Shown here: piece by piece, positions 1-64,000 of the stretch
Position numbering within the stretch: position 1 is the stretch's first letter
Layout: each line of letters begins with the position of its first letter
NCBI GenBank assembly: GCA_030295235.1
Contig: AP026143.1
Span: 794,320-858,319, forward strand
Direction: 5' to 3'
Origin: Fistulifera solaris
Lineage: Eukaryota; Bacillariophyta; Bacillariophyceae; Naviculales; Stauroneidaceae
DNA length: 64,000 nucleotides
Position numbers and translations under genes: made by a program
The notes under the pieces: model-generated
Seen by the model: only the letters and a program-made list of their open reading frames with translations
What the model was told of the DNA's origin: nothing
Database searches by the model: none

Positions 1-355
1 ATTAGTTGTTCATCTGCATTGAATGTCTGCTTCTGAGACAGCTGGTGCCTCGTGCTCTGGCTGGAGTTGCAATTTGCCTTTATAGAGCTATAAGCAACAC
101 TTCGATCGCTACAAATGTGTGTACAACAGCAATATTGCGGAGAGGAATAAATTCGTGCAGATAATAAACGAAGATACACCCATCCATCAATGATTCTACC
201 CTTTACTCAGATTTTACTCAGAAATTGACTTGATAAAGCACTCGTTACTCGCCTCTGCAAGGTTACCTGGTAGGCCAAAGCATAAATGCCCACCTTCGTG
301 ACTAGGAAAAATCCATTTTACTGGTTAGAGCAAAGTGAATTTTCTTTTTTTCTTC
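1..355. other. Left-edge non-coding stretch
   Basis: I see no gene here. It is AT-rich and lies downstream of the stop of the minus-strand membrane protein that begins the annotated region. It could hold that gene's 3' UTR. Confidence 0.4.
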
Positions 356-1105
356 TTAGCTACGCCTTTTTCGAGCATGTTGTGAGGGATTCAAACAAAA
401 GCAGATAAAAAAGCCCAGAGAGAAGACCGCTGTCAAAACAATTGCCGCGATAAATACAGCAACGATGGGCGAGGTCGAATCGGATGTCACCGAAGGTGAA
501 TCGCCTGTGAATCCTACGTTGTCTGCGGGCGCCGATTCCTTAACCGGTTCTGTTGGCGAGGCAGGCCACACGTCCCTCTCTGGCTTGGCAGTGGGAGGCG
601 CTGTAGACGGTGTTATAGAAGCAAACTCCATAGGGATGTCGTCGCCTTGTGGGTCCACTGCAAACACATAAATGGCCATACCAGCAATCGCCAGACAAGA
701 GAGGAACGCACACGTCATTGACATTCGAAGCAACCATTTCGTATAGCCGGGCGTTTCTATTAGCTTTCCTTCAATCAAGGGCGCATTGAAGATTTCCAGC
801 ATCTTGGCTTCTCGGGCTTCATCTACAGGGACTGCGTGTGCTTCCGGAGTTGCAATATCGATGTCGGCGGTTGTCGGACTTGGCGGATTTTCTTCATCAA
901 CTTGTTCGTGACAAGAAGACTCTTCAGTTTGCTCTTGATCTAGATCTTCCTTTGTTAGCGCGGAGTCGAACTGGATTGTTGCGGCTTCATGGCTAAGCTG
1001 ACTAACATGATCAGAGAACTCAGGCGTTTTATGATTGTCGCTGAAGATTCGTTGCTTTTCAGAGGGAGTTGCAAATTGTTGAGTAGCTTTCTCGCTTGTT
1101 AACAT
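356..1105 (-). CDS. Two-TM acidic membrane protein, paralogue 1
   Basis: This is an uninterrupted 249-aa reading frame. The N-terminal ~120 residues are acidic and look disordered. A conserved EAK-x-LEI-x2-AP motif (about residues 98-110) precedes a hydrophobic segment at about 126-150. A Pro/Thr/Ser-rich loop of about 60 residues follows, then a second hydrophobic segment at about 213-237 and a short basic tail (KRRS). With two helices, both termini probably lie on the same, cytosolic side and the P/T-rich loop is lumenal or extracellular. The gene just upstream on the same strand (1608-2714) has the same motif and architecture, so this is a tandem duplication. I do not recognise a family and cannot give a function. 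Confidence 0.75.
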   Translation of the reverse strand: MLTSEKATQQFATPSEKQRIFSDNHKTPEFSDHVSQLSHEAATIQFDSALTKEDLDQEQTEESSCHEQVDEENPPSPTTADIDIATPEAHAVPVDEAREAKMLEIFNAPLIEGKLIETPGYTKWLLRMSMTCAFLSCLAIAGMAIYVFAVDPQGDDIPMEFASITPSTAPPTAKPERDVWPASPTEPVKESAPADNVGFTGDSPSVTSDSTSPIVAVFIAAIVLTAVFSLGFFICFCLNPSQHARKRRS

Positions 1106-1607
1106 ATCGACAAGTAAAACCTTTAAAAGTTTACACGAAGGTAATGTTGACTGACAAATTTTAGAGTAAATTTATGCGAAAAATCGTGCGAAAAAGGCAA
1201 ACGCTTTCGTTGTTGACCATGGCGGCAGCATCCAGCATCAAGCTCAATGTTCCCAAACGTGCACCTATACGACTGTAGAGGAAAAAGCAGCTCGCCCGCC
1301 GCATTCGGAAGCATGAATAATGGCCGTACTTCCAAGTGCATAGTACATCGTCACTGTAAACTCTGTATAGACCTTGGAGTAGGAGACACAAACACGAAGA
1401 AAACCTCAGCACCGAAGCGACAAGAGACAGAGACACATGCTACCGATTGCGGATAGCTAGGGAGACCGAGAAGAACCCCGTCGATGACTTTAGGAAGGTG
1501 AAACACACAAGGTCCTTCTTCTCTCATCAACTCCTTCATTCCATATTATATTCCTGCCCACACTGAGCAACGCTCAGGCGCGTGAACTTCGGAGTACAGA
1601 ACTCCGT
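1106..1607. other. Spacer between the tandem membrane-protein paralogues
   Basis: About 500 bp separate the two minus-strand paralogues. Short open frames here have no protein-like character. It presumably holds the promoter of the 249-aa gene and the 3' UTR of the 368-aa gene. Confidence 0.4.
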
Positions 1608-2714
1608 CTACTTGTCAATTGATTGCGAAGATCGTTGTGCTCTCTTTCGGATTTGCCAGTGGGCGACAAAAGCGGCTATCGCCACGACGGCACTGAGCGC
1701 AATCAAGGTGGAAATGAGCCCCATGGCGAGTGTCGAAGGTTGCGAAGTAGATGTTTCCAAAGTATCATCCCTCTTAGGACGTGACGTGGGTGGCATGGTG
1801 GGCCTCTTCTTTCCGGTATCAACAGCTGGTGGTAACGTAGTTCTCCCATTAGGAGCCATGACGGTTCCAACGGGTGCTGAATCCGCCATTTCAGACTGCG
1901 GTGGCAGTACAGGAGGATAGGTTTCGTTCCCCACTGCTATAAACGTTGAACTTACTGGGGGCGCCATGTCACTTTCTGGTTTAATGTAGATTGTCGGATA
2001 TATGGAAAATGTCAAAGTCGGCACAGCGGAAGGAGACACTGACGGAGCCGGAGTTGGAATCGGTTGCACCTCATTTGGCTTGACAGCAAACACAAAGACC
2101 GCCATTCCAGCAATCCCCATGAGCGACAGGAACGTACAAGTGAGCGAAACGGGCAGCAGATAGCGTGCATATTTAGGAGCGGAGACCGCTTCACCTTGCA
2201 CGACAGGTGCGTGCAGAATTTCTAACAACTTTGCTTCCTGTTGCTCATCCACAGCTTCCGCTTGTATATCGGGAGGTAACATGTAGGTTTCTTTGCTAAG
2301 GACAGGATCCACGTTGTCACTATCTCCTGCTTCTATAGTGCACGCACTACTCCTGTTCGAATGGAGACTTACAGTCCCCAATTCTTCGACTGACGGAGGT
2401 CTTTCTTCGTCATGTTGTTGCCCTTCCTCTTCCTCCTCTTCATCGCTTTCTTCCAAATCCCAGGCGTCCTCTTCTTGTTGCTCCGCCGTCATGACGCGAC
2501 TCCCAATCATATGCACCGCACCTGGTTGAGGAGGCGTTTCTTCACCATCCGGAGAAACCTCAATACGAGAAGGCTTAATATCCGAATGACTATCGTGCTG
2601 CGGTTGTTGTTGATGTTGCTTCAAACAAGACGATGACGGAATACCTGTATGAATAATTAGAGGTCCTCGTTGCTGATTGTTTGTTTCCGGTGCAGTTGTC
2701 ATGATTCTTTTCAC
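1608..2714 (-). CDS. Two-TM acidic membrane protein, paralogue 2
   Basis: This 368-aa frame is a longer paralogue of the neighbouring 249-aa protein. A poly-acidic run (roughly residues 88-97) sits in a disordered N-terminal half. The shared EAK-LLEI-x2-AP motif comes just before hydrophobic segment 1 (about 187-212), whose core SLTCTFLSLMGIAGMA closely matches the paralogue. A Pro/Ser/Thr-rich loop of about 115 residues leads to hydrophobic segment 2 (about 331-355) and a basic tail. The two copies differ mainly in the length of the loop and of the acidic region. The topology is inferred from hydrophobicity. The function is unknown. Confidence 0.75.
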   Translation of the reverse strand: MKRIMTTAPETNNQQRGPLIIHTGIPSSSCLKQHQQQPQHDSHSDIKPSRIEVSPDGEETPPQPGAVHMIGSRVMTAEQQEEDAWDLEESDEEEEEEGQQHDEERPPSVEELGTVSLHSNRSSACTIEAGDSDNVDPVLSKETYMLPPDIQAEAVDEQQEAKLLEILHAPVVQGEAVSAPKYARYLLPVSLTCTFLSLMGIAGMAVFVFAVKPNEVQPIPTPAPSVSPSAVPTLTFSIYPTIYIKPESDMAPPVSSTFIAVGNETYPPVLPPQSEMADSAPVGTVMAPNGRTTLPPAVDTGKKRPTMPPTSRPKRDDTLETSTSQPSTLAMGLISTLIALSAVVAIAAFVAHWQIRKRAQRSSQSIDK

Positions 2715-3270
2715 GCTTTTTAAAATGATAAAGTAGCTTGAAATGGTGAATTAATGTATGCAGAGATAATGCTGGAATGAATATTTTTGTCCCCCTTGTT
2801 ATTTGCCGCTGCTGTTATCGTCGACGCGCTTTGCGCTTGTCGCTCGTTAGTTGCTGCATGCGGCCTTTTGCTCCGTGGTTTCATTTCTCGTAAACTTTTC
2901 ACGACAAAAGATGCACGACTACTATAATGTTGATGAGTGGTTTGAAATGAGAGCGGTTCGCATATCACTCTATTGTGGAGAGTAGCAAATGACTCATTCC
3001 CTTATTCAATACTTATGGCTTAAAAATACTCCGGGGCACAATGTTAATAAGTACAAAAACAGCTTAGCATAGTACAAATGTTGTTCTTGTCGTAGTCAGT
3101 CACGTTGCCGTTTGATGCGTTGAATAAGTCGCGGATCTTTTTCCACCCCTCTTTTGCTCATCACTCATCACTCACTCATCACTTATCATCGAATCACTCT
3201 CGACGCCTGTGCGTATCCATCGTATCTTTGCGTCTCTTTATCAAGTATTTAAATTTGAAAGAGAAAGAGA
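2715..3270. other. Divergent intergenic region
   Basis: This lies between the divergently transcribed 368-aa membrane protein and the PLAC8-type gene. It has pyrimidine-rich ACTCATC/ATCACTC runs near 3150-3200. It presumably carries both promoters. I see no supported gene. Confidence 0.4.
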
Positions 3271-4328
3271 ATGACGCTAAAAACAGTCGAAGTTCTAGCA
3301 CCCAGCAATCTTCCGGAAGGATACGTCTTTGATGCGACAGTCGATGGTGTAACCGTGAGTCTCTTTCCTACTCTTCTCGAGTGTATGAAACAAATGAATG
3401 TTCTCATATCATCCCACCTTTCTCTTTGGACTAGTTCGCTGTCACTGTTCCCAAGGGAGGCGTAGAAGAGGGACAGCCGATTCGCGTTGCTTATCCTGTT
3501 CCTTCCGCTCCCATCCTTGTTGCTGCGACACCGATTGTAGAAACGCCCATCACATCCTCGTTTGTACAACCGGATGGAACGCGTGTTACCGAAACCAAGC
3601 ATCCCGACGGAACGAGTACAGTCATTCGGGAAACGCCTCGTATCCAGGGCAGCTCGGAATCTCAACCGTTGGCTCCGACCGGTCGGTTTCGCAACGGCAT
3701 GTGCGATTGTTTCGAAGTATTTTGTTCCGGACGATTTTGGGTGAGTTTTTTAGGGCGATTTCGACTTGCATTATCTTCCCTTTTGTCGCGTCATACTTAT
3801 GCTGGATTCTCTTGTCACACAGATGGCTTGCTGTTGCATAGGCTGTTACATGGGCCAGATCATGCAACGATTCAAATTGAACCCTTTCGGTGCACCCGGC
3901 AATTATCAAAACACGTGCTTGATCTGCACCGTTGCTTTCACCATCCTTATTGCAGTGTCGTGGATTCTGACGGCTGCAGCTAACGTGAATTGTAAGTAGT
4001 CGATGTTTGGGAATATTCGATTCATGTTCAAGAGGGCGACTCATCCTTGTCCCTCCATCTATCGCTACAAAACGGAATGGACAGTGAATCTTATTGTATT
4101 GATCTGGATGACAATTGCCATTGCTTTGACGCATAGGGAATTTCGCAAAAGTACTTGATTCCGCCCAAATGCTGCGGAGAATCGTGCTGGGGTGATTGTT
4201 GTTGTGCCTTGTGGTGCGGTTGTTGCTTGGCCATTCAAATGGATCGACACACGCATGATGAGAAAATTTACAAATATCAATGTTGCACAAATACCGGGTT
4301 GTCGCAAGGTGCTCCCGAAATTGTTTAA
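3271..4328 (+). CDS. PLAC8-family cysteine-rich membrane protein
   Basis: Four exons can be read: 3271-3354, 3435-3740, 3823 to about 3984, and about 4137-4328. The first two introns have clear GTGAGT donors and CTAG/ACAG acceptors. The third junction is less certain: a GTGAAT donor at 3985 keeps the frame, while the stronger-looking GTAAGT at 3992 does not. The product is about 230 aa. A Pro-rich N-terminus is followed by Cys clusters (MCDCFEVFCSGRFW; MACCCIGCYMGQ), a hydrophobic stretch (TVAFTILIAVSWILTAA) and a C-terminal CWGDCCCALWCGCC block followed by QMDRH. Paired Cys-rich hydrophobic segments are typical of PLAC8 proteins (plant cadmium-resistance, cell-number-regulator and placenta-specific 8 proteins), which act at membranes. 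The transported ion, if any, is not predictable. Confidence 0.75.
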
Positions 4329-5148
4329 AAAGGGTTATCTGGCGGACCTAAACTGTTGTTCATCTTTTGACATGACTGGATATTAGTCACGAAAGGTTTC
4401 TGTTTGTGCCCTTTTCCGTCCACTTTTCGCAAAGTTATTACTTATCAAAACTTAAAAAATTTTTTTTGCAACAACGTTTTTTACGAAGCGTCAATATAAT
4501 TAGAATGGACCCGATAGTGTATCCATTATTTCATCATTTAATCGCAACACGAGCCCAAATAGATGCTGCAAATCCATTCATGCCTTTCCATCAGTTATCT
4601 TTCGACAAGGCGGAGCTGTAGGCTATGATATTGGTCGATGTCTTGATCTTTGTTTTAAATTTGCAACTCAGCACGGCGACTAAAAACGTCGCAATTCCCA
4701 TTGAGTGGTTTTTCTAAACCAGTATATCGCGAAAGTGTAGATTACTTTTTCCATGACTGCGTTTAGTCATGAGTCCAGATTGTGAAGTCAGAAACGAAGT
4801 GACGAGCGACGGACGACGGACGACGGAAGGAGCGACATCTGGAGCTACTCGGTTTAGGACACTCGTTTCGATAGTAGCATGTACTGCCATTAATGCCGAA
4901 GACTACTTCAAAACGTACAGTAGCGCGTAGTGTTTTTCCATGGTATTTTGCGAAAGCGTCGAAGCCGCGAAGAAGCCAAGCAGCGCGTAGCACGTGACAG
5001 AAAGTAACTTTCAAGAAGAAGATTATTGTGTGGAAGTGGAAGTCGTTTCATGCAATGAAAGATTATAGCAAAGTAAATAAAAAGGAAAACAAGAAAGAAG
5101 AGAGGTGAAAGGAAGCTAAAAATCTTTTAAATACAAAAGTCTCAAAGA
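4329..5148. other. Intergenic, with a short GAC-rich simple repeat
   Basis: A tandem CGACGGA-type simple repeat lies near 4800-4830. The overlapping 83-aa minus-strand frame is probably not a gene. The last 100 bp, purine-rich, precede the LRR gene. Confidence 0.4.
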
Positions 5149-7848
5149 ATGAATCAAACGACGGAGGACAACTCCTCGTCGACAATGAACGATAACAAAG
5201 AACCGCTGCCCGCTGAGGCTGTCAATCAACATTCTCTCAACACAACATTAAATCATATAAGCTTTCAAGCGCTTACATTGAAGCGGAGAACAAAGACGCT
5301 GTATCCCAGCGATATGATGGACCGCTTTTCCGCCTTTCCATCGTCTTGGGCCTGCGACTTTCGCGAAAGCGTCTCTTCGAACCACCAGAACTTTCCCTGT
5401 AGTAGCAGCAATCACTCGACTACGATCGCCGCCACAGATACGGAAAACGGAACTGAAGCGAAAAGTGTTGATAGCGACTCTTTTCCGGAGATTCGAAGAA
5501 TTGTATACGAATGTCACAAGAAGCCGACTACAACGCGCGCGAGAATCGAGACATTGTTTTTCTCAGCCCAGCAGCTGCCTTGGAGCAGTCTCGAAGGCAA
5601 CGGAACGCACCAGAAAGAAACGGAGCTGCAACTTTGTCGTCGGATTCACGAAGAAAATCCTCTTTGCTGGATACATCAACAGATGAGGACGAAGAAGAGT
5701 GCCGGACAGGGTCACAACAAGATAGGATTCAGGCACCTTGGGAAGACGAAGCTTACGGGTCTTCTGGTGATATCCGTCCGGAAGTAACGACGAGTATCAA
5801 TAGTTCAAACCACAGAAGATCCGGATCTGGTTTGCAATTAGATGACAGAGAAAGGCGGATAGTAATGATAGATATTGATTGCGAACTCAACGATGAAAGA
5901 TCATGGGATGATGAATTCATTCTCGAAGATCCTGAAATGACGGAAGAAGCTGTTCGGCAACAGTCTATGATGTCGGTACCGGGTGCTATTGCGGTTGCAG
6001 GCATCAACGCGAGATCCTCTTTGGATGATGGTTCGGACAATCACACCACGGTTTCGATGCAAGAAGCACTGAGACAAATATCTGTAATAGACGCGAGAAA
6101 TCTCGATGAATACGATGAGACGGTTAATATGGAGATGACTGAGGTTATTCGGCAGCAATCTATGCTGTCCGTACCAGGTGCAATTGCAGTGGATGGACCT
6201 CATGGAAGGTTCGATGCGGATGCCGATTCGGATCATGATACAACTGCTTCTATGAGACAAGCACGAAGATGCAGTTCAAATAGGGATTCGAATGATATAC
6301 GTGTACAGGGGATCTTGGCAGCGGAAGAAACTGATGCGGGAGCTTTTGTATCTGTGTCGGCAATTAGACAAGCTCCTGTTATCGACGCGGAAGGGATTCA
6401 TGTCATAAACGTGGACGATGACGAGCTGGGTGAAGCCGACGCTACTTCGATCAAAAGTCAAGCGCTGGGGAAACGGGTTTGTTTGTACGGTGATTATCGC
6501 TGCTCTTGTCTGCATAGTCACTTTTTTGATAGTTGACAATACAAAAACAGAGGTAAAACTGCGTTTGGCGTCCACGGAAAGCCCGACGTTGGCACCGACG
6601 TTCTCTCCAACCAATATGGAGCTGCCAAAGCTCATTGACCTACTCAAGTCCATAACCGACGAAGACTTGTTACGGGACCGCTCTTCGCCACAGTTCATGG
6701 CGGCAGAGTGGCTTTCTCGAGACATTGCCGACAAAGACCTGGCAGAGGAAAAGTTGATCCAGCGGTATGTTGTAGCGATAATGCAATTCGCTTATGGGAT
6801 CACGGCCGTTTGCGACGAAACGTCGTGTGCTTATGACCGATCATCCACACCGTTTTTAAAGCACTATGATGAATGTACATGGGACGGTGTCACATGCAAC
6901 GATGACGGACAAGTGATACAAATTCTTTTGATCGGCCGTCCGGGCGAGTCTGCTCTGGATGGCATTGAGAAGTGGAAGCAATCGTCACAAAAAATGGGAA
7001 CGTTATCCTCTGAAATCAAGTCGTTAACTGAATTGTCAGTGCTGGTCATCGAAGGCTTTGATCTTGCAGGCTCAATCGATCATGTTATCAATCCGAGTTT
7101 GAAGAACCTTCGAACTATTCGACTGGGAGGAAATTCCCTGACCGGATCACTCCCTGATGAGATGTGGAGGATCCACTCGACCTTGGAATTCTTGGATCTT
7201 TCGAACAATGAACTTAGTGGTCCAATACCCCATAGCATTGGCCGTATACCATCACTGAGTACGTTAAATTATCTGTCGCTCGTGCGCTATGTTCATTGTA
7301 TTCGTTTCTCACGAATAATTTGCTCAGAGACTTTGAACTTGTGGAACAACAAAATCACAGGTCAGATCCCATCTTTAATTGGGTCTCTAACATCCCTTGA
7401 AATGCTGAATCTCGGACAGACACTTGTGGAGGGTTCTTTGCCCCCAGAGATTGTAGGATTTTCAGAGACTTTGCAGACTTTGGATCTTAGCGACACGAAA
7501 ATGAGCGGTCCACTCCCAATGGAACTTGAATTATTTACTTCGCTGCGAACGCTAAACATGAAAGGGTGCGACTTTTCCGGGACCATCCCAGAGCTGTCTT
7601 GCGGCAACGCTCACGTGATTCGATTAACCGATAACAATTTTTCAGGCACGATTCCTTCATCCTTTGGCCAATGTACCTCTTTGGAGCAGCTGAAGTTGCG
7701 GGGCAATCCTCGGCTAACGGGGAAAATACCCGAGGCTCTTTGTGGTGACGCCTGGGATTATATTCAGCAGTTTACAAGTTATAGCGTGGATTGTGGCGTT
7801 GAATGTGATTGCTGTGATTTCAACCCACTATGTGACGATGATTGGTGA
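5149..7848 (+). CDS. LRR receptor-like membrane protein (two compensating frame breaks)
   Basis: The protein is read across three segments: 5149 to about 5515, about 5518-6470 in another frame, and about 6475-7848 back in the first frame. The N-terminal half is disordered and carries two copies of a RQQSM-x-SVPGAIAV motif (encoded near 5960 and 6150). A TM segment follows (about 6480-6535; VCTVIIAALVCIVTFLIV), then an SPT-rich linker, an N-terminal LRR cap (ECTWDGVTC), plant-like LRRs (LDLSNNELSGPIP type) and a Cys-rich C-terminal cap. An intron at 7259-7327 (GTACGT...CTCAG, 69 nt) interrupts one repeat; removing it gives LKTLNLWNNKITG. This layout is common in diatom LRR proteins with a short or unusual cytosolic part and no kinase. 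I see no kinase here. The frame breaks lie at AAGAAG and at GGGGAAACGGG, so assembly error is likely. Confidence 0.75.
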
Positions 7849-9302
7849 CAAGTGCGGTGACAGACTCGCTAGCTATGTACATTAATAACTTCTAGATAAA
7901 TAAAGACTGGCATCAAGTATCACGAAACGAAGTAGAAGTTTTGACCCATCATTCGTGTCCAATGCTCTCCTTCGTAGACTTGCCACTCAAACGAGAAAGA
8001 CTTTTTGTGGACATCAGGTCTCTAGTAAGTCACACACATTTCGTACGATGACCTCTGCAGGAAGAACAATAATAGCACTCCTCATTCTATATCCAGTGAT
8101 CTCGGCGAGAAGCAATCAAGCATCATTTATTGAATAGAAGTGTACCGGTCAGACGGTGTGGTGTGCATCAGAACTCTCAACGATAAGAGAGCGATCGACC
8201 TGACAAATCATACGAGTAAAGAAGCTGGTAAGCCATTTTTAAGAAAAAAGTGTATCATACAGGCACAGCAAGACAAGGAACGGGATTTGAATGTCCGAAC
8301 TTGCTGTTGTAAAGTATGAGCACAGAAAGGTCCTAAACTTTCCACTAGACTACAAACGTCACTCGTCCTTTTAGGGCTTTTATGGCCGCATGCGGAGACT
8401 CTATAAACTCACGCCGCGGTAGAAACCACCCGTCATAATCTAGTGCAAGGCGATCGCTTACCTCTCACATCGCTACACACTATGTTTGACTCTCTAACTA
8501 CAATGATCTAGAGCACACCGTCTAACGCTGATTTTTAACCAGACGCAAATAAGATTGTAATGTTTCATTGCATCGCTCCTGACAGTAAGTTGCTGGGCGC
8601 CGCGCAGGATTCCATTGTTGTTGTTTTTATGTATTTTTTGATGTTTAAATACGTCTCTGGAGGTTCTTGTTGAGATAATATTAGCAGGATAATAGAAGGA
8701 AATGCGGTTTTGATGTGCGATGTGCGTGCGTGCGACTGCGAACTGCGAACAACAAAATTGATACCCGGCTGCATGACAGACGTTTCGGAATCGCACGACG
8801 CACGGACGCGACGACGCAAGCACGGTACCGTAGTCGACTATAGCCCCAACGTGTTGTCCGTTTCTCCAAGACTGGATTGCAGTCACGAGGCATGATTCCG
8901 ACCCTATCTCTATAGTCGGCTGCGCAATAGATTTTACTGCTATTCTCACCAATGATAGCTACCTATCAATTAAACGATCAATGTTGCCTATCTAGCTTTA
9001 AACGCAAAAACCATTTCGATTGTGATGCTTCGAATGTCTACGTAATTTCACGTAGCCCTCGTAGGGAAATTTATCGACAGAGGGGGCACCCGCATACTGT
9101 GTAATGTTGACCATCACAATCTTCGGCATCGCCATCAATTATTCACATTCGAAATGGCACTCTGGTAAGGGACTTGATGATAGAATAGATTCAAGTTTTG
9201 GTGTGGTGAAAACTAAGATTAGTTTACATTTCTAAGTTTTCAAACCGTGTGGTCTGTATCTCGCATGTCGCAATTGTGAAACAGGGGGTGACTTGCCCTC
9301 TA
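7849..9302. other. Intergenic with one dispersed-repeat unit
   Basis: Short frames here (for example a 60-aa frame at 7955 and several around 8500-8950) overlap on both strands and look random. One unit of the CGTAGG-AAATTTATC repeat family occurs at about 9010-9095 and is annotated separately. Confidence 0.4.
9010..9095 (+). repeat. Dispersed CGTAGG-AAATTTATC repeat, single unit
   Basis: This unit contains GCTTCGAATGTCTACGTAA, then a near-palindrome around ACGTAATTTCACGT, then CGTAGGGAAATTTATCGACA and a GGGG-x-ACCCG end. The same order of words recurs at about 16960-17020 and 44600-44660. No coding potential was seen. Confidence 0.65.
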
Positions 9303-9959
9303 TCAAGCAGCTGCCGCTGATACAGCGTTGTGTGGTGACAGCATGGCTTCGAGTTCACGCGCTCTGGAAGGGAGCGCTTTGGACAAATGCGATAAATAAG
9401 GAATCGTTGAACAGCAGTGCCAAATGGCCAACTGAATGGTTGCCGCCTGAATGAATAGTTCATTCTCTTCTGGAGTGATTTGTTGTAAGAGGTTATCCGC
9501 AAGTTTCATCAAAGAGGGCATCGTCGAGTACGAATGATTAGCAAAGTGATTCGCTAACCCGGTATTGTATAGTAGAATGGCAGATTGCATGTCTAGATCT
9601 TCGTAGCAGGCTGTGTCGATATCGCTGATACGAATCGTGTAGAGCGTATTATGCTGATGGCATTGAGCGTTCTTCATGGATTTGATAAAGGATGTTGGGT
9701 CATCCGTTAGATCCATAAAAACAGGAAAGTTCTTTGAGAAAGATGAGTGAAACGAGGCACTTTTTCGTTGGCACAATCGCAACTGAGCGCGTCGCAACAT
9801 ATGCCATTCGTCTTCGACGTGCTGATTGGTCAGGATCTCTTTCATAAGGCGCGTCGCGTCGTGCAGTGTTGCCAACGCTTCTATGAATAAGTGGCGATGT
9901 AGCATCTCCACACCCATGTTGTTGAGCGCAATTGCGGTGCGTGACAATACAGGTGGCAT
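9303..9959 (-). CDS. Diatom-type TPR-like cytosolic protein
   Basis: This is an uninterrupted 218-aa frame with no signal peptide or TM segment. The N-terminus (LNNMGVEMLHRHLFIEALA, about residues 12-31) is an amphipathic helix pair that resembles a TPR entry. The middle holds a helix starting ILLYNTGLANHFANHS (about 130-145), a signature seen in a large, poorly characterised diatom family with degenerate TPR repeats. The rest is helical, Leu-rich and ends in an Ala run. The protein is shorter than many family members. The function is unknown; protein-protein interaction is the likely general role. The ATG is the first in frame and lies about 95 bp from a plus-strand frame that I reject. Confidence 0.65.
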   Translation of the reverse strand: MPPVLSRTAIALNNMGVEMLHRHLFIEALATLHDATRLMKEILTNQHVEDEWHMLRRAQLRLCQRKSASFHSSFSKNFPVFMDLTDDPTSFIKSMKNAQCHQHNTLYTIRISDIDTACYEDLDMQSAILLYNTGLANHFANHSYSTMPSLMKLADNLLQQITPEENELFIQAATIQLAIWHCCSTIPYLSHLSKALPSRARELEAMLSPHNAVSAAAA

Positions 9960-11226
9960 GTTTGCAGGATAGGAAGGTGAAGGTAAAGAAGAGGGAGTGT
10001 CTATGATTATGAGGTGAAAAATTTGCTTGAGGCTGGTCAGTTTTGATTATTCAGGATGACTGGGCAAAGAGTAGACTACAAGGTATCGATGAGAGAAGAG
10101 AGAAGCGCGACATGCGTTTTTCTTCTTCCTTCGTTTCTTCGTCAACGAAACGCCGAAGCGGAAGAGATAGAACGAGAAACAAGATCAAATTCAAATAGCT
10201 CTCACACCTCACACCTCACACGTCATTCATTTTGGTTTCCTCAGAATTCCGAAAGGCCCTCCTCGAAACCCGGATTAGGAAAATACGAACAAAGCTACAT
10301 AGTGGCTTATTCCTGAGGACATATTTGGCGGAAATAATGCCTTTTATGCTTCGCGGGCTACTAATGCAGTGGGAAAGCAAAGGTATTTTGTACGCACAAT
10401 TAGAACTAAAAAATCAGAACTCGGGGCGAGAGAACAAAGAAGCTAAAGTTCGTCGTCGGAGTTCGGAGTTTCGTTGACTCCTGTATCATAAGTTGTGTAT
10501 TATGTTTCGTCTTGTTGAATTCGAGAAGACGGAAATGAGGAAGCCAAAAAGTCTATAGCCCCAATACAGAAAACGGAATGTGCAACTAGAGAGGCCTGAC
10601 TCCAGACGACTCGAAGACTCGAAGTCAACTTTCCCTTTCACCATCGCAAGCCTAAAGAAGGGGAAATTTCACGAGAGAACGGATTATGAACTATGACTAT
10701 AGATTTTAGATGAGCGGCAATTGATTGAAAGCGTTGCCCGTTTCTCTGCAAGCGCCTTTGTCTTTCGGAAGTCGGGATCTGAGTCCACGCTACCTGCTTG
10801 ATGTCTGATCCCAAACGAAGGCTGCCTACAACTTAGCATATACTTTGTTTCCTCATATTTTGCTGAAGTCAGCGTATTTTCACATATCAAAGACTTGGTC
10901 GCTATTAGTTGTTATTCGAGCAAACAAGGCGATTAGTAGCTGGCGACTTGTTTGGGCGCCTCCACGACGCAAGAATGATTATACAGACTTGGTGATTCAT
11001 TTACCCCATCGCGACCCCCCTTCCAAACATTTTGACTTACTTGCAAAAGAAAACTGGTCCATATAGGTGCAGGTTTTTGAAGCGACCACACGCTGTATCA
11101 ACCCCATGCTATAAAGAACGCGCATAAGTGTCCTGCGTTAAGAGGAAATAGTTGCCATCGCTAGTGCGAGTCGTAATTCACGCGTTGTCCATTTCCAGGC
11201 AGTACAAATCTCCATATTAATACCAT
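9960..11226. other. Intergenic, nothing clearly supported
   Basis: Several frames of 66-86 codons occur on both strands with no motif, TM segment or consistent composition. There is a small GACTCGAA duplication near 10607-10622. I see no gene. Confidence 0.4.
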
Positions 11227-12516
11227 TTAATCTTGATTGCGGACTGGTCGTGGAACCGTTATGGTATATTGCGACGGATCTTTTGAAAGATTCATTTTCA
11301 TGATGGAAAAAGTGCCAATATCATCACGATTTCGACCTGAACTCGCATCCTCGATCCATACATTGCCCCCACAAAATATAAAGTCTTCCGCGTCAATTTT
11401 GTTGCGCGACTTCAAGTCCTCCAATGCAGGAATACTAAATGTGTTGGACGTTAACGACATCGCCTGTCCTTTCATTGATATGCGTTCCAGCGCCCCTTCC
11501 ATCACCAAGATGCGCTCCTTCTTGGGCGGGATCTGTAGCCGAATGAGCAACCGCGCCGTCGTGGCGGTTTCTCCGGACAATACCCATGTCCCACCAGCGG
11601 CTTTCTGTTGCGTTTCTGGATCTAGAATAGGGCCTCCTGCTGTCGTTCCATCAATGCGCAAAATCAAATTTTCTGACTGCTCCTTGGAATTCTCCATTAA
11701 TTCAAATCCAGTCGGAGAACGTACCATACGCCAAAATCCCACCAAATGTTCACGACTAGGATACGGAGGAAGTACTGGCGTTGGTGTAGATGTTGCTTGA
11801 GGCTTGTCAGCGATTAAGGTCCCGTTCTTATACTGAGCAAATATTGGATTGTCTTCAATAGCGGGTTTGTCTTTCTTGGTAGAAAGTTGTTGCAAACTAC
11901 GTTCACGAGCTCGGGAAGCGATGACGTTTTGAATTTTTTCCCGCATCCATCCGTCCAATGCGGCCGGGTCTGGAGGAGACTCTGGCTTGTTCGGCTCGAG
12001 TATGGAGTCAAGTTCCACACTTTCTTGGTCGGCGATGTTCGACAATGCGTCGTAAGACTTATCTTCAGATTCGCTCTGCCCGTGTAGTTGCTGCAAACGC
12101 TGCCTTGTTTTTGATAATATCATGTCGTCCTCCTCGGTGGTCTGCGATCCTGAAAAGGCATTGCGCGGTTCTTCTTGGTTTTCTAGTTGATTCGAATTCT
12201 TCAGCGACTTTTCAGCTTTTTGGATTCGTCCTTCTTGATATTTTTGGAATTCTTGTTCGCGTCGTAGTAGCGTTTGATTCGTTCCAACGGGCAAAGGCCA
12301 CGTTGCACTAGGCCAAGGAGCAAACGCTGTGTTGTCTTTAGACAAGGCATACAACCCGATTTCGGGCAATCGCAGGGCATCTAGTCCTAATGCATCATCC
12401 ATGTATTGCATCCAGAACAAAGGCGATATCCCATTCCCACCTTGATCAGATGTGAGTGTATATCGTTGATTGTCGTCATCGTCTGCAGTAATGTTGTTTG
12501 CGTTTTGTAGTATCAT
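11227..12516 (-). CDS. Conserved protein with C-terminal GxW beta-rich domain
   Basis: This is a 429-aa frame. The N-terminal quarter is Trp/Pro-rich. A charged, disordered linker follows (about residues 95-225). The C-terminal ~170 residues start LVGFWRMVRSPTGFELME and contain GGTWVLSGETATTARLLIRL and FSIMKMNLSK, an alternating beta-strand pattern with GxW turns that suggests a lipocalin-like or fibrillin-like barrel. I do not recognise a named family. Reading upstream of the ATG, the frame stays open through LQLPDDWE, and a pyrimidine-rich CTTCCTGCAG directly precedes that point on the minus strand. The true start may therefore lie in the adjacent frame (12524-13195), making one fused protein. 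Confidence 0.6.
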   Translation of the reverse strand: MILQNANNITADDDDNQRYTLTSDQGGNGISPLFWMQYMDDALGLDALRLPEIGLYALSKDNTAFAPWPSATWPLPVGTNQTLLRREQEFQKYQEGRIQKAEKSLKNSNQLENQEEPRNAFSGSQTTEEDDMILSKTRQRLQQLHGQSESEDKSYDALSNIADQESVELDSILEPNKPESPPDPAALDGWMREKIQNVIASRARERSLQQLSTKKDKPAIEDNPIFAQYKNGTLIADKPQATSTPTPVLPPYPSREHLVGFWRMVRSPTGFELMENSKEQSENLILRIDGTTAGGPILDPETQQKAAGGTWVLSGETATTARLLIRLQIPPKKERILVMEGALERISMKGQAMSLTSNTFSIPALEDLKSRNKIDAEDFIFCGGNVWIEDASSGRNRDDIGTFSIMKMNLSKDPSQYTITVPRPVRNQD

Positions 12517-12523
12517 TTCCCAA

Positions 12524-13195
12524 TCATCGGGTAGCTGCAGGAAGGGGGAGGCGCAACTCTGTCTCGTGCTCCTGTTCCAGAGCCCAGGATAATGTCCATG
12601 ACGGCGATTGCTGAAGCACTGTTTGATTCAAACTTTGCACAAAAGAGTTTACGAAGGGACTGACACCGTTCGAAGTCGCAAACAATACACTATTGTCGAC
12701 GCTATTTCCCTCCAATCCCTTCCACGACACCATCCACGGTTCTTGTTGTAATGCTGGTTGTTGTAATACAGTCTCGATACATTTCTGCACTTGCTGCAAA
12801 GCCTGATTCGCGTCTTTTTCCTCTTTCATTTCGAGTTGCAATAAAGGCAGGCGCAACGCCGCCGCCGGGATGCACGCATGCACCAAAAGCGGACAATGAT
12901 AGAGAATAGCGCGTTGAATGCTTTCCAATTCGAGTGCTAATTCGTGACATGTCTCCATCGGAACAGCAATCAAGAATTTTTGTGTTGATTGTTGACGGTT
13001 CATTCTGATGTTCGGTTTCCTGTCGTCGTTCGTTTCGTCGTCTTTGTTGTTTTCATTCAGAAAATTGCGAATGAATTGAGACATTTGTGACGATTCTTCG
13101 GGTCGTTGGGATAAGGCTAAAGATGATTCTATCGGCAAATGATGTCGTTTTAATTGTTGATGAGGAAGAACCGTCCATCCTCGAACGACATTCAC
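12524..13195 (-). CDS. 2H-phosphoesterase-like (AKAP7-like) N-terminal frame
   Basis: This is a 223-aa frame. After ~68 charged residues, the segment KFLIAVPMETCHELALELES is followed by about 25 residues, then ACIPAAALRLPLLQLEM. Later comes a segment GLEGNSVDNSVLFATSNGVS. That layout resembles the central fold of AKAP7/ASCC1 2H phosphoesterases, which use two HxT/S motifs. Neither His motif is visible here (ALRLP stands where HITLL is expected), so if the assignment is right the protein is probably inactive. The stop is 7 nt upstream of the ATG of the next minus-strand frame (11227-12516), which suggests a frame break or an unrecognised splice joining them. The family call is tentative. Confidence 0.5.
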   Translation of the reverse strand: MNVVRGWTVLPHQQLKRHHLPIESSLALSQRPEESSQMSQFIRNFLNENNKDDETNDDRKPNIRMNRQQSTQKFLIAVPMETCHELALELESIQRAILYHCPLLVHACIPAAALRLPLLQLEMKEEKDANQALQQVQKCIETVLQQPALQQEPWMVSWKGLEGNSVDNSVLFATSNGVSPFVNSFVQSLNQTVLQQSPSWTLSWALEQEHETELRLPLPAATR

Positions 13196-14089
13196 CGCAA
13201 AAAAAAAGGAAAAGCACTTTCGTATTTGTGAGGAAATTGAAAGACCACATGATTGTTATGCGATAAACGAAGACTTTTTTGACAAGGAAAGAGGATTGAA
13301 TACGAAAAAATGGCTCAAGATGCTCATCACTCATCATTCATCATTCATCTAAACTATTAGTATGGTCTAGTATAATAAGCGGCTGCGCACTTCGTATTTT
13401 CACGTCCACAAAAATCTGCGCATGTGTTATTCAAATCATCCACAGAAAATCTGTGGGAGTGGTATTATGACGCATCCAGAAAATCTGGGAGAGAAAATCT
13501 GGTCGTGTGCAGTTGTGGACTCAAAAACCATCACTTTGACAACGTTTCGTAATTCGTAAGGCTCTTTGACAAAAAAACAGAGTGACGTGTAATACAAACG
13601 CTGCTAAAGCCTATTTTATTGCAACAGCAACCAGTGGAGCTCAAGTCATTTTTTTGCAAGTGGAGTTTTGACGTGCACAGAGAATCTGGGAGTATGGTTT
13701 TTCCAATTTGACAGAAAATATGATAATGTGGTGGCTCATTGCACAAGATGCAGATGACCAGAAACCGTGCTGGCAAGTCCCACCAAACGGAGTAATAACT
13801 TTGTAATTTTGTAAGGATCAGTTGATGTTATCGTCGTCTTGCAGACGAAAAGAAAGTATTGATCGACATTTTTCTGTTGGTTATTTTGGGAAATTGCATT
13901 GCAATCGTACCAGTCCCTACAGGGTATGAGATCCCACTTGGGTTGGGTGATCCGATTTCGGTAAAAGTAGTACAAGAAAAGAAGATCCTGCTATTCTTAT
14001 CTTTATAAACGAAATCCGATCCAGCGATGAAGAAGCCCTCCAAGTGGAACTCGACATGCCGTGCACACGAGGGGAAGACGTGGCACGAG
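13196..14089. other. Intergenic with CAGAAAATCTGGG-type repeats
   Basis: There is no supported gene. A cluster of imperfect CAGAAAATCTGGG words (about 13440-13700) is annotated separately. The last part lies downstream of the selenoprotein candidate on the minus strand and may be its 3' UTR. Confidence 0.4.
13438..13700. repeat. Cluster of CAGAAAATCTGGG short repeats
   Basis: Imperfect copies occur near 13443 (ACAGAAAATCTGTGGGAG), 13477, 13494 and 13677 (ACAGAGAATCTGGGAG). Several are themselves near-palindromic (CAGAAAATCTG). Related words in reverse orientation (CACATTTTCTGGGA) recur as a tandem array at about 19475-19575. Confidence 0.5.
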
Positions 14090-14156
14090 ACATCTTGACA
14101 ATTGGTTATTTTCAGCAACAATTTGTTAACGTTTGCTGCGTCATTCATAGAGATGA
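14090..14156 (-). promoter_or_regulatory. Candidate SECIS element in 3' UTR
   Basis: On the minus strand, about 60-70 nt after the TAA of the Trx-like gene, an ATGA (14144-14141) is followed by a C-U mismatch and a 7-bp helix (14139-14133 with 14121-14115, one G-U pair). An 11-nt apical loop contains AA at 14127-14126, and GA follows at 14113-14112. This matches the eukaryotic SECIS plan: 5' TGA and 3' GA non-Watson-Crick quartet, unpaired AA about 12-13 nt from the quartet. Helix II is short and the basal helix is weak (CATCT near 14155-14151 against AGATG further down). The folding was done by hand and is not decisive. Confidence 0.4.
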
Positions 14157-14212
14157 TTCAAACTGAGGTTCGGAATTCGTTCATTCCTGTACGTAATTTG
14201 GACTACTTGTTG

Positions 14213-14917
14213 TTAGAGCTCATCACTCGCAGTAAGCTCGGTCTTTACTGCAGCAAGCATTTTGGAAAGGATGCGACGGCGACGCATATTCCATTCTTGT
14301 AATGCCTCCTGCAATCGCTCGACATCCATACCCGAAATACGCTGATACTCCTGCTCGATTTCCTCTAAAGTTTTAGGACTCATGCGCTCCAAGTAGTCAA
14401 TTTCATGCTGATTGCAATTGGTTTTATCCAATCCACACAAGACCGTCTTTCCATACTCTTCAATGTAATCGACCATGGCCTCAAAGGTACCGAGTTCATC
14501 GCAGATGGATTTTGTTGTTTTCTTGACATACGAACCACCGTCGACACCCGTTTCACTCGTAAAGTAACGAATGGTTGGCCAGCCGCCACTGCCCGGATTG
14601 TGAGGAGGTCCTCTGACATCGGAGCCAGCTTCGGCTAAATTGATGTCGCCGAAAACGACATCGTTGTTCCCCTGAAACGCCCGCACGGCACGATTCCATG
14701 CGGGCGCTTGCTTTCGTCATCAGCCTCATCCAGAACTGGCAATCCAGCGAACGAACGCGGTTTTGCCGTTAGAGGAAGCCGCAGTGACAAAACTGTCGAG
14801 CGCTTCGCGATCTTGGATTTCCGTCACTAGCGAAAAGTGCCCTTCGGGGTAAATGGCTTGCACAACAGTCATCGAGCAGAGCCAAATGACCGCGAGGCCG
14901 TTGCTAAAAGTCTTCAT
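14213..14917 (-). CDS. ER thioredoxin-like protein with Sec-Gly-Sec-Sec active site (candidate selenoprotein)
   Basis: The frame runs from an ATG at 14917 to a TAA at 14213, about 235 aa, with three in-frame TGA codons (14728-14726, 14722-14720, 14719-14717) and no other stop. The signal peptide is MKTFSNGLAVIWLCSMTVVQA. A thioredoxin-like beta strand, TAFVRWIASSG, leads into U-G-U-U-R-K-Q-APAWN, exactly where thioredoxins have WCxxCK followed by AP. FGDINLAEAGSDVRG, GGWPTIRYF (Trx cis-Pro region) and a helical C-terminus follow, ending in SDEL, an ER-retention signal. The regions on both sides of the TGA cluster are in the same frame and both fit the fold, so reading the TGAs as selenocysteine is the simplest explanation. 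Diatoms have selenoproteins. A possible SECIS lies downstream. Partner and substrate are unknown; ER redox chemistry is inferred. Another upstream ATG (14959) would weaken the signal peptide. Confidence 0.7.
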
Positions 14918-15192
14918 CGCTCTGTTTCCGCGTCTTCTCTCGCTTCTTTTCAGCTGCAAAAGAGAATTTCACAGATAGAGAACAAGTAGTCTAAATCAAG
15001 TCGCTAATAGACTCCGAGGAAATGATAAACTCGACTCTTCGCTCTTTATGGTCACGAAGTCGGCAAGCAGCTGCTCAAAAAAAGTATTGCGACTTGCGAT
15101 GACTGTGACCGTTGGTGTTGGTGTTGGCGAAAGGCGAAAGTAGATCGGTGCGTACGCAGACAGACTGTACCTCTGCGACGGTGAGTGCAAAG

Positions 15193-16629
15193 CTAGATAC
15201 CATCGGCTTCAAACGTAATGATTCGTCCACAATCGTCCATAAGTTGATTCATGCGCAAAGATGGCTGATCGGTAACGTCAATGAAGCTTCCAATGATTCG
15301 CGCCGGTACTCCCACTGCCACTGAATGTGCGGGAAGATTGGCAATCACTAAAGTTCCAGCTCCAATTTGACATCCATCTCCTTTAGCGCGACAAAAAGTT
15401 AGTCCGTATAAACTTTAGACACATGAGAATCTGATGGCTCTTACCGATACGAACGGGACCGAGCAGGGTGGCACCTGCTCCCAACAAAACACCATTTCCG
15501 ACTTTAGGATGCCGATCGACGCCTTTCTTTCCCGATCCGCCCAACGTGACATGATGCAAAATACTGCAATTGTGACCGATAGATGCCTATAAGCAAAAAG
15601 TGCGATAGAATTAGACTCATGGAGTGACGTCGAAATAAGACTCTTTTCGTCTTACCGTAGAGCCAATGACAACACCGGTCCCATGATCGAGTAGTATACC
15701 GCTCCCCAATGTAGCCGCCGGATGAATATCAATTTGAAACGTTTGTGAACTTTGTGATTGCAAAAGAGCGCTTGAGTATGTTTCCCCAGACTCCACAAAT
15801 AATGCGCGACGCGGTGAGTCTGAAGAGCGTGAAAGCCCTTAAAGTACAAAAAAGCGTCGGGCAAGTAGCTGCAGGCAGGATCACGATCTCGTACAGCCAT
15901 AATATCTGCTCGCAACGATCGTCGAAATACTGGACTGTGTTGCAGAGCATCCAAAACGAGCGATTGCAACTGTGTTGAAATCATCATAGCGGGGCTTTGT
16001 AACCGATTGGCTAGCAAGAAAGCCAGCGAACTTTCCAGCGATGGATGATTTAGAATCGTGCTGTGCAGAAACGATACCAGTAATGGTTCTCGACTGGCTT
16101 GCTCATAAGCTTCATGGCGAAGGAGATCCCACACGAGATCAATTTTGCCATCTTGACTATAAACGCTCTCGGGGATGCTGAGATCAATGTCAGGATAAAG
16201 AGGAATCATCGTTGCATTTACGTCTTTAGACGACAACGTCGATGACGATGCATGTGTATTGTCTGGATTCGTTGCAGCAAAATGTTGTTCGTCCCACAAT
16301 GCTGATCGCAAAGTCTGTGATGTTTCATCGTGAGCTACCACATGATGCGTTGTTACGAGAGAAACGTTGGTAGATGTTGCTGCAGCTGTTTCTTCCGAAG
16401 ATAAAGAGGCAATGCTGATATATGATATATTATTGTCGACAAGAGTTGGCTTTTCGACAGGGAGAGGAGCCATCCAATGCTTTGCCGCATCCGTGTTGTC
16501 GTCGTCTTCTCCTCCGAGTTTGTAGCGAACACCGAAAAGAGATAATGATATTCTTGCGAACGACGAATGCAGAGGAAGCCACGCCGCCGTCAGTGCAGGA
16601 AAGAGGAACAGTAAGTGCGATAATTTCAT
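15193..16629 (-). CDS. SAT: Serine O-acetyltransferase, plastid-targeted (one frame break)
   Basis: Three exons: 16629-15656, 15586-15445 and 15380-15193, with GTAAGA donors and TATAG/TAAAG acceptors. The product is about 434 aa and acetylates serine with acetyl-CoA to give O-acetylserine for cysteine synthesis. The N-terminal SATase domain includes DPAC-x8-LYFKGFHALQTHR. The left-handed beta-helix includes DIHPAATLGSGILLDHGTG (His of LDHGTG corresponds to the catalytic His of CysE), SILHHVTLGGSGKKG, DRHPKVGNGVLLGAGA and GVPARIIG. A signal peptide (MKLSHLLFLFPALTAA) is followed by W, a diatom plastid-type cleavage site. Frame analysis shows one base missing near 15762-15775 (CTCTTTTGCAA): the protein reads ...SLGKHTQAL then LLQSQSSQTFQ. 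Both sides are fully conserved, so an assembly error at the T run is likely. Confidence 0.88.
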
Positions 16630-16754
16630 GATGTGATAGTCTAGACTATTTTGATAAAAGATTTGAAAATCAAAGATTGATCATTGATTACGGATTACGG
16701 AGCAATTAATGATTTTGATGAGATTGGTTTTTTGAAGCGTATCGAGAATCATTG

Positions 16755-17060
16755 CGTCTACACAAATTCTACGTTGCCGCCGTAGGAAATTTATCTCTGC
16801 AGGGGTACCCGGACATTGCATTTCTCGCACTCGTCCAATTCATGGCTTTCCAGTGCACAGATGTCAACGTTTGCTTGTCCACCGTATTTATTTCGTATCA
16901 GGAAGCAATGAACGCCATCGATTTGAAAACAAAAAGTTGGTGGAACGAATGATGCAACGCTTCGAATGTCTACGTGATTTCACGTGGCTCTCGTAGGGAA
17001 ATTTATCGACAGAGGGGAGACCCGGAGCTTGTGTATTTGGATCCCACCCTTTTTCGGGTT
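16755..17060 (+). repeat. Dispersed CGTAGG-AAATTTATC repeat, dimer
   Basis: Two half-units about 218 bp apart. The left has CCGCCGTAGGAAATTTATC then TCTGCAGGGGTACCCGGA. The right has ACGTGATTTCACGT (a perfect hairpin), CTCGTAGGGAAATTTATC, then GACAGAGGGGAGACCCGGA. The region at 44390-44660 has the same two half-units in the same order and at nearly the same spacing, and 9010-9095 has a single right-type unit. No coding potential was seen. Confidence 0.7.
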
Positions 17061-18214
17061 TGTTCGACACCAAGTGCAATTTGTCACTAATAGAGCAGTG
17101 AATCTTTTCATTCGCTCGCCTTGTTTCTATTTTACTTATTGCAGTCAGATAATATAATGATCTTCGTCCGCAGGGAAGCCTCATACCGACGGGTAGTGCA
17201 CGGGCCCTGCGGAGTAGCTTCCTACCACAATGGGAGCAAGAGAAATCGCGTGTGCCTTGAGCCTCCGTCCTTCTCTTGCTCTGGAGAGAAGCCGAGTGAT
17301 GTGCTGAGCCCTGAGGCCTTCACCGCTCCTCGCCTCAAATTCTCTGTTTCAAGGAATGAGTGTATGTGCTGTGCCTTGGGGCCTTCACCGCTCCTCGCCT
17401 TGATTCTCTTTTTCAAAGCGCCATGGCAAAGACCATGGACAAAGTGCGGCCTGAGGGTAACTTCAGTGTTGGTACCAGCGTATGCGTGGCAGGTTGCGTA
17501 GTAAGAGGAGAGAAGCTTACTCGACACCCAAAGATGGTGTCTTGCGGGAGGAAAAACCTCCCAGCAGAATAAATCCACGGTGACGACCTGGTATGCAATC
17601 ACTCCGCAAAGTTGCCATGGAAATTCCACGACAGAGGAGGATGGCACCAACGGCGACGGCCTCAAAAGAGGACCGATACGACCGATTGCGATGACCATAC
17701 CTATCCCGGTGGCATCCCCCAGATTGGCGACCCCGCCAAAGGAGGGCCGGCTGAAAACCAGCAGGAAGAGGTTAGCTCCATATTAAGGCAGCATGGTAGA
17801 AATTCCACCCGAAGGATGATCCCGGCGACAAAGTCGACTGAGAAGGCATACCTTGAGGTGGCGGCCCCGTGTTAGGGCCAAGTCCCAACATCGAGAAGGC
17901 TCGCTCTACCCGACCCCAAAGGGGGGTTGTTTGATTGCATAAGCATACGCGTCCCCCGTCCGACAAAGGGCGGCGCCCAAAAAGAGGTGAAAAATGGACC
18001 ACAAAAGTGTAAGCTCTCTTCCACACAGCCCCAGCATAAGACTGAGACTGCGCCAGCAAAAAGCTGGCCTATATTTATCAATGTGACGCAAAAGTAAAAG
18101 TGCAATGAAGAAATTAATAACTAGAAACAAACATTTCAGAAGAAGAAAATTTATATAATCTAGGTTTATTCGCAGCAGCAGCAGCAGCAGCGGCGGCAGC
18201 GGCAGCGGCAGTAG
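17061..18214. other. GC-rich non-coding island ending in a CAG/CGG microsatellite
   Basis: The base composition is clearly richer in G+C than the flanks. Features include a tandem duplication containing GGCCTTCACCGCTCCTCGCCT (start near 17317 and 17381), a hairpin GGGAGG-AAAAA-CCTCCC (about 17546-17562), and near-duplicate words GAAATTCCAC at about 17623 and 17799. It ends in a (CAG)n/(CGG)n microsatellite at about 18175-18212. Overlapping frames on both strands (up to 158 codons) have no recognisable domain. A non-autonomous element or solo LTR is possible, but I found no terminal repeats. Confidence 0.4.
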
Positions 18215-20066
18215 TTGAATGATTTCTTATTTACTCTAGTCTTGTCCTTTCGTTTTTCATTGTTTGAGAATAATTCCGCCTGTCAAACGGCTTGGGTACG
18301 ATCAACGTGCGAGAAAGGAAATTTTATATTAGTCGTATGCACATTTGAATGGCTTCGTCCAACTAGTGTCTACGCAACGTTTTGCTGGCAGATTTTGCTG
18401 CATTAATCTCGTAAAGTACTCCCTGATCGGAATAGCGAACAGATAAACACCGTACCAGGTACAAAAATAGTCTGAATGAACTATCTGTGCGTTTCGTCTC
18501 AAGAATAGCCGCCTCCCACAGAAAATTAAAGGACATGTGTTCTTAACACGTCATAGACGAATGTATGAGCGTTCAGCAATTTCGAGCTGGACATGCACTT
18601 GCAGAAAGATCTTTACAAATGCAAAAGACTTGCGAAAGGGCTGCGATCATTCACACTTTCGTTTTCTTCGCCCCTGGAACGTCTGCACTTTACTATCCAT
18701 GCATTTATTCGTGGACTTCTTCAGCAAGCGCACTGATTTTTGTGAAATGGTGGTGGGGGTTTCACGGCTAGCCATTCGAATCGCTCACCACTCGCACTGT
18801 TGGGAACTTACAACTCCATTGTTCTGCTTACAGAAAAAGAAGACTTAGTCTTCCATATCCGCTCCTTCTGAAATGCTAACGTCGCTAAACAGACTTTGCA
18901 ACTGAATTTTTCGTAGATCGATCATTTCCGTGACTCATTTTTGTGACTTTTGATGAACAATCAGATGCTATTGGACTCCAGACGGTGATGGTGAGCCATC
19001 CTTACCGCGATACTTTTTTAAGAACCCAGAATCCGCAAACAGTTCTCAAACATTACAGGCGTTTCCTCCGAAATCGACTCAACTACTCTTTTTTCTTCAT
19101 TTATTTATCCACCTCCACGTCGTCGTGTGTGAGCGACACGGCTCTCTTTTCCCATAACCGATCATTCGTTCGTACGGTTGTATCCTCTTAAACCAGCAGC
19201 AATGTTTTGTTTGCTGCTAGATGGAGATTGCTTGCTTGTTTACAACGCTCGCATCATTGCTTTTATCACGCTGCGCTGAATGAGACGCCCTACCCGCAAA
19301 CGCCAGCAGCGCATCGTGCTTTCGTGTTCCTTGTCGTTAACACAGTGGTAGAAATCGCAAATTGGTGATATATTGACACCCGCGTTTAATTGTTTGCATT
19401 ATTTGCAAAGAAACTATCGGCGATTTCTTGAGTGCTTGCTATGGGTGTTGTCGAAAATACCAGGTAAAACCATTCACACACATTTTCTGGGAACGTGAAA
19501 GGACACTCCCCCACATTTTCTGGGAATGTTAAAAGATGACTCGCCCACATTTTCTGGGTACGTGAAAAGAACACTCTCGCACTTTTTAAAATAAAAAATA
19601 AAATACTTTAAACAAAAGAACGATGGTAACAGGTAACAGGAAGTAGGCCGTGTTGTCTCTCTCTAGGTCCGTTCAATTTTGCGGAGCGCAGGCGGAGCGT
19701 AGGGAGCGTAGGGAGCGTACCTGGTAGTCGAGCACCGAGCACCATAGCTTACGGGAAAGGTTAGACCAGAAAGCTCTTGTAGATTGAGAGTGGCGTAATG
19801 TGTACATAAATAGCGATGATCCAGTACATCGTTTTGCTCAGTGCCCCATAACTTCATAAGCAGTTCATACGCGGATCGACGAGGACGAAAAAAGGCGCCA
19901 TGGGCAACCGCGAGCGATTGCAAAGCTGCAAGCACCGCAACGGCAAAGATTCAATAGGAGTATAGCTCGTTCTACCTTGAACTACTCCGCACCTTTGTTG
20001 TTATCATCATTCTTTATATTGTGTTTCGCAACACATAGAGAAAAAAGGCTCTTGATTTTATTTATC
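18215..20066. other. Intergenic upstream of the BEACH gene
   Basis: No supported gene. A 90-aa minus-strand frame (19663-19935) begins with a hydrophobic, signal-like stretch and then RPRRSAYELLMKLWG, but it ends in GC-rich AGCGTAGGG repeats and has no family match that I recognise. A short tandem array at 19475-19575 is listed separately. The last 100 bp presumably hold the BEACH gene promoter. Confidence 0.35.
19472..19578 (+). repeat. Short tandem array with CACATTTTCTGGG
   Basis: Three imperfect units of about 36-43 bp, each CACATTTTCTGGG followed by AACGTGAAA-like sequence and ACACTC. The core is the reverse complement of the CCCAGAAAATGTG-like words clustered at 13438-13700, so the two loci share a short repeat family. 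Confidence 0.55.
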
Positions 20067-23000
20067 ATGTGGAAAAATCTTTTTACGGGAAGGCAAAACA
20101 ATGCAGATGCTGCGGGGCAAGAGGAATTGCCGAGCAGTGCCTCCGCGTAAGTGCTTTTCTTGCAGACTATTTGCTTGAATAGATAAAGGATAATTCATCT
20201 CACATGATCTTCATTTCATATTCTGTGTATTGCAGTGATTCTCCGGGTCGCAACAGCAATGAAAAGCCACAATCGCAACGCTCCTTACAACTCCGCGCGA
20301 GTGAGACGATTCAGTTAGAGCGACAAGTGAGCATGGCGGCTCGGGAATTAGTCGAAAGCGTACAAAGTATCGTCATTGAAGCAAAAGAGAAGAAACTTGA
20401 CTGGAAAGAACGCCTTTTGCAGTTGCTGGGGGAGACATCGACCGCCGATGAACAAGAGGAAACAGTTGAGACACCGATGAAAGTCTTATTGACGCACTGT
20501 AAATCGCTACCCACCTTTGCAGCACGCTGTATTGAACAAGAGTTGCCTCCCAATCTCATTCATTGCTTGCGTCTCCTGCGGGTTCTTGAGTTGAAGAACA
20601 CGGATACCGAAACGCCAGCGGCGTTCAAGGCAACACGCAATACGAGTCGCCTCCTCATGGCTCTCTGTACTACTGCACAAACAGGAGAGCAGTTGCAGTC
20701 GCACTTGTTCGGCTTACTAGCACTGAGTGGAGCCAGTTACCCAGAGACGGGATTAGCAGTCGCGATGGCGGCTTCCTCGGTCATTATTGCATTGGCGCAA
20801 TACTGCTGGACGCCGCAAATTGTGTGGTATATTCATGATCGAAAGATGATCTTTCACATGACCGATGACGTCAAAGACTTGATGCAATTGTCGACTACCG
20901 CTTCTGCTTCTGCTAGCACATCCTCGAATGCGTCGGTGGGTGACGGAGGAAGTATTGTTTCGAATGGATCGTCGGTTGCGAACGGTTTGGTCGGCTCTGC
21001 TGCAGAAAAGGCAGGAATGTGGAGTATGGCATTGAAGACGCTCGTTTCGTTGGTCCATTACTCCACCCGGTATGGCAGTACATCTTTGGTAGAGGATTTT
21101 GTGGCGGCTGGGGGTCTGGCTGTTCTTAAAACGGCTCTGGAACAATCCACAGCTCCTCACGGGCGTGAGTTGGTCGAATTAATCCCATTGTTGGTGTGCT
21201 GTGGATATCGAGTGGAGCAAACCAATTTGGATGAGATTGTTCCGCATCGCACTCAACAGGCGTACGATTTAAAGCTCGTGCAACATCCGCTAGCGTTGGA
21301 GCTTTTTCAAACTCTTTTGCAAGAAACAAACCCGCTCTTCGATGAGAACGAAACAGTCCAGTCCTTTGTCTTCCCGGATGCTTTCTCCGCGCTGACGAGC
21401 CGTTCCCTGACTCGCGCTTCAAGTGCTGACTTTCAATCTAAGTACGCATTTGACCTTCAAGGCGAATTCATTAGCATCCTGTTACGCTTATTCGCGGACC
21501 ACCCTGACAACTACGAGCTGCTAGAGGAATCATATCATGCATTGACCTTTAGCGTTCTAGCTTTACCATGTCTGTCTCTTGACACTAAAAATCTTGTTCT
21601 TAAAGCGTTGGAGTTTGTTTTAACGGGTGTTGGTGTGAAAGAACAGCTTTCACCGGTTCATGCTTGTGTCGAAATCTTCATGGCGTTGATACACGGAATA
21701 GTCACCGAGAAAGACGACAAGTGGATAGACGACGCTGCTCTTATTGCAAGCACGTTAGAAAAATGGCTACAATTCGATCAGCGCGTTGCGCCGCTTCTGC
21801 TACAAAGTGGTTTGATGACGGCAAAACTAGAATCGTTATTGGGATGGCTAGAACCGCAAGTCGATTCGTCTGAATCGTCCTTACATGTTGCGACTGCTTT
21901 GGATATCGTTTGCAGGGTGTTTCGGTTGCTGGTTCTACATTTACCACCGCCAGAGCCAACTGTACGGCATCCGTTGCATAAACTGGTCGAATTGACTATT
22001 CTGCGAGGTTGGAGTTTGGACGCCTGTCTAACGGTAGCTGGGGTCCTAGAAAACTATCTGATGGTACATCCACAGGACCTAGTATATATCTTCGATCTTG
22101 TGAAGATGATAGAAAAGCCACAGTCAGAAAAATCTGTTCTCTTGTGGAATATGATTCGAAATGTTCTTGAAGTGGCAGGCAAAGACTTGTTTAGGGAGTG
22201 CGGGGGCTTCGAAAAACTTCTCGAGTGCAAAACGGCGCCTTTAAATACCCTGTTGTCAGTGGTGGAGGCAGCACTGGGGCTATCGAAATCGGTGTCGAAT
22301 TCAACTGGCAAGAAGGACGGTTTGTATTGGCAACCGTCATGGGTGGACCCCTACAGCAGTCAACTCGTTCCTTGGAGTGATGTGACTCGAAATCGATGCC
22401 ATTTACTTCAAACGGATTTCTATTTCAAGGTTGCCGAACTTTTCAATGAGGAATACGAGAAAGCATTGGACAGTGCGTTTCAACACGTGGGACGTGACAA
22501 GGATACCATTCGAAACCCGGATGCAATACGCTTAGTGATTGCCTTGGTGAATACTCGGCCACCGCCAGCCACAGCGGCCGTAGGAGCTGTGCAGCAGTTG
22601 TTTGAATGGACTAACTCGCCGACCCTTCTGCAGCAACTTGCATGTATGGGACTAATTCACTTTCTTTCTGACGGAGAATGGTGGCAACCTATTCGACTTC
22701 GACTCGCAAGTTATCGTCTGTCTCTGACTGATTTTGTCGACTTGCTGCGATCTCATGCCGGCCCTTTGTTGCAACAACAAGACCGCATCAAGGTACCCAT
22801 TGTATCTGGCAGCAGTCGTAGAAATACTGTGGATGAGTTTGACGAGGGTCATGTAGTCGCTTGCTTGCAAACCTTAGTGGAGGCTGCCCGTGCTTCTTCC
22901 CAGGCTATATCGTCTGTGATGTTAGGAGGAGATTCAATTAATAGTTTAGCGGTGCTGAAACACGATGTCCCTCTGGTCGATCGTCTCCGAGCGGTCGCCG

Positions 23001-26000
23001 AAGAAGGCCGTCTGCATTATATGGAAATGGATGCACTTTCGTCGGCCGAAGAAAACGTCGAATCTACACTGAATAGTAGTGGCTTTTCCTACTCATTATG
23101 GTTTCGTCACTCTTCGGAAATTACTAAAGCACAAGGTAATCTCTATGTATTGGACGTGGCAACCTCACTTCCCGCGGAATCGACAGCAGCGACGCATCAA
23201 GTATCGTACCTGACAGTGTGGTATGACGTTTCTGACCAGCGATTCAATGTGTGTACGTCAGCTCGTGGAGAAAGCATAGGCTTTCCCGTTACACCGCTGG
23301 CTCCTTTCGTCTGGCATCATCTTATGCTAACATACAGTCCAGCAAAGCGAAGCATGATGTCGCGGAAGAGCACTGTCAGTTTGTACATAAATGGTCGTTC
23401 CCTTGAAGCCGAGGTCCGTGTTGACGCTGTAACCTTTCCGAGTAAATCAAAAATTTCTGTTGGAGTCCCTAATCCTACTTTGGCTGTGAGTGGTATCGTA
23501 CGAGGACGGATGCCAACATGGGAGGCCGGCAATCTACTTCTTCTTACTACGGTTTTGTTGGACTATGACGCCACCGCCATCTATTGCTATGGGCCTCATT
23601 TTCCTGGGTTGCTATGGGGTGATCGACCGCAGCGCACGAGTCTAGCGGCCACAGCAACATCATCTTTCGCGCAATTTTCACTCAATCAAGAACCCGGAAG
23701 CTTAGCCAGTGCCCTACGAAGGCGTGATATAGTTAAAATGGAACGAGCTGGCTATTCGAAACATAGCGACGAGCTGCAATCGCTGCATTTGTACTGTCAA
23801 ATTCCACCAGAGGTTCTATTAGCAGCATTTCAACCAGGAACGGCTCAGCGGACTAACCATCGGATCATGCAACATCGACTCTATAATCTTGCGGCGCTGT
23901 CAGGATCGGAGTCAGTCGCCAGTGATGCTATACTAGTGGGACTCTCTCCGACCATGGTGCGACTTCCCTCTTGGTTTGCTGACGCTTTATGGCAAGCGGG
24001 CGGACCAGACTTACTTGTGCCACTAATTCACGCCGCGCCCTCGAGTGCTATTTTGGAGCAGTGTTTAGCATTGATGCGCTTCGCCGTTCGTGGTCACATT
24101 CCAAATTTGAGTCGGTTACAATCAGCTGGCGGTTACCGAGTTCTGGGTGTCCTTCTGCAGGAAAAACATGCTGTTGATGTAAACTGTATGGATCAGTGTC
24201 TTGCGTTTGCCATTTTTGATTACTTTCAAGAGGGGAACTGGACTTCGTGGATTTTGCAAGATTTGGATGCGATGAAACATTTGTTGTTGAATCACAAAGT
24301 TTGGGACTTGCGAAAATATGGACCAGAGGTACCGTTGAGGCTCCTCAGGGCACTCAACCTATTGGTGGATCACCGTTCAATACACAAAGCATCGAATGCT
24401 CGCCGTCTACATCAGGTTGGTATAGTGAGATGGACCATTCATTTAATGATAGAGGCGGCAGAACTTTACATGAACGACAAAGAGAAAGCATGGGTTTGCG
24501 ACAGTCCGCTGGTGACTGAGATCACCGTGGGCGGAGATCCAGGGAACATGTTCTTATTGGAATGCAAGAGTCTTTTGAGGCGAGTGTTGACATTCATGTT
24601 GACACCTGGCGATCTTGGGGCTTTAGCTGAAGCTTCTATTTACACAGTAAGCATCGCAAAAAACAACGCTCCTAGAGACAAAGCCGCAAACGACATCTAT
24701 ATGCAGCCTTCGTCTATTATGCGACTGCATCTAGTGAGATTGATGGAGGAATTAATTGTCGATGGCGTTAATGAAATTGTCGCGTCGCACACAATGAATA
24801 CTGGTAAGGCTGATCGAGGACGTGATGCGGTATTTCAACCGCACAGTGGAGGTGTTGCTAGCCCCGGTCAGCCATACTTTTCAACCCCTAATCGTCGTGG
24901 TATTCAACCCGATGGAGTGACGCTACACCCCAAGCACCAACAAGCGCAAGCCTTCCTAGCAGCGTTTTCGGGATTTCTCACCCCTGTTTGGTTCGCAACT
25001 TTGTTGGAAGGTGGCCGCGAAGAAGCAAGTGTTGCGGCTACTTTTCGGCTGATGATATTATTATTGCAAGGGTCAAGTAGTTTTGAGTCAAGCTTCCAAC
25101 AAGCTGGTGGATTCACTCCATTTGTCTTATCGGTTCCCCGTTACTCTACTTCTCCAGGCCTTGCTATCGCAATGCTGAGTCAATTGTTAAACGTTCCCAT
25201 TTTGCACTTGCATTCTTTACCATATCTGGACCCCGACCAGCTCTGTGAGCTCTTTGATGCCGAAGGAGACGCTCATACCGAAATCCCTGTTGACGAGGAT
25301 CCTTCAGCTGGAATATTTGCTCTTTTGGCAGAGTGTCTAGGCCGCAACATAAAGATTTCGTACGATGAAACTTCGGACTTATCTGTCCGAGCTACTGATA
25401 CCAATCAGGCCATCTTTCAGCTGCTACTGCATCGATTCGAAGTATCGCCGAATTTCCGCGAGTTTTGTGCCAAAAGCTCATTCTGTGTTCCCTTATCGCA
25501 GACGTTATGCTCAATCTTGGGTTCTAAGCTTCCAGTCAAAGTAAGCTCTACACTAGCAGAAGCGCCTCAAGGACCTAGCAAGCCATCTGAAATGTTCGTC
25601 GGGAACAACCAAGATAAACACGCGCAGGGCATGGGCTTGGTTCGATTGCTGCGTCGCATTTTGCTGTCGAGTATCAAAGACATTCCCTTATCAGCTGCTA
25701 CAACTGTTCGAACTCTGTTCCGTAGTTTTCCCATCCATGCAACGCCTGATCAAGCCCAAGCACTCCACCTAATTCTACTAGAGAACTGTGCGTTCTCTAT
25801 GGAAAAGGTATTAGAGGAAGGTGATGCAATCGCTGTTGCGAATTGTGTTGGCATAGGTTCCGTTCTGCTGGAACTTGTCGTTCAAGGATTCTTTTCTGGA
25901 CAGGCATTACTGCAGGCATTTCAAATCACTGCTGGGGTTCTGGACAAGTTAGTTAAGTTCGAAACCAAGTCTGTCCATTCTTTGTCCAATGCGGAACATT

Positions 26001-29000
26001 CTTTCATGGCACAAGATGCATCACACATCACACAAGCTATGGCAGCAGTAGCCTTACAACAAAGCGCGATGGCACGCCCTTACTTGCGAATGGGAGACGA
26101 AGATTTACAAAGTGCTCTTTTGCAGGAACTAACTGAGCGAGTAGACATTGTGCTTCTCGTACCGTCAAACGATCGGCGCCACGCGCGGCGCATCCCAACT
26201 CACAAGTTTCCACGCCCCGCACCAGGAAATAAAATGTACCGACTGTGGCTGTCAACATCTGTAGCACGAGTCGTAGAAACCAGATTGTATCCCGATTTGG
26301 CTTCCAGCGAACATCCTGATTTAGCAGTATTGGCCCCTTTACTCGTGGTTGTATATCAACTACTCGTCGACGGACGAGATGATGTTCGTGGAATGTGTAT
26401 CACAATTTTGGTCCGTCTATTAAAGCACCGCGAGAAGGCGATGACTGAGTTACTCGTTGCCCAATTTCAACAGTCAGATGGAACCGTCGAGCGGGTCGAC
26501 ATTGTGACACGCGGGGGCTTTCGTGCTCTTTTATTGGCGTACGAAGAAGGAGGGACACCCCAAAGCTTACAACGGCGTTATGCATCGTTTTTTGAGTGGT
26601 TAGACCGTCAGGGTGAGCAAGTCGATGTCGTTTTTGATTCTGTCCAACGTGTCAGCAATGATATGTTTCCAGCGCTTTCGAGGTATTCCACTAGCAGTCA
26701 GTCGCCAATTTATGCTATAGAAGCTGAACAAAAGCGTATGCTGCTCAAGCTGACAGCCGAAGACTCTGATCGCACTATAATCGGAGGTCTAGAGCGCTCT
26801 GAGTTGTCCCGTCACTGTAATGAACGGACACTAGAAAGGCACAATCGATGGAAGCGACAAGGTTTCGACGATCTTGCTTACGGTGCCATGGCACTCAAAA
26901 TCTTACTTCGAAGATTAAAAGGCCCTTTTAGCGTATGGGAAGGCAACCAATTGCCTTTTGAAGACGTAAAACACTGGAAATTAGACATTACTGAAGGGCA
27001 CGAAAGACAACGACGGAGGTTACTGCCAAACTACGAATTTCATGACTTGTATAACTTAGACGAGACTAACTTGGAGGATTCACCTGTTGCGGAACTAGAC
27101 ATCGAAGAAGTAGCCGATGAGTCGATTATCGAAGAACGCGTAGTTGCTTTGGAAGCTACAGCTGAATTACTGAAAGATTTGAAACTCAAGCGAGCTCAGC
27201 ATCGCGATGTGGAAGACGATTTGGAAGAATTCAATGAAGATGCTGCTGAAGACGTGACTATCGCGACCACAGCAACGGCTGCTAGTTCCATGGATGGTAG
27301 CGCTCTTGCTGATGCTGAAACAAATGAAAAGCCCGCCGAATCGAAAGAGGAAGTTTCGGACGAGGAGAGCGAAAAGAAGGTCCCAGCAACGATGATTCGT
27401 ACGAGCTGGTTATAGGGTTACTGCGCAAGGGAGACTGGCCATTGAAGAGTTACAACTGTCGACGCTGTACTGGGTTAGAGGTTATGCAAGCGCTTTTCTT
27501 GTTCTGTCAGGATGCTGTTTACATTATTGACGGTTTCGAACAAATCAACGGAGAAAAGATATCACGCGTTGAGCGGGAGAAGTCTTCATACCATGTTTCG
27601 CTGCGACCAAAAGACTTTAAGGCAACGGAGGAAGAGGATGCAGAAAAGGGGGGAATTGTCAAGTCAATTAGTAGCGCGAAGACTCGGGAAAAGGATACAA
27701 AGAGACACCCCGGTGATTTGACGGCAGAAGTTTTGCACCAGCATCGGAGTCAGCGCATCGAATTTTCGCAGCTATACTCCGTTTTACGAAGACGCTACCA
27801 GTTGCAACAGAGCGGACTGGAGTTCTTTGATATTCACAAAAATGCCACGTTGATTGCTTTTGATAATAACAGCGATCGCGAGGAAGTTCTTACAAAGATT
27901 CTCTCCAGCCAGTTACACCCGGATAGCATATTTTCGGTTTACGGTTCTTCCAATTACGTCAAAACGATTTCAAATTATAAGCAACGAATCATTTCTCAAT
28001 GGATCAAAGGTCAAATGACAAATTTTGATTTCCTTATGCATCTCAACAGTCTCGCCGGCCGTTCCTTTAATGATCTCACTCAATATCCCGTGTTTCCGTG
28101 GATTATCGCCGATTACGATTCTGAAGAAATTGACTTACATGATCCTAAAACATACCGTGATTTGAGTAAAAACATGGGTTCACTTGGAGAGGAACGGGCA
28201 CAGCAATTTCGCGAGCGATACGAAGCTCTCGAGTCGACTTACTTTGGAGAAGACGACCCACCACCGTTCCACTTCGGTACTCACTTTTCCTCTGCAGCTT
28301 ACACGCTTTACTATCTCATGCGCCTCGAGCCATTTTCAAGACTTGCGTTAGCTCTTCAAGGGGGTCGTTTCGACGTAGCAGATCGTCTATTTCACGACAT
28401 CGGTCGGTCTTGGAAAAGTGCATCCGCCGAGAACTTGCAGGATGTTCGCGAACTTATCCCCGAGTTCTTTTATTTACCAGATTTCCTAACCAATACAAAT
28501 GGATTTGATTTTGGTGTCACACAAAAAGGAAAATCAGTTCATGATGTTACCTTGCCGAAGTGGGCCAAAGGCGACCCTGAACGATTTGTTAGAATCAATC
28601 GGCAAGCGCTTGAAAGCACGTACGTAAGTCAGCACTTACATCTATGGGTCGACCTGGTGTTCGGGTACAAACAACGCAGTGTTGAAGACTTAAATGTCTT
28701 CGTACATGTCACATACGAAGGTGAAGTAGATCTGGAAAGCATGACCGATCCAATTCAACGAGCAAGTACAATCGCGCAGATCCAAAATTTCGGACAAACC
28801 CCTAGTCGACTTGAGCGAAGACCTTTCCCGGCTCGCCAAGTCGTCTCTGTTGTTCGTGATAGCATGATCGATTTCAGTGTCTTGCCTCAGCTTGCTCTCA
28901 TGACCCCGCCGCTTTGTGTCATGGGTGCACCACACCTAGTAAAGCTAAGCATGACACACTCTGAGACTGTTAGGTTAGGTCTCTTTGGACAAGTCGATCG

Positions 29001-29910
29001 AACTGTGGGCGATTTGTTTTTAGTGAAGGGGCAAGTCATGGGCGTCGGTCGCATGTGCACGGTGATGATGGCTCAAAAGAAGTACATACGCTATGGCGGC
29101 TTGACAAACGGCATCAGCATCTACAATTGCGCTGCACCAAACCGTCAACGAGAAGGCGGAAACTTACTCAGTTTACACGATGGGTTACACCGTATGCCCA
29201 TATCTGCCGCCAAGGCAAGCGTGCGCGGAGACTGGATGGTGACCGGTAGCTTGGATTCAACAATTCGCGTATGGCAACTCGCATCCGATAAGCTTCATTA
29301 TCAAGCCGTCCTATCGGGGAATGACGGTTACCCAATAACTTGTCTCGATTTGTCCACTGAGTTTAGCATGATTGTGAGTGGTTCAGAAAGAGGCCGCGTC
29401 ATTGTTTGGGATCTGCGATCGTTAAGTTTTGTCCGCCACTTGCCGACTCTTGAAGGAAAACCCGTTCACAGTGTTTCCATCAATAACAAGAACGGAAATG
29501 TTTTGAGTCTCGCAGGGTCACAGATGTTGCTCACCACTATCAATGGCAAAATGCTTGGCGAACGAAAGTCATTTACTAGCCCTCCTACCTACGCTGTGGC
29601 AACCGATTGTCCAGAATGGATGGAAAAGGGCGTGGTAGCGGTGACAGGACACGCTTGTGGTAGAGTGTGCTTATGGAGTTTAGATATTCAAGCTTGTGAC
29701 TTCATCTTGCGTCACACGCTTGAAGACAGTCCGCACAAAAATGCCATTACTTGCGTGCGAGTAGCTGGGGATACGCGACAGGATCATGTTCTGGTGGGAG
29801 ATTCCAGCGGCAAGATGTCTTGCTGGAAAGTCTTGCAACTGGAAATGGTGGACGCGAATGGCATGGAAGTCATCACGGAACAAATCATTAATGATCGACC
29901 TTACATATAA
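20067..29910 (+). CDS. Giant BEACH-WD40 protein (LYST/WDFY/neurobeachin-like)
   Basis: Exon 1 is 20067-20146 (start MWKNLFTG). An 89-nt intron (GTAAGT...TTGCAG) follows, and exon 2 begins at 20236. The total is about 3,240 aa. Helical, armadillo-like repeats fill roughly residues 40-950. A concanavalin-like domain is at about 970-1100 (SGFSYSLWFRHSSE...FVWHHLMLTYS). A long helical middle follows, then a PH-BEACH entry (YELVIGLLRKGDWPLK) and the BEACH domain, encoded at about 27960-28900 (ISQWIKGQMTNFDFLMHLN, QYPVFPWIIADY, WVDLVFGYKQ). C-terminal WD40 repeats run from about 29190 (GDWMVTGSLDSTIRVWQL). No FYVE finger was seen. BEACH proteins act in vesicle trafficking, lysosome size control or selective autophagy. 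One base is missing near 27372-27385 (GAAAAGAAGG): the frame ends in a stop at 27415 while the PH-BEACH entry runs in the next frame. Conservation on both sides suggests an assembly error. Confidence 0.9.
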
Positions 29911-30468
29911 ACATACCAGCTATGAAAACATAAACAGCTTAAAATCCTCGAAATTTAAAACGGCTATTCACGGAAGGTTTTGAATGGAAAATTCTTATCA
30001 CAGGCACTTACCGGGACTTAAATTGCCTGAGTCGTATAAAAGCGAGCGAGACATACGAAAGTTTAACGTTACATAATCACACACATACCATCATGATTAA
30101 TGATGTTTTGTCAACGATCTGATTTAAACAATATTATTTGTGTGTTGTTTGTAAAAGACGTCTCGTTCTTGCTCTTGCGCTTCTCTCTTCTCGACGTTTC
30201 AAGTATCGGTACGATACGAAATAGAGATTTGAGTAACGTGCGTCATTTGTCTGGCCGCTTGTCCTCCATGGGAAGACACGTTTTTGACTACACTTTAGCG
30301 TAGAGTGCAGAAACGCAGCAGCAATTGACACCCATCAATTTTCGAAAGCAACAAGGTCAACAACAAACAACATCAACATACAACAAAAGAACAGTTGCGG
30401 CTTATATCTCGTTATTTACGTCCCTTCCATCATCTGCTTCATTTTCTGAATACTCTCGTCAAGTAAAA
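29911..30468. other. Intergenic between BEACH and trigger factor genes
   Basis: Holds the 3' UTR of the BEACH gene and the promoter/5' UTR of the trigger factor gene. The small frames here are not supported. Confidence 0.4.
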
Positions 30469-32278
30469 ATGAAGTATTCATTCTGCTATTCGCAATCACT
30501 TTGGCTTCGCCGTGCCCTTCTAGTTTGGCGTTTACGTTTCTTCCGAAATCGCAGAGATGCTTTTCATTCTCTTCGTTGCACATGGCTGATACAAGCAGTC
30601 GCGCCGTAGTCACTCGTTTGCCCGATTCAGCGGTCGAAATTCAGATTCCTGTTCCCGGTAGTGCGACGAAAGCCGCTTACGAAAAAGTCGCCGCCGAACT
30701 GTCAAAAACTATAGCGGTTCCGGGCTTTCGCAAAGGTAGCAAAATTCCCCCACAAGTACTCGAGCAAGCCATGTCGGCAAAGGGAGGAAGAAACGCTTTG
30801 AAAGTGCAAGCAATTAACGAACTACTACGCGAGCTCGTAGAGCCGACTTTGAAGCAAGAAAATCTAGATCCCATCGGACAAGCTACGTTGTTGACCCCCG
30901 CAGAGACTCTTGCCGAAACCTATGTTCCTGGACAAGATATTACTTTGCCTGTGCGTTGTGATGTATGGCCCGAAATAAAATTCAGTGGACCTTATACCGG
31001 ATTGAAGGGATCCTACACCCGAAAGCCCTTCAATCAAGAGAAACTAGAGAAGGCTCTCTTCGACTTGAAGGAACGATACGCGAAACTGGAAACTATCGAG
31101 GATGCTTCTTACGCTTTGCAAATGGGTGATGCCTGCACGGTGAATATGGAGGGTTTTATGGGAAACGCAGATGGTTCCAAAGGAGAACCTTTGCCAAACG
31201 CTGCTTCGGGTGACAATGTAGAAGTTATTTTAGGGCCGGGGAGATACATGGAAGGTCTGGTGGAAGGATTAGTAGGAGCCAAAGTGGGTGAAACACGAAC
31301 TGTATCGGTGGCCTTCCCCGAGGTAGGTGGAGTTTGGATCTGACAACAATAACTTCGGCTTTCTATGCAATGTCTGACACTGCTGTATCGTCTACTTTGC
31401 AGAAACTTCGTGACAAGAGTTTGGCCGGCAAGAAAGCGATTTTCGATGTCGAGGTTTTGCAAGCAGCAAAGCGCGTCGTACCTGAACTCACGGATGAATT
31501 CGCCGCACAAGTAAAAGCGGGCCTTACCAAAGCAACGCTCTTGAAAGAACTTCGTAAGGCTATTGACGAAGAGGATGCTAAGGAATTTCTTCCTGCAAGA
31601 AATAAGGCACTCGGTGAAGCTCTCGCTAGAATCGTGGAAGTGGATGTTCCCGACACGCTTGTCACAAACCAGGCAAGAGAGAAATTTGCCGTCATGATGG
31701 CGGATATGCGTGATAACGGTGTCGCAGACGCCGAAATTAAACGACAAATCAACCCAGAGAACTTTGCCAAGTACAAAGAGATTGTCAAAGATGACATTAT
31801 CCGAGACTTTAAGGTCAGCATGGCAACAGATGAAATTGGCCGACTAGAGGGCATAACAGTTCCTGATTACCAGGTTGAGGAGCAAATGCAGTCAATTCAA
31901 AAAGATATGCAAAAAGGAGAAGAGTACGACGAAAACATGATTCGAGCACGAGTGCAAGCAACGCTGGAACGACAAGCCGTCATGAATTGGTTGGCAGAAA
32001 AAGCTGATTTGGAGGTGATCGAAAAGACGGAGGAACAATTCGATGCGGATTTAATGGAGAAGTTGGCTCAAGAGTCGTTGGAGCGTGAACAAAAGCTGGC
32101 GGCCAAGAAGGAAGACGAATCTGCCACCCAGGCACCACAGACCGGAAAGAAATTCGAGGATATGACGCTGGAAGAAAAGGCATTTCAAGCTCTTGTTGAT
32201 GCCGGTGCTGTAAAACCGAATGACGACCCCAACAGTCCCGACTACGACCATTCCAATGACAATGAAATCGCGTCCTAA
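30469..32278 (+). CDS. tig: Trigger-factor chaperone, plastid-targeted (frame break in presequence)
   Basis: Exon 1 runs to 31322, an 80-nt intron follows (GTAGGT...TTTGCAG), and exon 2 is 31403-32278. The N-terminal ribosome-binding domain contains VPGFRKGSKIPPQVLEQA, matching the GFRxGxxP signature. An FKBP-like PPIase domain follows (MGDACTVNMEGFMG; EVILGPGRYMEGLVEGLVG; KVGETRTVSVAFPEKLRDK), then a long helical C-terminal chaperone domain. The reading frame needs an ATG at 30469 but switches frame near 30475-30483 (TATTCATTCTGC). Inserting one base gives a signal peptide starting MKYS and continuing LLFAITLASPCPSSLA, cleaved before F (SLA|FTF), the diatom plastid-type motif. Trigger factor binds nascent chains at the ribosome exit; here probably plastid ribosomes. 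It converges with the minus-strand gene at 32677. Confidence 0.88.
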
Positions 32279-32676
32279 CTTTCATTTATTTTTTGAAAAG
32301 GATAATTTGCACCATCGTCACTGCGTTCTACTGATTTTCAGTAAGGTTAATGAGATAAGTAACACTACGAGTAACAAGTAGCATATACCAACTTTATCGT
32401 TGGCAGCAAAATATATATACTGCTTAACGAGCAAGGACGAGGCTCATGCTGGCCCGTCGCCCACGTTTATGAGACCCACTGATAAGACTTCGCGCTTCAG
32501 ACTGAGCATCTGAGATTTTGTTTAGAGCTTGTCGTGTCCCGTTTGTTGCATCACTAGAGTCTCTCTTATTCTCGTTTGCTTCATCAGAAAAAGTTTGGTC
32601 ACGATCAAATATCTTTCTACATTCAGCCCGCAAGTCTTCCCCCCGAAGCTCGGTCCCCTTCTTCGATTTGCCCGTG
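32279..32676. other. Convergent 3' region
   Basis: Lies between the trigger factor gene (plus) and the 613-aa protein (minus). Probably both 3' UTRs. No gene seen. Confidence 0.4.
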
Positions 32677-34518
32677 CTAAGTCTCTGAACTTCCCCGCTT
32701 TTTTTTCTTCTTTGTCTTCGCGGTTATGCTTTCAACTTTCCTCGATGGACTACTATTTCTGACCGGACTCGAATGGGCCGACGAACTATTTTTGCCTAGA
32801 TACTTCGAAGTTTTTGCCAGCAGCTTGTCCACTTTCTTCATTCTATTTGCCTGGACATCTCTATCGTCGTCTGAATCACTTTCGGAACGGTAAGAATATA
32901 CCGGATTTTTCGTACCAGCCCTCTCATGGTTCACTGAAGACGGCGCTGCAGCATGTGACATGATTTTGCTGGATATATCACAGTCTACGATTGCATCTAC
33001 CGCACACTCTTGGGGCCGAGAGCTTTCGCGCGACACCTTTTCTAGGGAGCGATCAGAATCATTGCAGAGAGAAAGTAACCGCTGAGAAAGAAGAAGAGCA
33101 TTGCTGCTACCTCCATCCGAATACTGAAAATCTGAACATGAAAGGACTTCCAATAGCGTCATTGTTTCACCAGAATCAAACTGAAAAGACTCTGAGAAAT
33201 TTTTGAAGGAATTCGATTCAAACTTCGGAACATCCACTAATGTCAGATCTTCTCCTTCCATACTACTTTCCATCATAGCAGCAACTTCTGCCTTTGCTCT
33301 CGCAATTTGGCGTTGTAGTCGCTCAATAACCAACTTCTTTTCGTATTGCGCCAAAAGCCTTCTCCTGTTTTCCTCCCATACTTCTTTTTCAAAATCGATT
33401 CGATGTGCCTCTTTAATTTGATCCTGCATATATTTGAGCGTACCCACTTCAGTTCCTTTCATTTCGTGATGCAAGTCAAATATACTGTCGATCGCTCTCA
33501 TTTTTTCTTCGACCGTTTCTCCACGTGTGACTCCATTTCCAACAGAGCTACGCCTTTGAGCCCTTGCGGTCTGTGTCATGTAACGGTGCATGATTGACTC
33601 TTCTTCCCGCGTCAGCTTGTTGAGCTCCTCAAGCTTTTGCTTAAATACCGGGCGTGGCTGCGGGCTGGCACTTAGATCACTAAAGGGAATTGAAGACGGA
33701 ACGCATGTTTCGTCGGTGCGTTTCGTAGTTTGCTCCTCCGCTTTTCGTTCAGGGGAGCTCAAATTGACGAAAGGCAACTGATAGAGCCGGTTCTCCTGCT
33801 CCGATCTACTGGAATGCGTACTTTCGAAAATATCAAAAGCCGGTTTAATGGTCGCCGGTAGCGCTTTCCGACGCGGAGAATGAAGCGGCTTATCGGAGTG
33901 CGAACCAGCTGTTTGATCTTCTGAGCCATCTAATGTCACTTTTTCCCAAACCTTTCCTCGTTTGACGAATCGAGCTGTTTTCGCTGGTGATAAACTTGTT
34001 GCCCTCGGAGGTCTAGGTTCGGAATGACCGTTGTTTGTCCCGTATCCCGATGACGAGTGTATACTTACAGCCATTCCCGTTGAGTTCCGACGATTACGAA
34101 CAAATCGTTTAGGCTCATCCCTTTGAGAAATATCGCCGTATTCGAAAACAGCAAGTCTATCTACTATAGAACTCTTGCCATGTCGCGAAGTCTCAAAAGC
34201 ATTCGTAGGCTGTGAAGAATCATCGCGGAATGTCGTGTCATAGCTTTCAAACAAATTGATCTTTTCTGAAACGGAGCCTCTACGAGGCATTCGTGATCTG
34301 TATGTCGATATTGAATCATCTCTGCGTGTCTTTTCGGTGGAGTCGTATAAGCTGCTTCGATCCGCTCCGATACTTCGTCGCCTTGTTTGCTGCTGCGACT
34401 CGATTGTGTTCGTAATAAAGTCCTCTGTATTATAACAAAAAGTTGATTCCGACGTCGAATGATCATCTGCATAATCATCTTCGGTGACTGAATGCAAAGA
34501 AGCACGCAGCGACGACAT
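32677..34518 (-). CDS. Disordered coiled-coil protein, founder-like member of the local family
   Basis: An uninterrupted 613-aa frame, mostly polar and disordered. Motifs shared with the next two genes are: WEKVTL near a KRGKV segment; SPRRKALP-x2-IKP-x3-IFES; SVGNGVTRGETVEEKMRAID; then a coiled coil (MQDQIKEAHRIDFEKEVWEENRRR and following, about residues 365-415); and a C-terminus with LLAKTSKYLGKN and a poly-Lys tail (KTKKKKKRG). Unlike its neighbours it lacks the tandem RPGM repeats. I know no family for it. Nuclear or cytoskeletal roles are possible but unproven. It is part of a three-gene paralogous cluster (32677-42363). Confidence 0.7.
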   Translation of the reverse strand: MSSLRASLHSVTEDDYADDHSTSESTFCYNTEDFITNTIESQQQTRRRSIGADRSSLYDSTEKTRRDDSISTYRSRMPRRGSVSEKINLFESYDTTFRDDSSQPTNAFETSRHGKSSIVDRLAVFEYGDISQRDEPKRFVRNRRNSTGMAVSIHSSSGYGTNNGHSEPRPPRATSLSPAKTARFVKRGKVWEKVTLDGSEDQTAGSHSDKPLHSPRRKALPATIKPAFDIFESTHSSRSEQENRLYQLPFVNLSSPERKAEEQTTKRTDETCVPSSIPFSDLSASPQPRPVFKQKLEELNKLTREEESIMHRYMTQTARAQRRSSVGNGVTRGETVEEKMRAIDSIFDLHHEMKGTEVGTLKYMQDQIKEAHRIDFEKEVWEENRRRLLAQYEKKLVIERLQRQIARAKAEVAAMMESSMEGEDLTLVDVPKFESNSFKNFSESFQFDSGETMTLLEVLSCSDFQYSDGGSSNALLLSQRLLSLCNDSDRSLEKVSRESSRPQECAVDAIVDCDISSKIMSHAAAPSSVNHERAGTKNPVYSYRSESDSDDDRDVQANRMKKVDKLLAKTSKYLGKNSSSAHSSPVRNSSPSRKVESITAKTKKKKKRGSSET

Positions 34519-35460
34519 AGCTAATGCAAGTCTCGACGAAGATTCGCACTTAAATTCGATCTATACTGTAGAGAAACAGTGATAGGATAATAATGTGTGT
34601 TTAGAGAAACACAATCTTCTCGCTACCCTGACTAAAGGCAAATGTATTTAGCAACCAGCGGCAGCAGCCAAGAGTTAGTATTGTTGTTAATAATTGTATT
34701 TTTGATCAATGAATGGACCTTCTTAGGAAAGGAAGCAAGGAGTGTTTTTGGGAGTGTGTTATTATGGAAGGCGATAAAAGGAATGCGTACTTTTCCCTCT
34801 CGACGGAGAATTTATTGAGCTCGAAAAGTCCCCGCAAAAAGAAGCTTTAGTATAAGGAAAGAAAGTACTCGCCCTGTACTGTTTATTGACTTGTGACTGT
34901 TTGCAGCAAAACTCTCGTCCAAAACTTTATCACAACGTCACGAAGGCACACAAGACCAAGAAACGACACTTTAGCGTTTATTGACTCCTCAAGAAACAAA
35001 TAGAATGGCTTTGAAGTGGTGCGTAGAATAAGTAAAATAATGTGTAAATGACGTGTTAAACTATCAAAAGGCTGTAAGTTGGTTGGCGAGTCGTCGTCGT
35101 CATTGTCGTCATCGGCTTCAGTCTCTCGTTTCCGCTGTGATCCTTCGTTGCAAAAAGCCCACGAACACCACAAGGGCGATTGACGCTGTGAAATATTGCA
35201 ACGCTCTTGTGCGTATGACCGGGAAATGATAGTTATTCGCTTTCGTATTGTCGGTCCGATCGCGGTGCGAACGACATCAAACTACAATAAATGGTCGGCC
35301 ATTATTGTATGACAATTCAAAAAAGCTATAACGTTTTAATCTGTGTTTTTCACTTACTCACTTTCTAAACAACTAAATATCACTGATTTTCTTCTTCTCT
35401 CGCCTTTTATCCTTCGTTCTATCTCTTCTCTTATGAGTGTCATCGTCTCTTGAACTTTTC
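34519..35460. other. Intergenic inside the paralogue cluster
   Basis: Contains an AT-rich region and a CGTCGTCGTCATTGTCGTCAT run near 35090-35115. A 96-aa minus-strand frame here has no recognisable domain. No supported gene. Confidence 0.4.
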
Positions 35461-38400
35461 TTATCCTTTACGTGTTTTTTTCTTTTTGTCCTTCTTCTGC
35501 TCCTTTCGCTGTTTCTTATCATCTCGATCACCGCTTCTCGAAATAGGGACGCGACGCACAGGCACGGCTTGTTTCCCGTGCTCGGACAGGTACTTGGACG
35601 TTTTGTTGATAAGAGCATTTATTTTCTTGTTCGCAGCATCGCTATCCGAGCTATAGTCAGAACTGGACCGAGACACCACGCTGCTATCGTCTGAACGGGC
35701 TGAGTCATTATAAGAGGGAGAGAAACAAAAAGCTGAAGATCCATACAAGCTAGATTTGTTCAGCTCGGATGCAGAAGCATAAAAAGTACTGGCCCTGGAT
35801 GTATCTGTAGATCCTGCAGTAGAGGCATTGGTTAAATCCATGGATGTGTTTGCACTAGGATTGTCGACCTTCAAAGAAGCCGAATCCTCCATGTCGGGTT
35901 TGACATCGTCGTCAATATGATGTATATCTCCGTACGAATTACCTCTTGCCATGCCAGGACGCAGGCCCGAAACACGATGCGAGCGACTCTTTCGTTGCTG
36001 ACTCTCGTCTTCGTCATAATCTTCCGCAGCAAGTTGATCAGTGTCGTTCAGTCCATTACCATAGGAATCACCTCTTGTCATACCAGGACGCAGGCCCGAA
36101 ACACGATGCGAGCGACTCTTTCGTTGCTGACTCTCGTCTTCGTCATAATCTTCCGCAGCAAGTTGATCAGTGTCGTTCAGTCCATTACCATAGGAATCGC
36201 CTCTTGTCATACCAGGACGCAGGCCCGAAACACGATGCGAGCGACTCTTTCGTTGCTGACTCTCGTCTTCGTCATAAGCTTCTGCCTCATGTTGTTGATC
36301 GGAGCCGTTCAGTCCATTACCATAGGAATCACCTCTTGTCATACCAGGACGCAGGCCCGAAACACGATGCGATCGACTCTTTCGTTGCTCATTCTCGTCT
36401 TCGTCAAAGTCTTCTGCAGCAAGTTGCGCAGCGGAATCGTTCAGTCCATTACCATAGGAATCACCTCTTGTCATACCAGGACGCAGGCCCGAAACACGAT
36501 GCGATCGACTCTTTCGTTGCTCATTCTCGTCTTCGTCAAAATCTTCTGCAGCAAGTTGCGCAGCGGAATCGTTCAGTCCATTACCGTAGGAATCACCTCT
36601 TGTCATACCAGGACGCAGGCCCGAAACACGATGCGATCGACTCTTTCGTTGCTGATTCGCGTCTTCGTCAAAATCTTCTGCAGCAAGTTGCGCAGCGGAA
36701 TCGTTCAGTCCATTATTATAGGAATCACCTCTTGTCATACCAGGACGCAGACCCAAAGCGCGAGTTGGTCGACTTTTCGGCTGTCTATGATCGGCTTCAT
36801 CGTATTCATCTGCAGCAACTTGCTTACTTGAGTCATGAAGTCCATTTCCGTAGGAATCACCTCTTGTCATACCAGGACGCAGGCCCGAAACACGACGCGA
36901 GCGACTTTTTCGTTGCTGGTCGTCAGTTTCATCGTCGACATTTCCAGCGCGCTCTTGATAGGAATCGTCCAATCCATTACCATAGGAATCACCTCTTGTC
37001 ATACCTGGCCGAAGACCGGAGACGCGATGCGAACGACTTTTACGTTGCTGGTCGTCAGCTTCATCGTCGACATTTCCCGCGCGCTCTTGATAGGAATCGT
37101 CCAGTCCATTTCCGTAGGAATCACCTCTTGTCATTCCAGGTCGCAGACCGGAAACGCGATGCGAGCGATTCTTACGTTGCTCGTGGTCGGCTTCGTCAAC
37201 ATCCTCAGTAAACGGTTCATAGGAGTCATCCAGGCCATTGCCATACGAGTTGCCTCGAGTCATTCCAGGTCGCAGACCGGAAACGCGATGCGAGCGATTC
37301 TTACTTTGCTTGCTGTCAGCTTCATCGTCGATATCCTCAGCAAACCGTTCATAGGAGTCATCTAGGCCATTGCCATACGAGTCGCCTCGAGTCATTCCAG
37401 GTCGCAACCCGGAAACATGGTGTGATCGATGATTTCGCGATTTATCCGTTCTATACTCATAGTCTGTACCATCAGAGTCGTCTAAGCCGTTGCCACATGA
37501 ATCACCCCTTGTTATCCCAGGGCGGAGACCAGGGACCCACTTTGATTTGTTTCCACGCTTAACAAACGTTTGTATTGACAGGGGACTTGTGTCATCATGA
37601 TCGTTTCCCAAGACCGCGGGCAGAGAACCACACGACGCATTGTAATCAAGGTGATCAGCTACGCCCAAACTTTGACGCTGATAATCGTGCCGAAGTTGCA
37701 TGATTGTAGCATTATCCCGTTTATTGTATCCTTGAGGTAAGTCGGTGACAACATGCATGGACCTCGCAATGGTTTGCCTTCGACTCATCTTTCGTGACAA
37801 AACTTCCGCTTGTTGCACAGATTTCTTCACTACCTTCTTGTTAATGAGGTCGGATGTTTCCATCATTTGCCTAGCAAGCTCTTCTTCTTTTCTTAGCTTT
37901 CTCTGAACTTTTTCCATGCGTACGTTCGTTTCATATCGATCGAGCAGCTCTTTTTTTCTTAGCTGCGCGGACTTCCTTTTCAAAGTCTTCACGATGCGCA
38001 CACTTGATTTGCTCCTGCATCTCAGCAAGGCTCCCGATCTCCGTTCCTTTCACTGCATGATGTAAAAGAAACATTGCATCAATGCGTTGCATCTTTTCCT
38101 CCACAGTTCTGCCACTAATGGTGCCGTTACCAGCCGAGCCTCGACGTTTTGCTTTTTCTTCCCAGCGTTCCGATCTGATTTTGAAGTTCCTTCTTCTTTT
38201 CGCTAGCTGACTTAGCTTTTCAAACTTTTGCAGTGTCGATTTTAAAGTTCCAGCAGGCTTCCGGTAACTACCACGATGGTCATAATGGCCAGAATCACTG
38301 TCGTCGTCATCGTCGACTTCGATAATTGACCCGTCGTCCTCGACACTATTCACTGGTCCTCGAATCAAGTCGCGCACGCTAGCTCTTTGAGCGTCGTCTT

Positions 38401-38970
38401 TTGATACATTCGACGACCTTCAAAGACATTAAGAACCGGCTGAAGAGCCTCGGGAAGGGCTTTTCGTCTCGGTGAACTTAGCACAGGTTGCTGTTGGTCG
38501 GCCTTTGAGCTTTTCTCGTAGAGCGAAGCCTTTTCCCAAATTTTGGTTCGTTTCGCTCTCTCAATAGCCTTGACAGGCGAAACGAGAAACTCCTTCGATG
38601 CAGATGACTTGTTGGGGCTTGAGAATTCAGCGCTAGCCTGAATTTCGTGCACTGACTCCTGAATCTTTCGGCTGACGGCGTTTCCTTTCGCAACAATACG
38701 CCTCGGTGAACCGAAGTCGCTCTCGGATTCATCTCTACACGAAAGGTCTTCATACATCGTGATCTTTTGGGAGATTGCCGTTGGAATTTGTCGTCCTGCT
38801 TTGAAATATGCGACAGACGGTTCCGAGCCATTCGAGGAGTCGTCAGAATCTAAGACGACGCATATTTCGTCTTCTTTTGCGTTCTCTTGCAAAAGAGCGT
38901 GCGCGTTATTCGCTTGAAACGGATGTCTAGATGGAGGAGTTGTCATTTTGTGGTATGCTTCAGCATTCAT
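35461..38970 (-). CDS. Tandem-repeat protein with 13 RPGM-x-RG-x-S units (two frame breaks)
   Basis: Three overlapping minus-strand frames form one protein: 38970 to about 38375, about 38375-37955, and about 37955-35461. The breaks are at about 38372-38385 (one base missing) and at a 7-A run (37951-37957, one base extra); the paralogue at 32677 reads through both regions without interruption. The N-terminus has KIWEKASL and SPRRKALPEALQP; the middle has GNGTISGRTVEEKMQRID and a coiled coil (IKCAHREDFEKEV...LLDRYETNVRMEKVQRKL). Then come 13 units of about 43-46 aa, core SHRVSGLRPGMTRGDSYGNG, each ending in an acidic DEDE-rich stretch and QQRKSR. The C-terminus has KINALINKTSKYLSEHG and a Lys-rich tail. 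The alternating basic and acidic units and recurrent R-G-x-S sites suggest a phosphorylatable scaffold; that is inference. Confidence 0.75.
35930..37560 (-). repeat. Intragenic minisatellite, 13 units of ~130 bp
   Basis: The unit encodes the RPGM-x-RG-x-S repeat. The most similar units lie at the telomere-proximal left end (about 35950-36700), where adjacent copies are almost identical, which indicates recent expansion or homogenisation. Unit length is always a multiple of three, so antisense frames also stay open (a 421-codon frame on the plus strand), which I reject as coding. Confidence 0.85.
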
Positions 38971-39985
38971 GGAGCCCGCCGTCGCTTTGAACTCAACAAG
39001 ATGATGACAATGATGATCGAGATGCGCTTCCAGTAGCTGACAAAGTCGTCAAAGCCGTCAAAAATGTCGAGAAATATTCTGAAAGGCGACAACGCAGAGA
39101 AGAGAGGCGAACGAGAGAAGAGAGAAACGAGAGAAAAAGGCCCAACGTGGATACAATGTCTCTGAACACATAAGTGATTGGACACTGGACAAGCCATTGG
39201 TCACTGGGTTCTTGAAATATCATTCGTAATGTACTGCTGTTCTCAAAGCGTATGGACTTTGCTGTACGAAAATAAATTGCGGGATTGCGGGTCATTGCGC
39301 TGTACATCGTGCGTCATAGAAAACAGGAAGCATTTTTGTTCTATATGCAATCATGAGTCATGACGACTCACTCATGACTCATCTCTTCTCCGTTCCCTTC
39401 CCTCATCACATTACACCGCACCTCTAAAATAAATATGTTTCTAGGTCTAGTTTCTGTAGACGAATAGTGATGATTCATTGTAAGTTTGATCATCTAAAAA
39501 TGGCTTTTATTGAAGTAGTACAGTTGCTTCTCGCAAGAGTATGGTTATTGATAAGGCAGTGTGGCAGTGTGGCAGTGTGGTTTCTCTTCCTTTGTTTTTT
39601 ACCAGGCAGTAAACGCTGATTGCAAATTTTCGATGCTATTGTGCATTGCGCATTGTCGATGCTAACAAAAAATATCTGCTCGTAACTCGTAGTCTAGCAT
39701 CATCATAAGCTTGAGAAGCTTTTAGAATGGACAAAGAATTGGGTGCGATCCGATACTCGGAATACATTCGTGACTGAACGCACTCGGCGGAAGTCGTGCA
39801 AGTCGTGGACGACCTAGTGCAGTATACAGGTTTTAAGTAGGGCACACCAATTGTTCGGTCATCGTCCTTTCTCTGCAAACAAGAAGAAAAGAGAAACAAA
39901 AAAATAAGACATCTTCGCAACGCGACATCCTGACAACGTAAAATGATTCTCGTCTCCTTTTGAGATTAATAATATCGTGTTAAAA
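38971..39985. other. Divergent region between two tandem-repeat genes
   Basis: About 1 kb separates the divergent repeat-protein genes. There is a triple GTGTGGCA run near 39560-39580 and a TGAC/ACTC motif cluster near 39355-39385. A 94-aa minus-strand frame is not supported. It probably carries both promoters. Confidence 0.4.
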
Positions 39986-42363
39986 ATGGAATCCACACGC
40001 TCTGAATCAATTGCGGCGAAGCTGGCACGCTTTGAAGCAACGATTGCGACAAACGATGAATCGACTTCCCGTTCGTTCATCGCAAATTTCGGGAAAAAGA
40101 AAGAGGCCAAATGCGCCGAAGGTCCTTAGCTTCTTATTCCCTTTCAGTTCCTGTTCAAGTCGAATCTGTGGAAGCTGTAGAAATGAGCGAATTCACAGAA
40201 ACAGAAAGAGGCGAGGACATTTTGGAGTACGAGAACAAAGAGCGCTCCGGAAACCAGCGTCGACTTGTCCCAGATCATTTCGAGCCAAGAGCTAGAAGAC
40301 ATAGCATGACGATGACAGGGAGAAAGCAAAATTTGACCGGTCGGAGACATAGTTTGACTGGTTCTCTGTATACGTTCGACGCGAGTACGGATGATTCGTA
40401 TGATACATCTGCATTTTCGCGACAAAATACGGTCAAAAGTATCGCTCGGCAATTCGAGACAAAGCATGAAAAGGAGGAGTTGACACACGACCTTGTTCAG
40501 CCTGGCAGACATACGTCTGCAGTTTTGCAGCCAACAATTGAAGCCTTTGAGTCAGCGCAACCGATCAAACATACCGATGACTACGAAAAATACAAAGATG
40601 AGCTTGCACAGACTTGTTCGGGGTTGTTAGACCAAAACCGTCAAGTATTTCTCTTACAATCAGAGGAAGCGCGAGAAATGAACTCAAGATCATACGCGAG
40701 AAAAAGCTCTCGCAGAAAGACTGACTCAAGTAGTGTAAGGCCTCTTGTATTGGACGAAAGAACGGACGAAGAATCATTATCAAGCTCGGAGGAAGACAAT
40801 GACAATTCATTTTCGAGTCATTCATCCGATGATCAAAGTCATACTGAACTGAGCAATGGTGTAGACGGCCAGTCTCGTAATCGCGTTCACTCTTTGAGAC
40901 CGGGAATGGAGAGAGGGCATAGCATCGAAAATCTAACAGAAGAAATGCATTTGATGCATAACCACGAACCGGAGCATCAGGATGGAGACTACGAGCGACC
41001 CCGTAGACGCGTCAACGCTCTTCGTCCAGGAATGGAAAGGGGGCATAGTGTCGAGAATCTATCAGAAGAAACGAAACTAGTAGAAAGCGTTGCAACAAGG
41101 GAAGGGAGCCCTGCCATTCCGGGTGGAAAGGAAGAGCGTCCCCGTAGACATGTTAACCCACTTCGCCCGGGAATGGAAAGGGGGCATAGCGTCGAAAATC
41201 TATCAGAAGAGATGCAGTCAATGAACAACTCTAAAACGAGAGAAAATCATTATGAAGAGGAATACCCAAAGGAAAAAAAGCCATCACGAAGACGTGTCAA
41301 CGCACTTCGTCCGGGTGTTGAGAGGGGGCACAGTATTGAGAATTTGTCGGAAGAAATGCACTCGTTGCAAATATCTGCAACGGAAGAAAATTTCGAAAAT
41401 CAGGATGGGGTGGTCGAACAAACCCGTACACGTGTCAACCCTCTCCGACCGGGAATGGAAAGGGGACACAGTATTGAAAACTTATCGGAAGAAATGCAGT
41501 TGTTGCATAGCTCTACAAACAGAGAAAGCTCTGATCATCAAGAGGCAATAGTCGAACGACCTCGTCGACGTGTCAACCCTCTTCGACCGGGAATGGAAAG
41601 GGGACACAGTTTCGAGAACCTGTCGGAAGAGATGCAATTGTTGAATTACTCTACAAGCGGAGAAAGTCACGAACATCAAGAGGCAATGGACGAGCGTCCC
41701 CGTCGACGAGTTAACGCTCTTCGCCCGGGAATGGAACGGGGACACAGTTTCGAAAATTTATCCGAAGAGATGCAGTTGATGCACAATTTTACAAGTGGAG
41801 AAAGTTACGATCTTCAGGATAAAACGCACGAGCGTCCTCGTAGACGTGTCAATCCTTTAAGGCCGGGAGTCGAGAGAGGACACAGTATTGAAAATTTGGT
41901 GGAAGAAATGAAGCTAGGGCACCGTTCTGAATTGGGAGCAAGTTCTAATGGTCATGATGGATACGACGAAAACCGGAAACGTGTGAACCCTTTACGACCG
42001 GGAGTCGAGAGGGGGCATAGTATTGAAAACTTATCGGAAGAGATGCATTTGTTTCACAATTCTATAACGGGAGAAATCTCAGATGGTAACGATGCAAAGG
42101 ATGAGCGACATCGTAGACGGGTCAATGCACTTCGTCCAGGCATAGAAAGAGGCCATAGCTTTGATGGCGATGTGGAGGGCCTCGTCGCCATGCATTCCTC
42201 CTTTGCAGAGGTTGGCGTCGCCGATGATATAAATTCAGCTTACTCTTCATCATCTGACGAAAGTGATGACTTTCCGATTAAGGAGATCACTTTTAAGCGT
42301 CGCCGCCGCAGAAGGAGAAGAAAATATTGGAACGACTCACATGCGGCGAGAGAAGCTGTTTAA
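39986..42363 (+). CDS. Tandem-repeat protein with 10 RPGM-x-RG-HS units
   Basis: The start is taken at 39986 (MESTRSESIAAKLARFEAT). The frame changes near 40098-40112 (GGCCAAATGCG, one base missing) before continuing to 42363, about 790 aa. A GT...TTCAG pair at 40122-40147 would also restore the frame but implies an implausibly short 26-nt intron. An N-terminal disordered region contains a segment like the paralogues (VLQPTIEAFESAQ). Ten units of about 45 aa follow, core RRRVNPLRPGMERGHSIENL with SEEM, separated by variable spacers. The C-terminus has an acidic patch and FKRRRRRRRRK, a likely nuclear localisation signal. The core LRPGM-x-RG-x-S is shared with the 35461-38970 protein, although the rest of the unit has diverged. 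Function unknown. Confidence 0.75.
40870..42180 (+). repeat. Intragenic minisatellite, 10 units of ~130 bp
   Basis: Encodes the LRPGM-x-RG-HS repeats. The ~20-codon core is well conserved and the inter-core spacers vary in length and sequence. Units are more diverged from one another than those of the neighbouring gene. Confidence 0.8.
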
Positions 42364-42629
42364 ATATACTTTTCTCCAATTGTTATCGGTAACGTATAAA
42401 TATCTATTGTAGTCTTTCATTGTTAGCCAAGATATAAAAAAAACCATCAAAATGCCTTAGATCATGTTGTGTCAAGCTGGGCAACCGCAGATCGTCTTGA
42501 GACATCGAGCAACAACAATAATCGACAAATCACATTGTTATTTCAGACCTGTTCCAGCACTTTGTCGTCATTAAAAATCGCATGTCCGAACAAATCCTCC
42601 TCTTTGTACTGTAACCACAAGTTTCGGTT

Positions 42630-43903
42630 TTAGGTAGCCGACGCCTCCTGCTGAGAATGCTGCGCTATCTTCTGAGTGGTTTGCTTTGTAATCGTCACAG
42701 GGCATGCCTCATCGCCTTTCTCTGCTGCCGCATATTCATGTGGGCACAAATTCCGTCCTTTGCTTCGAACGGCATGAACAGTGTCATGCAAGTACCGTAC
42801 GACTGGATCATCCATCTCGTCTTCATCCCATACTTTTGAATGTAATAGATAGAGCATGAGCCAACACGGCAAGTACCAAAGAGACGTCAGAAAAACCTTG
42901 CGAGCGTTTGAGTTTGTTTGCTCGTTACGAAACCTTTGAGCAATTTTCAACGCGTAGGCGTTCAAAACAATCCCTTCCAAAGCAAACATACTACTGGTCA
43001 TTCCGGCTGCAGTAGACATGAGTGGTAGCGCAGACAAATACCATGTGTATCGCACAATGAGTTTCGCAGCTTTGTCCGGATCTACGCACGAGAGCATCTG
43101 AAAGCCACCGCGAGCATAATCAATACGATGCATATAAGACAGAGCGAAAAAGTGCGGCATTTGCCAGGCGTACAACGTCGCCCCTAACAAAATAGCTTGA
43201 GCATCTAATGCACCTCCCGTGGCGGCTGAGTAACCAATCTGCAGTCAAGTCGCGAGGGTAAGAAACGACCGATCAACAAGCATGATGTGACAATCGCTAA
43301 CAATGATCTTACCAAAGGAGGTACTGCTCCAACAACAGCTCCAACCCATGTATTTATTACGGAGCGAGGTTTTAAGTAGGTGTACACCACCGAGTAAAGG
43401 AGAATATTGCCAAATCCCAGCGCGGCGGCAATTGGATCGGTCATAGTCAGGAGCGCAGTCCCACTAACACCCCACAACGTTGCAGCAGCTTTAGCTTCAG
43501 CGGGAGAGAGTGCACCAGTAACAAGCGGGCGTGTCTGAGTCCGTTTCATGCAAGAGTCTCTATCTATTTCAAAGATTTGATTAAACGCGGCAGCACTGCT
43601 ACTACAGAGAGCCGTTCCCATCATACAAAGCGCAAAGTCAGACGTTAGAACAGGACCAGCAGCAGCCACATATCCGGCAGCGCTTGTTGTTACGACAAGA
43701 GCCGAGAGTTTAGCTTTAGCCAAATCTGAGTATGCCGCAAGCGTTGAACCTCGAGGGCGCACTGACTTTTCGGTCTCCAAGAACGATTTTGATGAACTAG
43801 CAAAAGGTCTCGAGAAAGCAGAAGTTTGGCAACCCAGCCTTTCACTGCATACTCTATACATTGAACCAGAAGCCTTTGTATTATTTCCTTTGAGGATTGA
43901 CAT
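42630..43903 (-). CDS. COX10: Protohaem IX farnesyltransferase (haem O synthase)
   Basis: Two exons, 43903-43313 and 43238-42630, joined in phase 0 across a 74-nt intron (GTAAGA...CTGCAG). The product is about 400 aa and transfers farnesyl to haem B, making haem O for cytochrome c oxidase in the inner mitochondrial membrane. UbiA-type signatures are present: NQIFEIDRDSCMKRTQTRPLV (the N-x3-D-x2-D motif and RTxxRPL) in exon 1, and after the junction IGYSAATGG then YAWQMPHFFALSYMHRIDYARGGFQML. Several hydrophobic helices match the nine-TM plan. The N-terminal ~50 residues are rich in Ser/Arg and basic, consistent with a mitochondrial presequence. The C-terminus extends beyond the conserved core by about 50 residues. 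No damage was seen. Confidence 0.93.
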
Positions 43904-45017
43904 ATTCGATACTGAAAAGTACGAATAAATTCACGATCGAAGGAGCGAGGAATCGGTGCAAACTAACGACGCAATTGTTTTCTCAAGTAAAGTAAGGGGC
44001 CAGAGAATCGTCCAATTGACGTAGAGAATCGCAACAAGTAGAGAAAAATTGATTTTTCGAAATGAACAGAAAATGCAATAAAAAAGCCAATGATGATGAT
44101 TATCAGGTACTTGTAGTCGTTCAGTCGACTAACATCGCGTTTTTCGCAGCAACAAAAAGAAAAAGCACACGCTATCGTCGCGATCGGCGGCGATCGAGAC
44201 GAAAAGAAAAAACCGACGGATGACAAGCAGACAAACTAATGAGTGTCAATTTTGATCATATCATTCCGCGTTGTTTGAACACCAATGTTAACATTACTTT
44301 ACCCGACATCGCTAATGCATGTAATCAAACATTACTTGAACGTACTTTGACAGAGCAACATGTAGCATCTGAAAACTACAAGGCTTCCAGTGTCTACGCG
44401 GATTGGACGTAGCCGCCGTAGGAAATTTATCTCTGCAGGGGTACCCGGATATCGTGTTTTTCGCCATCATCCATTTCTCGTATTTACAGTTCATAAATGT
44501 CAACTTCTTCTTGCGCACCGTGCTGATTCCTATCATGCAGCAATGAATACTTTCGATTTGGAAACAAAACGTTGATGGAGCGAATGATGCAAAGCATTTG
44601 AATGTACGTAATTCCACGTTGCTCTCGTAGGAAATTTATCGACAGATGGGAACCCGGATATTGTATGTTATTTCGATCCCGCATTTCACGCGTCGTTTGG
44701 ACAACAATGTCAACAAAACGATAATGTTTGCCCAACATCTCTTTATGCGAGCCATGCAACAATAATCGACGTTCAATAGACAAAGAACATGCCACAATGG
44801 AAAGATACAACGCTTCTGTAGGGTATTTATTGATTTTTTATGCCTAGAAAAGTACCGGTAGTCGCGATAAACCGGTCCTGACAATCTAGAGTAGGGACTT
44901 GTGACGGAAATACATGACATGGCGTACCCGAATTGAATAAATCGTTTAAACGACATCAGCGAGGAACATTCCAGCGCTTCGTAAGTTAGACTGTATGTGC
45001 AACTTTATCTTGCAAGG
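43904..45017. other. Intergenic with degenerate repeat array
   Basis: No gene is supported. The region 44260-44800 holds the most extended copy of the CGTAGG-AAATTTATC repeat (separate entry). The remainder is AT-rich. Confidence 0.4.
44260..44800 (+). repeat. Dispersed CGTAGG-AAATTTATC repeat, extended copy
   Basis: The pair of half-units (left near 44407-44450, right near 44600-44660) matches 16755-17060, including CCGCCGTAGGAAATTTATC and TCTGCAGGGGTACCCGGA. Flanking words (AACACCAATGTTAAC, GACAACAATGTCAAC, ATGCAACAATAATCGA) suggest further degenerate half-units of about 210-230 bp on both sides, so this may be a decayed tandem array. Confidence 0.6.
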
Positions 45018-47042
45018 TCAATGTTTTGTAGAATCGTCAAGGCCACAGTCGGCATCAAGCACCAACGGGGTGTGCAGGAACAGCGTGAGGGCCCTGACTC
45101 CCTTCCAAGTAATATCCGTGTTTCGAAGACACAACCATTTCAAACTTGAATGTCCCATAACTGCCTTCGCAATATCCAAGGCAGCCATATCCGTGATACG
45201 ATTACCATCCAGCCGAAGGTCTTCCAGCTTTGTAATGCAGTGAAGGTGAGATAGTCCTGCGTCATTAATTCGGTTGTTTGCGACGTTCAGCGAAATCAAA
45301 CTAGGGTGATTTTTGCTATCCGTAAATACGCTTTTGCATATCTCCTGGAAGCCGAGGTCACCAATAGAATTCCCTTCCAGGTCGAGTCGTAATAAAGAGG
45401 CATTGTCAGCCAACGCCCGCGCGATCTGCAGTGACCCCTCCCCGAGATCACATCGTTTCAAAGACAGGCAGCGAATTGTTGTATTCTTCAGCAGAGCTTT
45501 GGCCAACGCAACAGCCCCGTTAAATCCAAGCGGGGTATCTTTAATGTAAAGCCGTTGCAGATTCACTTCATTTGCTGCAACGACACACTCGGAAAGTCTC
45601 CCGACACTGCGGCACGAAACCATGGATCCTCCAAACGATGCGCTCGTTACACACGGTTTGAACTTCGCTAGACTGACCATGATAGCCAGCAGCTCTTCGT
45701 CGCCATGCCTTTTCTTCGTCAAATCGAAACAGATCATTTTCTTTTCCTTAATATCGCGCAATATCTTTCCTAACCATCCTTTTTTATTTTCCCGGAAAGC
45801 AAAAGCAGCATGGAGTTGATTCTCAGCTTCATCTGTCAAGACATTCTGTTCGAAATAGAGCGTCTTTAGTTTGATCGGGTGGCAACATACGACATGAATA
45901 AATGGTGATGGATCTCTCATTTGATTTCCAACCAAGTTCAACACCTCGAGAGCCATGTCAGCCTTGAGAGACTCGGCTAAAACCTTCATGCCGCTATCAC
46001 AAATGAAGTTACACTTCAGATTCAAATGAGTTAGCGCTGAATTTTGCATCAGCATTTCGGCCAAGAACCCAGCGCCCGCGTCTTTAATTCCATTCCACGA
46101 TACATCCAAACTTTGCAAGCACGTGTCCTCGTTTTCAATGATGCCCTGAGCGATCAAACGCACACCATTATCGCCAATACTATTCCGAGATAAGTTCAAC
46201 TCTCTCAAGGTGTGACTGAATTTCAAGACAACGCCAAACGCTTCGGCTCCTTCGGTCTCGATGTTATTGTCCATCAAATTCAAAATTTGTAGTGACTTGT
46301 TGTGTCCTTTGATAAACGCGTCAGCTAGATGGTAAGCTCCGCTATAGCCAATCTTGTTGTTGCTTAGATCGAGGACTTCCAGTAAGCATTCGGGTGCAGC
46401 TAGCACTTCACCAATGATATGCGCACCCCTGTCTCCCAGCTTATTTTGCGATAAATCTAGACGCACGAGACGGCCAAGATAGAGACCCATACTCTTTATG
46501 GATCGTCCAAAACTGTTGTGCGAAAGGGACAGCTCACGTAAGGAGTGTTCTGCTCTTAACAGCGAGGCAATCACCGATGCACCTTTGGGTCCTAGCTTAT
46601 TGTTGGATAAATGAATCGACTCTAAGAGGCATGTCGGCAACAGCAAGGCGTGGTTAAGCAAGAACGAAAGCCCTTCCGGCTTGATTTCATTATCCGATAA
46701 ATCAATCTCACGAAGCAGTTCGGTTTGTTGAATAATGCGAGCCAGCGAAGGAACCGATTCTGTTGTCAAGCCGTTCTTTGGCAGCTTGAGAGACCTTAGT
46801 TTGACTATTTCGTGATTTTCGAAGAGAATAGTATGTAACTTTGCGACATCTTCATTTTGGAAAACGTGCGAGCAATGAATCTTCTCGATTTGCGCAATGT
46901 TGTTGGCGAGATACTGAAGGATTTCGTCGCTATTAACAAATGATTCGTCCGATGGTATCTTGTCGAATTTTGCGACGGCTGTATTCATCGCTTTTGTAGC
47001 AACTAAATAATCACATACTCCGTGCTGCTTTGGCAATTGCAC
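45018..47042 (-). CDS. Large RI-type LRR protein (NLRC3/NOD-like LRR only)
   Basis: An uninterrupted 674-aa frame made almost entirely of ribonuclease-inhibitor-type leucine-rich repeats of about 28 residues: LREIDLSDNEIKPEGLSFLL, LESIHLSNNKLGPKGASVIA, LEVLDLSNNKIGYSGAYHLA, LRELNLSRNSIGDNGVRLIA and others, in two blocks separated by a less regular stretch at about residues 395-460. There is no NACHT, TIR or kinase domain, no signal peptide and no TM segment, so it is probably a soluble, horseshoe-shaped binding protein. Such LRR-only proteins are abundant in stramenopiles; the ligand is unknown. It is divergent from the DUF1415 gene with a 341-bp shared upstream region. Confidence 0.82.
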   Translation of the reverse strand: MQLPKQHGVCDYLVATKAMNTAVAKFDKIPSDESFVNSDEILQYLANNIAQIEKIHCSHVFQNEDVAKLHTILFENHEIVKLRSLKLPKNGLTTESVPSLARIIQQTELLREIDLSDNEIKPEGLSFLLNHALLLPTCLLESIHLSNNKLGPKGASVIASLLRAEHSLRELSLSHNSFGRSIKSMGLYLGRLVRLDLSQNKLGDRGAHIIGEVLAAPECLLEVLDLSNNKIGYSGAYHLADAFIKGHNKSLQILNLMDNNIETEGAEAFGVVLKFSHTLRELNLSRNSIGDNGVRLIAQGIIENEDTCLQSLDVSWNGIKDAGAGFLAEMLMQNSALTHLNLKCNFICDSGMKVLAESLKADMALEVLNLVGNQMRDPSPFIHVVCCHPIKLKTLYFEQNVLTDEAENQLHAAFAFRENKKGWLGKILRDIKEKKMICFDLTKKRHGDEELLAIMVSLAKFKPCVTSASFGGSMVSCRSVGRLSECVVAANEVNLQRLYIKDTPLGFNGAVALAKALLKNTTIRCLSLKRCDLGEGSLQIARALADNASLLRLDLEGNSIGDLGFQEICKSVFTDSKNHPSLISLNVANNRINDAGLSHLHCITKLEDLRLDGNRITDMAALDIAKAVMGHSSLKWLCLRNTDITWKGVRALTLFLHTPLVLDADCGLDDSTKH

Positions 47043-47383
47043 CTAACAGGCAGCAAAAAGAGCGCGCTGGCTGTGTTTGTAATCTGAAAAATATCACTTT
47101 CGACGAGAATGAATACACTAATGATGGTTCTTCATTTGGTTGGTTTTGCGATTGTTGCTGTTGCAAACGAGAGAGCGCGCGAGGCTTGTTGTTTGTGATC
47201 GAGCGGACGACGTCGTAGCAAAAAGCGTAAATGAATCTTAGCGGTACTCGTCACTCCTTCTCCGCAACAAATGAACGACGCGCAACCTTTTCCCCATTCA
47301 TTCGGCACAATCATCATTCTTTTAATTAATGCACAGAATTATTCTTTTCAAAAGCTGTTGCTTTCGCAGAATAATACAATCAT
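47043..47383. promoter_or_regulatory. Shared divergent promoter region
   Basis: A 341-bp region between the divergently transcribed LRR protein and DUF1415 gene. I see no sharp motif. It must contain both transcription starts unless there are unseen upstream exons. Confidence 0.4.
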
Positions 47384-48661
47384 ATGTCGTGTTCTCCTTG
47401 GCTGCGCTGGCTATCCTTCGTCTGTTATTGTTGCACTTTCTGGCTGCAAAGTCCATCGACGGCGTCGTCGCTTGCCTTCATCTCGTCACACAGCAATCTT
47501 CATCGTAAGCGATCAGCTTCTTCGTTACGACAAGAGCCGCATCAACAAGAGGAAAATATTCAAGTATTTGATGCACCAAAGGAATGCCCTTATTCGATGC
47601 GGTTTTCACCGCAACGGATTAATTTGACGCGACCCAAAAAATTGCCTCGTAACAATATCCTCGGATTGCCCTCTTTCTTTCCGGGACGTCGAAGTCGTTT
47701 CGAGCAAGCTATCTCCTGTGAACGATTAGAATGGTGCGAAGAAACAGATGGCCTCGCTCTCCTTGCTCGGCTTTTTCATACAGCAGCCACCGCAGCCGAA
47801 AATAATCTTGTCATGGCTTTTCCGGATGCGTCATCGTATTCTTTGCTCCACAACGCTGTCGAGATTCTTGGCCCATACGCTCCACAATGGGATCTACAAA
47901 TCATATGGGGGCCTCTGCCGCATATGAAATTCACTAAAACACTCAATTCGGATTCAGCAAACAACAATCAGCACGACAGAGCGTGGGTTGACAGCGAAAC
48001 TCACCAGAGACGCACTCAAGCATGGGTCCAACGTCTTCTTGTCACGCATGGGATTTGTCCGTATACGCGCACTGACACAAAGTCCGGACAAGGGATATCA
48101 GGAGTCCCTGTTGCACCAATTGCTTACAGTGCCACACCTGCTACTTCGTTGCTAGAAATTGTTTCCGTTGCCCTCACCACGATTCAACACGATATGCTCG
48201 ACGTTGGACCAGAGCAAACGAGTAGTATTCTTCTCGCTGCGCCGGAGTTCGACAGCCGTTTGGAAGAATGGAGTGGGCCTTTCTTTTCTATATTGCAAGC
48301 CTGCATAGTAGCGGTCTCGTTGACGGACACGATTGGCGTCGTTTGCTTTCATCCCGAGTACAAAGTATCTGACGGTCAAACCTGGCCCGGTTTTGGGCAC
48401 ATGCACAGCGTTCCGAAATTGCAGCAATTGACGGATATTGAATCTTGGGATGAAGCTGCCGCAGGAGGCGCTTGGCAACGTCGAACCCCGCACGCGACAT
48501 TGAATGTACTATGGGCGCCACAACTCGCTTTGGCAGAAAAGCAGCGGAAAACAACAAGCCTGTATCGAGAAAATATTCGAAAGCTAGTGCACGGTATTGG
48601 TGTTGAGAATTTGCAGATAGATTTGGAACGAGAGCGGAGGCTGTTCGAAATTGTTGAGTGA
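47384..48661 (+). CDS. DUF1415-family protein, probably plastid-targeted
   Basis: A single-exon frame of 425 aa. The region from about 210 to 350 matches the plan of the bacterial and algal DUF1415 family: WVQRLLVTHGICPYTR (equivalent to the W-x-GLNLCPFA motif), a central ILLAAPEFDS strand, IGVVCFHPEYKV (equivalent to the FHPDYQF motif) and HMHSVPKLQQL. The N-terminus has a hydrophobic stretch and SSLA before F (about residues 28-32), resembling a diatom plastid bipartite presequence. The DUF1415 core is embedded in ~160 extra N-terminal residues that contain FHTAATAAENNLVMAFPDA. The biochemical role of the family is not established. There is no frame break. Confidence 0.72.
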   Translation: MSCSPWLRWLSFVCYCCTFWLQSPSTASSLAFISSHSNLHRKRSASSLRQEPHQQEENIQVFDAPKECPYSMRFSPQRINLTRPKKLPRNNILGLPSFFPGRRSRFEQAISCERLEWCEETDGLALLARLFHTAATAAENNLVMAFPDASSYSLLHNAVEILGPYAPQWDLQIIWGPLPHMKFTKTLNSDSANNNQHDRAWVDSETHQRRTQAWVQRLLVTHGICPYTRTDTKSGQGISGVPVAPIAYSATPATSLLEIVSVALTTIQHDMLDVGPEQTSSILLAAPEFDSRLEEWSGPFFSILQACIVAVSLTDTIGVVCFHPEYKVSDGQTWPGFGHMHSVPKLQQLTDIESWDEAAAGGAWQRRTPHATLNVLWAPQLALAEKQRKTTSLYRENIRKLVHGIGVENLQIDLERERRLFEIVE

Positions 48662-49430
48662 TTTCCCTTAGCAGGTCCAAGTTCAAAACTAGAAAGATCA
48701 GATGAATCCGATCTAAGCAATATCATCTAATTAATTGATATAATGAATGTGTATGGCTTCGGATATATATCCTTGTATTTGATTGACAGAAAGAGTTTCA
48801 TAAGCAGCTATGATGGTCAATAACGACGGGTAAAAGACACAGGTCTCTACTTGTTGCGCAGATACCACCTGCTTCATCAAACCGAATAGTCAGATGTCAT
48901 TATAACTTAAATGACGATTGGCCGCTCAAAATAGTTGGATCGAGATTCGATTCATTGCAAACAAGTTGGCAAATGACGGCGGTCAGAACTGAATTTGACG
49001 TGTAGCAAGTAATCTTGATAAACTTCCTGCGCGTTACTCATGAAAGCCCGCCTAGAAAGGCGCACTCCTTGTTATTGCATAGCTCACTTTAATTCATAAC
49101 CAAACTAAATAGCAGTTTCCGTTATTCGATCATGTCCGGTAAAGTGGTTTGATTTATGGTCGATCCAGTCTTCTTCCGAATTAATCATTCAAAGGAAAAT
49201 GCATCGAGGCGATTGTTCTGTTGATCAGACTCGACTCTAGCCAATCGTTGTTGACGTAGTAAAAGCAGCGGTTGAGCGTTTATTACAACACACCCACCTT
49301 CACTCTCATTATAGCGTCGAGATCGCATCAAGCCGTTAATGTGGCGGTGATGAATTTTATCCCTCATCGTTTTGGCGGAACGCACATTACCGTATCTCCA
49401 ATTCACGCAGCAATGACGAACATAAGGTAC
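48662..49430. other. Intergenic left of the transposon
   Basis: About 770 bp up to the left terminal inverted repeat. No supported gene; the region marks the transition from the gene-rich arm to the accessory arm. Confidence 0.4.
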
Positions 49431-49466
49431 GTTCTTATCACCGCACATGTGCAGCACATGTGCACA
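49431..49466 (+). repeat. Left terminal inverted repeat
   Basis: Begins GTTCTTATCACCGCACATG and includes an internal palindromic CACATGTG pair. The reverse complement of the right end matches over 36 positions with two differences. Confidence 0.85.
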
Positions 49467-49723
49467 TTGCGCGCCCGCCTGCCATTGAATTGCTGGTGCC
49501 TCCAAAACACACACTCTTATCAGTGCACATTTCTCTTGCAACTGCACATCTTTTTGATGTCACAGCAGACATAAAAATTTCTAAATAACAATACCGGTCT
49601 TCATTTCTCCCCCCTTTATTTCATCGCAAGTTTTGTTGCCATCTTTTTGTTTTTGTCAAATCTCTTCTAATCTTTGTCTTGATCATTTATCAAGCTTCTT
49701 ACATTCTGGTTTGAATAACATAA

Positions 49724-50992
49724 TGACTCGCTATACTACAAAGACTATGAAGGTATTGGAAACGACCAGTACTAGTCGTTTTCACAAAAATTTAGAGGAG
49801 TGCATCATGTTGAGATATGTTGCTCGCAAGAAGCGCCTCCGGAAATTGATGCTAGCTGCCAGTATTGTTCTAAATACAAGAGAACCCAAGGTAGTCTACG
49901 AACGTATGGACTGGGATCTTTATGTTCAACGGCTGATGAGACAATCTGAAAAACAATTTTCCCGGAAGAACAGGATGCAGATCCAGTCGTTTTTGTTGTT
50001 GGTTGACTTGATTTCGCCTTACCTTCCTGTTCATTACTCTTCTGGGATAGCGGGGACACAGCCGATCCCTGTTGAAGTTCAGCTTCACATGCTCCTACGC
50101 TGGCTTGCTGGCGGGTCATACATCGGCGTGAGAGCGATCAAATGGGTCTCAGCATGCAGTCATTTTACCGATTGCTTCATAAAGTGATGCGGGCGATTGT
50201 CGAATGTGACGCCCTTAAACTTCATTTTCCAACGACGCCGGCCGAAATAGACGAAGCAGCTAAGAAGTTCATGGCCATTTCCTCGCATGGAATAATGAAG
50301 GGGTGTATTGGGTGCCTCGATGGATACCATTTAGAGACACGAGCTCCAAATAGTTCGGAAACTAAAACGGCCATGGCTCATTTTTCTGGTCATTACGGTT
50401 CGTACGGAGTCAATATACAAGCTGTGTGCGATGAGAGATCTCGTTTTCTCTATATTGATACTGGAGGGGTCGGGAGTTGCAGTGATAGTCGGGCTTTCGA
50501 CAACACCCAGTTGCCAAAGTTGGTTGCTAACTTACCTTACTGGAAATATATAGTGGCAGACAGCGCATACACCTGTACAACCAAGATTTTGACTCCTTTA
50601 CAGGATCCCAGAGATCTGATCGATCAAAGAGCGACTTCAATTACTTCCTCAGTCAGCTTCGAATGAAGATCGAATGTGCGTTCGGTATAATGACGCAACG
50701 CTGCCGTGTACTTCGGTCATTGGTTTTGATCAAACAAACCCGAATTTATACGTTTATTCAGTGTATTGCTCGGCTACATAACTTCTGTATTGATCAAAAG
50801 GACAAGGCACATACCTTCTTTGATAGCCCACAGGGGGAGGGCGCCCGACCTGCCGTAAGCGAGCCTGCGAACTTGGAGCGCCAGTGCGTACAAAGGAATT
50901 CCAACCTTGTCCGACAAGCAATCGTCGACCAGATCATTGAAAAGGGGGTAGCCCGAACCTCCCGTAACCTAACTAGAAACGGTGGATACTAA
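49724..50992 (+). CDS. Harbinger DDE transposase (two frame breaks)
   Basis: Read as 49724 to about 50140, about 50142-50615 in a second frame, and about 50620-50992 in a third. The N-terminal helical part ends LHMLLRWLAGGSYIGVRAIK. The nuclease domain has GCIGCLDGYHLETRAP (first Asp), IVADSAYTCTTKILTPL (second Asp) and SQLRMKIECAFGIMTQRCRVLR (Glu), the DDE_Tnp_4 triad spacing, so all catalytic acids are present. Break 1 lies at ATCAAATGGGT (one base missing) and break 2 between GATCTG and GATCGA (one base missing); correcting both gives DFNYFLSQLRMKIECAFG. Without correction the protein would be truncated. The enzyme would cut at the terminal repeats together with its accessory partner. Confidence 0.8.
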
Positions 50993-51030
50993 TCGGAGTA
51001 AGTTCAACATTCATTCACGTGGTTACGTTC

Positions 51031-52954
51031 TTATTTAAACCTCTCACGAGTAGGATTTTTATTGGCATTCGGAAACAGAATAGCTTTAAGCTCTTCCTTC
51101 CTATTCATATACATCGTCAAATCTTTTCTGTAATACTCCACGCGGTGCTGTGGAGGATTGTTGTCAAGTATGTCAAACAAGCGTTCAAGACGATTGTCCA
51201 CGTCTTTGAGTTCTTCTCGTGTCGGCCCTCTTCTCATCTTGGCGACGCTCTTCTTCAAGATCATACGTTGATTGAGCGAATTGCAACTTTTTGACCTCGA
51301 ATTCATGCGACTGCTTGTATTGCTCAACCAGATCCTTGATGCCCGATTGTTCTGACTCCCGATCGACGACCAACTCCTTCAAGAGATCCGTGAAAGCCTT
51401 TTCCTTCTTGCGCTTGTTTCCAGTGGCTTCTGTTGTATGCGCATTGCCGTTTCGTCCTTCCCTGATCCGGGAAGATCGGCCTCAACGACCTCGATAACGT
51501 TAGGTCTCTCTTTTAGGCACAAATGAAAGTAATACATAACAAGATTACCGTTTGTGAATTGATAGAAATCGTTCGAGTGCTGCCCAGATGCAGTGTAGTT
51601 CTTCTTGTGCCTATTGTATTCGGCACAACACGCTTTCCACATTTCTCGCAACTTCTTCCAGGAATGCTCACAGTAGTGATTAAGATCAAGACCAGGGCGG
51701 TCCTTGAAGTACTCGTTGTCTTCGTACTTGTTTATTCCATATTCTTCTATCGAATCAACATAAGACTCACGCACGGGTCTCCAGAACCACTGTTGATGTT
51801 TTATCGTTCGCGTTGTCTGAGGTGTCCCTTCCTTCTCCTTTCTTCATCAAGTTCTCTAAGCCCTTCACATGTTCGGGTGAGAAGACAACATTGAACAAAC
51901 GCATTTTGCAGTTAGCAGTCGCTTTATCGGGCGCGACTTTCTGTTTTCCGTGTTTTCCAAGATTGTTGCCGGGGGGCGGTCTTCCCATTTGATCCCATTC
52001 ATCATATTCCTTCTCCATGACTTTAATCATTTCGTGTTTTGGCATATTGCGCGTGCCCACTCCAGTGCACTGTGAAACAATAGTGCGCATTGCTTGGGCG
52101 GAGATCTCTTTCCATGTCTTGCTGTCGTAACCAACAACCTTTCCGTCGGTGTCGAAGAAAAGTCGGAACAAGGAGTTGACAGGTTTTCCGTCACTGTCGG
52201 GAACGTCAGAGTTTGTGGGTGACGATTTCTTTTTCTTGCTGGTGGATGATGCTTTCTTTGACGCGGTCACCTTAGCCGCTGGCTTGCCGTCGGTGCTCAG
52301 ATCGTCATCAGTAGGATCCGGCGGGGGAAACTCACCATCGTCTAGGGGCACAAGTTCGGCGAAGCAATGGAGTTTGTGGGGGCGCTTCCTGTGCAAGCGT
52401 CCCAACTCCAAGTCCTCCATTTCGGATTCAGATTCATTGGAAGAGTCATCTGGTTTTGGACAACGAGCCACAGGACGTTTGGCGTGGGTTACCTGTGGAG
52501 TAAACGAATCGTCATCGTCCGAGTCATCCGAAGGAAGACTATGTCCTCTTGCAGGAATCTTTCTTCCCAGATCACAACCATACCCTTCAGGGCAAATAAC
52601 ACGGCCAGCGTCGTCGTATGGATGGCCGCAGCCAAATTCGCTGTTGTGTAATTGAAAGCCACACTTTACGCACTTGTATCGGTTGCGAAGTTCAAATTTG
52701 TTTTGACATCGCCGGATGTCCGAGATCACAATAACCTTTTTTACGTTGCCCGCTTGGTCATCAGTGGGCGCTTCCTCGGATGTAGGCGCTTCAAACATCA
52801 CTTCCTTTGACGGGGCTGCCTTCTTCGGCTTTCCCTTTGCGGTCGGAGCTTTGGTTTTCACCGTTGCGGCCGTCTCTGTCTTGTTATTCACCGACTTTGC
52901 ATTCCCTTTCGTGGGATGGCCTGTCACAGGATGTTTCCCAACTCTTTCCGACAT
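51031..52954 (-). CDS. Transposon accessory DNA-binding protein (three frame breaks)
   Basis: Read from 52954 through frames ending at 51767, 51379, 51185 and 51031. The N-terminus is Lys/Pro-rich (PTKGNAKSVNNKTE; KGKPKKAAP). A Cys/His cluster follows (YKCVKCGF...EFGCGHPY...VICPEGYGC), likely a zinc finger. A conserved central region has MRLFNVVFSPEHVKGLENL, then WFWRPVRESYVDS, DLNHYCEHSWKKLREMWKACCAEYNRHKKNYTASG (helical, like the Myb/SANT-linked partner proteins of Harbinger elements), and a C-terminal coiled coil (LKELVVDRESEQ...VDNRLERLFDILDNNPPQ...EYYRKD). Breaks lie at an AAAA run (about 51800), near 51425-51450, and near 51290. Such partner proteins bring the transposase to DNA and to the nucleus. 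The exact fold is inferred. Confidence 0.65.
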
Positions 52955-53277
52955 TTTCTTGACCGGCGGGGCTTTAAATGCAGCACCACAAACAATTTGC
53001 TGTTGTTATCCGAGCAAAGGCTGGTTGGAAGAAACGAAGCGGGGGGTGGCAATTAAGAGAGCAAGCCAACATGGAAATAGGGACGAAAAATTTTGCGTTG
53101 TTTTTTTGTTAGGATGCATTCGTGAACGATCGAAAATCGTCCGTGTGCAAGACTCCCAACGATGTGCAACGATGTGCATAATTCTAAATAATTGATGAGT
53201 TTTGCTATTTTCATCGAGCCGGTGCACACCAAAAAATGACCGACAGGCGCGCATTTTCCGGGTTAGTTCGAAAAATA

Positions 53278-53313
53278 TGTGCAAATGTGCTGCACATGTG
53301 CAGTGATAAGAAC
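53278..53313 (-). repeat. Right terminal inverted repeat
   Basis: Reverse complement of the left terminal repeat, ending GTGATAAGAAC at 53313. Immediately outside it begins the G-rich AACCCTAAG... block shared with the RusA copies. Confidence 0.85.
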
Positions 53314-53450
53314 AACCCTAAGAAAGTAAGGGTTAGAAATTTGGGAATTGGGATATGGAACTTAGGGTTAGGAATTTGGAAATTGGGATACGGAACTTGG
53401 AACATGGAAAAGGAACTTAGAACTAGGTAAATAGGAAGCTGGAACCAGTA
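53314..53450 (+). repeat. G-rich block with telomere-like GTTAGG words, copy 1
   Basis: Contains AGTAAGGGTTAGAAATTTGG, then GGGATATGGAACTTAG and GGTTAGGAATTTGGAAATTG, then AACTTAGAACTAGGTAAATA. The same ordered words recur at about 62440-62600. Each copy precedes a RusA-like reading frame on the minus strand. It is AT/GT-rich and not coding. Confidence 0.7.
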
Positions 53451-53544
53451 AACGAGGGGAGTAAGGAAGATGGAAGTGAAGGAAATGATGAAAATAAGGG
53501 AAAATATAAAAGGTGACGGAAAATGCAAATCAAACTATCTTTTT

Positions 53545-53932
53545 TTATTTTGTGGTGCAACAGAGACAACTGCAGCTCTGCGTGGGTGCGTTCGGGTCCA
53601 TTTCGCAGACTTTGATCAATGTTGTACCAACATGAACGGTGTCCTCTTTGTAGATTTGCTGGGTGTGATCGTAGAGCTTTGTTGTAGTGAGTTGGACCAC
53701 CGAAGCATCATTACGGAAGGCGATTCCTTGTAGTGCATCCAAAACAAGCTTGACGCCAATTGTCAATGTCGGGAGCATGCGTGACAAACTTTGGGGCATT
53801 GCTTTTCAAAGGCCATGGTTCTCCCGCGGGCCTGACCATGAAGTGGTGCTTCGGACGTGGAAAGTAGAACTTGACGGTAATGGCGCACGGGTTGCCATTG
53901 CAACGAAAGATACCAGCAGGGGCTTGCATCAA
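53545..53932 (-). pseudogene. RusA-like Holliday-junction resolvase (frame break)
   Basis: Two overlapping minus-strand frames, 53932-53711 and 53799-53545, form one protein of about 125 aa. The first has GIFRCNGNPCAITVKFYFPRPKHHFM (RusA N-terminal strand with FPRPK) then APKFVTHAPDIDN. The second continues VKLVLDALQGIAFRNDASVV and LTTTKLY. The KPDIDNLVK-LVLDAL pattern is the RusA signature, with the Asp residues that bind metal. The switch is at AATTGGCGTC (one extra base). RusA resolves four-way DNA junctions; it is known in bacteria and phage and also in some eukaryotic genomes. Whether it is a relic or an assembly error is unsettled. The 5' end is uncertain. Confidence 0.6.
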
Positions 53933-56900
53933 TGCCTAAGGAATAACACTTTACTGTGGGCTATAGTGTACAATTTTCATTTGAAATCCGTTTCGAGCAT
54001 TTTAAAATCAGTTTCTGAATCACTACTGTAATTCTTACGTCCGCTTTTCAGAAAGTAATTTCAACACATTTTGAAATGCATCTTAAAAATGACGGAAACG
54101 ATTTTGAACAAGTCACCGCAACATGTAAAAACCACAATTGCATGCAACGACTACGACTACGATAAAATTATCATTTTCAAAGCTTTTACCGTCAAACTTT
54201 TTCATTATCTTACTTTTATTGTCTTAGAGCAGGCAAGGGCGCCGCAGGCGCTCCTTGCGAAATGTAGCTTCAACGAATCACGTTATAGTTTCGTTGCTGC
54301 TCCGGTGGCATCAAATTCACAACGCCGAGACGCACTACCGCTCCCGACGATGATCTCTGGCGCTCTTCTTTAACCAGTTAACGTAAACTATAGAAATAAA
54401 GATTGTATCACCTTTTGATTTGTTATAAATGCAGTTATTATCAAAAGAGTCGGCTGTGAAGCGAGTCGAGTTGCTGCGGTGAAACTTTGATGACTGTTTT
54501 GAGCTTCTACAGCTCCCTTTTCACGATTTTTTCTCGTGAAGCCTGCTCCTTGTATTTTTTTATGAATTATTATCGTTAAATGGGCTAAAGAATCATTTGC
54601 TTTGACCTCTTGATTGCCATCAAGGTCGTCCGCTCATTGCCGTCGAATTCCGCGTAGAAACGAAACTCGTCCGAACGGTTTGAGTTTTGAACGCTCTTCA
54701 ACGAATTTGAAATCGTCTGTCCTCCAACCGACAATTTTTAAAACGCGCTTGAGCGATTTTAAAATCGTCTGTCCTTCTCCACCTACTCCGGAGGGATTTT
54801 TGAACGGACTTTGAATTCTTTTTGAAATCGCGCGCTCATTTGATTGAAAGTGTGTTGTCACCAACTCGCGCGTCGTGCTTTCCTCAGCCTCGAAGCGAGT
54901 ATTTTGTCTTTTAAAACCTTCTTTCTGTTCCAATTCACTCCTACATATGATAATTCACGTAGGAGTGATGCCAGGGAGTTTATTTTCTGTTTCGGGAAGG
55001 TCAAAGGTTGGCGGCAAAGTACGACGCGCACTCCGTCATCGAAAGTCGACCTCCGGAAGCGATCCTCGTTTCATCATTGGACTCTTTTTTCTTCCCCAGC
55101 CGCTATCTGTTCGAATAATAAATTCAAGATGTTTTGAAGAGCAGAATAATTTCGAAAAGCTATTTGACTCTTCGCAAAAGACAAAAAATGCTTTTCGTTC
55201 CGACGTCGTCAAATTTTCGTGTCAAGTACTTTCCGTAGCGACTAAAAGGTTTTACGCTGTGGCTCTTCCACAATTAACTCTCTTTATTAATAAATGTTTT
55301 ATACTACAATCATTTATTTGTTCTTTGTTAGATAATGCTATCGTTTTTCGTTCATTTGTTGCATTCGAATGATGTGCACGGGACTCGTGTCTCGTTAACC
55401 AATTTTGTGTAGTCTTGAGTGTATGAACGGTTGACCTACAGACGTATCATTCGTTGCTAGAGCTAACTTGCATCCCCTCGAGCAATTACTAACCATAGTA
55501 ACTTGGGTGTTTGGGGAGAGGGGGAAAGGAGCCGCGCAGCAACGGGATCTCTCCCCAAACCCCAACTTAGTACTAGGGTTAGTTCTACGCGGCTAAGGTG
55601 CAATTGTTAGGTTTACACCCCCCTTGGGTAGGGTCAAGGATGGGGGAACACCTCTTCTTACGCACGTCCGCTGCTAAGGGGACGGCCCGGTAGGGCGGTC
55701 CTTTGACAAGGCAGAAGGTTCAGTTGGGTGTCGGCTGTTGTAATAGAGTTAGGAGTAGAAGTAGAAGAAGTAGGATGATTATTTGTCGATATTTTGTGAT
55801 GAATAGTTTACGAAAACTCGAATTACGAGTGGCTAAAGTGTTAGGTACGGCGCATAAATTGACTTAGTTGCTATCATTATGGAATAGACGCTTGATTATT
55901 GATACAGTGAGTACGGTAAGCGGGCACTACACGATGCGATTTCGACTTTATCGATTTTGTCGAATTTGACGACCGACGTTCGAATATCAAAATCTAAGAA
56001 AGCGCTATGATTTGACAAGCAAGGACCCCAAAAAAGCATTTAATAAATTCATGTCAAAGTTACTGTACGCTTTTTGCGCTGAAATCGCGTCTCTAATGCT
56101 TGCATTTGTAGAATCGAAATTTTCGGTCGAACTACGAACCTACTTTGATTTTATTTCTATGACGTTTCAAGACACTGTTTCGCTCAATCATAGCAAGTCA
56201 GCAGTCGACCTTAGCTGGAGGGAGTAATTTATTTATCAAGAACAGGAATTGCTTTTCGATACGGCATCGCAAGAGCTGCGAGCGTCCCTTGTTTTCGACG
56301 AAAAATACGACTTGTACTTTGAAACGCCGCTGCGCAATCGTTTTCGAATAAATCCGCGCGCTTCTTTTGCATCCTCGTCCGAATACATAGTAGTTGACAG
56401 TAGTGTGTTGGTATTTCCAAAAAGTAAATGATACATAAAGTAAATGACGGCCTCCGATGTCATGGTTGATTGGTGTCGTTTTGAGAAAAAAGGATTCCGA
56501 AACGGACACGACTGACGACTGACGCGTGTAATCAAACACCCTGCGACACATAATAATTTTTTTACAGTATGCGAAACAGTAAAATCATACGGGTCTAGGC
56601 ACCTTAATTGCTATAGTAACTTTTTAGCTCGTAAAAAGAACAAAAATTGAGAAAAGTTGCACACATGGTCAAGCGACTATAGATCCCAAGATCCTTCTTA
56701 GACCCAAGTGTGAAAGTCATTTGGGAATAGGTACTTTTGTCGCTAGAGTTAGCTTGTCCTTTTGGATTGCAGGTAGAATGCAACTGCAAAGTGTGGTATG
56801 ACATCGCCGTCCACGGCTTTAACACAGCAAATACAGAAACTAAACTTCAACTTACGATCACAAAATCTGTGTTTGATATTCACCAAACCAGGTCATTTGA

Positions 56901-57006
56901 CAGCAGAAATCATCACTTTTCGCTCACAATTTGTTCAAGAACGAATTGTTTGCTTGCCTTCCTCAATCATTTTCAAAAAATCAAACAGCTTCCGACCATT
57001 TCTTCA
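53933..57006. other. Degenerate subtelomeric stretch without a clear gene
   Basis: Short frames on both strands, none with a domain. Notable items are two copies of AAATCGTCTGTCC (about 54708 and 54765), a large hairpin at 55504-55566 (listed separately), GC-rich sequence 55600-55720 with GACGGCCCGGTAGGGCGGTC, and AGTAGAAGTAGAAGAAGTAGG. The long frame from 54875 (165 codons) has no recognisable feature. It may hold fragments of mobile elements that I could not identify. Confidence 0.4.
55504..55566. repeat. Large inverted-repeat hairpin
   Basis: The arm TTGGGTGTTTGGGGAGAG (about 55503-55520) pairs with CTCTCCCCAAACCCCAA (about 55549-55565) over 17 bp with one bulge, around a 28-nt loop. It could be an old terminal repeat, an RNA hairpin or a cruciform site. 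No promoter or gene was recognised next to it. Confidence 0.6.
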
Positions 57007-60000
57007 ATGGACTACGACAAGAACTCTGACAATGAACCCTTGGACCCCTCTCTCTTGGAGGGACTCGAGGACTTGGGTGACAAAGGTGGTAGTGATGTGG
57101 GCTTAAGTGATCCTTTGATGAAGGAAGGTGGAAGCAAAGGCGGCAACGACTATTCTTCGTGGAGCGAAGGTGGCAACACGGAAAGCATGCACCGTCATCA
57201 TAAGCGTCAACGAAGCGAGGATCTGCAGATTGTATCGGCAAAGCTTCGCCGAAAGATTTATGATCTTGAGGATGCACGACGCCCAGCTGCTGCTCGGTTG
57301 ACAATGGGACGAATGCACGCCCGGTCCGGTGTACTTTCATAAAGTAGCTCCGAGGACAATGATTTCACATCGCAGCAACGAAGCGACAATGAGAGTTCTG
57401 CTGAAGTTCAAGGCGACACCAATGGACAAATGGACAATGACAGTGTGAATGTTCAAGAACAGAGAGCGGAAGATACTGGTGCTTCTCGAGTGAATGTATT
57501 TGTGAGCCCTGGCGGTGACAATGGAGACCTCGACACAGTGATGGAAGGAGAACACATCATGCCCAACAAGACCGTGAAACAACTGTTCAATCCGTTCACC
57601 AACTTCCAATATGATGGCGAGCGTTATCTGCATTGCTCTTGCGGTGCCAAAATCTCCACTTCTCCTTCAACTCAGACGACACACGTGCAGCGAATCTCAT
57701 AAGGGCTATCACTTGAAGACTAAAGTGGCCGAGGCCTACTACAATTCAATCAGGGGTGACATTGACCCGTTGGCTATTGACTTCGAGGAGGAGGAAGAAT
57801 TTGTAACTGCTCCCGACTATTCCATCTCAATCAACGCTCTTGAGAAATATCGCCACAAAAATGAGAAGACCGGACCTTATGTCCGCCTTCTTCAGCGGTT
57901 GATTGTTAAGTGCAACAACAATCAGGACGATTTCGAAACATTCATGAAGTGCCACGCAAACTTTATCTCTGTACCGCTGCATATTGCCGAAGAGAGAGAG
58001 ATTTCATTTCACGTTTTTCTTGGCGGAAGGATGGATCAGAGCGGATCATGTTGAGTACTTGGTGGAGGAGATTGTGGCTACAATCAGAAGCAAGATTCTT
58101 TTGTTCAAGGACAGCGAGAACGACAGCAGTCAGCTACCGACAACATTCACCCTTTTGAATACTAACTTGGCCAAGCTGCTAGAAGAGCTAAAGTTCTTCT
58201 TGATGTACTTGTGGCGATCTGGATCAAGTCGCTTTGTCACTCGTATTGAGCGCGCCTACAAAAAGTATCTAGAGGATGGGTTACGCAATGACATTCTTCT
58301 TCCTTCCATTCTGAAAGACTACTACAACGATGTTGCCAACGGAACTTCTGAGATTACGGAAGTCGAGACCTACTGCATGGTTAGAGCTATGAAGCTTGTT
58401 GGTAACAACCTGAGCCTCAAGAATGGAAGCTATGTTGCCTCAACTGTATCCTGCATCACGAAATTGCTACGCACAGGACTTGCTAGCTACCTTGCACTTT
58501 CAACAAAGGCTACGTTCGAGGACAAGCTACGCCTTGCATCAATTGCTCAAGATAGCTATCTCATTTCCTCTTTGGCTGGATTTACTCGGCGTCTGCGCAC
58601 AATGGTGAACCTACAAGGCCATACGGGCAAAGCATGGATTGATGCAAGCGGCGACATTCACTACGAAAACAATACTTATGCGGCCTACAAATGGAAGATT
58701 TTAATCCCAGAAACACTTTCTCGATGCACAACAATTTTTGAAAGCATCTTTCAGGGCGATGAATTCAAGGTCTTCCTCGATATGAAGTGGCCAATTCAGG
58801 TTCAAAAGGGAGACGGTCAAACTTATTCTTTCGCCTTTACCAAGGATGAACACGAATTCAAGTCCGAGGATCTACAACTGACCACGGATGCCGCTGTATT
58901 GGAGTACTACCTGGGTAAGCTCTCAATGTATCTTGAGCTGGCATTTGAAGCGTATGGATGCGGTCCAGGAAGACTTGCTGAAGTTCATCGAATGGAAATG
59001 GGTGATTTACTTTATGAGCTTGGAACCTTCAGTTACAATCTTATTGTGATCAAGACTGCATCTGCAACTATTCCAGACTCGCAGCCTTGAAGCGAAGGTG
59101 AAGCATACTCTCCCCATGGAAATGGCTCGTGTCTTCTTATTGTATCGGGAGATTCTGTCACGACTCAACGAATATAAGAATCATCCAGCTGCTTTACCAT
59201 CAATCAAGAACAACAAACACAAAATCGGCCATGCAGCACAAGACTTGCTCGACTTGGACAACACACCGGGCGCCCTTGAGATACGACAAGCATTCACATC
59301 CTTTCAAAGCGTGGTGTTTCGACGGCCAGAATGTTGATTTGAATTGTGTCGAGAAAGCAGCAGAGATGGCTGGACATACCGCAAACACTCATTTTGGTAG
59401 CTATAGTACAAGGGTGATGGGAGCGCCTTTGACTATGGTTCGTCGGTTGCACGTAGCACTTGGAGGAGCCCCTATTAAGTTTGACACAAGCCGGCTGAAC
59501 GATGGCAAGATTTTGGGCGGTTTGCGCTTTTGTGTCAATCCAGACGCACAGTATTTCTCGCCAGAACAGAAACTACTTCTCGAGTATGCAGCACATGAAA
59601 GTGTCTGTGTCCATGGCAATGTACCATGTGGTGGAGGCAAGTCGATGACTTGGAATGCGATTATTGCTGCGAGACGACAAAACTGTATGGAACGAAAGTC
59701 AATGCTGGTGGTTTCGCCTTACAAGCAATTGAACGAACATCATGCTGCAGTTTCTATAGATCTATTGAGCAGGGCAGGGGCAAGAATCGAAGTTGTTAGT
59801 TCATCGGACGAGCATACAAGTAAAGCACTTCGCTGCTTTGATTATGAGTGACGACAGACCAGATATCGTCTTCCTGTCTCTTTCTGCTTTTGCTTCGCTA
59901 TGGAAGTACGGGAAGAGCTGTCTCAAAGCAAACTATCTTCTGCGTATCATTTTGGATGAGATTCACACAATTCTCTCAGAGTTCTACCGTGAGGAATGCA

Positions 60001-61382
60001 AGGCACTAAAAAACCTTGGTGGCTTGGTTAGTGCCAATGGAATCCCAGTTCCAGTCATGACACTTTCTGGAACACTGCATCGTGAGCTAGTTTGTCCTAT
60101 TTACAAATACATGGGGCTCGATTATTCCAAGGCCATTATGATTGAAAGCGACGGTCTCATGGGTCGGTTGCCGACTGGCTTTACTTTGAATGTAAAAAAG
60201 TCACGGACTTGGTTCAAGCAGCAAGTGAAGCGGCTCGGCGACGCTTACAAAGCACACCAGAAGGAAGCATTCATATCATTTGTGAAACGAAAGGTCTCCT
60301 GAATAAGATTGATCAAGAACTCAGCAAAGACTTTTCGACGATGCAAGCAGGCGGTGACACACCGGACGATTTGAAGAGAGAAATTGCCAAAGGCTGGTTT
60401 GCAGGAAAATGTCAAGTCTACATTACAACTACGTGCGCCCTAGTTGGAAACGAGAGTGCCAGATGCTTCCACGTGCTTGTTGTCGGCAATATTTACAGTC
60501 CGAACAATGCTGTGCAGGCGTTTAATCGACTTGAGAGAGACAGCGTCGAGCGAATGGATCGTTCAAATACTCTACACAAATCCGCAAATCCCCTATTTTC
60601 AAGAGACGGATGAAAAGAACTGGGAGAAGATCTTGAGAGAGGGAGTCTTGGATCAGAGCGTGAAGACGTACTACTTCAAAACATGCTCACGGATGTCGCT
60701 CTTGGAATGGATGCAGGAAAAGAACAGCTGTGCGATTGTGCGCATCAATCAAATCTACGATCTCAACCCGGGCAACCCGTGTGGCACTTGCAAATGTTGC
60801 CATTACGTTCGGACAGGTCAGGCAACGTCAGCAGGAACTCGAAAAACGACGGATATCAATCAAGCCCGAGCGACTGTTCAAGCGGTTCAAGTGGTTCAAG
60901 CGGGTCAGGCGGCGTCGGCGGGGAATCCAAGAACGATCGATAACAATCAAGTCCGCAGGGATGCGGAACGAGTTTTGGATCAATTGGTATCAATGTGCAT
61001 CATTTGTGGAAGCGCAAATTGTGATGGTGAGATGTGCGCTAAAAAATATGGCAAATGCTTCAGGTGCGGTCTGAATCACCACAGCAAGGAATGCACACAA
61101 GTCACCGTGTCGGACATCTTTGCACGTGTCAGAGAAAAGCGGAGGGTTAACGGGTGTTACAAATGTCTGCAAGCACACGTCTATACTGGGGGTTCCGGTC
61201 GATGCAGCTGTCCGTATAAAAAACGACTTCGTCGAGTCATACACGATGCCTTCGAGACTGCTTTCACGAAAGATTCGATGGTATCATACGATAGGTTCCT
61301 TGGTGATATTCTGGCGGACAAAGAAAAGTACGATCAGTTACTTGCCTCATACATCGATTACACACCCAAGCATAGGAAGTAG
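57007..61382 (+). pseudogene. Telomere-linked RecQ-like helicase fused to a tyrosine-recombinase-like region
   Basis: One long protein of ~1,450 aa is spread over eight overlapping frames with seven frame changes and one in-frame TAA at 57340-57342. In order: a disordered acidic start (MDYDKNSDNEPLDPSLLEG); a C2HC-like finger (HCSCGAKIS...RRHTC); a helical region; then tyrosine-recombinase-like residues (GCGPGRLAEVHRMEM with candidate Arg; KHTLPMEMARVFLLYREIL; EMAGHTANTHFGSYS with candidate His and Tyr). The helicase follows: NVPCGGGKSMTWN (Walker A), RIILDEIHTIL (Walker B), TLSGTLHRE (motif III) and TTCALVGNESARCFHVLVV plus AVQAFNRLER (motifs V-VI). A Cys-rich C-terminus has CFRCGLNHHSKEC. 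The gene ends 2.3 kb from the telomere, like fungal telomere-linked RecQ genes (TLH). Whether any copy is active is unknown. Confidence 0.6.
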
Positions 61383-62439
61383 ATATGAAGTAATCAAATG
61401 CATTATTGACAGTTTGATTATCCTGTTTTCGCATGGCCTAGTTACTAGCATTCGAAATACGAAATCACCGGGCCATTCTCCGCTTATATTTATCAATTAG
61501 GTATCCCGATTGATGATATACTTCGAAGAGAGAGACAATCGAACGACATACATTCACCAATCACCAAGTCGATTCGGCGTGTCTAACGAAACTGCGCATG
61601 ATACGGATACGGACGAAACACAAAGGGACAACAAATCAGAGAGGAAGTCAAACACATACACGCACGCACACACGCACACGCACAAACAACTCAAATTTCC
61701 CGAGATGGAATGGAATGCCAACCGTGTTGCCTTATTGCAAACGATGTCTGGGCTCACATCCGGGCTCCACTCAAACCCCTTGTGCAGAGTCTCGTACTCC
61801 ACCCTCTCTTTTTGAGGTAGAGTGTTTCCGAAGGTAGACAAGCACAGCCGCACTGCAGTTGCGTCCGTGCCCAAAATCCCCACCATTTACGACTGACCAA
61901 GCAACAGCGGCTGGTGCGACCGCATCCGATCCATTTGCCTATCGTTCTTAACGGCGGAAAGGATATCCCTAGTGGAGTGTGCTGCTTGGTACTGTCTTCT
62001 TCTCTCAATACACTTTAAACGAGCACGACAACGATGACGATGTTGACCGCGAGAGAAGAAGAATAACAGAAAAAGATCGCTTGGATCGACAACCGGCATG
62101 CGCAATTGTCGTGCGCGTTAGTGCTCAGCAAATCTCTGCGCTTGTCGATTGCTGTGTAATGTTTGAAGTTTCGTTGGGATCAGCGGAATTAGTAACAACA
62201 TGAAAAGCATCGAGCATCAATGAGCGTCGTGTGGTTGAAAGGTGCCGAACTCGTCCGTTTTGATTTCGCGTCGGTTGCATTTTGTCGGTTTCGCGGGCAA
62301 AATGAAGCAGCATGACTGGATTCATTCACTAAACTTCACGTACAATCACGTACAATTACACGGGGAAAAACACCGTCGACGGACAGACGTAGCGTTTTCA
62401 GAAAAAATCTGGAAAAAACCGCGCAAACAAGCGACGGTG
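61383..62439. other. Subtelomeric spacer
   Basis: Includes a (CACACG)n-type microsatellite at about 61660-61685 and minus-strand frames of up to 110 codons without a domain. No gene supported. Confidence 0.4.
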
Positions 62440-62600
62440 ACGTTAGGGTTAGGAATTTGGAAATTGGGATATGGAACTTGGAATGTGGAAAGGAAACTTA
62501 GAACTAGGTAAAGCGGAATATGGTAACTAGGAAGAGGTAAATTAGGTAGAAGGAACAAGCAGATAATTGGAAAAGAGGAATAGGTGGGAAAATAGGGAAA
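62440..62600 (+). repeat. G-rich block with telomere-like GTTAGG words, copy 2
   Basis: Contains GTTAGGGTTAGGAATTTGG, then AAATTGGGATATGGAACTTG, then AACTTAGAACTAGGTAAAGC, in the same order as 53314-53450. It precedes a RusA-like relic on the minus strand, as copy 1 does. It may be interstitial telomere-related sequence. Confidence 0.7.
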
Positions 62601-62619
62601 TAGGAAAGATATTGGACAT

Positions 62620-62904
62620 TGAGCACCAGTAAGACATGTCGCTGTAGCATGGTCTGTCCATCACACCCACTGACATTTCGAAAATTTCAGCAGTCTGTCC
62701 TTCCCACCCGACAATGGCACCCTTGTCATGCAAGAAGGATTGAAGCAATTCCACTTCAAAGACGAATTTGATGCCGTTTTCAAGCGTCAAAATAGCGGAT
62801 ATGATACTTTGTAAACAGGAAGGGGGGATGAAAAAAGAAGCGGATGATTTGAGCGAGTATTGAGTGAGATATGGTTCCTCAAAAGTCACCATGCTTGGAG
62901 ACAC
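62620..62904 (-). pseudogene. Eroded RusA-like relic
   Basis: The minus-strand frame reads SAILTLENGIKFVFEVELLQ and continues SFLHDKGAIVGW, then AEIFEMSVGVMD. Residue for residue this follows the RusA-like copy at 53545 (PTLTIGVKLVLDALQGIAFR, then NDASVV, then TVHVGTTLI) through K-(F/L)-V-(F/L)-(E/D) and the aligned D-x2-(A/S)-(I/V)-V. The DIDN motif and the N-terminal FPRPK strand are missing. The neighbouring G-rich block is in the same relative place as in the first copy. This is a decayed duplicate; the call rests on weak similarity. Confidence 0.35.
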
Positions 62905-63620
62905 TCAAAAGGGGTCCTTTCTATGGCTTGAACCGACACTTTGCATGACTTTCATATGAATTTTAAAGTCAGGATCCACATCAACGGACAAATTATTGAT
63001 ACATGGAGGAGTTTGGTGGCCAAAGGAGCATACATGGATAAGTAAATGCTGTCTGAAAAGGATAACACTTTGGCAGCAGACATGAAAGTGGGTGAAAACA
63101 ATGTAGTAAAATGTTTAATAGACACCGCATTTTGAAGAATTTGACTATTATTGTATTGTGAATAGAGAGGGAAGAAGTTATATTCTCAGAAGCCTTGTTT
63201 TGATTGACTTAAAGGAATTTGAAGTTTGGTCAACAGCCATTGTTCAGTGAGCCGGATTTTCACTTGTAGCTTGTGAGGCAGTGGTCCAATTGAACCAGCG
63301 ACTTCACGGTTACATCCGCAATAAAAAGCTGCATATTTGGGTATGTTGAAGCGGTAAGAAAGAAGTCAAAAATGGGCCTCAGATGTATCTTTTGATGATA
63401 CCGGATGAAGTGACAAAATTTTCGGAAAATTCTGTTGAATCCAAAGTATTGTGGAGCAGTGTGTTGATTTTTCAACAAACTGCTCCTTTATTTATGCTGC
63501 GCAGTGATTTTTGGAGGGTGTGCAGAACTTTTTTCCTAACCTACTACTATTAACTATGTCCTACTAAATACATAAATAATTAACTAAATAATTAAATGGA
63601 AATGATGATGGTATATAGTA
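62905..63620. other. Subtelomeric stretch, possibly a decayed gene
   Basis: Fragments of plausible protein sequence appear in several plus-strand frames separated by stops (for example INGQIIDTW; NREGRSYILRSLVLIDLKEF; KNGPQMY), which looks like an old coding region. No family was recognised. Confidence 0.3.
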
Positions 63621-63656
63621 CTGTCCGAAGGACAGAGAAATAGCCTCGACTGGCTA
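63621..63656. repeat. Two small palindromes just before the telomere
   Basis: CTGTCC-GAA-GGACAG (63621-63635) and TAGCC-tcgact-GGCTA (63641-63656), immediately internal to the first TTAGGG repeat. Confidence 0.55.
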
Positions 63657-63661
63657 ATAAA

Positions 63662-64000
63662 TAGGTTTAGGTTTAGGGTTAGGGTTAGGGTTAGGGTTAG
63701 GGTTAGGGTTAGGGTTAGGGTTAGGGTTAGGGTTAGGGTTAGGGTTAGGGTTAGGGTTAGGGTTAGGGTTAGGGTTAGGGTTAGGGTTAGGGTTAGGGTT
63801 AGGGTTAGGGTTAGGGTTGAGGGTTAGGGTTAGGGTTAGGGTTAGGGTTAGGGTTGGGGTTAGGGTTAGGGTTAGGGTTAGGGTTAGGGTTAGGGTTAGG
63901 GTTAGGGTTAGGGTTAGGGTTAGGGTTGAGGGTTAGGGTTAGGGTTAGGGTTAGGGTTGGGGTTAGGAGTTAGGAGTTAGGAGTTAGGGTTAGGGTTAGG
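63662..64000 (+). repeat. Telomeric TTAGGG array
   Basis: About 340 bp of TTAGGG repeats running to the window edge, preceded by TTTAGG variants. Variant units appear towards the outer end: TTGAGGG (63817, 63926), TTGGGG (63854, 63957) and three TTAGGAG units (about 63963-63983). The G-rich strand runs 5'->3' to the right edge, so the chromosome end lies to the right. Confidence 0.97.

Follow-up and report, generated by a model that had tools for sequence, protein, structure and literature searches.

PDI_e is a family of algal selenoproteins named in 2020 by Jiang et al. for its GUGUU motif (PMC7539508). As described there, its 12 genes come from 10 algae, chiefly haptophytes and members of the SAR group; EST alignments and predicted SECIS elements are reported for several species, adjacent selenocysteine (Sec) residues are stated to have been found first in this family, and the homologues in Fistulifera solaris are described as having lost the motif (PMC7539508). 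Decoding of more than one UGA per message is also a feature of two-Sec selenoproteins (i.e. SELENOW with its UxxU motif, and MSP) and of the multi-Sec SELENOP (PMC7539508, PMC2375036). A search for further literature on the GUGUU motif or on adjacent Sec residues gave, judged by title, nothing relevant beyond PMC7539508. Two UGA codons side by side make heavy demands on Sec decoding, since the ribosome must accept tRNA-Sec twice running.

We analysed a stretch of 64,000 nucleotides from F. solaris (hereafter the window). Its minus strand contains, at positions 14917–14213, an open frame that runs from ATG to TAA, encodes 234 residues and ends in SDEL. Translation of this frame yields exactly three internal TGA codons, at residues 64 (14726–14728), 66 (14720–14722) and 67 (14717–14719, adjoining that of residue 66), and zero internal TAA or TAG codons, so that the frame, its three TGAs and its C-terminus are all as an earlier note on this DNA had claimed. 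With TGA read as Sec (U), the motif is S-G-U-G-U-U-R-K-Q-A-P-A-W-N. The hydrophobic N-terminus (14852–14917, minus strand), judged by eye, is a probable signal peptide, and SDEL is an ending that we take to be of the ER type. The product is therefore probably ER-resident, as also proposed in that note, a reading supported by these two sequence ends judged by eye. A further stretch (14414–14437, minus strand) contains Cys161 and Cys168, which are Cys in all six aligned proteins and could possibly form a structural or second redox pair.

The window protein with C substituted for U (P0001) was used as the search query. In a phmmer search of the PDB it matches the thioredoxin domains of TXNDC5 (E 4e-4) and PDI (E 2e-3), while the Pfam Thioredoxin model (E 0.0023, 18.4 bits) stays under its cut-off of 23.5 and the NCBIfam model pdi_dom (E 3e-5) is likewise under its own. 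A profile built from six proteins of the F. solaris genome matches PDI far more strongly than P0001 alone, probably because the six include two canonical PDIs with WCGHC. No relatives of the window protein were found in the virus and prokaryote collections (phages, viral_contigs and genome_contigs).

In the alignment, Sec64, Gly65, Sec66 and Sec67 lie opposite Cys, Gly, His and Cys of the PDI CGHC motif, respectively. The four aligned proteins without Sec all have Cys at position 67, His (two) or Asp (two) at position 66 and Cys (two) or His (two) at position 64; Sec66 thus has no Cys counterpart. The window protein is similar to the thioredoxin domains of PDI and TXNDC5 in its domain, in the position of its active site and in its C-terminus, presumably of the same ER type. 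It differs from them in that (i) UGUU replaces CGHC, i.e. the classical CxxC of PDI is absent; (ii) one extra residue stands ahead of the motif; and (iii) a single thioredoxin domain is followed by a C-terminal part.

The resemblance to PDI_e comprises the GUGUU motif (here SGUGUUR), three neighbouring Sec residues and a thioredoxin-like domain around the motif; it is drawn from the motif and from the published description of the family (PMC7539508). In contrast to that description (PMC7539508), the F. solaris genome holds both a GUGUU-type gene pair and an HADC pair, and one member of the former reads RUGUU. The window protein also differs from SELENOW, whose UxxU Sec residues are non-adjacent, in having Sec66 and Sec67 side by side (PMC7539508). 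Judged from its sequence, the locus is a real gene of the PDI_e kind with three selenocysteine codons, at which we infer Sec insertion.

We searched a genome of 51.7 Mb in 61 contigs, in which the window copy lies on contig C30. Matches come in contig pairs (i.e. C30/C31, C25/C26, C9/C10, C19/C20 and C3/C4); F. solaris is described as an allopolyploid with 42 chromosome pairs (PMC5935921). On C31, the partner gene has lost none of the three TGAs and shares 93% protein identity with the window copy over 192 residues. Around the kept TGAs, silent and replacement changes have accumulated: Gly is replaced by Arg just before them, giving RUGUU, and GGC is changed to GGG between the first two. The earlier note had named two compensating indels around 14717–14728 as a possible source of the pattern; the C31 copy does not bear this out, because its spacing is identical there, with the one silent change and the one replacement just before.

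The frame of the C31 copy is, however, broken by the net deletion of one base roughly 21 codons upstream of the motif. Past the TGAs, the two copies differ over 167 codons with dN 0.041 and dS 0.146 (ratio 0.28; Fisher p 3.9e-4 on rounded counts of 15/392 vs 15/109), and this sequence is under purifying selection. The 21 codons before the TGAs, counted from the deletion onward, are more tightly constrained (dN 0.022, dS 0.646, ratio 0.034), and so is the HADC pair (0.03). Judged by eye, a GPx gene (L020), a SelM gene (L036) and a SelU gene (L045) have frameshifts that are absent from their partner copies. Given these three other conserved genes, assembly consensus errors are a fair explanation for the C31 deletion, with loss of the C31 copy as a possible alternative. 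One-sided frameshifts were seen by eye at L002 as well as at L020, L036 and L045, a pattern suggestive of indel errors in the consensus or of genes lost from one subgenome.

A paralogue pair on C25 and C26 has about 48–50% identity to the window protein, reads HADC at the motif and lacks TGA. These paralogues align gap-free across the motif of the window protein, and dN/dS between them is 0.03. The placement of the TGAs on the active site, the retention of all three in C31 and the gap-free alignment of C25 and C26 together put the three-TGA pattern beyond chance.

The genome contains components of the Sec machinery. Six of the 14 tRNA-Sec matches are above the Rfam cut-off, and SepSecS is found on C9 and C10. 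The same models also match control genomes (tRNA-Sec in 14 of 14, five above the cut-off; SepSecS in three of 14, Bacillus subtilis among them), so these matches alone are unspecific. Four of the tRNA-Sec loci form tandem pairs, L010/L011 on C27 and L012/L014 on C29, 205 and 210 bases apart. For eEFSec, the SelB model gave 55 matches, of which we examined six. None of the six is eEFSec: they are EF-Tu (L062), IF-2 (L064), EF-1-alpha (L065), GTP-binding protein 1 (L066), eIF2-gamma (L067) and an EF-1-alpha-like protein (L068).

Other selenoprotein genes are present in the same genome: two of the seven GPx matches and three of the four SelM matches carry one internal TGA, SelU on C19 and C20 has its GUxxC motif in frame, and SelT on C13 and C14 reads CTSUG with the TGA in frame. 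An MsrA locus (L050) was set aside as a control selenoprotein because its in-frame TGA resembles, by eye, a GTGAGT splice donor. The window gene thus has what characterizes a eukaryotic selenoprotein gene, namely TGA within the reading frame and a genome equipped with Sec machinery. Taken together, the PDI comparison, the C31 copy and this machinery back the claim of the earlier note that the protein is thioredoxin-like with three Sec codons in one redox motif.

A candidate SECIS lies 67 nt past the stop codon (14111–14145, minus strand) and consists of AATGA, 1 nt, a 7-bp helix, a loop and TGA; its counterpart in C31 begins 63 nt past the stop. Helix II is short (7 bp) and the apical loops of the two copies are unlike, while the distance from the quartet to the apical AA in SECIS elements is given as 10–13 nt (PMC2375036). 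The C30 and C31 hairpins resemble those behind the GPx, SelM, SelU and SelT genes. A scan with approximately the published spacing (NTGA, 8–14 nt, AA or CC, then GA) finds the PDI_e hairpin shortly past the stop in both C30 and C31 and one SelM hairpin in both copies; at GPx it finds other candidates only, none of them common to both copies by place and score.

We also used a simple rule (AATGA, at most 2 nt, at least 6 bp, TGA) that was devised after viewing the PDI_e, SelM and GPx hairpins. The rule matches both PDI_e copies, both GPx copies with TGA and both members of one SelM pair, the latter with two hairpins each (L035 and L036). Among genes whose hairpins had not been seen beforehand, it matches both SelU copies, again with two hairpins each (L045 and L046), and one of the two SelT copies, the other having CGA for TGA. 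No match was found at the SelM pair L034/L037 or, on its own strand, at the SelU-type L040. Across the surveyed loci (303,364 bases, both strands) the rule gives 22 matches. Selenoprotein flanks account for 18, a count in which eight matches represent four SelU hairpins in overlapping loci and the C31 PDI_e match is entered twice; the other four are at L017, L018, L031 and L040. Ten MsrA loci give four matches, in two loci. Over the window (128 kb on both strands) there are five matches at 6 bp and two at 7 bp, one of the latter being the candidate SECIS. When the 300-nt 3′ flank was shuffled 5000 times, a 6-bp match arose in 17 of the shuffled sequences and a 7-bp match in five.

Behind the HADC paralogues no SECIS-like hairpin was found, either with the AATGA rule (within 500 nt and across the whole loci), with a looser rule over 1000 nt or with the published spacing over 900 nt. 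The 7-bp hairpin is present in the minimum-energy folds of both 3′ flanks, and these folds are no more stable than those of shuffled sequences (z −0.22 and 0.33). Rfam scans for SECIS gave none in the window at 11000–18500 and none in a set of 12 loci (GPx, SelM and SelT among them, SelU L045/L046 left out), where the sole match was RAGATH-19 in L034. Because Rfam is silent at the GPx, SelM and SelT loci too, its silence is a weak test either way. A covariance model was set aside because a MAFFT alignment of the hairpins failed to follow their structure.

Our results make it very probable that the gene product is a thioredoxin/PDI-like selenoprotein of the secretory pathway, that it belongs to the PDI_e kind known from algae and that all three UGAs stand for Sec. 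The three UGAs would be decoded by the tRNA-Sec of the cell as directed by a SECIS in the 3′ UTR, a role that the candidate hairpin may fill, and the product would have a Sec-Gly-Sec-Sec active site. Sec64 and Sec67 would most likely form the catalytic pair in place of the two cysteines of PDI, making selenylsulfides with substrates and, once oxidized, a diselenide with each other. Sec66, in the place of the PDI histidine and beside Sec67, would offer an extra selenol that may help to resolve intermediates or serve as a reserve. A more specific reading is put forward tentatively, as possible rather than probable: that a single SECIS, unusual in its shortness (helix II of 7 bp) and with a variable apical loop, serves in the decoding of all three UGAs and is of a type that recurs in the messages of GPx, SelM, SelU and SelT and escapes Rfam at the loci scanned; and that F. 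solaris, a species described as having lost the GUGUU protein, retains it alongside an HADC paralogue from which both Sec and hairpin have disappeared.

Three other explanations were weighed against Sec decoding. If the gene were decayed, the TGAs would be true stops in a pseudogene derived from a CGHC-type PDI, and the deletion upstream of the motif in C31 would fit this, as would the constraint past the TGAs, which falls short of that ahead of them and of that in the HADC pair. Such decay is nevertheless very unlikely in a gene with 234 codons free of TAA, TAG or an additional TGA, with three TGAs that coincide with the active site and are retained by its C31 copy, and with purifying selection past them; moreover, in view of the one-sided frameshifts in three other genes, consensus errors are a fair explanation of the C31 frameshift. 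The motif could also be excised, its TGAs never translated, by an intron of 30 nt, a length divisible by three: C30 does contain GTTCTGG...GCAAG, 30 nt with GT and AG ends, and by eye C31 has an equal length with the same ends. Excision would, however, delete the Cys position common to the four aligned relatives without Sec, and the HADC paralogue codes through the region without a gap. We know of no introns as short as 30 nt in diatoms, and we give this explanation hardly any weight.

Just as improbable is a reading of the TGAs other than as Sec, be it through insertion of a different amino acid or through simple readthrough. It would agree with the candidate status of the SECIS, with the negative Rfam scans and with the finding that eEFSec is not among the six of 55 SelB-model matches examined. 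Against it, tRNA-Sec and SepSecS are present, GPx, SelM, SelU and SelT have TGAs at their Sec sites, and position 67 is Cys in all four aligned relatives without Sec.

Read as Sec codons, the TGAs of the GUGUU pair imply that the published statement of loss in F. solaris needs correcting (PMC7539508). A likely source of that statement is ordinary annotation, which would terminate a gene of this type at its first TGA. What is new here is the presence in F. solaris of two copies with three TGAs and of an HADC paralogue pair without the hairpin, together with a candidate short SECIS, recognized from sequence, that other selenoprotein genes appear to share. The gene, the copy that keeps its TGAs and the HADC paralogue offer a natural setting for asking whether one SECIS drives consecutive Sec insertions and what Sec-Gly-Sec-Sec can do beyond CGHC.

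Directly upstream of the gene, on the minus strand and in the same direction, lies a serine acetyltransferase gene (15193 to about 16830), recognized by its SATase_N domain and, by eye, by its C-terminal motifs. Parts of it are also found beside the C31 copy. That a gene for cysteine synthesis adjoins one for a selenoprotein may be due to chance. The far end of the window (63700–64000) consists mostly of TTAGGG repeats, a telomere-like array at the contig end.
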